A DNA stretch of 43,751 nt. Source: an uncultured Saprospiraceae bacterium (lineage in GTDB: Bacteria > Bacteroidota > Bacteroidia > Chitinophagales > Saprospiraceae). This document shows positions 1 to 43,751 of the stretch, one piece after another. The notes beneath the pieces are model-generated. The model was given only the letters and a program-made list of their open reading frames with translations. It made no database searches and was not told the origin of the DNA. A program made the position numbers and the translations under genes. Position 1 is the first letter of the stretch. Each line of letters begins with the position of its first letter. The stretch covers positions 1 through 43,751 of the forward strand of contig CAKZTD010000029.1 in the NCBI GenBank assembly GCA_937921595.1, written 5' to 3'.

Positions 1-37
1 TGATATTTGGTTTAGATAGTAATCTGTAATTTCGCTG

Positions 38-45
38 CAAATGTA
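38..45 (-). promoter_or_regulatory. Possible -7 promoter box reading out of the left edge
   Basis: On the minus strand this reads TACATTTG, an exact match to the Bacteroidota -7 consensus TAnnTTTG, followed by C as is common. No TTG lies exactly 19 bases upstream. If real, it drives a minus-strand gene lying left of the window. Confidence 0.35.
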
Positions 46-210
46 AGTAATTTGGCGTTAATCTGCGAACCTAGCCTTAGTTTGTTTTTGATGATAAAAG
101 ACGTTTCGGTAATTTGGATTTACCTCTTAAACTATTGTCCTCTATAGAAAAGGAAAAGAAGTACTTGATTTTTTTTAGCACATACACTTTGAGCATGAAA
201 CCTAATATGA

Positions 211-237
211 CTTATGTGGTAATATAAGGCACATAAG
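211..237. repeat. CTTATGTGG-family stem-loop, short copy
   Basis: Arms CTTATGTG (211-218) and CACATAAG (230-237) form an 8-bp perfect stem. The words CTTATGTGGTAA and AAGG-CACATAAG match the longer stem-loop at 43366-43418, so this looks like an internally deleted copy. It lies downstream of the esterase gene. The rest of 1-332 holds no gene that I can support. Confidence 0.55.
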
Positions 238-332
238 AAAATATCGTAAAAGTTAATTTGGGCTTTATTTTTAAAGGGACCTTAATTTTCAAAATTTGAT
301 TCCTCAACTAGGTGTTTTTAAACCTTTTACAC

Positions 333-1607
333 CTATTTCATCATCGATTTGATCTTCGTTAAGTTGCCTTCTAGTTCATTCATTTTCCATTGAGGGACTT
401 GTTGAGCTTTGGCTAACTCAACAGCTTTAGTCATTAAAAGATAGGCTGCTTTGTAATTTTGAGCATCTCGGTAAATGATGGCTGAATTCATATGAGCTTC
501 AAAATAATCTGGATAGTCTTTCATGCATTGCTCATAGATTTTTTTAGCTTCTTCAACCTTACCTGCTCCTTCATTTTCAACAGCTAAAGCACATTTAAAA
601 GCTGGAAGCGAAGAAGGAATATGTTTTTGAATTTCACTTTCCATACTTGACAATTCTTCAGTAAGATTTTTTCGATTATAATAATAAACCATATTCCCAA
701 GGCTACTTAATGGAATTGGAATATTCATTTTAAAATTCTTATTCAAATTCACATAATGCCCAACGGCTTCTTTAGCATTTTTAAACTCATAAAATTGCTT
801 TCTTGTAACCGTATAGTTTTTAAATATTTCAAGTAGAGCAGCTTTGGCACTTGGGATGGCTACTGTTCCATGTGTTTCTTTTGGAAAATAATTAAAAGCG
901 AAATTCAAACCAGGTGCACCATAAGCATCAATCGCATCAACCATTTCAAAAACACGCATTCCTTTTTCATCACCAAGAGAAACAAATAGTGATTTTTCAA
1001 TCTCTTGTTTTTCTTTTATGAATGTTCCAATTTTTTTATTCATAAAAGCATCTCCCCACCACATGCTTGGACTGATTGCAATGTAGGCATCGAATAAATC
1101 TGTTTGTTCTACAAAAGTCGACATCACAAAAAGTCCTCCGATCGAATGTCCTGAAAGGATTTTATAATCCGCAACTCTATAATTCTTTTCAATTAGCGGT
1201 TGTAATTCTTTGCCTATAAAATCCATGAGTATTGAAGCATTACCATTTGATATTGATTCAGGATTATCAGGATTATTAGGGGCGCAGTTTTTTCGATATT
1301 GATGTTTGCCTTTGTCCGAAATCCCAACGATAATCAATTCTGGAATCACTTCACTCATACTTGATAAATGACTAACCAAGCCTGTCATGTAGTGAAAGTT
1401 ATAATCTCCATCAATCATATAAAGTACTGGATATTTAGCCTCCTTGTTTTGATGGTATGATTCGGGAAGATAGACTTGATAGTTTCTATTTTCTTTTAAA
1501 AAGGTAGATTTTAATTGAAACCGTTGGCCATAAACAACATCTGTTGATTGCGAGAAACTGGCACCAGAAAAGAGGATTGTAAAAAGACTAAGGAGAAGGA
1601 TTCTCAT
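333..1607 (-). CDS. Exported alpha/beta-hydrolase esterase with C-terminal TPR region
   Basis: A secreted or periplasmic serine esterase of the putative-esterase (esterase D/IroE-like) family. The N-terminus is a signal peptide ending near residue 20 (hydrophobic stretch, then SFSQS). The nucleophile motif GHSIGG places Ser at residue 155. An ETHGT motif near residue 243 probably carries the catalytic His. From about residue 330 the protein becomes helical with TPR-like spacing (EAKKIYEQCMKDYPDYFEAH), an extension often seen in Bacteroidota members of this family. Family members hydrolyse ester bonds in siderophores, formylglutathione or acyl groups; the substrate cannot be told here. It is transcribed alone, followed by the CTTATGTGG stem-loop and preceded by an AT-only hairpin. 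Confidence 0.8.
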   Translation of the reverse strand: MRILLLSLFTILFSGASFSQSTDVVYGQRFQLKSTFLKENRNYQVYLPESYHQNKEAKYPVLYMIDGDYNFHYMTGLVSHLSSMSEVIPELIIVGISDKGKHQYRKNCAPNNPDNPESISNGNASILMDFIGKELQPLIEKNYRVADYKILSGHSIGGLFVMSTFVEQTDLFDAYIAISPSMWWGDAFMNKKIGTFIKEKQEIEKSLFVSLGDEKGMRVFEMVDAIDAYGAPGLNFAFNYFPKETHGTVAIPSAKAALLEIFKNYTVTRKQFYEFKNAKEAVGHYVNLNKNFKMNIPIPLSSLGNMVYYYNRKNLTEELSSMESEIQKHIPSSLPAFKCALAVENEGAGKVEEAKKIYEQCMKDYPDYFEAHMNSAIIYRDAQNYKAAYLLMTKAVELAKAQQVPQWKMNELEGNLTKIKSMMK

Positions 1608-1686
1608 TGTTTAGATTTTTTTATAATGTGGAATGGAAAGTCAGATGTTGATTTTTTACCTCATAGACACCAAGGTGCAAAGTTTA

Positions 1687-1715
1687 TTTTAATTTTTATA
1701 AAATAAAAATTAAAA
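1687..1715. terminator. AT-only hairpin, likely terminator of the macrodomain-coaD operon
   Basis: A 13-bp perfect inverted repeat made only of A and T (TTTTAATTTTTAT, 3-base loop AAA, then ATAAAAATTAAAA). It lies between the 3' end of coaD and the start of the esterase gene. With no G or C the stem is weak, so the terminator role is an inference from position. Confidence 0.4.
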
Positions 1716-1778
1716 ATGCTCAGCGGCTCCTCATTTTCTCAGTGGTTGAAAAAATAACAAAAGTATTCTCTAAATAGA

Positions 1779-2234
1779 TCAAATTTTAATCTCGGGTGGC
1801 AAGAATGGAGAAGCATCTCCTTTACCCTTAATAATTTCTCTAACAATAGTAGAACTGATATGAGAAAAAGAAGGGCGACTGATTAAAAATAAAGTTTCCA
1901 ATCCATCTCCTACGATACTATTGAGCTGAGAGATTGTTTTTTCATAATCAAAATCTGACGCATTCCGCAAGCCTCTTAGCATGTAATTGGCTCCAATATT
2001 TTTGCAATAATGAGCAGTCAAGCCTTCATAAGAATCAACTTTTACACTTGGTTCGTTTTCAAAAACCTTTTCTAACCAAGCAATTCTTTGATCTAAAGGA
2101 AAGAGATATTTTTTTGAAGTATTGACACCAATAGCAATGATGATTTCATCAAAGAGTGGTACTGCTCTTTTTACAATGTCAACATGTCCTGAAGTGATTG
2201 GGTCGAAGGAACCTGGAAAAACAGCTTTTTTCAT
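1779..2234 (-). CDS. coaD: Pantetheine-phosphate adenylyltransferase
   Basis: CoaD transfers AMP from ATP to 4'-phosphopantetheine, giving dephospho-CoA, the penultimate step of cytoplasmic CoA synthesis. The N-terminal nucleotidyltransferase signature GSFDPITSGH is intact, as is the C-terminal ISSTIVREI motif that binds ATP. At 151 residues it is slightly short for the family (about 160) because the C-terminal helix is trimmed. The ATG at 2234 overlaps the stop of the upstream macrodomain gene in an ATGA arrangement, so the two genes are probably translationally coupled. The product is recognised with high certainty. Confidence 0.95.
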   Translation of the reverse strand: MKKAVFPGSFDPITSGHVDIVKRAVPLFDEIIIAIGVNTSKKYLFPLDQRIAWLEKVFENEPSVKVDSYEGLTAHYCKNIGANYMLRGLRNASDFDYEKTISQLNSIVGDGLETLFLISRPSFSHISSTIVREIIKGKGDASPFLPPEIKI

Positions 2235-2752
2235 GAGTCGAGTAATTTTTGATAAAGATTAAAATTTTCGAGATCGAAACATACGAAAATTACTTCATCA
2301 ATGACCTCATTTTTTAATAGAAAATCTTGAACTGTCTTAAAAGCAGTTTGGGCTGCAAGGTCTTTTGGGAATCGATAAACCCCAGTACTGATATTAGGAA
2401 AAGCAATTGTTTTTAAATTGTTAGCAATGGCTAATTTAAGACTCTCTAGATAACAAGAAGCCAAAACGGCTCTTTGCCCACCTTCATTATCACCTGTCCA
2501 AACTGGACCAACTGTATGAATTACTTTTATTGCTGGCAAGTTTCCAGCATTCGTTATCACTGCTTCTCCTGGATCACAACCTCCTTGTCTAGCTCTGATA
2601 TCTCGACACTCATCTAGAATTTGAGAACCACCAGCTCGATGAATCGCACCGTCTACACCACCACCACCTAGCAAGGAAGTATTTGCAGCATTGACAATGA
2701 CATCAACATCGACTTTTGTAATATCACCTTGAAGGATTTTTATTTTTGACAT
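2231..2752 (-). CDS. Macrodomain protein, probable O-acetyl-ADP-ribose deacetylase
   Basis: A stand-alone MacroD/YmdB-type macrodomain, 173 residues, the usual full length. It carries the ADP-ribose-binding signatures in order: IVNAANTSLLGGGGVDGAIH near residues 19-39, GEAVITNAG, HTVGP and the substrate-loop ISTGVYRFP near residues 121-129. The family hydrolyses O-acetyl-ADP-ribose and removes mono-ADP-ribose from acidic residues; it is soluble and cytoplasmic. It is the first gene of a two-gene operon with coaD, overlapping by 4 bp. A link between CoA synthesis and ADP-ribose turnover is suggested only by this arrangement. The 3' arm of a GAGTGAAT-family stem-loop lies upstream. Confidence 0.9.
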   Translation of the reverse strand: MSKIKILQGDITKVDVDVIVNAANTSLLGGGGVDGAIHRAGGSQILDECRDIRARQGGCDPGEAVITNAGNLPAIKVIHTVGPVWTGDNEGGQRAVLASCYLESLKLAIANNLKTIAFPNISTGVYRFPKDLAAQTAFKTVQDFLLKNEVIDEVIFVCFDLENFNLYQKLLDS

Positions 2753-2835
2753 TTGGGAGAGGTATTAATTTCTTACTTATATTTTTCTTATAGGATTTTG
2801 ATGTTCCTATTTCATTTGATTTAAATCGTCAGAAC

Positions 2836-2946
2836 GAGTGAATGAACAAATGAGTAAATATCGAAAAACTCCAAAGTTCCAATTTTATTGTTTTTTCATT
2901 TAGGAGGCCATTCACTCATTTAAAAATTCACTCCTTCGCTCATTTT
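2836..2946. repeat. GAGTGAAT-family stem-loop, copy 1
   Basis: A nested inverted repeat. GAGTGAAT (2836-2843) pairs with ATTCACTC (2926-2933) and AAATGAGT (2848-2855) pairs with ACTCATTT (2914-2921). The interior of about 50 bases resembles that of the copy at 13215-13309: both run from CGAAAAA or CGGAAAAA to TTTAGGAGG or TTTGGGAGG just before ATTCACTCATTT. It sits between the exported-protein gene (stop at 2956) and the macrodomain gene. Confidence 0.75.
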
Positions 2947-2955
2947 TAAAATGGC

Positions 2956-3501
2956 TTATTTTTTCTCAGGTAGAATAATTTTAAAAGAATCCAGAAATTT
3001 ATCAATAGAAGAATTCAAACTTTTTTCTCTAAAGGTAACCGTCTGAATGGCGTAATATCTATTTCCAACCACATAAGCTTTTGTTTTGATAGCTGCTTTA
3101 TTGTTCCCATAATTTACTCGCCAAATCTTACCCGGATAATCTCCAATTTTAATATCAGAAGCATAAAACAATTCTCCCCTTACACTACTCACCGAAGTTT
3201 CGACGGTCGCATCAAAAAACTCATTTAGTAAATCTGTAGAATCAGAATGTACGGTTCCTTCCGGATAATCACAATAACTGATCATGTATAAAAAATTATC
3301 AGAATCCAGATCATTCTCTGGTTGATGAACAAAAATATGATACGATAGTTCTCCAATCGGAGTATCAGAAATTTCAACTTTTTCTATTATCTCCCCTGGA
3401 GTCAAAACTCTAAAGAGTCCCTTTTCAGAAGTATACCATTCCCAGTTTGGTATTTGAAACAAAGCTATTGCGAGAATTGATATTGAGAATAGGTTTTTCA
3501 T
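2956..3501 (-). CDS. Small exported protein of unknown function
   Basis: I do not recognise this 181-residue protein with certainty. It begins with a short hydrophobic signal-like segment (residues 3-17) and lacks a lipobox Cys, so it is probably periplasmic. The remainder is an alpha/beta domain with aromatic-rich strands (WEWYTSEKGLFRVLTPGE, then GDYPGKIWRVNYG, then GNRYYAIQTVTF) ending in an amphipathic helix with SSIDKFLDSFKI. That layout resembles PsbP/DUF1795-like lipid-binding folds common in Bacteroidota, but this is fold-level intuition. It stands alone, with its stop 10 bp from a GAGTGAAT stem-loop. Confidence 0.6.
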   Translation of the reverse strand: MKNLFSISILAIALFQIPNWEWYTSEKGLFRVLTPGEIIEKVEISDTPIGELSYHIFVHQPENDLDSDNFLYMISYCDYPEGTVHSDSTDLLNEFFDATVETSVSSVRGELFYASDIKIGDYPGKIWRVNYGNNKAAIKTKAYVVGNRYYAIQTVTFREKSLNSSIDKFLDSFKIILPEKK

Positions 3502-3980
3502 ATGAATAAAATATTAATACAGATCAGTGCGTAAAATAATGTTAGTTTTTAATTGCTCCAAGCTAAGAAAATAAACGGGATTCGGTATTAGGTTTTCGGG
3601 CGATCCTTATGCCGAATACCTAATACCGTTTATTCCTAAGTCAAAATTTAGTTCTTTGAGTCTTAGTTAATACCTTCTAACTTCTGATTCACGTGAATAG
3701 TTAATGAAAGATCAACGAATTCCGAACGCTTTTAAACCATTCAAAGTTTTATAATTTTACAATTTGAAGGTTAAATCGTCGTTAAATTATGTTTTTATAT
3801 AAGAATTCAGACATTTCAAAGTGTAAATTTGAGGTCGAATAGTTGTACCCAATGGCTATTTTATCGGAATAAATGATGTATTCGTAAAAAATAGCTGCAA
3901 AGATACTTATTAAGCAGCGCTTTAGATTGGTGAATCCTTAAAAAGACTTTAACTTCGTTTCTTGAAATAGACCTTATTAT
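3502..3980. other. 479-bp intergenic region between divergent genes
   Basis: No gene is visible. It contains the CGGTATT-family stem-loop at 3583-3628, a 12-base perfect palindrome ATTCACGTGAAT at 3687-3698, and a TAAATTTG box at 3824-3831 that matches the Bacteroidota -7 element but has no TTG at the proper distance and lies about 150 bases ahead of the next gene. Confidence 0.5.
3583..3628. repeat. CGGTATT-family stem-loop, copy 1
   Basis: CGGTATTAGGT (3583-3593) pairs perfectly with ACCTAATACCG (3618-3628); after one mismatch TTCGG (3595-3599) pairs with CCGAA (3612-3616). An outer AATAAACGG at 3570-3578 can compete for CCGTTTATT at 3626-3634, so two alternative foldings exist. The element at 38456-38517 shares the same outer words when inverted. 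Confidence 0.65.
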
Positions 3981-5156
3981 ATGACTTGGAAATACACCTT
4001 TCTTTTTACTTGCCTTTTTTTGATTGCCTGTCAAGCGGAATCCGAAGAAAAAACGGAAACTCCTGAAGTAGTTGAAACGGATACACCTATCGAACTTCCT
4101 GCACTTGAAGATGAATATGATTTAGCAGAACACAAATGGGGTTTTATTAATAAAGGAGGTCGTTTGGTGATCAAGCCTAAATATGATGATGCTAGAAATT
4201 ATTCAGAGGAAAAAGCAGTCGTTCGTGTCAAAGGTAAATGGGGAGTGATCAATCGAAATGGAGAATATATTTTACGGCCTACCTATAAGTCAATTTGGTC
4301 TTATAGAAATGGCTTGGCGAGAGTTCAAGGTTTTGATTACAAAATGGGATTCATTAATGAAACAGGAAAAGTTATGATTCCAATAAAATATTCCAGAATC
4401 GATGACTTTTCTGAAGGATTAGCTAAAGTAAAAACGGAAACCAACTTTGGGTACATTGATCAATCTGGAGATTTAGTGATCAAAGATGAGTTTCGAAAAG
4501 CATGGCGGTTCAAGGATGGCTTTGCTAGAATTATGAAATTCAAAAAATATGGAGTCATTGATAAAAAAGGGACGCTACTAATTCCTGCCGAATACGATAG
4601 AATTAGTGATATCTCTGAAGGTTTTTTCAAAGTCAAAAAAGATGGACAGTATGGATTTATCAATTCAAAAGGCAAGCTAATAATTCCTCCAAGTTTTAAA
4701 TCCGCAAAAGATTTTAAAAATGGTTATGCTCCTGTTTCCAAAGATGGAGAATGGGGACTTATTGATACTAAAGGAAATTTCATTATTGAACCTTCTTATG
4801 ATGATTTGGAATATGCTGGTGAAAAAATGTGGAAGGTTTTAAAGGACAAAAAATACGGTTGTATAGATATTAAAGAAGAAATTGTTATCCCAATCAAATA
4901 CGAGTTGCTCTATAATTTCGTTGATGGAATGTCTGCTTTTCAAAAGGATGAATTTTGGGGCTATATGAATGTTGAAGGCAAAGAAATAACTCCAGCTCAT
5001 TTTGGCTTGGCTTGGGATTATAAAGAAGGTTTAGCGAGAGTAGCTTTTAGAGAAGGGATTGGTTACATCAATAATAAAGCACAGGTGATGGTGGAACCGA
5101 AATATCGAGATGCTCGGGATTTTTCGGAAGGGATGGCTAGGGTGCAGATGTGGTAG
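3981..5156 (+). CDS. WG-repeat (KWG) lipoprotein
   Basis: A surface or periplasmic lipoprotein made almost entirely of WG beta-repeats. The signal peptide ends in a lipobox LIACQ, giving lipidated Cys near residue 17, followed by a Glu/Thr-rich linker to about residue 45. Ten repeats follow, each with a core such as KWGFINKGG, KYGVIDKKG or EWGLIDTKG and a strand like FSEGLAKV, spaced 35-37 residues. The last repeat stops at MARVQMW, without the next WG core, and the hairpin array begins one base after the stop codon. The true 3' end may therefore have been replaced. The role of WG repeats is unknown; binding or adhesion is usually presumed. Confidence 0.88.
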   Translation: MTWKYTFLFTCLFLIACQAESEEKTETPEVVETDTPIELPALEDEYDLAEHKWGFINKGGRLVIKPKYDDARNYSEEKAVVRVKGKWGVINRNGEYILRPTYKSIWSYRNGLARVQGFDYKMGFINETGKVMIPIKYSRIDDFSEGLAKVKTETNFGYIDQSGDLVIKDEFRKAWRFKDGFARIMKFKKYGVIDKKGTLLIPAEYDRISDISEGFFKVKKDGQYGFINSKGKLIIPPSFKSAKDFKNGYAPVSKDGEWGLIDTKGNFIIEPSYDDLEYAGEKMWKVLKDKKYGCIDIKEEIVIPIKYELLYNFVDGMSAFQKDEFWGYMNVEGKEITPAHFGLAWDYKEGLARVAFREGIGYINNKAQVMVEPKYRDARDFSEGMARVQMW

Positions 5157-5288
5157 TTCAAAATTGCTTCACAATTTTGAAGGGATAGTCCCGATTTAAA
5201 ATCGGAAAGGTATAGATCACCTTCAGTGATAGGGATAGATTTGAATTACTGCGCTCTCAAATAGGGATAGATTCCTTCGGAATAGTAG
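5157..5288. repeat. Array of five different hairpins joined by AGGGATAG linkers
   Basis: Directly after the lipoprotein stop codon come five unrelated hairpins: 5157-5181 (10-bp stem, loop CTTCA), 5189-5206 (TCC-bulge-GATTT stem), 5216-5230 (5-bp stem, loop CTTCA), 5239-5262 (6-bp stem, 12-base loop) and 5271-5283 (4-bp stem around CTTCG). They are separated by near-identical linkers AGGGATAG (5181-5188), AAGGTATAG (5207-5215), AGGGATAG (5231-5238) and AGGGATAG (5263-5270), with a truncated AGTAG at 5284-5288. The linkers are conserved and the stems differ, with a compensatory base on each side. I do not recognise a named element type. Confidence 0.8.
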
Positions 5289-5363
5289 CAAGAGAATTAG
5301 AATAAATATAGAATATAATACTGGTACCTAAATGGTGCATTTTTTAAAATAGAAAAATTAATA

Positions 5364-6890
5364 ATGAAAAAATTAATGGTTGTTTTTGTGAGCCTTTTTA
5401 TGATCGGCTTGAATGGTGTTTTTGCTCAGCCTAAAGTTGAAGCTAGTTTACCGGAGATGAATTTGCAAAAAGCGGAAGTTGAAATGCACATGCGTTTTTT
5501 AGCTTCTGATGAATTAATGGGAAGGCGTACCACAGAACAAGGAAATAATACGGCTGCTAGATACATTGCAGAGCAGTTTAGATATTATGGTTTAAAACAG
5601 GTCGAAGGTGCTGATGGGTTCTATCAAAAAATTCCCTTTGAAAATAAGATGCCTCCTAAAGAAGGTTCATTATCCTGGGGCCCAACGACTTATGAGCAAG
5701 GAAAAAACATGGTAATCCTTGCCGGTGACACAATGGATACAGAAGCAGAAGTGGTTTTTGCAAACTTTGGTTGGGTCGATGAAGAGAAAGGAATTGATGA
5801 TTACAAAGATTTAGATGTAAAAGGAAAAATCGTGGTGACACTCTCTGGTCTTCCTGATACGCAAGAACCTGGGGCTGTTTTTGGATCTATGAAAGACAAG
5901 CGAAAACTTGCTGAAGAACATGGAGCAATTGCTATGGTTGAATTATACAAATTATCTTTCCCTTGGCAGTTTTTTAAAAACTACTTTGGCCGAGCAAGAG
6001 TTGACATCGCTTCAGATTCGGAAGCTGGTGGACCTGGCATTCCTTACATCTGGTTGAAAGAAGAAACACCGGATGCTGCTATGAAATTAAAAGGAGGACA
6101 AAAGGTTTCTTTCAAAATAAAATCTAAAGGTTTTAATAGTCAATCGCTTCCTTCTCAAAACGTGATCGCTATGATCGAGGGGACAGATCCTGTTCTGAAA
6201 AACGAATATATTTTATGTACTGCTCACTATGATCATGTAGGAACTGGTAAAAAAGGTGGTGGAGCTTTCACCGAGGAAGATTCTATTTTTAATGGTGCCA
6301 GAGATAATGCGATGGGTGTTATTTCAATGTTATCAGCTGCAAAATCTATAGCTACTAAACCAACTAAACGGTCAGTAATTTTCATTGCTTTTACAGCAGA
6401 AGAAATGGGATTATTGGGTAGTGGATATTATGCGGAACACCCTTTGATTCCTTTAAACAAAACGGTACTTAATCTAAATACTGATGGTGCTGGTTATGAT
6501 GATAAAACTGCTTATTCCGTGATCGGTTATGATCGTGTTGGCTTGGTCAATGAATTCGATAAAGCTGCAGCGACTTTTGGTTTAAAAGTTATTCCTGATC
6601 CTGCTCCAGAACAAAATCTTTTTGATCGATCTGATAATGTAAACTTTGCGATCAAAGGAATTCCAGCTCCAACAGTAAGTCCTGGGACAACAGGTTTTTC
6701 TGATGAAATCGGAAAATATTATCACCAAAACATCGATAACCCTGAATCAATTGATTTTGATTATCTCCTCACCTATTGTAAAGTTTATGCGCATCTTGCT
6801 AGATTGATAGCGGACAAAGCGGAAACTCCAAAATGGAAAGCTGGTGATAAATATGAGGCGGCTGGAAAGGCGCTTTATGAGAAAAAATAA
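5364..6890 (+). CDS. M28-family zinc aminopeptidase with PA domain
   Basis: A secreted co-catalytic zinc exopeptidase. The N-terminal signal peptide ends near GVFAQ (residue 22). A PA (protease-associated) insertion lies at roughly residues 115-235. The M28 core follows with its metal ligands visible: H288 and D290 (AHYDH), D314 (GARDNAMG), catalytic E346 and metal E347 (FTAEEMG), D374 (NTDGAG), and a late His in YYHQN. All expected ligands are present, so the enzyme should be active. Substrates are short peptides, probably for nutrition. It is followed immediately by an AATCAAAAT-family element. A 207-bp gap separates it from the lipoprotein, so it probably has its own promoter. Confidence 0.92.
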   Translation: MKKLMVVFVSLFMIGLNGVFAQPKVEASLPEMNLQKAEVEMHMRFLASDELMGRRTTEQGNNTAARYIAEQFRYYGLKQVEGADGFYQKIPFENKMPPKEGSLSWGPTTYEQGKNMVILAGDTMDTEAEVVFANFGWVDEEKGIDDYKDLDVKGKIVVTLSGLPDTQEPGAVFGSMKDKRKLAEEHGAIAMVELYKLSFPWQFFKNYFGRARVDIASDSEAGGPGIPYIWLKEETPDAAMKLKGGQKVSFKIKSKGFNSQSLPSQNVIAMIEGTDPVLKNEYILCTAHYDHVGTGKKGGGAFTEEDSIFNGARDNAMGVISMLSAAKSIATKPTKRSVIFIAFTAEEMGLLGSGYYAEHPLIPLNKTVLNLNTDGAGYDDKTAYSVIGYDRVGLVNEFDKAAATFGLKVIPDPAPEQNLFDRSDNVNFAIKGIPAPTVSPGTTGFSDEIGKYYHQNIDNPESIDFDYLLTYCKVYAHLARLIADKAETPKWKAGDKYEAAGKALYEKK

Positions 6891-6894
6891 TTAA

Positions 6895-7034
6895 ATAATC
6901 AAAATCAAAATGGGAATCAAAATCAAAATTTGATCCAGAGGATGTTTTTGAGATCTGTGGATGTTCAACGATAAGAAGTTTTGGTTTAGCAGTTTTTAAA
7001 ATTGAAAACCTGAATCCATTTTGATTTTGATTAT
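6895..7034. repeat. AATCAAAAT-family element, copy 1
   Basis: A 140-bp element bounded by a 19-bp perfect inverted repeat: ATAATCAAAATCAAAATGG (6895-6913) and its complement at 7016-7034. The 15-mer AATCAAAATCAAAAT occurs again directly at 6915-6929. Interior words CAGAGGATG and GTTTTGGTTTAG recur at the same places in the copy at 18995-19142. It begins 4 bases after the M28 stop codon. No coding capacity is seen. Confidence 0.85.
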
Positions 7035-7058
7035 AACCATTCACTTTATAAATTACAA

Positions 7059-7499
7059 ATGACTGCCTTAATATTAAAAAATCTACAAAACGATTTCATG
7101 TCTCTAGGAGCTACTCCTATTGCTGGAGCTGATGAAATGGTCATTAAAGCAAATCTTGCTATTGAGAATCATGACATTGTGATCGCTATTCAAAAATGGT
7201 ATCCAGCAGATCATAAATCATTTGCCGCAAATCATCCTTGGAGAAAACCTGATCAAGAAATTACGGTTGAAGAAGAACCTATTAAATTGGAAATCATGAA
7301 TTGTGTAGCGGATAGTTTCGGTGCTGCATTTCATACTGATTTAAATACAGATAAAATCAACTACATTATCAAAAATGAAGGCCAAGGAGGCGACGCAATA
7401 ATGGAAGAAATCAATAAGATTGTCTTGGAACATAAGGTTGAAGAAATCGAAGTTTTGGGACCGGAAGAAGAAACGGAACCAGAATCAACGAGTGAATGA
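7059..7499 (+). CDS. Catalytically dead, truncated nicotinamidase-like protein
   Basis: Residues 3-60 follow PncA closely (LQNDF, WYPADHKSFAANHP) and residues 81-94 match the NCVADSFGAAFHTDL region. Active residues are missing. The catalytic Asp of the DxQNDF motif is Asn8. Metal ligands Asp and His of DWHP are Lys46 and Tyr48. The third metal His, in the HCVQ motif, is Asn81. The protein stops in a Glu-rich tail (VLGPEEETEPESTSE) exactly where the GLATDYCV nucleophile Cys should follow. One Lys (105) may persist. At 146 residues it is about 60 shorter than active enzymes. The stop codon lies inside a GAGTGAAT stem-loop. It is an open, in-frame gene, so it may be a retained pseudoenzyme rather than a plain pseudogene. 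Confidence 0.8.
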   Translation: MTALILKNLQNDFMSLGATPIAGADEMVIKANLAIENHDIVIAIQKWYPADHKSFAANHPWRKPDQEITVEEEPIKLEIMNCVADSFGAAFHTDLNTDKINYIIKNEGQGGDAIMEEINKIVLEHKVEEIEVLGPEEETEPESTSE

Positions 7500-7610
7500 T
7501 AAAATGAAGGAATGAGTGAATAAACGGCTAACTTAATCTTCAAGAAGATTCATGAAAAATGCGAGCACAATTATTCACTCATTTACAAATTCCTTCATTC
7601 ACTCATTCCT
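7490..7610. repeat. GAGTGAAT-family stem-loop, copy 2, overlapping two gene ends
   Basis: AATGAGTGAATAA (7511-7523) pairs perfectly with TTATTCACTCATT (7571-7583); an outer stem pairs GAGTGAATGA (7490-7499) with TCATTCACTC (7595-7604). The outer left arm contains the last codons and TGA of the nicotinamidase-like gene, and the right end is 1 base from the folE stop (7612, minus). It can act as a terminator for both convergent genes. Confidence 0.8.
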
Positions 7611-7611
7611 T

Positions 7612-8295
7612 CTACTCTCTAATCGCCTGCAAAAATTCATTCCGCACATTTTCATTCAAAAACTTCCCCCCATACTCTGAGGTAACCGTACTGCTCCCTT
7701 CATGCTGAATTCCTCTTGATTGGACACACATGTGTTTGGCATCAATGTAAACCGCAACATCCTCTGTCCCAAGCATATTTTTAAGTTCACTAGCAATCTG
7801 AATGGTCAATCGCTCTTGAACCTGAGGGCGTTTTGAAAAATATTCAACGATTCGATTTAGCTTTGAAAGACCAATCACTTTTCCGTTTGGAATATAGGCA
7901 ACATGCGCTTTTCCATAAATAGGCAAAAAGTGATGTTCGCAAGTAGAATGTACTTTGATATTACGTTCAACCAGCATCTGCCGATAACCATAATTGTTTT
8001 GAAAAAGAGTGGTGCTTGGTTTGTTTTCCGGATTTAAACCTCCAAAAATTTCTTTTACAAACATTTTTGCAACTCTTCTTGGCGTGCCTTGTAAACTATC
8101 ATCTTTTAAATCGAGACCAATTGTTTCCATAATCTCTTTAAAAGACGCCTCAATCTTATCCATCTTTTCATCATCTGAAATATCGAAAGCATCCACTCTA
8201 AGAGGTGTTTCAAGTCCAGATGAAAAATGATTATCTCCGATTTCTTCCATTAAATCTTTCAAGTGTTTTCCTTTAGGTGTTTTATTAGATGTCAT
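7612..8295 (-). CDS. folE: GTP cyclohydrolase I
   Basis: FolE converts GTP to 7,8-dihydroneopterin triphosphate, the first step of tetrahydrofolate (or queuosine/biopterin) synthesis, as a cytoplasmic decamer. The zinc ligands are present: C119 and H122 in STCEHHF, and C190 in KHMCVQSRG. Also seen are TPRRVAKMFV (residues 71-80), GLSKLNRIV and RPQVQERLT, all family hallmarks. Length of 227 is typical, with a roughly 40-residue variable N-terminal extension. It is monocistronic, divergent from a lipoprotein gene 80 bp away and convergent with the nicotinamidase-like gene, sharing its stem-loop. Confidence 0.96.
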   Translation of the reverse strand: MTSNKTPKGKHLKDLMEEIGDNHFSSGLETPLRVDAFDISDDEKMDKIEASFKEIMETIGLDLKDDSLQGTPRRVAKMFVKEIFGGLNPENKPSTTLFQNNYGYRQMLVERNIKVHSTCEHHFLPIYGKAHVAYIPNGKVIGLSKLNRIVEYFSKRPQVQERLTIQIASELKNMLGTEDVAVYIDAKHMCVQSRGIQHEGSSTVTSEYGGKFLNENVRNEFLQAIRE

Positions 8296-8375
8296 ATTTT
8301 TTGCGTTATTATTTTAGAAACCGAATAATAAACACGTATTTAGTCGTTTAGTTTTAAAAAACAATAAAAACTTAA

Positions 8376-8942
8376 ATGAAGTCATATCTAACTATCATTT
8401 CTTTACTATTTTTCTTTGCTTGTGGCAATGAAGGAGATAGCACTCAGACATCCGAGCTGGACAAGGATGGAAAACAAGAGCAAACTAAAAAAGAAACCAA
8501 AGCTCCTAAATCAGATTGTAAATATGGGGCTCCGGTTGCTATATTTTCTGAAAAATTAGAACAAGTAAAAAGCCAAGCTTTTGAATCCACTGGGCAAAAA
8601 GGAGTTGAAACAGTAGAATTTGCAGATGGAAAATTGTTAGAATTATTCCAAAGTGGCTGTAATGAAATTCGTCAGGAATATCGTTTTACCATCAAAGGGG
8701 AATTTAAGGACAAACCAGATGATTTTTGGTTTAAAGAGGCGATTGATCATTTAACTTATATCGGCCAAATTGATGAACGATATGCCGTAATAGGCATGTG
8801 GGTTGGAGCACTTGATCACATGCAGGAGGATATGAAAATCGGAGAATTCAGTGAAGCAGAACAAAGTACTTTTATAATGGTTGACAAAATTGTTGAGTCT
8901 GGAGCCTCTATGGTGATTGTCGTTTTGGAGCGTAGAGTTTGA
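8376..8942 (+). CDS. Small lipoprotein of unknown function
   Basis: I do not recognise a family for this 188-residue protein. The N-terminus is a lipoprotein signal ending FFFACG (lipidated Cys16), then a charged Lys/Glu/Thr linker to about residue 48. The mature domain (49-188) is acidic, contains two conserved-looking Cys (SDCKYG and SGCNEIRQEYR), and ends in beta-strands (ASMVIVVLERRV). It lies divergent to folE with an 80-bp gap and upstream of the OmpA-like gene by 159 bp, so it is probably its own transcript. Anchoring in the inner or outer membrane cannot be decided. Confidence 0.7.
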   Translation: MKSYLTIISLLFFFACGNEGDSTQTSELDKDGKQEQTKKETKAPKSDCKYGAPVAIFSEKLEQVKSQAFESTGQKGVETVEFADGKLLELFQSGCNEIRQEYRFTIKGEFKDKPDDFWFKEAIDHLTYIGQIDERYAVIGMWVGALDHMQEDMKIGEFSEAEQSTFIMVDKIVESGASMVIVVLERRV

Positions 8943-9101
8943 TTCTGAATACAGTAAATTCAAAACTTAGATTTTCCTATTAGAATAAAAAATATTAATG
9001 ATTAGGTCACCAAAATTTTGGACGATTTGATTTTGTTATTATTTTTATGCTTCTATCCTAGTATTTCAAGGAACAATACTATACTAAAGAGAAAACAATA
9101 A

Positions 9102-9893
9102 ATGAGCAAGCTCCTTTTACCTACACTATGCCTTTGTTTGGCTGCCTGGCTTTTTGGTGGTTCCGTTTGGTTTAGCAATCAGTATGCTAAAGGTACAGCA
9201 GATTCAAGTTGGACGCTTCAAGATGGAATTAATAAATTTACCTCTTCTACCCTTTTCTCTTTTCAAAAATCAGATCCTGAAATTTTCCTAGATGATAATC
9301 AACATGCTATGATTGGCCAGATTGCAGAATATCTGGATACTCACAAGGATAGACATTTAGAACTTACCGGATTTTATACTGAAACAGAAATAAACGATAG
9401 TGATTACGATAATTTGGGGCAAGCTCGTGCTCAAAACTTCCTTTACTTAATTCAACATCAAGGTGTAGACCTAGACCAGTTGCATGCTTTTTCTAAACTT
9501 GTTAAAAAACATCGTTTGAATTCCAATGGCCTTATTGACGGAGGCGTTGAATTCAATTTTGTTGAATCTCCACTCGTAAAATATGGGAATACGTTTTCTT
9601 TAAACAAGGTAATTCTGTTTAAAGGAAACAGCGAAACGGACTTAGCAATAACTGATTTTGATACCTATATTGCTTCCCTACGTCAATATTTGACAGACCA
9701 CCCAGATAAAAAAATAAAACTCATTGGATACAGTAATTCTGTTGACCAAAATAAATTAACCCGAAAGCGGGTATTTAATCTCGAAAAAAGTTTAAAAAAA
9801 CTTGGTCTTTCTAAAGATAAACTCAGTTCTACGCTTGAATCAACTGCAGGAGGAAATAATGCGAACAGTTATATTGAAATAAGAATTTTTTGA
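9102..9893 (+). CDS. Membrane-anchored protein with two OmpA-like modules
   Basis: An N-terminal membrane anchor (residues 4-26) leads to two tandem modules resembling OmpA/MotB peptidoglycan-binding folds: about residues 55-155 (an IAEYLDTHKDRHLELTGF strand-helix and NLGQARAQNFLYLI helix) and 165-263 (LRQYLTDHPDKKIKLIGYS and LTRKRVFNLEKSL helix). The canonical TDxxG Asp pocket and NRR motif are degraded in both, so peptidoglycan binding is uncertain. It precedes, on the same strand and 68 bp away, a coiled-coil protein with helix-hairpin-helix modules. OmpA-like genes commonly neighbour such H3TH-type proteins, suggesting a joint envelope role (inference). Confidence 0.7.
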   Translation: MSKLLLPTLCLCLAAWLFGGSVWFSNQYAKGTADSSWTLQDGINKFTSSTLFSFQKSDPEIFLDDNQHAMIGQIAEYLDTHKDRHLELTGFYTETEINDSDYDNLGQARAQNFLYLIQHQGVDLDQLHAFSKLVKKHRLNSNGLIDGGVEFNFVESPLVKYGNTFSLNKVILFKGNSETDLAITDFDTYIASLRQYLTDHPDKKIKLIGYSNSVDQNKLTRKRVFNLEKSLKKLGLSKDKLSSTLESTAGGNNANSYIEIRIF

Positions 9894-9912
9894 TTACATT
9901 TACGGAATCCAT

Positions 9913-9931
9913 TGTAATCCAACTGATTACA
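9913..9931. repeat. Small inverted repeat between two co-directional genes
   Basis: TGTAATC (9913-9919), 5-base spacer, GATTACA (9925-9931). A short perfect 7-bp dyad in the 68-bp gap; it could be an operator or a weak attenuating hairpin. No further support. Confidence 0.3.
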
Positions 9932-9961
9932 CTTCTTATTATTAACTGATACTTTATATTA

Positions 9962-11296
9962 ATGACTTCTGTTTCAACTGCTGTTTTTATCATGATGCTG
10001 GTCGCTTCTGGCTTAGGCTTTTCAATAGCCTGGGTTTATAAAAGCGATAAACTCCAAAGCATTCTATCTAAGTATAAAGATTACAAAGCCAAGGTTTCAC
10101 AACTTGAAGAAGAGCAAGAAAGTTTGGTTAGGCATTCTAATAATCTACAAGCTGAAACGCTTAAATATTCTCAAAAAACGGAGAAGCAAAATAAGCGGAT
10201 TCAATCTTATAAAGATATTGTTCAACAATTAGAACATGATAAAGAGTTTATCTTTAGAGAATACGAACAATTCCGAACGGAGGTAAAACTTAAGCTTCAA
10301 AAAAATCAGAAAATGATTGATGCTTATGATGAGGTTAAAGAAAAAAATCAGAAGCTGAAAATCAAAGCCGATAAATGGAAAATCAAATTCCACGAAACGG
10401 AAAAGCAATTACAACAAACCGAGGTTTCTTATTTGAAAGTAAAAAAAGAAAATGACCTTGTTATAAATAAAGTCACTTCCTCAGATTCAGGGATCCCAAC
10501 TAAAGGAATGCTGGAATGGGAAAACAATTATAAAAAATTGAAATTAAAGTTCCTGGCACTCAGTAAAGAAAAGGAACATTTAGAATTAGAAATGTCTAAA
10601 TCTGTATCGGTATCTGCAAATAAAGGAGGAGACGAAGCAATTTCAAAACTCAGTGAAGAAATCGTTCTTTTGAAGAGAGCTAATAAAGCATTAAATGCTA
10701 AATTGGAAGATCAAATTAAATCTTATGATTTAAAACCAACCAAAGATAAAGAAAGTGTTTTATTAAGAATCAAAAACAGAAGTAAACAAGTTGATATTGG
10801 GAGAATTGGAAAAGCTGATCCTCGTTCTACAGACAATTTAAGAGATTTGAAAGGTTTAGGGAATTTGATTGAACAAAAATTCATTGCAATCGGCATTAAC
10901 AGTTTTCAACAAATAGCAAACCTTAATGAATACGATCAAAAACTTCTAAATTTTTTCCTCGAACTACCTCAAGGAAAAATCGAAAGTGAAAAATGGGTTT
11001 CTCAAGCTAGAACAATCGTTGGTGATTCAGGAGATAACCGAATCGTCAGAAATCTTGAAAGAATAAACTTCGATAGGATTGGAGAAGCCAGTCCTACTCA
11101 AAAAGATAATTTGCAATCGATCATCGGCATTGGACCTTATATTGAAATGAAACTCAATGCGATCGGTATCTTCCGCTTAGAGCAATTAGCTAAGTTGACT
11201 TCTGAAGATATCGAAGAGATCAATGGCATCATGGAATTAGCACCGGACCACATTGAAAATGATGATTGGGTCGGCCAAGCTAGAAGAATGAAGTAG
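9962..11296 (+). CDS. Membrane-anchored coiled-coil protein with two helix-hairpin-helix modules
   Basis: Residues 4-26 form a transmembrane anchor. Residues 35-260 are a long Lys/Glu/Gln-rich coiled coil. Two tandem C-terminal modules follow (about 275-350 and 360-444), each starting with an IGKADP or IGEASP segment and an HhH-like turn (LRDLKGLGNLIEQKFIAIGI; LQSIIGIGPYIEMKLNAIGI) and ending EKWVSQAR or DDWVGQAR. Such modules are annotated as flap-endonuclease-1-like H3TH domains and occur in many bacteria with an OmpA-like neighbour, as here. The catalytic carboxylate cluster of FEN1 is absent, so nuclease activity is unlikely; DNA binding or protein interaction is more plausible. A strong terminator follows. 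Confidence 0.75.
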   Translation: MTSVSTAVFIMMLVASGLGFSIAWVYKSDKLQSILSKYKDYKAKVSQLEEEQESLVRHSNNLQAETLKYSQKTEKQNKRIQSYKDIVQQLEHDKEFIFREYEQFRTEVKLKLQKNQKMIDAYDEVKEKNQKLKIKADKWKIKFHETEKQLQQTEVSYLKVKKENDLVINKVTSSDSGIPTKGMLEWENNYKKLKLKFLALSKEKEHLELEMSKSVSVSANKGGDEAISKLSEEIVLLKRANKALNAKLEDQIKSYDLKPTKDKESVLLRIKNRSKQVDIGRIGKADPRSTDNLRDLKGLGNLIEQKFIAIGINSFQQIANLNEYDQKLLNFFLELPQGKIESEKWVSQARTIVGDSGDNRIVRNLERINFDRIGEASPTQKDNLQSIIGIGPYIEMKLNAIGIFRLEQLAKLTSEDIEEINGIMELAPDHIENDDWVGQARRMK

Positions 11297-11313
11297 AAGT
11301 AGTATCAGTATTT

Positions 11314-11345
11314 AAAACCCCACCGTTTTTTACGGATGGGGTTTT
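11314..11345. terminator. Strong intrinsic terminator
   Basis: AAAACCCCACCGT (11314-11326) pairs with ACGGATGGGGTTTT (11332-11345) around a short T-rich loop and is followed by a T tract. It ends the HhH coiled-coil gene and, having A-rich and T-rich flanks, could serve the opposite strand too. Confidence 0.85.
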
Positions 11346-11386
11346 TATTTTTTAATAGATTTTTTTTAATACTACTAGATATTAGT

Positions 11387-11491
11387 TTGATTTACGAACA
11401 AGGAACAACGATTGTAAATTTCTGATTTAGTTTAGCGTAAGACCATACATCTAAAATCGCTATTCGTTAATCCTTGTTGTTCTCAAATCAA
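11387..11491. repeat. Long imperfect stem-loop between convergent genes
   Basis: TTGATTT (11387-11393) and GAACAAGGA (11396-11404) pair with TCCTTGTTGTTC (11471-11482, one bulge) and AAATCAA (11485-11491). Inner words GATTTAG and CTAAAATC extend it. The 210-bp gap 11346-11555 holds no gene. The style (short-word stem of about 100 bp at convergent ends) is that of the other repeat families, but I see only one copy of this one. Confidence 0.6.
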
Positions 11492-11555
11492 CTTTTTTAA
11501 AACCAATGACTGTTACACCACCAATACCCAATACTCTATCCTTCTCTGTTAACTA

Positions 11556-13082
11556 TCAAAACCTCAAAACTTTCATATTTTTCACCTTCCCCTCCCCTGT
11601 CCTCACTTCCAAATAATACAAACCTTGTGGCGCATTAATATCCATTTGCATTTTATCAATATGCTCAAATTCCTTTTGTTGAATGATTTGATTCAAACTG
11701 TTTCTCAATAAAATATAAACAGAGCTTTCTACTTGATCTAATTCAACGATTAGTTGACCGCTGGTTGGATTCGGATAAATAGAAACACCTTCTAATAAAT
11801 TATCAGGATTCTTAACCGAGGAAATCACATCGATATTAATATCAAAAACCCGAACATGGCCAGCATTTTCTCCAGCCGAATCATTCCAGGTCGAGCCCAC
11901 TGCAATTCGTTTTCCATTAGGAGTCATTGCAATATCTTCACTACATCGATCTTGGGTTCCTACTCCCCCAATTGTTTCTTCAGAGATTTGCCAATCATTC
12001 GAAGAAGAATCATAATTATAAAAATAGACCATACCTTCATTATCAGCAGGATTATTAGGATCATCTCCTAAAACAGATCCTGTTGCTATAGAGTCTCCTT
12101 GCTCCGATAAAGCTAAAGAAGTTCCAATATTTTGCTGAGGTGCACCAATTATACTTGGTCCTTTTAAAACCCAATTGCCATTTACCTCATGAAATATGTC
12201 TACTTGACCGTAATACTGAGGACCAGAAGCTATATTAGATGCACCTATTCCTAACACATTACCATCTCCGGACCATGCTATAGATCTTCCATAACCATCT
12301 CTATTATTAGAAAAAGTATCTTCTGTAGACCATTCTCCGTTTTCATATTTAAATATTCGAACATAAGAATCATGAATATCGTTAGGAAATTCTAAAGAAG
12401 CCGCATATGCTGCTAAGTGATTGCCATCTTTGGAAAGTGCAACATGCAAACCCATTTTGTCGTTTTTAAATTCTCCATAAAAGTCATCAATAATTGGGAA
12501 AGCAATCCAATCTGAACCATCCCAATCATATACTTTCACCAATCCATCATTTTCAAATTCTTTATCAAAATCCGGTGAACCAACAGCTAATCGGTTTCCA
12601 TCACCAGATAATGAAACGTCAAATCCAAAAAAGTCACCTGGGTTCTCTCCCAATAAAGTAGTTCCTACTTGTGACCATTCTGAGCCATCCCAATCAAATA
12701 CTCTTACACTTCCAGCTTGATTTCCACCTTCACTGTTTTTATAGGCACCAATCGCAATTCTATTGCCTTCAGTTGACAGGCTTACTTGATACAACCAAGC
12801 TCCTGCCCCCGTTCCAAGAATTCTATCCCCAAGTGGAGTCCATACAGAATCAATTAAATCAAACACTTGTACATACCCAGCATTATCGCCAGCTTCATCA
12901 TTTAATCTTGCTCCAACAGCAATTCTAGTTCCATCATCGGTAATAGCGAGACTTCCACCAAACTCCTCTTCAGCTTCGATCCCTTCGAGATCATTACCAA
13001 TTTGGATTTGACTAAAAGCATTAAAATGAGATACAGCGATAAGGGTAAAGACCAAGACCGTGGCCATTAGATTCGTTTTCAT
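11556..13082 (-). CDS. T9SS-sorted FG-GAP-like beta-propeller protein
   Basis: A secreted protein: signal peptide (residues 1-24, ending NAFSQ), then about seven propeller blades of 50-60 residues with repeated strands such as GGSLAITDDGTRIAVGARL, FDVSLSGDGNRLAVGSPDF and GRSIAWSGDGNVLGIG alternating with VQVFDL, VRVFDWDGSEW. These match the FG-GAP-like blades common in marine Bacteroidota. The last 75 residues are a type A T9SS sorting domain (VSIYPNPTSGQLIVEL to GLYYLEVRTGEGKVKNMKVLRF). It should cross the outer membrane and be attached to the cell surface. Ligand unknown. It lies alone, convergent with the HhH coiled-coil gene. Confidence 0.9.
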   Translation of the reverse strand: MKTNLMATVLVFTLIAVSHFNAFSQIQIGNDLEGIEAEEEFGGSLAITDDGTRIAVGARLNDEAGDNAGYVQVFDLIDSVWTPLGDRILGTGAGAWLYQVSLSTEGNRIAIGAYKNSEGGNQAGSVRVFDWDGSEWSQVGTTLLGENPGDFFGFDVSLSGDGNRLAVGSPDFDKEFENDGLVKVYDWDGSDWIAFPIIDDFYGEFKNDKMGLHVALSKDGNHLAAYAASLEFPNDIHDSYVRIFKYENGEWSTEDTFSNNRDGYGRSIAWSGDGNVLGIGASNIASGPQYYGQVDIFHEVNGNWVLKGPSIIGAPQQNIGTSLALSEQGDSIATGSVLGDDPNNPADNEGMVYFYNYDSSSNDWQISEETIGGVGTQDRCSEDIAMTPNGKRIAVGSTWNDSAGENAGHVRVFDINIDVISSVKNPDNLLEGVSIYPNPTSGQLIVELDQVESSVYILLRNSLNQIIQQKEFEHIDKMQMDINAPQGLYYLEVRTGEGKVKNMKVLRF

Positions 13083-13214
13083 AAGCTTGTTTTTTATGTT
13101 CTTTATATTTTTATAATTCAGAATAAAGTTAATGAATTTCTCAATCCTTAATTAAATTGCTGTACACTTTTTTGGTAAATCTCTAATCTTTAGTAGTTTA
13201 CTCTATATTCGTTT

Positions 13215-13309
13215 AAAAATGAGTGAATGAAAGAATGAGTGAATATTCGGAAAAAATCTTAGCATAAAGCTTGTTTTTGTTACATTTGGGAGGGTATTCA
13301 CTCATTTTT
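13215..13309. repeat. GAGTGAAT-family stem-loop, copy 3
   Basis: AAAAATGAGTGAAT (13215-13228) pairs with ATTCACTCATTTTT (13296-13309), and a second direct unit AATGAGTGAATA (13234-13245) can pair with the same right arm (TATTCACTCATT, 13295-13306). The interior matches copy 1. Unlike the other copies it lies between divergent genes, where a terminator is not expected. Confidence 0.8.
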
Positions 13310-13493
13310 TTAATTTGATTTCAAAAGTGTATAGTAGTTTAATCTTTAATAACAATTTTATAAAAAAGGTAACAATGCTATCATTAGAGGAAAAGAAAAA
13401 ACTCTTTAATTCCTTATGTAACTAAGCCATTAAAACATTAAATAAGCTTCAAAATCCAAAACAATTTCCCATTTCCAATCATATTAATGTCAG

Positions 13494-13523
13494 TTGATTA
13501 AGATTCTTTAAATTCTTAATCAA
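13494..13523. promoter_or_regulatory. Perfect dyad upstream of lpd, possible operator
   Basis: TTGATTAAGA (13494-13503) and TCTTAATCAA (13514-13523) form a 10-bp perfect inverted repeat with 10-base spacer, ending 17 bases before the TATATTTG box. This is where a -33 element would lie, so a dimeric regulator bound here could block or activate lpd transcription. Only position and symmetry support this. Confidence 0.45.
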
Positions 13524-13540
13524 CCTTATTAATAATTATC

Positions 13541-13548
13541 TATATTTG
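13541..13548 (+). promoter_or_regulatory. -7 promoter box of lpd
   Basis: TATATTTG matches the Bacteroidota -7 consensus and lies 38 bases before the lpd ATG. No TTG is found 19 bases upstream; the dyad at 13494-13523 occupies that place, consistent with activator-dependent initiation. Confidence 0.55.
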
Positions 13549-13585
13549 CGTCGATTTTCAAGAACAACCAATTAAATTATAATAG

Positions 13586-14983
13586 ATGAAATACGATTTA
13601 ATAGTAATAGGAAGTGGCCCAGGTGGCTATCCAGCTGCGATCAGAGCTTCTCAATTGGGAATGAATGTAGCTATTGTCGAAAGAGAAAGCCTAGGAGGTA
13701 TTTGCCTCAACTGGGGATGTATTCCGACCAAAGCTTTATTGAAGAGTGCTCAGGTATTTGATTACATCAGCCATGCTGAAGATTATGGTATCAAAGTCGG
13801 AAGTTCTAAAGTAGATTTTGATGCGATGATTGGCCGTAGCCGAGGTGTTGCAGATGGTATGAGCAAAGGAATCAGCTTCTTGATGAAAAAGAACAAGATT
13901 ACGGTCATTATGGGAACTGGTAAATTGGCCAGAGGTAAGAAAGTTGAAGTAACAGATGATAAAGGTGCAGTAACGACTTACGAAGCGAGTAATATCATCG
14001 TAGCGACTGGAGGTCGAGCTAGAGAATTGCCTAATCTTCCAATTGATGGTAAAAAGATTATCGGTTACCGTAAAGCTATGACTTTAGAAAAACAGCCTAA
14101 GTCAATCGTTGTAGTTGGAGCAGGAGCAATCGGTGTTGAGTTTGCTTATTTCTACAATTCAATAGGTACAGAAGTAACTGTTGTTGAATTCATGGAACAA
14201 GGTTTAGTACCTAGAGAAGACAAAGATATCTCTAAGGAATTGACCAAAGTATTTAAGAAAGCAGGAGTAAATGTTATGGCAAATACTTCTGTAGAAAAGG
14301 TTGACACCAAAGGAAAAGGATGTACCGTAACTACGAAAAACAGAAAAACGGGCAAAGAAGAAATCATCAAATGCGATGTTGTTCTTTCTGCTGTTGGAGT
14401 TTCTCCAAATACAGAAAACATTGGTCTAGAAACCCTTGGAATCAAAACGGAAAGAGGGATGATCAATGTGGATGATTTTTACCAAACTAATGTCCCTGGT
14501 ATTTTCGCAATTGGTGATGTCATTGCTACACAGGCCTTAGCTCACGTTGCTACTGCTGAAGCGATTACTTGTGTTGAAAAAATCGCTGGTCAAAACGTAG
14601 AACCAATCGACTACAACAATGTTCCTGGCTGTACTTACTGTATCCCGGAGATTGCTTCTGTTGGTTACACGGAAGCTGAAGCCAAAGAAGCTGGATATGA
14701 ACTTAAGGTTGGTAAGTTTCCATTTTCTGCCTCTGGAAAAGCAAGTGCTGCTGGAGCGAAAAATGGTTTTGTGAAAGTGATCTTCGATGCTAAATATGGC
14801 GAATGGTTAGGTGCTCACATGATCGGTTATAACGTAACAGAAATGATTGCAGAAGTAGTTGCTGCTAGAAAACTAGAGACGACTGCCCATGAGATTATCA
14901 AAACAATTCACCCTCACCCAACAATGAGCGAAGCGGTTATGGAAGCGGCGGCAGCGGCTTATGGAGAGGTGATACATCTGTAA
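13586..14983 (+). CDS. lpdA: Dihydrolipoyl dehydrogenase (E3)
   Basis: The FAD flavoprotein E3 of 2-oxoacid dehydrogenase complexes and glycine cleavage: it reoxidises dihydrolipoyl groups with NAD+. Visible are the N-terminal FAD motif GSGPGGYPAA, the redox disulfide GGICLNWGCIPTK (C40, C45), the NAD motif VVVGAGAIGVEFA, the FAD motif GIFAIGDV, and the C-terminal HPHPTMSE with catalytic H444-E449 pair. Its 465 residues match the family. It is monocistronic, with no E1 or E2 gene near it, so it probably serves several complexes. It is followed directly by a long stem-loop shared with the convergent LanB-like gene. Confidence 0.96.
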   Translation: MKYDLIVIGSGPGGYPAAIRASQLGMNVAIVERESLGGICLNWGCIPTKALLKSAQVFDYISHAEDYGIKVGSSKVDFDAMIGRSRGVADGMSKGISFLMKKNKITVIMGTGKLARGKKVEVTDDKGAVTTYEASNIIVATGGRARELPNLPIDGKKIIGYRKAMTLEKQPKSIVVVGAGAIGVEFAYFYNSIGTEVTVVEFMEQGLVPREDKDISKELTKVFKKAGVNVMANTSVEKVDTKGKGCTVTTKNRKTGKEEIIKCDVVLSAVGVSPNTENIGLETLGIKTERGMINVDDFYQTNVPGIFAIGDVIATQALAHVATAEAITCVEKIAGQNVEPIDYNNVPGCTYCIPEIASVGYTEAEAKEAGYELKVGKFPFSASGKASAAGAKNGFVKVIFDAKYGEWLGAHMIGYNVTEMIAEVVAARKLETTAHEIIKTIHPHPTMSEAVMEAAAAAYGEVIHL

Positions 14984-15084
14984 CAGAGGAACAGAGGAAC
15001 AAGTTAATAAGTGAGCAATGGCTCTGAGTTTTACCTATTGCTCACTTGTTACTTTTGTTCCTTTATTAACTTGTTAACTTGTCC
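14984..15084. repeat. Long stem-loop overlapping the LanB-like stop codon
   Basis: AAGTGAGCAAT (15009-15019) pairs with ATTGCTCACTT (15037-15047); AACAAGTTAA (14998-15007) pairs with TTAACTTGTT (15066-15075); GAGGAAC words pair with GTTCCTT (15057-15063). The right arm contains the TAA and last codons of the minus-strand LanB-like gene (15066-15083), and the left end abuts the lpd stop. It is probably a bidirectional terminator, built from repeated words (GAGGAAC twice, TTAACTTG twice). Confidence 0.7.
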
Positions 15085-17642
15085 ACATTCCACTCCAACA
15101 AATACTCCGATACATATTCCTCCTCTTTACCACTCATATCAATACCTGGAAGTGCTTCTTCAATCTTCAAAACTTCAGGTACTTTATTCAATAATTTTGC
15201 AAAAAGTTGAACCATCAATGGGCTTTGGAAGTCCATAAACTGAGGTTTGTAATCATCAGATCGAGCAATCTTTTTATTGCCTGGATATTCATCAGAATTG
15301 AGTTTGATAAAAGCGATCGCAGGAATACTCAATGACTTCCTCCATTCATTTATTTTTATAAAATAAGAAGCATGATCCCCAGCATTTAGTTTTTGAGGAA
15401 TCAAAGTCTTTGGAATTCCCCAACTTCTTCTCTGGATGACCAAATGCTCGCCGATTGAAATCCGTGGCTTGTTGATGATGCCGGAATCTTCTTTTTTTGA
15501 AAGGTTATGATCTAAGAGTATGTTTAATAATTCTGGGCTAGCAGATTGCAAACCAAATGCCATCAGTAATTGATACATAGGACTTCGGTTTTCTAATGCT
15601 TCAAAGCCAAAATTATAAGTTATAATTTCTTTGCTTAATGATTTGTGTTCTAAGGTAAGAGAATTATTTTTTAAACAAATTTCGAGATCTTCAATAGAAA
15701 TTCGATTTGACTTTGGTAGATTATTTTGACTGCCAGGCATTTGAAATTCGAGTGGCACCAAACTCGGATGAACATTTGGATTATAAACCGATGCATCAAC
15801 ACATTCTACGGAAAGATGCGCTTTGTTTATTTCCAGATTATTTTCTTTGATCTTATTCGTCAGTTCTTCCGGAAAGAGATGAAGGACACGTCCAAACATT
15901 TTCCCATAGCCCATAAAGATGGTATCAGCAAATGCTTTGATTTTACCATCTTCTTCAAATAACTGAATTAAAGAAGCTTTAGATTTATGCTCTTTTTGAA
16001 GTTCCTCATTTACTTTAGGAAAATCTTCAAAATCTAGATGAAAATGATCTAGAGTTTTCCATTTTCCCTTATTTAGTATTTCTTTTAAAAATTCATTCCG
16101 TTTTCCAATCATTGCCTGTGAAGAAGCAGGAACGTTGAAAATCGGATCTTTAAAATAAGCTTCATAAAAAGTAAGCAGATCTACTCTTTCAGTTGAAAAG
16201 TTCCCTTTAAAAAAATGCTGTATTTTTTCTTTTTTAACATTATAATAAAACGGACTCATCAAGTAAGACAATTCATTCAACTCCTTCCCCACTCTTTCGA
16301 AATCTTCTTTTGAAAAATCGCTTTGATATTCTTGGCTGACGTCTTCGTAAAAAATCTGTTCTAAAACTAAATTAAATTCAGTGGAGAAAATCTTTTTCAA
16401 GTGGTCAGAAGTTGCCGATTGTTTCAAGTCACTAAGACCAGAAACCTGTAATAATTCTTCTGATTTATTCTTCAGTAAATCAAAGGCTTCCAACTGTATT
16501 CTTTTCCTCGTTTTTAAATCTCCATTTTCGAAAGTTGTCATTAAGTCCACAACTTGTTCTATCATATTTTTCAAGTCTGTCAATAAGGAATTCTTCGAAT
16601 AATCAGCCAGTAAATCTCTTAATTTTAAGTGCCATTCAGGATCTAAACCTGAAAACGGCCAATCCCATTCGATCAAACCATAATCGATCAATTGCAAAAC
16701 ATATTGCCTCATGGAAGACTCATCTGCTTCTACTTCTTCCAGCAACTTTTTCACAAAATCAGTGAACGAAATCGATTGTCTAACTTCCTTTAAAGCAATA
16801 ATCAAAAAATCAACAATATCACTTTTATCCATTCGCTGAACGGATTCAATATTTCGAGTATTTAACAAAAATACCCATTCATTCTCGATTGATTTCAAGG
16901 ATGAATTTAAGCGAATATTTAGGTTTATATAAAAAGGAGGATAGTGAATAAGTCCATCTCTAAAAATCCGATATAATGAATTATTCAATCGAATTTTTCT
17001 AATTTCCTCACTCTTGATTTTACCTTCTAAATCAATTAATGCTAGTTTGGTAAAGGAGCTAAAAGGAGATGTTTTAGCAGAAACCCTAGTTAGATACTGA
17101 AGCAGAGATTGTTCCGTTTGTCGAATTTTTTTATTGGCTTTTTGCCCCTGTTTTGATTGGTAACTTTCGATCTGACTAAGCAAAGAATGGCTGGCCAATT
17201 GAAGTCCTTTGCTTAAGGCTTCAGGTAAGGTATTTCCTTGGATCTGATTCCTAAGTTGATTGACTTCAGCTTCGTAGACCTCTTTAAAATTTTGCGCAGT
17301 TAGATACTGATCAGACAATAGTTTTTTATAAGAGCGAACGGCTTCCCTTACTTTAAGGAACTCTATTTCAAAACTTCCTTTATATTCAAAAGGCTTCACT
17401 TTGAAATTTCTTCGATTGTAAATATCTCTTCGGATGATTTTAAGATAAAATTTGGCGGGATAATCTTCGACCTGATTGATCAGTGAAAGTAGTTCGGAAA
17501 GTACATCTTGCCTTTGTTTTTCGAGAAGCTTCAAACCATTTAAATATCCTTCTAATTGTTCTTTATCAGACCAGGATAAGTCTGCCAAATGTCGAGTCGG
17601 CAGCCCTCCAATTCTGGCTAGAACATAGGGGAATATTTTCAT
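15066..17642 (-). CDS. LanB-like lanthipeptide dehydratase, glutamylation domain only
   Basis: An 858-residue protein matching the LanB N-terminal (tRNA-Glu-dependent glutamylation) domain. It starts MKIFPYVLARIGGLPTRHL, carries the signature RVSAKTSPFSSFT (R186 to T198) and ends with the typical EWRKSLSIPAIAFIKL, DFQSPLMVQLFAKLL and EEALPGIDM elements. The SpaB_C elimination domain that full LanBs carry (about 300 residues) is absent and no separate gene for it is in the window. The family activates Ser/Thr of a ribosomal peptide by glutamylation. It is last in the transporter-HlyD-LanB set, 42 bp after the HlyD stop. Stand-alone glutamylation domains can also add amino acids rather than dehydrate, so final chemistry is open. 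Confidence 0.82.
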   Translation of the reverse strand: MKIFPYVLARIGGLPTRHLADLSWSDKEQLEGYLNGLKLLEKQRQDVLSELLSLINQVEDYPAKFYLKIIRRDIYNRRNFKVKPFEYKGSFEIEFLKVREAVRSYKKLLSDQYLTAQNFKEVYEAEVNQLRNQIQGNTLPEALSKGLQLASHSLLSQIESYQSKQGQKANKKIRQTEQSLLQYLTRVSAKTSPFSSFTKLALIDLEGKIKSEEIRKIRLNNSLYRIFRDGLIHYPPFYINLNIRLNSSLKSIENEWVFLLNTRNIESVQRMDKSDIVDFLIIALKEVRQSISFTDFVKKLLEEVEADESSMRQYVLQLIDYGLIEWDWPFSGLDPEWHLKLRDLLADYSKNSLLTDLKNMIEQVVDLMTTFENGDLKTRKRIQLEAFDLLKNKSEELLQVSGLSDLKQSATSDHLKKIFSTEFNLVLEQIFYEDVSQEYQSDFSKEDFERVGKELNELSYLMSPFYYNVKKEKIQHFFKGNFSTERVDLLTFYEAYFKDPIFNVPASSQAMIGKRNEFLKEILNKGKWKTLDHFHLDFEDFPKVNEELQKEHKSKASLIQLFEEDGKIKAFADTIFMGYGKMFGRVLHLFPEELTNKIKENNLEINKAHLSVECVDASVYNPNVHPSLVPLEFQMPGSQNNLPKSNRISIEDLEICLKNNSLTLEHKSLSKEIITYNFGFEALENRSPMYQLLMAFGLQSASPELLNILLDHNLSKKEDSGIINKPRISIGEHLVIQRRSWGIPKTLIPQKLNAGDHASYFIKINEWRKSLSIPAIAFIKLNSDEYPGNKKIARSDDYKPQFMDFQSPLMVQLFAKLLNKVPEVLKIEEALPGIDMSGKEEEYVSEYLLEWNVDKLTS

Positions 17643-17684
17643 AGTTTGTACTTACTCATTAACCTACAGAAAACCATAGATACT

Positions 17685-18971
17685 CTAAAAAATATTATCA
17701 AACAAACGATACAAAAACCGTTTCTCTTTGGTTACAATTTCAGCAGTCCCTTGCATTCCTTGTTTGAAATTAAGTTCTTTGCCAATACTTGTCTTAAGGC
17801 CATTTGTCAATTCCACTTCCACTTTATACGTATTATCTTCTTGAGGTACATCTGACTTACTTTTTACCACTCCTTCAATCATTCCCCATTCATGGGTTCT
17901 GTATTTATCAAATTTTATGACGACCTCCTGACCAACTTCAACATCACCGGAACCTAATTGAGGAAGATCAACTTTTCCATACATTTCGCCTGCTTCGCCT
18001 GGAGGAATTATTTGTAATATTTTACTTCCTTCACTGACTGTTTGGTTTTCATTGTCAAACTCTTCAAAAAAGGAAACGCGCCCATCGATAGGTGCAAAAA
18101 TCAAATTTTCATTTTTCCAGATTTTGATTCCTCCTTTTAAATCATTAATGTTTTTACGGATCTCTCCAATCAAGACTGTATTAACTTCTCCGCTTTGTTG
18201 TCGTACAGTTTCAATATCTCTATTAATATCTTTAATCTTTAATTTTTTGTTTTCAATATTGCTTTCTAGCTCTTTTAACTCTCTCTCGATTTCCTTAACC
18301 TTTTGAGCATTTTGTTCTATCAAGCCAATATATTTTTGAGGATCAGAAGCATATTCTCTTTGATAACGAGCAGTTAATTGAGCTGCTATACTTTTCCTTG
18401 TTTCTATGTCTCCTCTTTTTCCTTCCTCATTTCGAATGCTTAATTCTATATCTCTTATTTCTCGATTTAATCTATTTATTTCTTTCTGATCATTTTGCGA
18501 AACTTCACCATAGGTGAAAAGATCATAGTTTTTTAAAAACTCATTATACTCATCGTCTAAAGTTCCTAATTGCAAAAACCTCAATGGAAGAAATTTTTCT
18601 AGATCGCTAGCATAAACTTCTCCTGAAAAATATTTTAAATCCTTTTCCAAGGAGTCAATATCAAGCATGTTCGCTGCGCTGGAATAAACTAAAATTAAAT
18701 CGCCTTCAGAAACTTCTTCATTGTCTTTTATTAAAACAGCTTCCAATAATCCTTGACGATCTGCCATCATAGTCACTGGCGGATTAGGAGCTGTTAAAAC
18801 CAAGTCCGCTTTTATCGTATCTGAATACTCAACAAAATAAGCAACTGCAAGCAAAGCACAAAAAGCAAAACACGCAATCATCGTCCCCCAACGGACTAGC
18901 CATCTAGGAGGAGTTCCCAGGACTTCCTGAAGTTCTTCACTATGATTTTTTATGTTGTCTTGCTTTTCCAT
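17685..18971 (-). CDS. HlyD-family membrane fusion protein of a peptide exporter
   Basis: Periplasmic adaptor joining the peptidase-containing ABC transporter to an outer-membrane channel. The single transmembrane helix is at residues 27-50 (IACFAFCALLAVAYFVEY). A biotinyl-lipoyl-like half-motif (LLEAVLIKDNEEVSEGDLIL) follows, then a long coiled-coil hairpin (about 110-295), the second lipoyl half (FAPIDGRVSFFEE), and a beta-barrel (GQEVVIKFDKYRTHEWG). Length 428 is typical for bacteriocin-type HlyD. It lies between the C39 transporter (178 bp upstream, the gap filled by an AATCAAAAT element) and the LanB-like gene (42 bp downstream). No TolC homologue is in the window. Confidence 0.9.
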   Translation of the reverse strand: MEKQDNIKNHSEELQEVLGTPPRWLVRWGTMIACFAFCALLAVAYFVEYSDTIKADLVLTAPNPPVTMMADRQGLLEAVLIKDNEEVSEGDLILVYSSAANMLDIDSLEKDLKYFSGEVYASDLEKFLPLRFLQLGTLDDEYNEFLKNYDLFTYGEVSQNDQKEINRLNREIRDIELSIRNEEGKRGDIETRKSIAAQLTARYQREYASDPQKYIGLIEQNAQKVKEIERELKELESNIENKKLKIKDINRDIETVRQQSGEVNTVLIGEIRKNINDLKGGIKIWKNENLIFAPIDGRVSFFEEFDNENQTVSEGSKILQIIPPGEAGEMYGKVDLPQLGSGDVEVGQEVVIKFDKYRTHEWGMIEGVVKSKSDVPQEDNTYKVEVELTNGLKTSIGKELNFKQGMQGTAEIVTKEKRFLYRLFDNIF

Positions 18972-18994
18972 TTTTAGAAGTTTAGCAATTGAAT

Positions 18995-19142
18995 TTAATC
19001 AAAATGAGTATCAAAATAAAAATTTGGAACAGAGGATGCTTTTTAATTTTTTAAATACTCAAATACTATGAGTTTTGGTTTAGTAGATTTTAATTTAAAA
19101 AACTAAGCTCATTTCGATTTTGATTTAGGAATTTTGATTTAG
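18995..19142. repeat. AATCAAAAT-family element, copy 2
   Basis: This matches the copy at 6895-7034 over nearly its whole length: TAATCAAAAT at the left, AAAATTTG then CAGAGGATG, a TACTCAA block, GTTTTGGTTTAG, TTTTAA, then CATTTCGATTTTGATTT at the right. The inverted arms differ by one lost CAAAAT unit. It fills almost the whole gap between the C39 transporter stop and the HlyD start, so it lies inside a probable operon. Confidence 0.85.
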
Positions 19143-19149
19143 GAATTTT

Positions 19150-21342
19150 TTAATTCCCAAGCTCCAACTGATTCCTGATCAAACCAAAGTAAGTTCCTTT
19201 CAAAACTATCAATTCTTCATGAGAACCTTGCTCTATTATTTGTCCTTTTTGAATCACGATTATTTGATCCGCATTTTTCACCGTACTCAATCGGTGTGCA
19301 ACAGTTATAACTGTTTTACCTTCAAAATACTGAGCGAGATTTTGCATAATGATCCTTTCATTTTCAGTATCCAATGCATTCGTCGCTTCATCAAAAAAGA
19401 AATATTCAGGTTCTTTATAAATAGCTCTTGCGATTAAAATTCTTTGTTTTTGTCCTTGACTCAAACCGACACCTTCAGATCCAATTTTTGTATTATATCC
19501 CAAAGGTAATGATTCTATAAAGTTTTGGATATTAGCAATTTTAACGGCAGTTATTAATCGTTTTTTATCAATGATTTCTTCGCCAAGAGCGATATTCTTT
19601 GCTATCGATTCTGTAAAAATATATCCGTCTTGTAAGACCGCGCCACATTTATTCCTCCAGACTTTATCGTCAAAATTGACTAGGCTAATTTCGCCAAGCT
19701 TAACTGTACCTTCCGTAGGTTCATAGAATTTCAAGAGTAGTTTTAAAAGGCTTGTTTTTCCACTTCCACTCGTTCCAACAATAGCCGTTGTTTTACCTTT
19801 CGGGATAATCAGGTTTACATTCTTCAATACTACAGGAGAACTAGAACCACCATATTGAAAGGAGACATCTTCAAATTTTAGGTCCCCATTTTCAGGCATG
19901 ATCCTAACCTTAGTTTCTGGTTCTTCCTTTAGATCAGATTGATGAATTTGATTCATTCGTTCCAAACTAATTTTAGCATCCTGCATAGACTGAATAAACT
20001 GAACAACTTGATCAATCGGGCTATTTAACTGACCGATGATATACTGGACGGCCACTAACATCCCCAAAGTCATATGACCATCAACAACCGCTTTTGCAGC
20101 TAAAAAGGAAATGATAATATTCTTCGATTCATTGATAAAATTAGCACCAGTTCTTTGCCACTGATTTAAGTTTAGGTATCGTTTATTTAATCTAAAAATC
20201 TTTGCTTGTATTCTTTCCCATTCCCAACGTTTTGTTTTTTCGGCATTGTGTAATTTAATGTCATTGATACCCTGAATCATTTGGATCAATGCACTCTGGT
20301 TCACTGCCATCTCATCAAAGCGTTTATAATCCAGCTCTTTCCTTTTTCTTAAAAAAAATATCACCCACGCTAAGTAAGCAATGGATGCAATTAAAAAGAC
20401 TAGAAAAATCCAAGGGTCAAAAACAAAAAGAATGATACCAAATATTATAAAACCAAAAATTGAAAAAACAGTTTGGATGGAAGAAGAAGTCAACATACGT
20501 TCTACCCTTCTATGATCCTCTACCCTTTGCAAAATATCACCAGTCATTCTAGTTTCAAAAAACTTGACTGGCTTATTGATCACCTTGACTAGGTAATTGG
20601 AAACCATCCTGATGTTGACATGAGTTCCAGTATGTAACAGAATAAAGCTACGAATTCCATCGACCAAAGCTTGTGTAAAAAACAGCACCAGATGAGCCAC
20701 CAACATGATAACTATGATGTGAGTATTATTCAGTTGTACACCCAAGTCAACCACTGCTTTCATGATAAATGGAAAAATCACCTGAATAATTGTTCCCAGG
20801 ATTAAGCCCAATACCAACTGAAAGATTAGCTTTTTATAATTTTTATAATAAGAAAAAACATAAGACCAGCTCGTTCTCTTGACCTCTTCCCCTTCTTCTA
20901 AAAAGAATTCGGGAGTTGTTTCCATCAAAAGTAAAACCCCGACATCCTGACCTTGTTGCTGACCTACAATCCATCCATTCTCAAATTCTGCTCGGGTGAT
21001 CTTATAAACCTTTGTTGCCGCAGGATCACCTACCCAAACATGACTTTTATCAACTTTAAAAACTACAATAAAATGTGATTGTCGCCAAAAGGCAATTGCT
21101 GGAACGGGGATATCATCAATCAGACGATCATAGCTAATTCTGACACCAAGTGTTTGAAAGCCTAAGGCTTCTGCTGCGTCGCTCACTCCTAGTAAAGAAA
21201 CCCCTTGTCGATCTACAAAAGTTAGATCACGAAGGTATTCCAAAGAATAAAATTTTCCATAATACCGTGCAACCATCCTAAGGCAGGCTGCGCCACAGTC
21301 TGTCTCATCGAATTGTTTGTAAAACGGAAAATCCTTCGCCAT
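19150..21342 (-). CDS. Peptidase-containing (C39) bacteriocin-type ABC transporter
   Basis: Exports a peptide after cutting its leader. The N-terminal C39 Cys protease (residues 1-135) has catalytic C16 in DETDCGAAC, H90 in QSHFIVVF and D106 in WVGDPA. Six transmembrane segments follow (about 165-440). The C-terminal ABC ATPase has Walker A GTSGSGKTS, signature LSQGQKQR, Walker B FFFDEATNALD and H-loop TVAHRLS. At 730 residues it is full length. Leaders cut by C39 peptidases normally end in Gly-Gly or Gly-Ala; no such short gene is seen nearby. It starts the cassette with HlyD and the LanB-like gene. The start at 21342 is the only one that keeps the full protease domain. Confidence 0.93.
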   Translation of the reverse strand: MAKDFPFYKQFDETDCGAACLRMVARYYGKFYSLEYLRDLTFVDRQGVSLLGVSDAAEALGFQTLGVRISYDRLIDDIPVPAIAFWRQSHFIVVFKVDKSHVWVGDPAATKVYKITRAEFENGWIVGQQQGQDVGVLLLMETTPEFFLEEGEEVKRTSWSYVFSYYKNYKKLIFQLVLGLILGTIIQVIFPFIMKAVVDLGVQLNNTHIIVIMLVAHLVLFFTQALVDGIRSFILLHTGTHVNIRMVSNYLVKVINKPVKFFETRMTGDILQRVEDHRRVERMLTSSSIQTVFSIFGFIIFGIILFVFDPWIFLVFLIASIAYLAWVIFFLRKRKELDYKRFDEMAVNQSALIQMIQGINDIKLHNAEKTKRWEWERIQAKIFRLNKRYLNLNQWQRTGANFINESKNIIISFLAAKAVVDGHMTLGMLVAVQYIIGQLNSPIDQVVQFIQSMQDAKISLERMNQIHQSDLKEEPETKVRIMPENGDLKFEDVSFQYGGSSSPVVLKNVNLIIPKGKTTAIVGTSGSGKTSLLKLLLKFYEPTEGTVKLGEISLVNFDDKVWRNKCGAVLQDGYIFTESIAKNIALGEEIIDKKRLITAVKIANIQNFIESLPLGYNTKIGSEGVGLSQGQKQRILIARAIYKEPEYFFFDEATNALDTENERIIMQNLAQYFEGKTVITVAHRLSTVKNADQIIVIQKGQIIEQGSHEELIVLKGTYFGLIRNQLELGN

Positions 21343-21642
21343 TGGTTAAATGTCAGCTATTATAGAATGTAAAAATAACAAATTATTAGGGTGTGCTGAG
21401 TGTGAGATAAATGGGAAATGCTGTTCAGGCATATTGTGAAGTGGATACAAAAATGGTACAAGATACATTCCTAAAAAAGTGTATTCCACTGAACGGTAGG
21501 TTTTTGGTAGCCAACGGTAGCTATGCTTTATTTAACGATTTTGTTTAATATATACTCCTTTGGAGGTTTTTCAACATAGAATATGTTTTAAAACTATCGG
21601 CACTCAGTTATAATCATTTGACTCACAGAAGCTTAATCAGAA
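21343..21642. other. 300-bp gap upstream of the transporter, with a possible 45-residue ORF
   Basis: This gap is where a RiPP precursor would be expected. The plus strand has an ATG frame of 45 codons (21411-21548) with two Cys, followed by a tiny CTCC-TTT-GGAG hairpin and T-run; the minus strand has a 40-codon frame (21346-21468) ending just ahead of the transporter ATG. Neither has a Gly-Gly leader, a ribosome binding site or known similarity. The direct repeat ACGGTAG occurs twice near 21493-21518. No feature is confidently assigned. Confidence 0.4.
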
Positions 21643-22476
21643 TTACTTAATCAATTCTTGCAGCTTGGTATCCATCCATTCAATAGAATAATCATAAACC
21701 TGTTCTCTGTTACTTTCATTATGAATCTCATGGTATAAACCTTCCCAAATTCTAAAAGTGACATCACCAGATATATTGTCAACGAAAATTTTTGATGCAT
21801 CAGGACTCGTTAATTTATCATCACCCGCATGTTGAATCAATGTAGGAATCTGAAATTCCCCTTTATATTTATAAAGGAAATCACTACTCGTAAACATTGC
21901 ATGAGCCAAATTAAAAGATATTTTGCCATGATTCAGTGGGTCATTCATATACTTTTCTCTCTCATCTTTTACCCTAGAGATAAAATCCGCCAGCTTTTTT
22001 CCTTGAGTAAACCCTGGAGCAACATGACGCATCATTCGTACAATAAGCTTTAATAATGCTGGTGGTTCTGCTACAAGCTTAATCCATGGACCTGTCACCA
22101 ACTGAACATCGATATCCGGATTTTGGCGTTCGATCATATAATTCAAAACCAGATTACCTCCCATACTATGGCCATATAATACAATAGGCTTGCCTGGATA
22201 TCTTTCTTTACTCGTATCAATCAGTATATCGATTTCTTTCAACAAGGCTTCATAATCAGGCGTATGCCCCCTAGGTCCTGAAGACTGGCCATGTCCTCTA
22301 CGGTCATATCCGACCATCGCATAACCGCGTTCATTGTAATATTTGGCCATAGCATCATAACGCATACTGTGCTCGCCAAAACCATGAACCAAAGCGATTA
22401 CTGCTTTAGGATCTGCTATCTTCCATTCTTTTCCAAAGATCGAAAGCCCATCAAATGTTGTCCAGTTGAATTCCAC
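21643..22476 (-). CDS. Monoacylglycerol-lipase-type alpha/beta hydrolase
   Basis: A cytoplasmic serine hydrolase of the lysophospholipase/monoglyceride-lipase group (Hydrolase_4). Landmarks are the oxyanion motif LVHGFGEHSMRY near residues 29-40, GYDRRGHGQSSG, the nucleophile elbow YGHSMGG near residues 99-105, the Asp in HAGDDKLTSP and the His in LYHEIHNE. All triad residues are present; the length, 277, is typical. No signal peptide. It is upstream of the transporter on the same strand, but a 300-bp gap separates them, so a shared operon is doubtful. Family members release fatty acids from monoglycerides or lysophospholipids. Confidence 0.9.
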   Translation of the reverse strand: MEFNWTTFDGLSIFGKEWKIADPKAVIALVHGFGEHSMRYDAMAKYYNERGYAMVGYDRRGHGQSSGPRGHTPDYEALLKEIDILIDTSKERYPGKPIVLYGHSMGGNLVLNYMIERQNPDIDVQLVTGPWIKLVAEPPALLKLIVRMMRHVAPGFTQGKKLADFISRVKDEREKYMNDPLNHGKISFNLAHAMFTSSDFLYKYKGEFQIPTLIQHAGDDKLTSPDASKIFVDNISGDVTFRIWEGLYHEIHNESNREQVYDYSIEWMDTKLQELIK

Positions 22477-22589
22477 TTTTTTAGAATTTGATTATATCGG
22501 AAAGGTAGTGAATTATGTTAAAATAAATGATAGAGATTGAGATTTTATAAAGATTTCAATATACCAAAGAAAAGATATAACTTAACAAG

Positions 22590-23039
22590 ATGAAAGATAT
22601 TTTAGATTTTGAAGAATTAAAAAACAAACCTACTAGCAAAGTAATCATTGGCTCAAGGTTTATATTATCAATATTGTTTTTAATTAGCGCTGTTAGCTCT
22701 ATCCGTAGTATTTTTCAGTATTCTAACTCGGCAATAGGTAATCATAACATTGAATTGATAATGGTTTTAATGGGCAATGTATTTACCATCATTTTTGTGC
22801 TGTATAATCTAAAACAAGGAATTACAGAATATAAGAAAGAGAAAACACCTTTTTTTAGCAGACCATTTATCGTTTGTTTTATTGTCTATTGTGTTTATAT
22901 GTTGGTTAGATATACCATAAATTTCGACTTTTATATTACAACGTCTTTTATTATAGTTGAATTTTTTATAACGCTTGCTATAATGGTGATGTTACTATTG
23001 ATCTTAGTCCAGGAGGTGAGATATTTAAGAAAAAGATAA
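22590..23039 (+). CDS. Small four-helix membrane protein
   Basis: I do not recognise this 149-residue protein. It has about four membrane segments: IIGSRFILSILFLISAV (19-38), IELIMVLMGNVFTIIFVLYN (54-73), PFIVCFIVYCVYMLVR (87-106) and ITTSFIIVEFFITLAIMVML (112-140), with a charged N-terminus (KDILDFEELKNK) in the cytoplasm and a basic C-terminal tail. The next gene, another small membrane protein, starts 6 bp after its stop and has a similar leader (KNILDKDF), so the two are probably co-transcribed and may be diverged paralogues. Confidence 0.65.
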   Translation: MKDILDFEELKNKPTSKVIIGSRFILSILFLISAVSSIRSIFQYSNSAIGNHNIELIMVLMGNVFTIIFVLYNLKQGITEYKKEKTPFFSRPFIVCFIVYCVYMLVRYTINFDFYITTSFIIVEFFITLAIMVMLLLILVQEVRYLRKR

Positions 23040-23045
23040 GTGTTA

Positions 23046-23429
23046 ATGAAAAACATATTAGACAAGGACTTTTCAAATGAAGAATCAGAATTTAAGTCAC
23101 CAGACTTAATGGAATCAAAAGGTTTTCGTCTTTTCCTTGTTCTATTTGTCTTTTATTGCGTGCTATTTTTCATAACAGCACTCGGAGTATGGAACTCAAA
23201 AATAAGTTTTGGAGCAGGTCTAGGAGATGTAGCATATCTCATAATGTACTTCCTTTCGCTTATTCCTGTTGGAGCATATGTCGGCTTCAAATTAATTACA
23301 AATAAGAGATATATAATTTTGCATTTTCTGGTTATACTATACATGCTTATCTCAATTATTTATGTTGGATTATCTTTAACGATTTGGCGAGGTGGTGAAA
23401 TCCCGTGGAATGGAAATATTTTCCTTTGA
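23046..23429 (+). CDS. Small membrane protein, partner of the preceding gene
   Basis: Start chosen at the ATG 23046 (MKNILDKDF) rather than the GTG at 23040, since it matches the MKDILDFEE opening of its neighbour. The 127-residue product has three or four membrane helices (about 29-50, 58-80, 89-115) after an acidic cytoplasmic N-terminus. No family recognised. It lies 6 bp downstream of the first membrane protein and 39 bp upstream of the HipA-like kinase gene, so all four genes to 24621 could form one unit. Confidence 0.65.
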   Translation: MKNILDKDFSNEESEFKSPDLMESKGFRLFLVLFVFYCVLFFITALGVWNSKISFGAGLGDVAYLIMYFLSLIPVGAYVGFKLITNKRYIILHFLVILYMLISIIYVGLSLTIWRGGEIPWNGNIFL

Positions 23430-23468
23430 ATTTAAAAGTCACTTCTTATTTTCCCTATCTTGCACCTC

Positions 23469-24248
23469 ATGACTAAGATCGAAATACGAACCGTTGATGT
23501 CGTTCAATATATAAAACCTTTGAGAGAAGGAGGATCTCTTCCTGCCATTGTACAAGCGGATGATGATTTTCTGTATGTCCTAAAATTCAGAGGTGCAGGA
23601 CAAGGTAAAAAGGCTTTAATCGCGGAATTCATCGGAGGAGAATTGGCGAGAGCGATGGGTCTAAAAGTACCTGAGTTAGTATTTATGAATTTGGACGATT
23701 CTTTTAGTAAAACAGAACCAGACGAAGAAATTCAGGATTTATTGAAATTCAGTGTTGGACTTAACCTTGGATTACATTTTCTATCAAGCGCGATAACCTA
23801 TGATCCGCTCGTATCAATAGCAGATCCTTTCTCTGCTTCCAAAGTAGTTCTATTGGACAGCATGATTACAAATATTGACCGTACTGCCAAGAATACAAAC
23901 CTACTCAACTGGAGTCGAGAATTATGGTTAATTGATCATGGTGCAAGTTTATATTTTCATCACAATTGGGACAACTGGAAATCTCATTTGACTCGAACCT
24001 TTCCGAGTATCAAAGACCATGTTTTATTAGAGAAAGCTAGTCAATTGGAAGAAGCTAAAGAGGCGATTAAAAACTCTATAAACAAAGCGGTCATTGAAGA
24101 GATCGTTTCAAATCTTCCTGATGATTGGTTGACCGATGAAACGAGTTCGATGACACCTGATGAAAGACGGTTTGCATATATAGAATTCTTAGTTGCGAAA
24201 CTAGAAAATATTGATTCACTATCAAAAGAAGCAGCCGATGCAAGATAG
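23469..24248 (+). CDS. HipA-like serine/threonine kinase family protein (HipA_2)
   Basis: Start chosen at ATG 23469 (MTKIEIRTVD), not the TTG nine bases earlier. A compact HipA-type kinase fold: ATP-binding Lys near residue 39 (LYVLKFRGAGQG), the helix ELARAMGLKVPEL, a catalytic-loop segment NIDRTAKNTN and a metal motif LIDHGASL. Unlike HipA toxins it lacks the N-terminal HipB-interaction half and has no HipB antitoxin gene beside it. The family is frequently paired with a DUF3037 protein, as here, the two reading frames overlapping by 11 bp. A substrate is not known. It could phosphorylate a translation factor, but this is inference. Confidence 0.82.
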   Translation: MTKIEIRTVDVVQYIKPLREGGSLPAIVQADDDFLYVLKFRGAGQGKKALIAEFIGGELARAMGLKVPELVFMNLDDSFSKTEPDEEIQDLLKFSVGLNLGLHFLSSAITYDPLVSIADPFSASKVVLLDSMITNIDRTAKNTNLLNWSRELWLIDHGASLYFHHNWDNWKSHLTRTFPSIKDHVLLEKASQLEEAKEAIKNSINKAVIEEIVSNLPDDWLTDETSSMTPDERRFAYIEFLVAKLENIDSLSKEAADAR

Positions 24249-24621
24249 ACAAACCTATGAGTATTCGGTGATCAGAGTGGTTCCTAAAGTTGAACGGGAA
24301 GAGTTTCTAAACGTTGGTGTGATTCTCTTTTCTAAAAGAAAAAAGTTCTTAGGAATAAAATTTCACCTTGATGAAAATCGACTAAAAGCTTTTGCTGAAG
24401 ACATCGACATCGAAGCCCTAGGAGAATACCTTAAAGCTTGGGAATTAGTTTGCGAAGGTAGTCCCAAAGGTGGTGCTATTGGTGAGCTAGAATTAGCCTC
24501 CCGATTTCGATGGTTAACTGCTTCAAGGAGTACTATTATTCAAAGTTCTGAAACTCATCCTGGGCTAAGTAATGATCCAAAGAAAGTATTGGAAAATTTA
24601 TTTGAGAGATATGTTTTGTGA
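24238..24621 (+). CDS. DUF3037 family protein
   Basis: Start placed at ATG 24238 (MQDRQTYEYS), overlapping the kinase gene by 11 bp, rather than a frame opening at 24211. The 127-residue protein has DUF3037 hallmarks: YEYSVIRVVPKVEREEFLNV near residues 7-26, GVILFSKRKKFLG, and a C-terminal FRWLTASRSTIIQSSETHPG. It is cytoplasmic and small. DUF3037 genes commonly follow HipA-like kinases, so the pair may work as one unit (antitoxin, substrate or regulator of the kinase; not established). A strong terminator follows. Confidence 0.88.
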   Translation: MQDRQTYEYSVIRVVPKVEREEFLNVGVILFSKRKKFLGIKFHLDENRLKAFAEDIDIEALGEYLKAWELVCEGSPKGGAIGELELASRFRWLTASRSTIIQSSETHPGLSNDPKKVLENLFERYVL

Positions 24622-24637
24622 TTGATCAATGGTTAAA

Positions 24638-24679
24638 TATAAATTGGCCTTTTGGTAAAAACCAAAAGGCCAATTTATA
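24638..24679. terminator. Strong bidirectional terminator
   Basis: TATAAATTGGCCTTTTGGT (24638-24656) and its perfect complement (24661-24679) make a 19-bp stem with loop AAAA. It lies between the convergent DUF3037 gene and OmpA-family gene (stop at 24700) and can serve both. Confidence 0.9.
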
Positions 24680-24699
24680 AAGAAACAAATTCGTTAAAA

Positions 24700-26535
24700 T
24701 TAATTCTTCGTCATTCTCTTCCCTTTCTTATATCGAATTACTTTAGAACTTTCATAGTTTCCAATCACTGCTGAAAGTAGAAAACGATTAGCATCTCTCC
24801 ATTCTCCAAAAGGTCCAAATAGATAAGCATGGCTTCCATCTTTTTTTACCTCTTTATAAATCTTTCCATGCTTTGAAAAGATCTCATGGCTTTGAGGTAA
24901 TTCATTCTGAGAAGTAAAAAACTCAACCATATAACCAGTATAACCTGATTCGATTCTTTGCGGAGCAGAAGGCTGATATTCTACATTTACCTCCAATTCA
25001 TTGATAATTCTTGAGCCATTAGAATTTCCAGCATCAGAAGCAATTTTAGCATCTGATGTCTTCCTTTTTTTATTAGGTCTAACCACAGGAGCTGTAGGCT
25101 GACTAATCTTTTCTTTAATTACAGGTCTTGAAACCTCCTTTACAGATTCAGGTGTTGAAGCAGGTATTTCTTGATCTACAACTACCTCGCTCACTTTAGG
25201 TTTAGAAGCAACAGAAACAAGTTCAACCTGTTCTATAACTTGTTCTACTTCCTCTTCTTTGTGCATAGCCTGCATTTCTGAGTCCGATTTTATGTCTTTT
25301 GTTTTTTTACCTGTTTCCTCCATTTGCTTTTTGATCTCGTCAGGTAAATCCTCTCCTGCTTTGACCTCAATAACTTCCTGGTTTAAAATTTCTTCTAGCA
25401 ACTTAGCCTCTTTTTCTTTTTGAATAATACGAGTCAAGCTAAAATCTTTCAATGGATCTTCAGACAAAACACCAGTAACTTTTATTTCTGTTCGACGATT
25501 TTTCTGATGCCTTCTTTCACTACATTCAACCCCATCTTTACATCGGTTTACTAATTTACTTTCTCCATAACCTTTTGCAGTTATCCGAAATTTTTCAATA
25601 TCAGAACCATTGGTTATATAATTTACTGCAGCTTCGGCCCTTCTCTGCGAAAGCTTCATATTGAATTTATCCTCACCTCTAGAATCAGTATGCGAACTCA
25701 ATTCAATAATCAAAGATGGATTATCTTTTAATACCGTAATTAATTTATCTAATTCCTCTGCAGCATCATCTCGTATTTTCGCAGAGTTTTTATTGTAATA
25801 TATATTTTCTACTTTGATCGCTTTTCCTACTTCAACTTTTTGCATTTCGACATTAGCAAGCAATGTTCCCATGGTATTTTCTTCAGTCATGATATCAGAA
25901 ACTCCAGGCTTAACTTCACCCACTCCATCAAAACAAAGAATGCAACCTTTTACATTTACATAGGCTTCCATACGTTTTGTAAAAAAGCCTTTCTTTCGAA
26001 CCATGATCGTATAGTGATTTCCATCTTCAAAATGAATCTTAAAATTCGGATTTGGATAATCGATAAGATCTAGAACTTGCTTATCTTTTGTATTATTATA
26101 CACCTCAATTCGAGCACCTTGAATTGCATCTGAAGGAAGGTTTTGCTTGATCTCTTTTTCATTTCTTCTTGCAGCTAGAGTCACGTCAAAAATATATCCT
26201 GGTTGTCTTTCCATTTCAACCTTGAGGTAAAGTTTTTCATCCAGTGACTTTCCAACTGTAGAAACGGCCATGACCTTTTCTTTAAAAATATCTTTGGAAG
26301 CTTTGATGATCAAGTCCATACCAATAGGCAAATCAACTTTAAAAATTCCACTCAAGTCACTATTTACAGAAGTGATCAATCGATCGGAAGTATCATAAAC
26401 ATCTATTGACACTTCATTTAGAAATCCACGGTTGCCTGTTTCGTAGACATATCCTTCTAATTGAACATTTTGTGCGTTCAGCGCATTTAAAAAGGTAATG
26501 GAACATAAGAAGATAAGTAATTTAAGTTCTCTCAT
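24700..26535 (-). CDS. OmpA-family envelope protein with SPOR-like tail
   Basis: Signal peptide (1-21, ending NALNAQ). Residues 24-90 form a carboxypeptidase-regulatory-like beta-sandwich; a second similar domain spans about 112-200. The OmpA C-terminal peptidoglycan-binding domain (about 240-355) has IELSSHTDSRGEDKFNMKLS (Asp and Arg of the pocket) and RRHQKNRRTEI. After it come about 190 residues of low-complexity, Glu/Lys/Pro-rich linker. The final 75 residues (YTGYMVEFFTSQNELPQSH, YLFGPFGEWRDANRFLLSA) resemble a SPOR glycan-binding repeat. The protein probably tethers the outer membrane to the cell wall. A PorE-like role in the T9SS is conceivable, given domain similarity, but not shown. 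Confidence 0.85.
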   Translation of the reverse strand: MRELKLLIFLCSITFLNALNAQNVQLEGYVYETGNRGFLNEVSIDVYDTSDRLITSVNSDLSGIFKVDLPIGMDLIIKASKDIFKEKVMAVSTVGKSLDEKLYLKVEMERQPGYIFDVTLAARRNEKEIKQNLPSDAIQGARIEVYNNTKDKQVLDLIDYPNPNFKIHFEDGNHYTIMVRKKGFFTKRMEAYVNVKGCILCFDGVGEVKPGVSDIMTEENTMGTLLANVEMQKVEVGKAIKVENIYYNKNSAKIRDDAAEELDKLITVLKDNPSLIIELSSHTDSRGEDKFNMKLSQRRAEAAVNYITNGSDIEKFRITAKGYGESKLVNRCKDGVECSERRHQKNRRTEIKVTGVLSEDPLKDFSLTRIIQKEKEAKLLEEILNQEVIEVKAGEDLPDEIKKQMEETGKKTKDIKSDSEMQAMHKEEEVEQVIEQVELVSVASKPKVSEVVVDQEIPASTPESVKEVSRPVIKEKISQPTAPVVRPNKKRKTSDAKIASDAGNSNGSRIINELEVNVEYQPSAPQRIESGYTGYMVEFFTSQNELPQSHEIFSKHGKIYKEVKKDGSHAYLFGPFGEWRDANRFLLSAVIGNYESSKVIRYKKGKRMTKN

Positions 26536-26827
26536 TTTTGTTTACTTAATTTTATATACAAGACGAATGAAAATGTAATAGATTATTTTGGCATTTTAAA
26601 ATTTCATAAACAATTGATAATAAGTTAATTGTCTTGAATATTTTAAGATGATTTTAAAAAATAACTTGCTAATAAATACGCCTAATAAATTAATAGTTTA
26701 ATTGTTGAGTCAGCCGACAAATCTAATGCTAAATACTAAATAATACAAAGATCAAATTTTCTTGGTAATTTCAATCATTTAGACGTTATTCGGGGCAATA
26801 TATGTACACTTTTTATAAAAATTTAAG

Positions 26828-27745
26828 ATGAATTTAAGAATTGTGTTTATGGGAACGCCAGATTTTGCGGTTTCCTCACTAGAAAAGCTACATCAAGCTG
26901 GTTATAATATCGTAGGAGTAGTCACCGCAACCGACAAATTTGGTGGTCGTGGGAACAAAAAATTGATAGAATCTCCAGTAAAAAAATATGCAGAAACTCA
27001 TGACATCCCTGTTTTGCAACCTAAAAACCTAAAAGCTCCTGAATTTGTCGAGTCTCTTCGAGCATTAGACGCAGATATTCAGGTAGTGGTTGCATTCAGA
27101 ATGTTACCAGAGATTGTTTGGAATATGCCTTCAATGGGAACCATGAACCTTCATGGCTCACTTTTGCCGAAGTATCGTGGCGCAGCTCCTATTAATTGGG
27201 CAGTTATTAATGGTGAAAAAGAAACTGGGGTCACTACTTTTTTTCTAAAGCATGAGATTGATACTGGCGATATGTTGTACCAAGCAAAAATGGATATTGG
27301 TGAAAACGAAACAGCAGGTGAAGTCCATGATAGAATGAAAGAATTAGGTGCTGAAGTCATTCTAAAAAGTATTCAAGCTGTTGATAGTGAAGAGATTGTA
27401 CTATTAGAACAAGATGATACATTAGTTTCTAAAGCACCCAAGATTTTCACAGAAACCTGCGAAATAGACTTTAATCAAAGTACCGAGTCAGTTCATAATT
27501 TCATTCGTGGATTAAGCCCCTATCCTACTGCTTGGACTATGTTTGAGGATAAAAAACTTAAGATTTTTAAAACAGAAAAGGATTACGAGGAAAAACCTGG
27601 AGAAGTAGGTAAAATGACTAGCGACAATAAACATTTTTTAAAAATATCGACCAAAGATGGTTATGTAAAAGTTTTGGAATTACAATTACAAGGCAAGAAG
27701 AGAATGGATGTTAAATCCTTCTTGAATGGCTATTCGATTGGGTGA
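26828..27745 (+). CDS. fmt: Methionyl-tRNA formyltransferase
   Basis: Formylates initiator Met-tRNA using 10-formyltetrahydrofolate. The N-terminal formyltransferase domain starts VFMGTPDFAVSSL, and the catalytic residues are N107 and H109 (MNLHGSLLPKYRGAAP) and D145 (HEIDTGD). The C-terminal OB-like domain (from about residue 208) binds the acceptor arm. At 305 residues it is full length. It is the first of a plus-strand cluster with msrB 58 bp downstream. The 292-bp gap upstream (26536-26827), shared with the divergent OmpA-family gene, shows no obvious promoter consensus. Confidence 0.96.
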   Translation: MNLRIVFMGTPDFAVSSLEKLHQAGYNIVGVVTATDKFGGRGNKKLIESPVKKYAETHDIPVLQPKNLKAPEFVESLRALDADIQVVVAFRMLPEIVWNMPSMGTMNLHGSLLPKYRGAAPINWAVINGEKETGVTTFFLKHEIDTGDMLYQAKMDIGENETAGEVHDRMKELGAEVILKSIQAVDSEEIVLLEQDDTLVSKAPKIFTETCEIDFNQSTESVHNFIRGLSPYPTAWTMFEDKKLKIFKTEKDYEEKPGEVGKMTSDNKHFLKISTKDGYVKVLELQLQGKKRMDVKSFLNGYSIG

Positions 27746-27802
27746 TTTATAAGTTTAAATTGCAAAGAAAATATTAACTGAGTAAAATAAATTAACAATA
27801 TT

Positions 27803-28207
27803 ATGAATTACAAAGTCAATAAATCAAATGAAGAATGGAAGAAAGAGCTAACTCCTGAGCAATTTCGGGTATTAAGAGAAGCAGGAACAGAACGTCCGTT
27901 CACAGGCGAATATGACAAGCATGATGACATCGGAACTTACTCCTGCGCAGCTTGTGATTTCGAATTATTTTCTTCGGAACAAAAATTTAATTCCGGCTGT
28001 GGATGGCCATCTTTCTGGGGTGAGCTAGAATCAGCCACCATTGAACAAAAGAAAGACACGAGTCACTTTATGACTAGAATAGAATTACTGTGTTCCAACT
28101 GTGGAGGCCACCTTGGCCATATTTTCAATGATGGGCCACCACCTTCAGGAAAACGATATTGCATCAATAGTGCTTCTTTGAAATTCAATGCTGAAAAGGA
28201 AGAATAA
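27803..28207 (+). CDS. msrB: Peptide-methionine (R)-S-oxide reductase
   Basis: Reduces the R form of methionine sulfoxide in proteins. The structural zinc site is intact: C48 and C51 (SCAACDF), C97 and C100 (CSNCGGH). The catalytic Cys is C120 in [10 protein letters not shown], and GCGWPSFW and [11 protein letters not shown] are present. C66 (NSGCGWP) sits where a resolving Cys is often found. There is no signal peptide, so it is cytoplasmic; 134 residues is the usual single-domain length. It follows fmt by 58 bp, which may place methionine-related functions in one transcript. Confidence 0.95.
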
Positions 28208-28254
28208 TTTTAGTTTTTAAAACTTAGACTTACATTCAAAAACTCACCTCCATC

Positions 28255-29943
28255 ATGAAAAAACAATCACTATTACTCAGCCTTCTTTTATTCGCCACTA
28301 CCCTATTTTCTCAGGACAGAATCACTGGTCATAAATTCGCGACCCGATCAGAAGTCATTGCTCAAAATGGAATGGTAGCCACCAGTCAGCCACTTGCCAC
28401 CCAGGTAGGTTTAGACATTTTAAAAAAAGGAGGAAATGCGATTGATGCAGCTATTGCAGCAAACGCGATGTTGGGTTTAGTCGAACCAACAGGAAATGGA
28501 ATGGGTGGAGATTTGTTCGCAATTATATGGGACGCAAAAACACAAAAACTGTATGGTCTTAATGCAAGTGGTCGATCACCTTATGACCTGAGTTTAGATT
28601 ATTTTAAAAAGAACAATTATGATAAAATTCCTTCCCATGGAGCCCTCCCCGTTTCTGTACCTGGCTGTGTAGATGGTTGGTTTGAAATGCATAACAAATT
28701 TGGGAAACTCAAGATGTCTGAAAATTTTGAACCCGTTATAAAATATGCAGAAAGTGGTTTTCCTGTTTCAGAATTGATCGCTTACTACATCAATAAATCT
28801 GTTCCTCTTCTTTCCAAATATCCAGGTTTTTCCGAAACCTATACGCCAAATGGAAAAGCTCCAAAGAAAGGTGAAATTTTCAAAAACCCAAGGCTAGCCA
28901 ATACCTTTAAAATCCTTTCCGAAAAAGGAAGAGATGCTTTTTACAAAGGAGAAATTGCGGAGACCATTGTGAAGTATACTAAAGAGCAAGGTGGCTTTTT
29001 ATCCATGCGAGATTTTCAAGACCACACTTCAACTTGGGTTGATCCAGTTTCCGTCAATTACAGAGGATACGATGTTTGGGAATTACCTCCCAATGGACAA
29101 GGTATCGCAGCACTTCAAATGCTTAATATTTTAGAACAATACGATATCGCATCAATGGGTTTTGGTAGTACCGAATACATTCACACTTTTGTTGAAACCA
29201 AGAAGGTCGTCTATGAGGATCGAGCAAAATATTATGCGGATATGGATTTCAATAAAATCCCTGTCGAATGGTTACTTTCTGATAAATACGCCAAGGAAAG
29301 AAACATGCTCATCAATCCAAAGGAAGCAAATCGAGCCGTGCCTGCAGGAGTATTAGAAAATGGCGAAACCATTTATATGACTGTCGCCGATCAATGGGGA
29401 AATATGGTTTCCTTAATTCAGAGTAATTACCGAGGAATGGGATCAGGAATGACGCCTGATGATTTAGGATTTATACTTCAGGATCGAGGAGAATTATTCT
29501 CATTAGACAAAGATCATTTCAATGTCTACGAACCACATAAAAGACCATTTCATACCATCATTCCATGCTTTGTTACAAAAGATAAAAAACCTTTCCTTAG
29601 TTTTGGTGTCATGGGCGGCGGAATGCAACCTCAAGGTCATGTTCAAATCGTGGTCAATATGATAGATTTTGGAATGAATTTGCAAGAGGCTGGAGATGCT
29701 CCAAGAATTCAACATTTCGGATCTTCCGAACCAACTGGTGGTATCATGAGCGATGGTGGCCGTGTCGTCCTGGAAACTGGAATCGATTATCAGGTCATTC
29801 GAGAATTAATGCAAATGAAACACAAAGTTGGTTTCGATCTTGGAGGTTATGGAGGCTATCAAGCGATCATGTGGGATGATAAAAATAAAGTCTACTTTGG
29901 TGCTTCTGAATCGAGGAAAGATGGCCAGGCTGCTGGGTATTAA
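28255..29943 (+). CDS. Gamma-glutamyltransferase family protein
   Basis: An Ntn-hydrolase proenzyme of the GGT family. A signal peptide (1-19, ending LFSQ) directs it to the periplasm. The N-terminal subunit has KKGGNAIDAAIAANAMLGLV and PTGNGMGGDLFA. Autocleavage should occur before Thr372 (ENGE-TIYMTVADQWGN), giving an about 190-residue small subunit. Classical GGTs read TTHY at this place; here it is TIYM, and the GGG motif is GGGMQPQGH. These changes are typical of the YwrD/acylase-like branch rather than true glutathione hydrolases, so the substrate may be another gamma-glutamyl or acyl compound. It follows msrB by 47 bp and precedes a metallo-beta-lactamase-fold gene by 45 bp. Confidence 0.9.
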   Translation: MKKQSLLLSLLLFATTLFSQDRITGHKFATRSEVIAQNGMVATSQPLATQVGLDILKKGGNAIDAAIAANAMLGLVEPTGNGMGGDLFAIIWDAKTQKLYGLNASGRSPYDLSLDYFKKNNYDKIPSHGALPVSVPGCVDGWFEMHNKFGKLKMSENFEPVIKYAESGFPVSELIAYYINKSVPLLSKYPGFSETYTPNGKAPKKGEIFKNPRLANTFKILSEKGRDAFYKGEIAETIVKYTKEQGGFLSMRDFQDHTSTWVDPVSVNYRGYDVWELPPNGQGIAALQMLNILEQYDIASMGFGSTEYIHTFVETKKVVYEDRAKYYADMDFNKIPVEWLLSDKYAKERNMLINPKEANRAVPAGVLENGETIYMTVADQWGNMVSLIQSNYRGMGSGMTPDDLGFILQDRGELFSLDKDHFNVYEPHKRPFHTIIPCFVTKDKKPFLSFGVMGGGMQPQGHVQIVVNMIDFGMNLQEAGDAPRIQHFGSSEPTGGIMSDGGRVVLETGIDYQVIRELMQMKHKVGFDLGGYGGYQAIMWDDKNKVYFGASESRKDGQAAGY

Positions 29944-29988
29944 AACGTAGCCCAATATTCATACATTTACCAATACAAAAATCAAAAA

Positions 29989-30876
29989 ATGCTACACACC
30001 ATAGACCTACAATTCCAAGGCATCGAAAACGCCATTGCCGCATTTTTAATAGAAACATCAGAAGGTCCAATTCTTGTCGAAACTGGTCCCCACTCTACAT
30101 TTCCACATTTAAAAAAAGGAATAGAAAATGCGGGATATAGTCTTAGTGACATCAAGCACGTTTTCCTAAGTCACATTCATTTTGATCATGCCGGAGCAGC
30201 TTGGGCATTCGCGCAATTAGGGGCTGACATTTACTTACACCCTGTTGGAGCACCACATATGGCTCAGCCAGAAAGACTTTGGAACTCAGCCAAAAGAATC
30301 TATCAAGATCAAATGGAAATCCTATGGGGAAAAATGGAATCAATTGATCCTGATCGATTAAAAACAGTAGATCATGGCGAGCATATTGTTATTGGAGATA
30401 CGACTTTGACTGCATGGCATACACCAGGACATGCGATTCATCATATCGCTTGGCAAATGGGTAAAACTTTATTTGCAGGAGATGTGGCTGGTTGCAGAAT
30501 CAACAATGGAATGGTCGTTCCGCCTTGTCCTCCACCGGATATAAACATTGAAGAATGGACAGATTCGATTGAATTGATAAAAAAACTAGACATAGACTCT
30601 ATCTACCTGACCCATTATGGTGAGATAACAAGCATTGATGAGCATCTAAATCAATTGGATTTTTGCCTAAATGATTGGGCCCAATGGATGAAACCTCATG
30701 CCATCAATAATGCTGATTCGCGAGAGATCACGCCCACTTTTCAAGCTTATGTTGCTAATCAACTTAAAGAATACGGTATTTCAGAAAATGGAATAAAACA
30801 ATACGAGGCAGCAAATCCCTCATGGATGAGCGTAGCCGGATTGATGCGATATTGGAAAAAGATTAAAGCTGTGTAG
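29989..30876 (+). CDS. Metallo-beta-lactamase-fold hydrolase
   Basis: A 295-residue cytoplasmic hydrolase with the dinuclear metal motif SHIHFDHAG (HxHxDH) near residues 60-68, a third His in WHTPGHAIHH near residues 143-152, the bridging Asp in LFAGDVAG near residue 163, and a final His in YLTHYGEI near residue 208. All ligand positions for a glyoxalase II-like subgroup are filled. The C-terminal 70 residues form a helical extension. It lies 45 bp after the GGT-family gene and probably shares its transcript. Its 3' end overlaps the tail of a minus-strand small exported-protein gene by 14 bp. Confidence 0.9.
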   Translation: MLHTIDLQFQGIENAIAAFLIETSEGPILVETGPHSTFPHLKKGIENAGYSLSDIKHVFLSHIHFDHAGAAWAFAQLGADIYLHPVGAPHMAQPERLWNSAKRIYQDQMEILWGKMESIDPDRLKTVDHGEHIVIGDTTLTAWHTPGHAIHHIAWQMGKTLFAGDVAGCRINNGMVVPPCPPPDINIEEWTDSIELIKKLDIDSIYLTHYGEITSIDEHLNQLDFCLNDWAQWMKPHAINNADSREITPTFQAYVANQLKEYGISENGIKQYEAANPSWMSVAGLMRYWKKIKAV

Positions 30877-31096
30877 AAGGTATTAATTGCTTACCTTTTT
30901 CAACTAGCTTTTTGAAAAGCTTTACATCAGGTAATTCAGCGTTTTGAGAATCATCTTCATCTTGCAACAATTGTTGCTTAGCTTGACATTTCATGTTGCA
31001 ATCAGATACCTCAACGGAATTGATGTACACATATGAGCCAATACTAGCTATAAATAATAGAGAAAATAAAAGGGTACGTAATTTTGAATTTTTCAT
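30863..31096 (-). CDS. Small membrane-anchored or exported peptide
   Basis: A 77-residue protein with a hydrophobic N-terminus (LRTLLFSLLFIASIGSYVYI, residues 6-25) followed by a CNMKC motif, an acidic Gln/Asp-rich middle (LLQDEDDSQNAELPDVKL) and a basic amphipathic C-terminal helix (LFKKLVEKGKQLIPSTQ). No family recognised with certainty; similar small proteins with hydrophobic start and an LPDVxLxKKLV-like tail are common in Bacteroidota (recollection only). It is convergent with, and overlaps by 14 bp, the metallo-beta-lactamase-fold gene. Its own promoter is not evident. Confidence 0.55.
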   Translation of the reverse strand: MKNSKLRTLLFSLLFIASIGSYVYINSVEVSDCNMKCQAKQQLLQDEDDSQNAELPDVKLFKKLVEKGKQLIPSTQL

Positions 31097-31355
31097 TGCT
31101 TTAGCTTAAAAGGGTTCTGGTTAAATCCCTTAACATCTTAAAAATTATACTTTTCTAGCTTCAAGTCACAATTTATCGACAAAAGGGGGTGTTTTTCATA
31201 CTAAAGACAACCGAAATCGTCTTGTGGTTGCATGTATAACGTAAAAATATTCCGAATGTGACAAAAAAAAGAATCTGTTAACAATCATTAACAATGATTC
31301 ACTTTTCTACACTCTACTAAATTGACGATGCGAAACAGGATATGTTACACGCTCT

Positions 31356-31373
31356 ATTTCAATATATTGAAAT
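31356..31373. terminator. Perfect palindrome at the 3' end of the ABC gene
   Basis: ATTTCAATATATTGAAAT, an 18-base perfect palindrome (9-bp stem, no loop), lies 8 bases beyond the ABC ATPase stop on the minus strand. It may be a weak terminator or a binding site. A second small dyad (AATCATT-AAC-AATGATT) lies at 31283-31299. Confidence 0.35.
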
Positions 31374-31380
31374 CTATTCT

Positions 31381-33144
31381 TTATCTTCCTCTTGGGATCG
31401 CATCAATCAATTTCTGCGTATATTCTTTTTGCGGATTATTGTAAATATCATCAGCGAGCCCCATTTCTTCGATTTTACCATCATTCATAACGATCATTCG
31501 ATCACTCATAAATTTCACAACGGAAAGATCATGAGAAATGAAGATATAAGTAAATTCATATTGTTCTCGCAAATCGATCAAGAGATTTAGTACCTGAGCT
31601 TGAACAGATACGTCCAATGCGGAAACAGATTCATCGCAAATGATAAAACGAGGATTTAAAGATAAAGCTCTGGCAATTCCAACCCTTTGCCGTTGGCCTC
31701 CTGAAAATTCATGAGGATATCGGTTATAATGATCACCTTTTAAACCTACCGTTTCCAACAAATCGATCACTTTTTCCTTTCTCTCTTTTTGTCCATTATG
31801 CAATTTATGAACAATCATTGGTTCTATAATTGCTTGACCGATAGTCATTCTAGGATTTAAGGAAGAATAAGGATCTTGAAAAATGATCTGCATATCCTTA
31901 CGGAGTGGCATCATTTCGCTTTTAGAGAAAGAGAGTAAATCGTTATTTTCAAAAAACACTTTTCCACTATTAGCTGGTGTCAATTTTAAAAGCGTTCTTC
32001 CCAGTGTCGTTTTACCACAACCAGATTCACCAACTAATCCAAGTGTTTCTCCAGGATATACTTCAAAGCTCACATCGTCAACAGCTTTTACATAACGTTT
32101 CGGTTTTCCCCAAAAAGTCTTTTCAACTGGAAACCAGGTTTTAAGATTTTCAACTTTCAAAATTGGCTGTTGAGAACTCAATTTTTTAAACCGATCCTTA
32201 GTAATCTGACTATTTATTTTTAAACCATTGATAACCGCATCTATACTTACATCTTTTTTCTCTAAAGTCTCCTTTCCTGATTCATCTTTAACCACTTTCA
32301 TAAAATCATCAATCACTGGTAATTTTTTCATTCTAAAATCCAGTGGAGGTCGGCAAGCTAAAAGTCCTTTGGTATAAGGATGTTTTGGATTAGAAAAAAT
32401 AGACTCTACACTCCCCTGTTCTACAATCTTTCCTTTGTACATGACAATCACTCGATCCGCAATTTCAGCAATGACACCAAGATCATGTGTTATAAAAATC
32501 ACTGAAGTTTCAATCTCCTTTTTCAAATCATTCATCAACTTAAGAATTGCTTTCTGGACGGTTACATCCAAAGCAGTAGTCGGCTCATCAGCAATCAATA
32601 GTGCAGGATTACAGGAAATTGCCATGGCAATCATTACTCGTTGTTTTTGACCTCCTGAAAGTTGATGCGGATAACTATTAAAAATCCGATCAGGATCTGG
32701 TAATTCCACTTTTTCAAAAAGTGCTAAGGTTAATTTCTTCCCTGCTGATTTGTCTAATTTTTGATGCAAAAGAATGGCTTCCAAGACCTGATCACCACAA
32801 GTAAAAACGGGATTTAAAGAAGTCATTGGTTCTTGAAAAATCATGGCAATATCATTGCCTCTCAATTTTTGCATTTCCTTTTCAGACAAAGACAATAAGT
32901 CTGTCGTTTCGTTATCCTGATGATATAAAATGGATCCCCCAGCGAACTCTCCTGGAGGTGATTGAATAAGCTGCATAATCGAAAGCGAAGTTACCGACTT
33001 GCCAGATCCAGATTCTCCAACAATACCTATAGTTTCTCCTTTATGAATTTCAAAACTCACATCATCCACAGCTTTAACCAGATTCCCCTCTGTTCTGAAG
33101 TATGTTTTTAAGTTTTTTACCTCTAAAAGCAGTTTATTTTGCAT
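31381..33144 (-). CDS. Peptide ABC transporter, two fused ATP-binding domains
   Basis: A 587-residue tandem ATPase of the Opp/Dpp/GsiA type. Domain 1 (about 1-260): Walker A GESGSGKSVTS, signature LSGGQKQRVM, Walker B LLIADEPTTALD. Domain 2 (about 330-587): GESGCGKTTLG, FSGGQRQRVG, FIICDESVSALD. Oligopeptide/dipeptide-family C-terminal HPY-type segments follow each domain. It energises import of di- or oligopeptides at the inner membrane; the permeases and binding protein are not in the window, so it is an orphan. In the second Walker B the residue after Glu is Ser (ESV) rather than Pro (EPT), a common benign change. It is monocistronic. Confidence 0.92.
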   Translation of the reverse strand: MQNKLLLEVKNLKTYFRTEGNLVKAVDDVSFEIHKGETIGIVGESGSGKSVTSLSIMQLIQSPPGEFAGGSILYHQDNETTDLLSLSEKEMQKLRGNDIAMIFQEPMTSLNPVFTCGDQVLEAILLHQKLDKSAGKKLTLALFEKVELPDPDRIFNSYPHQLSGGQKQRVMIAMAISCNPALLIADEPTTALDVTVQKAILKLMNDLKKEIETSVIFITHDLGVIAEIADRVIVMYKGKIVEQGSVESIFSNPKHPYTKGLLACRPPLDFRMKKLPVIDDFMKVVKDESGKETLEKKDVSIDAVINGLKINSQITKDRFKKLSSQQPILKVENLKTWFPVEKTFWGKPKRYVKAVDDVSFEVYPGETLGLVGESGCGKTTLGRTLLKLTPANSGKVFFENNDLLSFSKSEMMPLRKDMQIIFQDPYSSLNPRMTIGQAIIEPMIVHKLHNGQKERKEKVIDLLETVGLKGDHYNRYPHEFSGGQRQRVGIARALSLNPRFIICDESVSALDVSVQAQVLNLLIDLREQYEFTYIFISHDLSVVKFMSDRMIVMNDGKIEEMGLADDIYNNPQKEYTQKLIDAIPRGR

Positions 33145-33287
33145 TTCGACCTTTATTTATCTCGATTTGAAGATTATGGCAAAATTTTTATGGTTATATA
33201 AAGATTAGTATTAATCTTTATATTTCGATTAACTTCAATTGTCACCAGGCGCAAAATACGATTTCTGCCATCAAATTAAAATCATCA

Positions 33288-35615
33288 ATGAAAAAGCTTC
33301 TACTATTTACGCTACTTGTAGCCTTTTCCTTTTCTTTAAAGGCCCAAATTACTCCACCATTAAATATGACTTTACATGCTCAGTGGGATGCAGATACTTT
33401 ACCAACTGCAGGGTCTAGAGAATACAACGACATTTGGGGTTGGGTGGACTGTGAGCAAAACGAATATGCGATCATGGGATCTGCTGCTTATGTTCATTTT
33501 TTCGATGTTACTGATGTTGATAATATTGTCGAACTTGGTTTCTTTGAAGGTGGTCAAGTAACCACTTGGAGAGATATGAAAACATACCGAGACCGAGCTT
33601 ATGCCGTTTCTGAAAACACTTCAGAAGGCTTGATGATTTTTGACCTTAGCAACATTCAGGATACGATTATAAAATCTTATCATAGTAATGAGTTTTTTAA
33701 TAGAGCTCATAACATCTTTATTGACAATGACCATGGAAGGCTTTATGCTGTTGGGACCGATACAGAAAACAATGGAGTAATCATATTTGATATTGCAACT
33801 GACCCTGATAATCCAACGATATTAGCTTCCGTTGAATTACCAGGAGGTGGTTATGTTCATGACATTTTCGTTAGAGATAACATTGGATATTGTTCGCATG
33901 GATACGATGGATTTTATATTTGGGATTTCAATGATCCTGAAAACCCAGTTTACATGTCAGACATTGCAACCAGTGGATACAACCACAGTAGCTGGGTAAC
34001 GGATGATGGCAATACAGTTATTTATGCAGAGGAAGTTCCACTTGGTTTACCTATGGGTGTTCTTGATATTTCCGATATTGGGAATGGAAACATCAACACT
34101 GTTACAACTTTTAAATTTCCACTTCTTGCTCCAGCACATGAGAATAATGTTCCACATAATCCCTTTATCAGGGGAAACTATGTAATTACTTCTTACTATC
34201 ATGATGGTGTTCAGATATTTGATATTTCTGATCCAGCAAACCCTACACAGGTTGCTCATTACGACACTCATTCTAACAGTTCATATTCTGGGTATTCAGG
34301 ATGTTGGGGAGTTTACCCATTTCTACCTTCAGGGACAATTATTGCTTCTGACATCAATGAAGGACTTCATGTTTTGACAGCAGATTTAATTGATTTTGAT
34401 GCCGTTGAAACCACTCAATATCCAGATGTTACAATTACAGATAATACACCTACTCCATTTTGTAGTGGAGAAAATGGCGTTTTAGAATTACCAGAAGGTG
34501 CTGAAAATTATACTTGGTATCAAGATGGGAATATAGTTTCCATGGAAGGAAATACTTATTCACCGACTACATCAGGTGAGTTTTATGGTATTGCTAATAA
34601 TAGCCATTGTGCCGCAACTTCAGAAACGATAAGTCTTGAAGTAAGTCCAAGCCCAGATCTTTCTGGTTTTTCAACAGAACCAGTTAGTTATTGTGAAGGT
34701 GAAATACTTTCCTTATTTGGTCCCGTTGGACAAGATCATTACACCTGGTTTGAAAATGGAAACATTGTTCAAGATGGAGGAATGGTTTTTAATATTCCTG
34801 GCCCCGGATCTTATAGTTTGATGATCGAACTAGGCCCTTGTTCAGCTACATCAGAAGAAATTATAGTTACCGTTGATTCTAATCCAGATGTCACACTAGA
34901 ATTAATTGGAGATGCAATTGAACAAGGGCCAACAAGTGCTGTATTTTGTGCGGGCGATCTTATAACCTTACAGGTTCCTCAAACAACTGATGCAATTTAC
35001 TCTTGGACTGATGATAATCAAGAAGTACTCTCAACTTCCAATACACTTGAAATAACAGAAAACGGAAATTATACTGTTGAAGTCACCGGACCAAATGGAT
35101 GTACAAGTATTAGTCAAATCTTCACTATTGCCATCGTTACAATTGATGACATGATCGCTTTCGAAAATGGAGTCCTAAGTGCAACAGCAAATGCAAATTC
35201 TTATCAATGGTTTCTAAATGGAGAAGCAATTGACAATGCAACTTCCATGGATTTCACTCCGACAGAAAGTGGTGATTATTACTGTGAAATTGAAAATGTT
35301 ATAGGATGTACTGCGACAACCAATACAGTGAATGTTACAATAAGTTCAAATAACAAAATTGAAAACATAGACTTCCTTTCCATTTTTCCAAACCCAACAA
35401 ATGGCCAAGTTCTTATTAATTTAGAAGTAGCTGAATCAATGGAATTAATTTTTAAAATAATTCATGTGGATGGAAGATTGATGAAATCGTTTTCTAAATC
35501 TGTGCAAGGTCAGATTAATATACCTTTAGATTTTACGGACTTTTCAGCGGGTGTCTATATGATCCAGATTGAAAACAAAAAAGGCATAATGACCCGAAAA
35601 GTAGTAAAGCTATAA
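33288..35615 (+). CDS. Choice-of-anchor-B protein with T9SS sorting domain
   Basis: A secreted 775-residue protein. Signal peptide 1-19 (ending LKAQ). Residues about 20-365 form the choice-of-anchor-B (LVIVD-like) beta-propeller, with repeated segments like VHFFDVTD, LMIFDLSN, VIIFDIATDPDNP and VQIFDISDPANP. After this come four Ig-like domains (about 385-690), each with CxGE or CAGD openings and YxWxxNG cores, as in cell-surface adhesins. The final 80 residues are a type A T9SS sorting domain (SIFPNPTNGQVLIN to GVYMIQIENKKGIMTRKVVKL). It should be exported to the cell surface. Followed by a strong terminator. Confidence 0.9.
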   Translation: MKKLLLFTLLVAFSFSLKAQITPPLNMTLHAQWDADTLPTAGSREYNDIWGWVDCEQNEYAIMGSAAYVHFFDVTDVDNIVELGFFEGGQVTTWRDMKTYRDRAYAVSENTSEGLMIFDLSNIQDTIIKSYHSNEFFNRAHNIFIDNDHGRLYAVGTDTENNGVIIFDIATDPDNPTILASVELPGGGYVHDIFVRDNIGYCSHGYDGFYIWDFNDPENPVYMSDIATSGYNHSSWVTDDGNTVIYAEEVPLGLPMGVLDISDIGNGNINTVTTFKFPLLAPAHENNVPHNPFIRGNYVITSYYHDGVQIFDISDPANPTQVAHYDTHSNSSYSGYSGCWGVYPFLPSGTIIASDINEGLHVLTADLIDFDAVETTQYPDVTITDNTPTPFCSGENGVLELPEGAENYTWYQDGNIVSMEGNTYSPTTSGEFYGIANNSHCAATSETISLEVSPSPDLSGFSTEPVSYCEGEILSLFGPVGQDHYTWFENGNIVQDGGMVFNIPGPGSYSLMIELGPCSATSEEIIVTVDSNPDVTLELIGDAIEQGPTSAVFCAGDLITLQVPQTTDAIYSWTDDNQEVLSTSNTLEITENGNYTVEVTGPNGCTSISQIFTIAIVTIDDMIAFENGVLSATANANSYQWFLNGEAIDNATSMDFTPTESGDYYCEIENVIGCTATTNTVNVTISSNNKIENIDFLSIFPNPTNGQVLINLEVAESMELIFKIIHVDGRLMKSFSKSVQGQINIPLDFTDFSAGVYMIQIENKKGIMTRKVVKL

Positions 35616-35674
35616 AGCAATGATAAAATACTATAAAGCAAGGCATTTCTATAGAAGTTGAAATCCTGCATTTT

Positions 35675-35708
35675 AACACCCTCAACAAATCTTTTTGTTG
35701 AGGGTGTT
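35675..35708 (+). terminator. Strong intrinsic terminator of the choice-of-anchor-B gene
   Basis: AACACCCTCAACAAA (35675-35689), loop TCTT, and the perfect 15-bp complement (35694-35708), followed by TTTATTTAT. It ends 93 bases after the stop codon of the gene at 33288-35615. The rest of the 411-bp gap to 36028 is featureless to me apart from TCTCTTTG near 35973, a weak -7-like word. Confidence 0.92.
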
Positions 35709-36027
35709 TTTATTTATGCACCTGTTTCTTTTTCAAACAAAAAAGTCATTTCAGTAAAAAAGAATCATCTGATTTTACACCTGCTTTCTGAAGATCGAAT
35801 GGAGAATCTTTATTCATTTTCCCTCGCATTATATCAATATCATTAAACCAAACCAGAAATCATATTAGATTATTTAATCATCAAAACTTCAGCTAAGTCA
35901 CTTAATGTATTTTCTGTTGCAATATCATTCTTCTATTTGTTTTTTCTTGTAAGGGAATAATTTAGAATTTCTCTTTGTGATCCTCTTCTCCTTTTACTCT
36001 GACTAAATAGAAACAAACATAAGTTTT

Positions 36028-38388
36028 ATGATAAATCAAATTTCAAACATGTATAATTTTCACCTCCTATTCTATCGAAAATTTAATTCTAAATCCATTC
36101 TAGTAATACTTATTTGTAGCTTCATACTTAATAATATTGCGTTTTCTAATTCAGTTAATTTTTCTAAAAAAAGTATTGAGCATTCCATAAATGAAGAATA
36201 TACAGCTGATGTTTCTATCACTAGACTTTCTTCAGAAACGTTTTATATAAATGATGATGTTAATCCCGAAAAGAAAGGACAATATGCTTTATATGAAATA
36301 AAAAATATTGGAACTACGACCCTGGACGCCTATGCTAATATTAATAATTTTGTAGGTGATATTCGTTTAAGTGATGCTGAAGAAGATTCTTACTACGTAG
36401 GTCAATTAGCTCCAAATGAAACGAGCCATGTCTTTTTCTATCTCGGTACAGACGTAACACTTTCTGGTCAAAATGGATCAACTTCCAATTCAACTGAACA
36501 CACTATAAACGTATATGATGGATCCCCTGATCAAGGTGGGACGTTTATTCATTCTGAAAAATTTGAGATCAATCTAATTCAAGATGTGATAAAAGCAAAT
36601 TCGAATAAGGTATTAGGGGTTACAATTAATGGAACACCAGCTTTAGGAAATACCTTTTCCATCACTGTAAATGGAGAAACTGGAACTATAGGATCAGCTA
36701 AAATTGTGATTTTTTCAGCTGCAACAAATATTGCTTGGCCAGCAAATGCTTTTAAACTAACCCATTCTATAGTGAACTTTACCAAAGTTGGAAACGGCAA
36801 CAATAATAACGATGGACTATCTTTTGAAAATGATCTAAACTTTCAAATTCTTGATACTAAAAATACAGCATATGAAATTACTTATACTTTCTTAGTTGTT
36901 GAAGCTACTAGCGAAATATCAGGATATGAACCAACCGTATACATTAGCAGTGGCAACCAAATTAAACACTCAGTAATAAGCAGTGGAATTGAAGTTCCAA
37001 AAATTCCTGCCTCAGGCTCAACACTTTCTGGATTTGTTTGGAGTGACGATGATTTTGACGGAATTAAACAAGAAGAAGAATCTAAAATGAATGGGGTCAA
37101 GGTTCTGTTATTAGATTCTTTAGGAAATCAATTAGAAAGCACAACGACTTCTGGAACAATTGGAGATTTTGAATTTACTGGAATTACTTCTGGAAATTAT
37201 CAAATTAAATTTGACCGGAACGATCGTTTTGTTGCAACAAAACAAAATCAAACGATTGATGATGCACTAGATTCAGATATGAATAGAGCTTCTCGTATCA
37301 TAGAATTAACGGTAACTTCTGGCATTGATATTTCAAATATCTCAGCAGGTTTCACTCCGGATTTTGATCGTGATTTGATACCTGATATAGTTGAGAACAA
37401 TGGTCCCACTCCACATGATGCTGTTGACCCTGCTGGCTATTTTTATGATGAAGCCAATGGAGAATCTATTTCTGGAGGAATGATAACGGTATCTGGTCCA
37501 GGGATGATAAATATAGTAGACGATGGATCTCTCACAGGTTATTATAGTTGGTTGATTGATGGGACAGCAGGTGTTTACACTATGACGATTATCCCTCCGG
37601 GAGGCTATGAGGCTAGTTCGACTCGAAACCCATCATCAACATTAGACCCTACGGGCTTCACTCCTGATCCATATTCTATTGGATCTGGCGATACTGACGA
37701 AGATGGTTTTATAGATGATTTTTCAGACGTAGCTAATCCTTTTTATTTAACTTTTGAATTGGAGTCAGGTGATCCCTTTGTAATTAATAATAATATCCCC
37801 TTACAAGCAATCGCTCTTCCTGTTGAAATTTCTAGTTTTAAAGCCTCAGGACGAGATTGCTCTGTAGAATTAGTATGGAGTACTGAATCAGAGGAAAACT
37901 TTGACCATTTCGAAATACAGAGAAGTGAAGAAGGATATGATTTTGAATCAATTTCTAATATATCTAGTCTGAATACAAATGGAGATCAACAAACGACGAG
38001 CTATTCCTATACGGATGCGGTTACTTCATCCTCTAATTACTATCGTTTAAAAATGATTGATTTAGATGGGAGCTATGAATATTCAGATATTATAGAGATA
38101 GAAACAGACTGCGATCATTTCAATCAAATTATTAATGTATTTCCCAACCCAATTGGGCCCGATATCAGAGAATTATCCATTTCTATAGAATCTAAGATTC
38201 CCAAAAATGTAAACATCAGTATTATCAATTCTCAAGGAGGAGTAAATAAAAGACTGAGTCTATATTTTGAGTCTGGAAAAAACGAGATCAATTGTGATAT
38301 ATCTGGATTAACAGCCGGTATTTATTTTATTGTTTTCGAGGATGAAAGTGGAGAAAAAAGGTCAGTTAAATTTATTAAAAATTCATAA
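36028..38388 (+). CDS. SdrD B-like domain protein with T9SS sorting domain
   Basis: A secreted 786-residue protein. The hydrophobic signal segment is at residues 24-40 (ILVILICSFILNNIAFS), so the true start may be the ATG at 36049 (MYNFHLL), which leaves a more normal n-region. Residues about 50-320 are two long beta-domains of no recognised family. Residues about 330-435 are an SdrD B-like/Cna-B sandwich (SGFVWSDDDFDGIKQEEE, FTGITSGNYQIKF). An about 170-residue region with EDGFIDDFSD acidic loops follows, then a fibronectin-like domain (VEISSFKASGRDCSVELVW). The C-terminus is a T9SS sorting domain (INVFPNPIGPDIRELSI, ITAGIYFIVFE-like). Function unknown; surface adhesion is plausible. Confidence 0.82.
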   Translation: MINQISNMYNFHLLFYRKFNSKSILVILICSFILNNIAFSNSVNFSKKSIEHSINEEYTADVSITRLSSETFYINDDVNPEKKGQYALYEIKNIGTTTLDAYANINNFVGDIRLSDAEEDSYYVGQLAPNETSHVFFYLGTDVTLSGQNGSTSNSTEHTINVYDGSPDQGGTFIHSEKFEINLIQDVIKANSNKVLGVTINGTPALGNTFSITVNGETGTIGSAKIVIFSAATNIAWPANAFKLTHSIVNFTKVGNGNNNNDGLSFENDLNFQILDTKNTAYEITYTFLVVEATSEISGYEPTVYISSGNQIKHSVISSGIEVPKIPASGSTLSGFVWSDDDFDGIKQEEESKMNGVKVLLLDSLGNQLESTTTSGTIGDFEFTGITSGNYQIKFDRNDRFVATKQNQTIDDALDSDMNRASRIIELTVTSGIDISNISAGFTPDFDRDLIPDIVENNGPTPHDAVDPAGYFYDEANGESISGGMITVSGPGMINIVDDGSLTGYYSWLIDGTAGVYTMTIIPPGGYEASSTRNPSSTLDPTGFTPDPYSIGSGDTDEDGFIDDFSDVANPFYLTFELESGDPFVINNNIPLQAIALPVEISSFKASGRDCSVELVWSTESEENFDHFEIQRSEEGYDFESISNISSLNTNGDQQTTSYSYTDAVTSSSNYYRLKMIDLDGSYEYSDIIEIETDCDHFNQIINVFPNPIGPDIRELSISIESKIPKNVNISIINSQGGVNKRLSLYFESGKNEINCDISGLTAGIYFIVFEDESGEKRSVKFIKNS

Positions 38389-38455
38389 CATATTAGCCTT
38401 TAACAGCTGAGAAGGCCCATGATTATTCTGAAGGTTTTCATTTAACTTTCAATAA

Positions 38456-38517
38456 AAAAACGGTATTCAATATTAGACACTCGGACCATCGAAAATCTAA
38501 AACTGAATACCGTTTTT
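38456..38517. repeat. CGGTATT-family stem-loop, copy 2
   Basis: AAAAACGGTATTCA (38456-38469) pairs with TGAATACCGTTTTT (38504-38517), a perfect 14-bp stem with a 34-base loop. Read on the minus strand it shares CGGTATT, GTTTT, TTTTCG and TAATA...ACCG with the copy at 3583-3628. It lies between convergent genes and can terminate both, with a T-run on each strand. Confidence 0.75.
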
Positions 38518-38541
38518 GTTTATAGAGAAAAATTGAAATAT

Positions 38542-39738
38542 CTATGTACTTTCTTTTCCTTCCTTAAAACGAAGTGTAAAGCGATCGTCCTCCAAAATCA
38601 ATTGCAACTTATCTCTGTTTCTCAACCAATTGATCATCGTCTCTCCTAGTAATTCTTCTCTCCAGCCTCTTGCAAATGCTTCATCAAAATATTCACTATC
38701 TGCTTTCATCTTCTTAAATCCAGATCTAGGAATCACCAAATCAGGAGCAATTTTCTTTTCATCACAAACATAGCGAATGATCAGACTAAGCATTTCTATC
38801 AAAGTATCCTCCTGAGTATAATCATTCATTGGAGGTGGGATCTTTTTCAAGATCGCTTTTTCCTCATCGGTCACTTCTTGATTCAATAACGATTCAAACT
38901 GATCCCAATAATTTTCTACTAATTTATTTGGAACACGTCGGTGATTCAACAATGCATTCTTTCCGGATTTTACGTTTCTAACAATTGCACCGATATATTT
39001 CGCTGGCAAAACCATTTCTTTCGAATAATTTTTACGCTCAGCAGTTGACCGTCTCCATTCATACATTCTAATCAAAAACACCTGATCCTTTGGAGCAAGG
39101 CCAAGGATTAAACTATTTTGAAAAGCTTCCCGATTTGGATCTATAAAATAAAATTCTTCCGTCTCTCGCTTTTCAAATTCCTCTTTCACCCAAGACAAAC
39201 GTCCAAGTTTTTCTAATTTTCCCTTTAGCTTATCATATAGTTCTTTCAGATAAACCACATCATCCAAAGCGTATTTCAACTGCTTTTGATTAAAAGGTCG
39301 AGATTGCCAATCAGAAACCGTATATCCCTTCCTCAAATAAATTTTTAACTCTTTTTCTACGATTTTACCAAAAGAAATCGGGTATTTATAACCAACAAAC
39401 CCCGCAGCTATTTGAACATCAAAGATATTTTTAGGAAGGACATTGTAATTCTTCTTTATCAGTCGATAATCATTCTCTCCAGCATGTGTGATTTTGATAA
39501 TATTGGGATCTTCCAATAGCTTCAAAAACAGATCTAGATTTTCTAATTTGATTGGATCAATCAGGTAATACCCCTTTACAGAAGAAATTTGGATCAGACA
39601 TAACAAAGTATGATATCTTTTCTCACCGACAAATTCAGTATCAAAACCTAACCATTCTACCGATTTGTTTTCTTCGTAAAACGCTTTCAAGCCCTCTTCA
39701 GACTCTATTAATGTATAATCTTGCACTTCTGCACTCAT
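38542..39738 (-). CDS. rnd: Ribonuclease D (DEDDy exonuclease)
   Basis: A 3'-5' exoribonuclease that trims tRNA precursors. The DEDDy catalytic set is complete: D33 and E35 (GFDTEFVG), D90 (HAGENDYRL), Y156 and D160 (YALDDVVYL). After the exonuclease domain (1-190) come HRDC-like helical domains; the region about 205-290 (RMYEWRRSTAERKNYS, and further) matches HRDC and 310-398 a second, degraded HRDC. At 398 residues it is typical for the RNase D group. It is monocistronic, convergent with the SdrD-like gene. A possible minus-strand box TATCTTGC near 39755 lies just upstream. Confidence 0.92.
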   Translation of the reverse strand: MSAEVQDYTLIESEEGLKAFYEENKSVEWLGFDTEFVGEKRYHTLLCLIQISSVKGYYLIDPIKLENLDLFLKLLEDPNIIKITHAGENDYRLIKKNYNVLPKNIFDVQIAAGFVGYKYPISFGKIVEKELKIYLRKGYTVSDWQSRPFNQKQLKYALDDVVYLKELYDKLKGKLEKLGRLSWVKEEFEKRETEEFYFIDPNREAFQNSLILGLAPKDQVFLIRMYEWRRSTAERKNYSKEMVLPAKYIGAIVRNVKSGKNALLNHRRVPNKLVENYWDQFESLLNQEVTDEEKAILKKIPPPMNDYTQEDTLIEMLSLIIRYVCDEKKIAPDLVIPRSGFKKMKADSEYFDEAFARGWREELLGETMINWLRNRDKLQLILEDDRFTLRFKEGKEST

Positions 39739-39929
39739 AATCTCTTAATTTGCTGCAAGATAATATATTATATTTTTTAATAAAATAACCAGCTCTTAAA
39801 AATTGAGGATTTTCAAAAAAGGGTCTATTAGCGTCATAGCACCATTAATTTGTTATTTAACGAAACTTTAAAAAGTTACACCCAACTATTTTTCTTTTAT
39901 TGTAATCTTTTTTATTGGAAAGCTGTTAC

Positions 39930-39959
39930 TTGTAATATTAGGAATAAGTCCTAAATTTG
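39930..39959 (+). promoter_or_regulatory. Bacteroidota-type promoter of the AsmA-like gene
   Basis: TTG at 39930-39932, exactly 19 bases, then TAAATTTG at 39952-39959. This is the precise TTG-N19-TAnnTTTG consensus of the phylum's primary sigma factor. Transcription should begin near 39966, giving a leader of about 70 bases before the ATG at 40035. The rest of the 296-bp gap 39739-40034 holds nothing else that I can see. Confidence 0.8.
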
Positions 39960-40034
39960 AGCAACTAAATAACTGAAAAATTCGTTTTAACGGACAACAC
40001 AAAACTTTAAAAAAACATAGCAAATCACCTTAAA

Positions 40035-43000
40035 ATGATAAAAAAAGCACTAAAAGTTTTAGGAGTACTCCTTATCCTAGTAGTTATAGCGGCAATTGCC
40101 ATTCCCTATTTTTTCAAAGATCAGATTGTAGAGGCTATTACACAGGATCTTAATAAGAATATTAACGCTAAAGTTGATTTTGCAGATGTCAATTTGTCTT
40201 TATTCAAAAATTTCCCTCATTTCAGCTTCAGTCTTGATCAACTATCGATAACTGGTGTTGACGAATTTGAAGGATACAAACTCATTGAGGCTGAAAATAT
40301 CGCATTGTCACTTAACCTGATGTCAGTGATTAACTCTAGTGATCCAATCGAAATCCATACAATTTCGATGCAAAAACCGGAAATCAATATCAAGGTATTG
40401 AGAAATGGAAAAGCCAACTACGATATAGTAAAACCAAGTGATGCTCCTGTTGAAGAGGAAGCTGCACCAGCAACAGATTTAAATTTTTTAGTTCAGTTAG
40501 AAGAATATGACATTACAGACGGACAGTTTATATATGATGATCGTCTTGGCGGAACCTATCTAGAAATTAAGGATCTCGATCATGATGGAAAAGGTGAATT
40601 TACACAAGATATTTTTGACCTCATTACGACCACCAATATAGGAAGTATGACCGCTAAATCTGGAGGAATTACTTATCTAAGTAAAGCAAAAGGTGATCTT
40701 GATTTGACCATAAATGTTGATATTCCAAATTCAAAATATACCATTAAAGACAATCAAATTGTTTTAAATGCTTTAAAGCTCAATACGGAAGGATTCGTCC
40801 AAATGACAGACGATAAAATAAACATGGACATTAAATATGATGCTCCTCAAAACAATTTTAAAAACATCCTATCGATGATTCCTTCTGCTTACACTGCAGA
40901 CTTTCAAGATGTACAAGCGAATGGAGAATTACAGTTTAATGGTTTTGTAAAAGGAAATTATAATTTGACGACGGGTGCATTACCTGCATTTCAGGTTAAC
41001 TTAAAAGTAAACAACGGAGATTTTAAATATCCAGACCTTCCACTTGGAATCAAAGGAATTAACACCGTTACAAAAATCAATAGTCCATCTAGTGATTTAA
41101 ACAAAATGGTCATCGATGTTTCAAGTTTCAAAATGGAATTAGGAAATAATCCTTTCGAAGCTGCTTTAAAACTTTGGACACCACTTTCTGATCCGAATAT
41201 TGATTCTAAAATAAAAGGAAAAATTGATCTTAAAGAATTATCAAACGCTTTTCCATTAGAAGGAGTTAAAAAATTAAACGGAATCATTTCTTCCAATCTT
41301 ACTGCTAATACAAGTATGTCTGCAATTGATGCACAGGATTTTGACAATATTGATATGGCTGGAGATTTGAGAATTGAAAATATGGATTATCAATCTGATG
41401 ATTATCCGCCAATACAAATTAAAGACATGCAGATGAACTTTACTCCAAAGTTTGTTAAGCTAGATAAATTTGTTGGACAATTAGGAAAAAGTGACCTTCA
41501 AGCTCAAGGAACCATTGACAATATCCTAGCTTATTTCGCTCCTGAAAAAACCATGACTGGAAACATTAAAATGCGTTCTCAGTTTTTTGACTCCAACGAA
41601 TGGATGGCTACAGAAACTGAAGCAGTTGAGCCTAGTGTTGCCGAAACGGAAGTTACAACTGATGAAGCAGTATTCGATCGTTTTGATTTCACCGTTGATG
41701 GAGAAATCAAAAAACTACTCTATGATGTTTATGAATTAAGAGACTCTAGGCTTGTTGGACAAGTTACTCCTAACAAAGCCGATATCACTGTTTTCAAAAC
41801 AAAGATTGGAGAAAGTGATTTTGAGATGGAAGGAGATATCTCAAATATTTTCAATTATCTATACGAGAATGAAACGATGACAGGAAACATCAATTTGGTT
41901 TCTAACTACATCAATGCCAATGAATTTATGGTAGAACCAGAAAGTGGTGAACCACAAGCAAAACAGATAAATGAAACGGTTGATATGGAAGTAATTCCTG
42001 TTCCTGAAAAAATGGATTTCAATATAAATGCTGACATTGGTAAAGTACTCTATACCAATATTGCAATGAAAGACATCAAAGGGAATATTAAGGTTGCGAA
42101 TGAAGAAGTGACAATGAATGATTGTGCTGCAAAAACTATGGGTGGAAATTTTGTAATGAACGGAACCTACAACACGCAAAACATTGAACAACCAAAATTC
42201 GATATGGACTATAAAGTAAATAGTTTGAATTTTGAGGACGCTTTTGACAACTTAAATACTTTTCAAGCCCTTGCTCCTATCGGTAAATTCATTGAAGGAA
42301 AATTCAACACCACCTTACAACTTTCAGGAGTTTTAGGAAAAGACATGTTACCTGATTTAAATTCGCTCTCAGCAAATGGATTTTTAGAAACCATTGAAGG
42401 TACGCTCAAAAACTTTAAACCAGTAGAAGAATTCGCAAATAAACTAAATCTAAATTTCTTAAAATCTATCAATTTAAAAAACACTAAAAACTGGTTTGAG
42501 TTCAATGAAGGAACCGTAACCATAAAAGAGTTTGATGTCAAAACTAGTGGAATCGATATGGTGATTGGTGGATCTCATAGCATCAGTACAGATATGGCTT
42601 ACAATATAAAAGCTAAAGTTCCACGAAAAATATTACAACAAAATGCAGTTGGACAAGCAGCTGATAAAGGATTAAAATTTCTTCAAGGTCAAGCATCTAA
42701 ATTAGGTGTCGACATCGATCAAAGTGAGTTCATCAATGTAAATGCTTTGATTAGTGGTACAATGACAAATCCGAAAGTCAAATTGAATCTAATTGGTACT
42801 GACGGTGAAGCAACAAGTGTTGTTGATATTGTAAAAGACAAAGCCATCGATGCAGCAAGTGATATTATTAAAGATAAAACTGGGGTAGATATTCAGAACA
42901 TTGATGAAGAAGTAAAAGACGTTAAAGAAGATTTGTCAGCTAAAGCGGATGCTGAAATCGCAGCTTTAATGGCGAAGACCGAAAAGAATATAACCAAGCT

Positions 43001-43319
43001 GAAAAATGAAGCAAACAAGAAAGCCAATCAAGCTAAGTCTGAAGCCAAAAAGTTAAGCGAAAAAACCAAAACAGAAGGTTATAAACAAGCAGACCTTTTA
43101 GTTGAGAAAGCGGGAAGCAATCCTTTCAAAAAGAAAGGTGCTCAGATTGCTGCTAAAAAGCTAAAGCAAGAAACAGATAAGAAGGCTGAACAGATTATTA
43201 AAAAAGGTGACAATACTGCCAAAGGAATTACAGATGCTGCAGATAAGCAAGCAGTCAAGCTTCAAGCTACTGCTGATAATCAAGCAAAATCGATCAGAGC
43301 AAAATATGATCAGAAATAA
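40035..43319 (+). CDS. AsmA-like (VPS13/TamB-superfamily) envelope protein with long charged tail
   Basis: A 1094-residue protein anchored by a transmembrane helix at residues 6-27 (VLGVLLILVVIAAIAIPYFF). The AsmA N-domain follows (LSLFKNFPHFSFSLDQLSI), then many beta-strand repeats to about residue 930, including two paralogous blocks with TMTGNIKMRSQFFDSNEWMA and TMTGNINLVSNYINANEFMV. AsmA proteins are thought to form hydrophobic grooves that move lipids to the outer membrane. Unusually, residues about 955-1094 are a Lys/Ala/Glu/Gln-rich helical tail (KKANQAKSEAKKLSEK, KQETDKKAEQI) with few hydrophobics, like an amphipathic or LEA-type coiled coil. It has its own strong promoter. Confidence 0.88.
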   Translation: MIKKALKVLGVLLILVVIAAIAIPYFFKDQIVEAITQDLNKNINAKVDFADVNLSLFKNFPHFSFSLDQLSITGVDEFEGYKLIEAENIALSLNLMSVINSSDPIEIHTISMQKPEINIKVLRNGKANYDIVKPSDAPVEEEAAPATDLNFLVQLEEYDITDGQFIYDDRLGGTYLEIKDLDHDGKGEFTQDIFDLITTTNIGSMTAKSGGITYLSKAKGDLDLTINVDIPNSKYTIKDNQIVLNALKLNTEGFVQMTDDKINMDIKYDAPQNNFKNILSMIPSAYTADFQDVQANGELQFNGFVKGNYNLTTGALPAFQVNLKVNNGDFKYPDLPLGIKGINTVTKINSPSSDLNKMVIDVSSFKMELGNNPFEAALKLWTPLSDPNIDSKIKGKIDLKELSNAFPLEGVKKLNGIISSNLTANTSMSAIDAQDFDNIDMAGDLRIENMDYQSDDYPPIQIKDMQMNFTPKFVKLDKFVGQLGKSDLQAQGTIDNILAYFAPEKTMTGNIKMRSQFFDSNEWMATETEAVEPSVAETEVTTDEAVFDRFDFTVDGEIKKLLYDVYELRDSRLVGQVTPNKADITVFKTKIGESDFEMEGDISNIFNYLYENETMTGNINLVSNYINANEFMVEPESGEPQAKQINETVDMEVIPVPEKMDFNINADIGKVLYTNIAMKDIKGNIKVANEEVTMNDCAAKTMGGNFVMNGTYNTQNIEQPKFDMDYKVNSLNFEDAFDNLNTFQALAPIGKFIEGKFNTTLQLSGVLGKDMLPDLNSLSANGFLETIEGTLKNFKPVEEFANKLNLNFLKSINLKNTKNWFEFNEGTVTIKEFDVKTSGIDMVIGGSHSISTDMAYNIKAKVPRKILQQNAVGQAADKGLKFLQGQASKLGVDIDQSEFINVNALISGTMTNPKVKLNLIGTDGEATSVVDIVKDKAIDAASDIIKDKTGVDIQNIDEEVKDVKEDLSAKADAEIAALMAKTEKNITKLKNEANKKANQAKSEAKKLSEKTKTEGYKQADLLVEKAGSNPFKKKGAQIAAKKLKQETDKKAEQIIKKGDNTAKGITDAADKQAVKLQATADNQAKSIRAKYDQK

Positions 43320-43365
43320 AAAGCAGTCCCTTTTATTTGAAGATCAAATATTCTAAGACTATGTG

Positions 43366-43418
43366 ATCTTATGTACCTTATGTGGTAAAATATCCTTACC
43401 ACATAAGGTGCATAAGAT
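43366..43418. repeat. CTTATGTGG-family stem-loop, long copy
   Basis: A 23-bp stem with a single G-T wobble: 43366-43388 pairs with 43396-43418 around loop AATATCC. Key words are CTTATGTACCTTATGTGGTAA on the left and its complement (with GGTGCATAAG) on the right. It lies between the AsmA-like gene and purB and probably terminates the former. It shares its words with 211-237. Confidence 0.8.
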
Positions 43419-43464
43419 TACAACATACCTTCCAATTTCACTTATCCTTCTCCCCCTTTTTTCT

Positions 43465-43472
43465 TACATTTG
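43465..43472 (+). promoter_or_regulatory. -7 promoter box of purB
   Basis: TACATTTG, an exact TAnnTTTG match, 34 bases before the purB ATG. No TTG lies at the consensus distance, so the -33 element is weak or absent. Confidence 0.5.
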
Positions 43473-43506
43473 CGATTATTTAAAAACATACATATAAATC
43501 GTAAAT

Positions 43507-43751
43507 ATGCTCACAGCAATTTCACCGATTGACGGTCGATACCAAGAGAAAACAAAAGAACTTTCCGATTACTTTTCAGAATATGCTTTAATCAAATATC
43601 GAGTATTTGTAGAGATACAATACTTTATAGCTTTAGTTCAACATCCACTACCTCAATTGGCTGATTTTCAAGACGAAAAAGTAGATCAGCTCAACAATAT
43701 ATTTGAGCGTTTTGCTTTACCTGATGCTATCAATATCAAAAATGTAGAAAA
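43507..43751 (+). CDS. purB: Adenylosuccinate lyase, N-terminal part
   Basis: Only the first 81 codons lie in the window. They read MLTAISPIDGRYQEKTKELS..., matching the PurB opening SPIDGRY with the following YFSEYALIKYRV and VEIQYFIAL segments. PurB removes fumarate from adenylosuccinate and from SAICAR in purine synthesis, in the cytoplasm. The frame stays open to the window end, so it continues to the right. It is preceded by a -7 box (43465-43472) and a stem-loop. Confidence 0.93.
   Translation, partial: MLTAISPIDGRYQEKTKELSDYFSEYALIKYRVFVEIQYFIALVQHPLPQLADFQDEKVDQLNNIFERFALPDAINIKNVE

Follow-up and report, generated by a model that had tools for sequence, protein, structure and literature searches.

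A probable REP-like family of hairpins in head-to-tail arrays behind stop codons in one Saprospiraceae genome

REP repeats have been described in detail for Proteobacteria, and the sequence of the stem is conserved within a REP family. According to passages of PMC3733652 (BMC Genomics 2013), GTAG REPs lie downstream of coding regions, often give the flanking ORF its TAG stop codon, and can be reiterated in tandem, head-tail dimers being allowed. The same passages assign GTAG repeats to Proteobacteria, Cyanobacteria, Chloroflexi and the PVC superphylum, and CGTC repeats to Bacteroidetes among others. REPs of E. coli located within 15 nt of stop codons were reported to stall ribosomes (excerpt of PMC12306157), and BIMEs alternate in orientation (excerpt of PMC2817692). 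Subclass 2.6 of TnpA-Y1 (RAYT group 5), found mostly in Bacteroidetes, has atypical hairpins alongside and copies of these elsewhere in the genome, and subclass 1.2 carries the motif YIKNQKEHH (both from passages of PMC6006769, BMC Genomics 2018).

Here we describe an array of hairpins joined by the linker AGGGATAG in the window, the whole stretch of 43,751 nucleotides that was analysed. Among the matches listed in the open-licence literature there was no prior description of this linker family. Our preferred reading, to which we give a probability of about 0.58, is a REP-like palindrome family that has multiplied in this one genome, forms head-to-tail arrays, was probably once mobile and is recognised by tag and shape.

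As shown in Table 1, the array begins one base after the stop codon of a WG lipoprotein gene, and the five palindromic pieces which an earlier note had described between the linkers all lie where it had placed them. Hairpin 3 shares its length class with the 78 genome-wide units of 15 nt discussed below, but its 5' linker is a variant. The 13-mer of hairpin 5, directly after AGGGATAG, was found five times with the window copy counted. When the hairpins were folded singly as RNA, the first three surpassed most shuffles and the last two were weak. Folded as a single RNA, the 132-nt segment was not unusually stable (z -1.44; 14/200 shuffles equalled or surpassed it), and at minimum energy it formed long-range pairing and not five separate hairpins.

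Table 1. Features of the hairpin array and its 3' flank in the window
Feature	Position	Strand	Remark
GTAG foot of hairpin 1	5153..5156	+	last base of WG gene and its TAG stop; from sequence
Hairpin 1, 10-bp stem, loop CTTCA	5157..5181	+	-7.2 kcal/mol; 0/200 shuffles as good
Linker AGGGATAG	5181..5188	+	base 5181 common to linker and hairpin 1
Hairpin 2 (TCCCGATTTAAAATCGGA)	5189..5206	+	folded as 5190-5206: -5.7 kcal/mol; 6/200 shuffles as good
Variant linker AAGGTATAG	5207..5215	+	from sequence
Hairpin 3 (ATCACCTTCAGTGAT), 15-nt class	5216..5230	+	folded as 5217-5231: -2.1 kcal/mol; 5/200 shuffles as good
Linker AGGGATAG	5231..5238	+	from sequence
Hairpin 4, six outer pairs, inner part poorly paired	5239..5262	+	folded as 5240-5263: -0.2 kcal/mol; 103/200 shuffles at least as good
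Linker AGGGATAG	5263..5270	+	from sequence
Hairpin 5 (ATTCCTTCGGAAT), 13-nt class, last unit	5271..5283	+	folded as 5272-5284: 26/200 shuffles as good
AGTAG, array end	5284..5288	+	from sequence
Terminator-like hairpin and T run, separate	5324..5346	+	consensus match only; 3' of array, 5' of next gene

The earlier note had taken the array to be something other than CRISPR, and we agree: instead of conserved repeats of 24-48 bp with regular non-repetitive spacers, there is a linker of 8 nt with inserts of 13-42 nt, mostly palindromic. Its suggestion of a structured RNA found no counterpart among known ones, with 0 matches to any Rfam family at the gathering score in the window and 19 further loci.

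The source genome of the window (G000) is a draft of 465 contigs and 8,038,241 bases. The pattern AGGGATAG-N(10-40)-AGGGATAG occurred at 65 places in it, against 2 for the backward control. AGGGATAG alone occurred 309 times, against 127 for the reversed word, a control which is inflated because that word also arises inside arrays. A stricter double-linker form was found in one of 396 genomes of the order, a set that took in three of the four congeners; this one was G000, with 45 places, and the controls gave 0. In a survey of 40 genomes (G000 and 39 relatives) none of the four congeners had the double-linker pattern, and in three more distant relatives it matched once each, at places where no hairpin pattern was visible by eye. 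Sixteen scattered matches in other genome contigs were set aside; none of the loci had more than three copies on one strand and each stood in a differently named record, for which reasons they were treated as chance. Two matches in viral contigs were one simple CTATCTATCC repeat and not arrays. Among the genomes searched the array family is confined to one species, the congeners searched being without it. The array is repeated within G000, and the search of related genomes proposed by the earlier note yielded no arrays bearing AGGGATAG in the relatives searched.

The array might be suspected of being a chance likeness or a local tandem repeat, because the linker is short and the background of lone AGGGATAG words is high (309 against 127). 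Three copies of AGGGATAG anywhere in the window were indeed only mildly unusual (4/100 shuffles). Three within 100 nt, however, occurred in 0/400 first-order Markov sequences of window composition, and 65 against 2 double-linker places, 45 strict places in a single genome and the covariation described below speak against chance as well. Copy number and covariation refute this explanation, to which we give virtually no weight. The window array is real, and it is a member of a multi-copy family and not a single copy.

The position of the arrays relative to genes was analysed in the window and in 40 stretches chosen because linkers had been placed there (together 430,575 of 8,038,241 bases), with ORFs of at least 90 aa called mechanically. 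Only one of 55 arrays lay inside an ORF. Forty-nine of 54 arrays had the same direction as the upstream ORF and 5/54 the opposite one; between tandem gene pairs 23 ran with the upstream ORF and 3 against it, and 24/54 lay between convergent ORFs. In these stretches, AGGGATAG words standing alone had no orientation bias (8 with the upstream ORF, 6 against it, 3 inside ORFs), as expected if many of them are chance. In the 49 co-oriented arrays the first linker lay a median of 23 nt from the stop codon, which is one hairpin; it was at most 30 nt away in 36/49 and at most 60 nt in 44/49. From array end to next ORF the median was 133 nt, and uniform placement in the gap was rejected (p 2e-11). Three of the 49 arrays had large stop distances (225, 936 and 2298 nt), in at least one case because the array is fused to the end of the ORF. 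The array of L147 at 7970 (+) joins an ORF end with no stop codon between, and the protein would extend some residues into the array; by eye this ORF resembles a TonB-dependent receptor.

The stop codons themselves were biased. Genes before arrays ended in TAG in 31/44 cases, against 72/271 of the others (p 4e-8; 315 of 333 ORFs counted, the others being left out because they lay close to the end of a stretch or had an isolated linker-like word). At stops without a linker known to the script, the base before TAG was G, giving GTAG, in 14/22 array genes against 14/72 control TAG genes (p 3e-4), two of the 22 (L147 and L154) ending inside a linker variant that the script did not recognise. In 9/49 arrays the gene takes its stop codon from the TAG of a linker or of a variant of it, and the proteins that stop there end in -KG, -EG, -EE or -KE. 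The arrays thus stand directly behind stop codons in gene direction, and the foot is often the stop codon. Hairpins were in excess in the 40 nt after stops not only in G000 (0.193 vs 0.106 shuffled) but also in G003 (0.194 vs 0.097) and G005 (0.111 vs 0.037), so G000 is not alone in having hairpins after stops. A frequent word after stops such as AGGGATA of G000 was found in none of the four congeners or G005, a weak comparison of 33 to 100 kb each.

The earlier note had also offered a composite terminator, and the location of the arrays behind genes, 24/54 of them between convergent ORFs, would suit an intrinsic one. A terminator-like GC hairpin with a T run was present inside 3/55 arrays only, against 8/55 in the 220 nt downstream (two of these 8 falling in a facing array), where shuffled downstream stretches gave 1/55. 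The last hairpin was followed by AGTN in 42/52 arrays, mostly not AGGGATAG, and AGTG, which accounts for 31/52, does not suit a terminator either. We regard this explanation as very unlikely. Consensus matching gave 2 terminator-like sites in the window stretch against 0.4 expected. Since one of them is downstream of the array and so few arrays hold one, the window array is likely transcribed as a 3' UTR.

Units in the sampled stretches fell mainly into length classes of 15, 18 and 19 nt. Inner units carry an ATAG foot within AGGGATAG, and GTAG stands only before first units. The 15-nt class comprised 78 units in the whole genome, 53 of them distinct. Its four inner pairs were standard in 91.0% of cells, against 63.2% with the 3' letters shuffled (0/500 as high); the two outer pairs, fixed by the search pattern, were excluded, and these shuffles take no account of relatedness. 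The stem covariation which the earlier note had wished to see examined is therefore present, pairing being kept despite changed stems. Cells changed on both sides numbered 75 against 24.3 shuffled (0/500), the covariation score was 0.831 against 0.282 (0/500), and sliding the partner lowered pairing to 14-51% (at most 50.9%). Two of the five measures were not above shuffles in this class: the number of pairs altered on both sides (4 vs 3.1; 138/500) and that of further pair types (10 vs 10.7; 443/500). Own arms scored higher than arms swapped between units in the 15-mers (0.889 vs 0.633; 45 distinct), 18-mers (0.887 vs 0.704; n=19) and 19-mers (0.846 vs 0.444; n=13).

Whole arrays gave a similar picture. 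Those of L116 and L136, at unrelated genes, agreed in 87% over 116 nt, with linkers and hairpin order kept and stems changed, and in related arrays such as L116 and L142 the stems differed, by eye, through paired changes. The paralogous arrays of G000, which stand at unrelated loci, thus bear out the earlier proposal of a recurring type of element in which linkers are kept and hairpins change while remaining self-complementary. The loop CTNCG was present in 65/133 odd-length units of a loose set (199 matches for the own tag against 32 to 128 for other tags); on the opposite strand it reads C-GNA-G. A C-GNA-G loop has special stability in DNA. What the stems keep is pairing and loop class, and not sequence.

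That both arms change together, and that neighbouring stems in the window array are unrelated to one another, would fit inverted repeats made during replication by template switching at nascent hairpins, the linker being a hotspot. Recurring hairpin classes and loops (CTNCG in 65/133), recurring hairpin orders at unrelated genes and phasing to stop codons are not expected from such a process, and we consider it improbable.

Units within an array are direct repeats, head to tail, and arrays face each other where two of them meet between genes. In the facing arrays at L123, L146, L155, L131 and L132 the last hairpins were often alike by eye (ATTGCC..GGCAAT). Facing arrays enclose a spacer of about 60-80 nt which by eye is partly alike between loci, e.g. 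GTGGCGCATTTG. Short tandem repeats of the GTGAGGA type were seen by eye behind some arrays (L142, L153, L139). No preference for either strand was found from mismatches or energies: A.C against G.T mismatches stood at 21 to 9 in the loose set but at 11 to 8 in the 15-mers, and RNA parameters favoured the coding strand (104 to 46, p 0.03) while DNA parameters favoured the other (57 to 40, p 0.08).

The same gene junctions were compared in relatives. The region between the WG gene and the M28 peptidase gene holds no array in G002, G003 or G004, and the contig of G001 ends 21 bases after the WG stop codon; the comparison suggested by the earlier note accordingly revealed no orthologous array in another species. 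The WG protein ends ARVQMW in G000, ARVQEW in G002 and ARVMSY in G001, and those of G003 and G004 end one residue later. That the last WG repeat is incomplete, as the earlier note had remarked, is not a sign of damage, as the WG proteins of G001 and G002 stop at the same point. The stop codon of the alanyl-tRNA synthetase (AlaRS) gene of G000 falls in a linker and the protein ends LLEG; it ends LLN in G002, one residue shorter, and MIAG in G004, at the same length. No linker stands behind AlaRS in G002 or G004, and in G001 and G003 this gene end lies outside the contigs found. The idea that the linker had added the last glycine was dropped, since G004 has no array and its protein nevertheless has a final G at equal length. 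The ends of both proteins in relatives indicate that the array abuts the old gene end there without truncating the protein. Junctions without an array thus exist, with intergenic flanks too diverged for exact insertion points.

A selected RNA element of the 3' UTR would account for part of these data: tandem hairpins at the stop codon would slow terminating ribosomes or block 3' exonucleases, and the linker would be a single-stranded protein site. The gene-wise orientation (49/54) and the phasing to the stop codon, the compensatory changes in stems, the near absence of T-run terminators (3/55 arrays) with the terminator-like site of the window lying behind the array, and the stalling reported for E. 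coli REPs at most 15 nt from stops (excerpt of PMC12306157) all point this way. Against it, the family is restricted to one species, with the WG-M28 junction empty in G002, G003 and G004 and the strict pattern in 0/395 other genomes of the order, and several hairpins are weak as RNA. CsrA binds hairpin arrays that bear GGA. A CsrA sponge (CsrB/RsmZ-like) was rejected, PF02599 being present in 0/5 genomes of the genus and in 3/14 of the control rings, and its lack in 5/5 of these genomes also weighs against a 3'-UTR element. We judge a selected RNA element rather unlikely as the primary explanation, though the strict phasing and orientation could equally reflect selection on an RNA role.

Two Y1 transposase genes were found in G000. 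The first, on contig C333 (L160; 6768-7010), has the motifs NHVH and YLHNNP and hairpin repeats on its flanks. The flanking repeat, GCAAGTT..AACTTGCATTATT, was found 8 times in G000 and in none of four congeners, and is a family other than that of AGGGATAG. This gene is near the motifs of subclass 2.6 and, like the genes in the passages of PMC6006769, is flanked by dispersed hairpins, and the host group fits if it is Bacteroidota; the flanking repeats are not those of the arrays. The second, on contig C131 (L157; 44660-45001), has GCCCTGAAGGGGC-like palindromes on both sides and carries YIKNQEDHH, which resembles the subclass 1.2 motif given there. In the 3342 and 3243 bases around the two genes of the draft genome there were 0 copies of AGGGATAG. 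In G001 a related Y1 gene (L159, contig C320) has CAAGTTTAAGCGAAGCGGTAACTTG-like repeats alongside, the motif occurring three times and in G001 only. Its flanking motif AAGCGNAGCG and some long hairpins of G000 have by eye a ten-base resemblance, and the full motif has 0 copies in G000.

Under the REP-like reading, the unit is a hairpin, in most cases 13-20 nt long, with a (G/A)TAG foot in front of it, and the order on the coding strand is TAG-hairpin-AGGGATAG-hairpin, head to tail. Pairing kept without sequence suggests that whatever recognises or preserves the units reads foot and shape. GTAG REPs and IS200/IS605 elements, the latter inserting 3' of a fixed tetranucleotide through a single-strand intermediate, suggest by analogy that copies probably arose from single-stranded DNA on which an HUH (Y1) transposase acted, in which case the arrays would be mobile; growth may have been head to tail because each AGGGATAG offers a new TAG foot to the next unit. 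In favour of this reading, the genome does possess a Y1 gene with hairpin repeats on its flanks. Speaking against it, no transposition was seen, neither Y1 gene is flanked by AGGGATAG, and the diverse stems, direct units and ATAG inner feet are unlike REPs. In a likely transcribed 3' UTR the arrays could slow ribosomes or protect mRNA ends, in line with what is reported for E. coli REPs near stops. More tentatively, and with well under an even chance in our estimate, the family may be a replicating DNA element known by a short tag and hairpin shape, which installs itself at stops, sometimes supplies the stop and grows head to tail. Recognition by shape would then let stems drift freely while their arms co-vary, and growth would be head to tail, every unit having a fresh tag at its end.

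The family bears on how REPs are recognised, why they sit at stops and how new families start. One species with diversified stems and kept pairing, beside congeners without the family, offers a natural experiment on shape-based recognition; the same contrast could tell whether hairpins at stop codons are parasites that the host tolerates or parts of the 3' UTR that serve it.

Compared with known systems, the arrays recall the double-hairpin elements of fungal mitochondria, which are mobile hairpin units, and differ from them in that those are organelle elements. The stems of G000 are far more diverse than those of REP families generally: no conserved stem was found, the 15-nt units being mostly distinct (53 of 78) with covarying stems. 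Nor was there the inverted pairing or alternating orientation of REPIN/BIME, the units being direct. The arrays are unlike the elements of E. coli, where BIMEs alternate in orientation (excerpt of PMC2817692) and REPs share sequence motifs, and like E. coli REP/BIME in that hairpins lie no more than about 15 nt from stop codons (excerpt of PMC12306157). As far as the passages of PMC3733652 go, the likeness to GTAG REPs is broad: short high-copy palindromes (65 places) with a TAG-ending foot, downstream of genes (49/54 co-oriented) and between tandem or convergent ORFs, the foot supplying TAG stops (9/49; TAG in 31/44 vs 72/271), clusters including tandem ones, and an uneven distribution among species. 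In copy number, place after stops, tag-given stop codon and GTAG foot the arrays behave as published there, and the earlier verdict that they are not REP does not stand in that form. They depart from GTAG REPs, again as those passages describe them, in very diverse stems, head-to-tail units and inner feet of ATAG within AGGGATAG; of the GT[AG]G foot, GTAG stands before the array in 14/22 TAG genes and ATAG at inner units, and neither Y1 gene of the draft genome is a cognate RAYT gene flanked by the repeat. Because the stems are not conserved, the units form no inverted pairs, no cognate transposase flanked by the repeat was found and the GTAG foot stands at first units only, the family is REP largely by behaviour and not by membership, hence REP-like. 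What stands out is an unusual freedom of the stems in a family frequent in one genome and otherwise largely explicable as REP-like.
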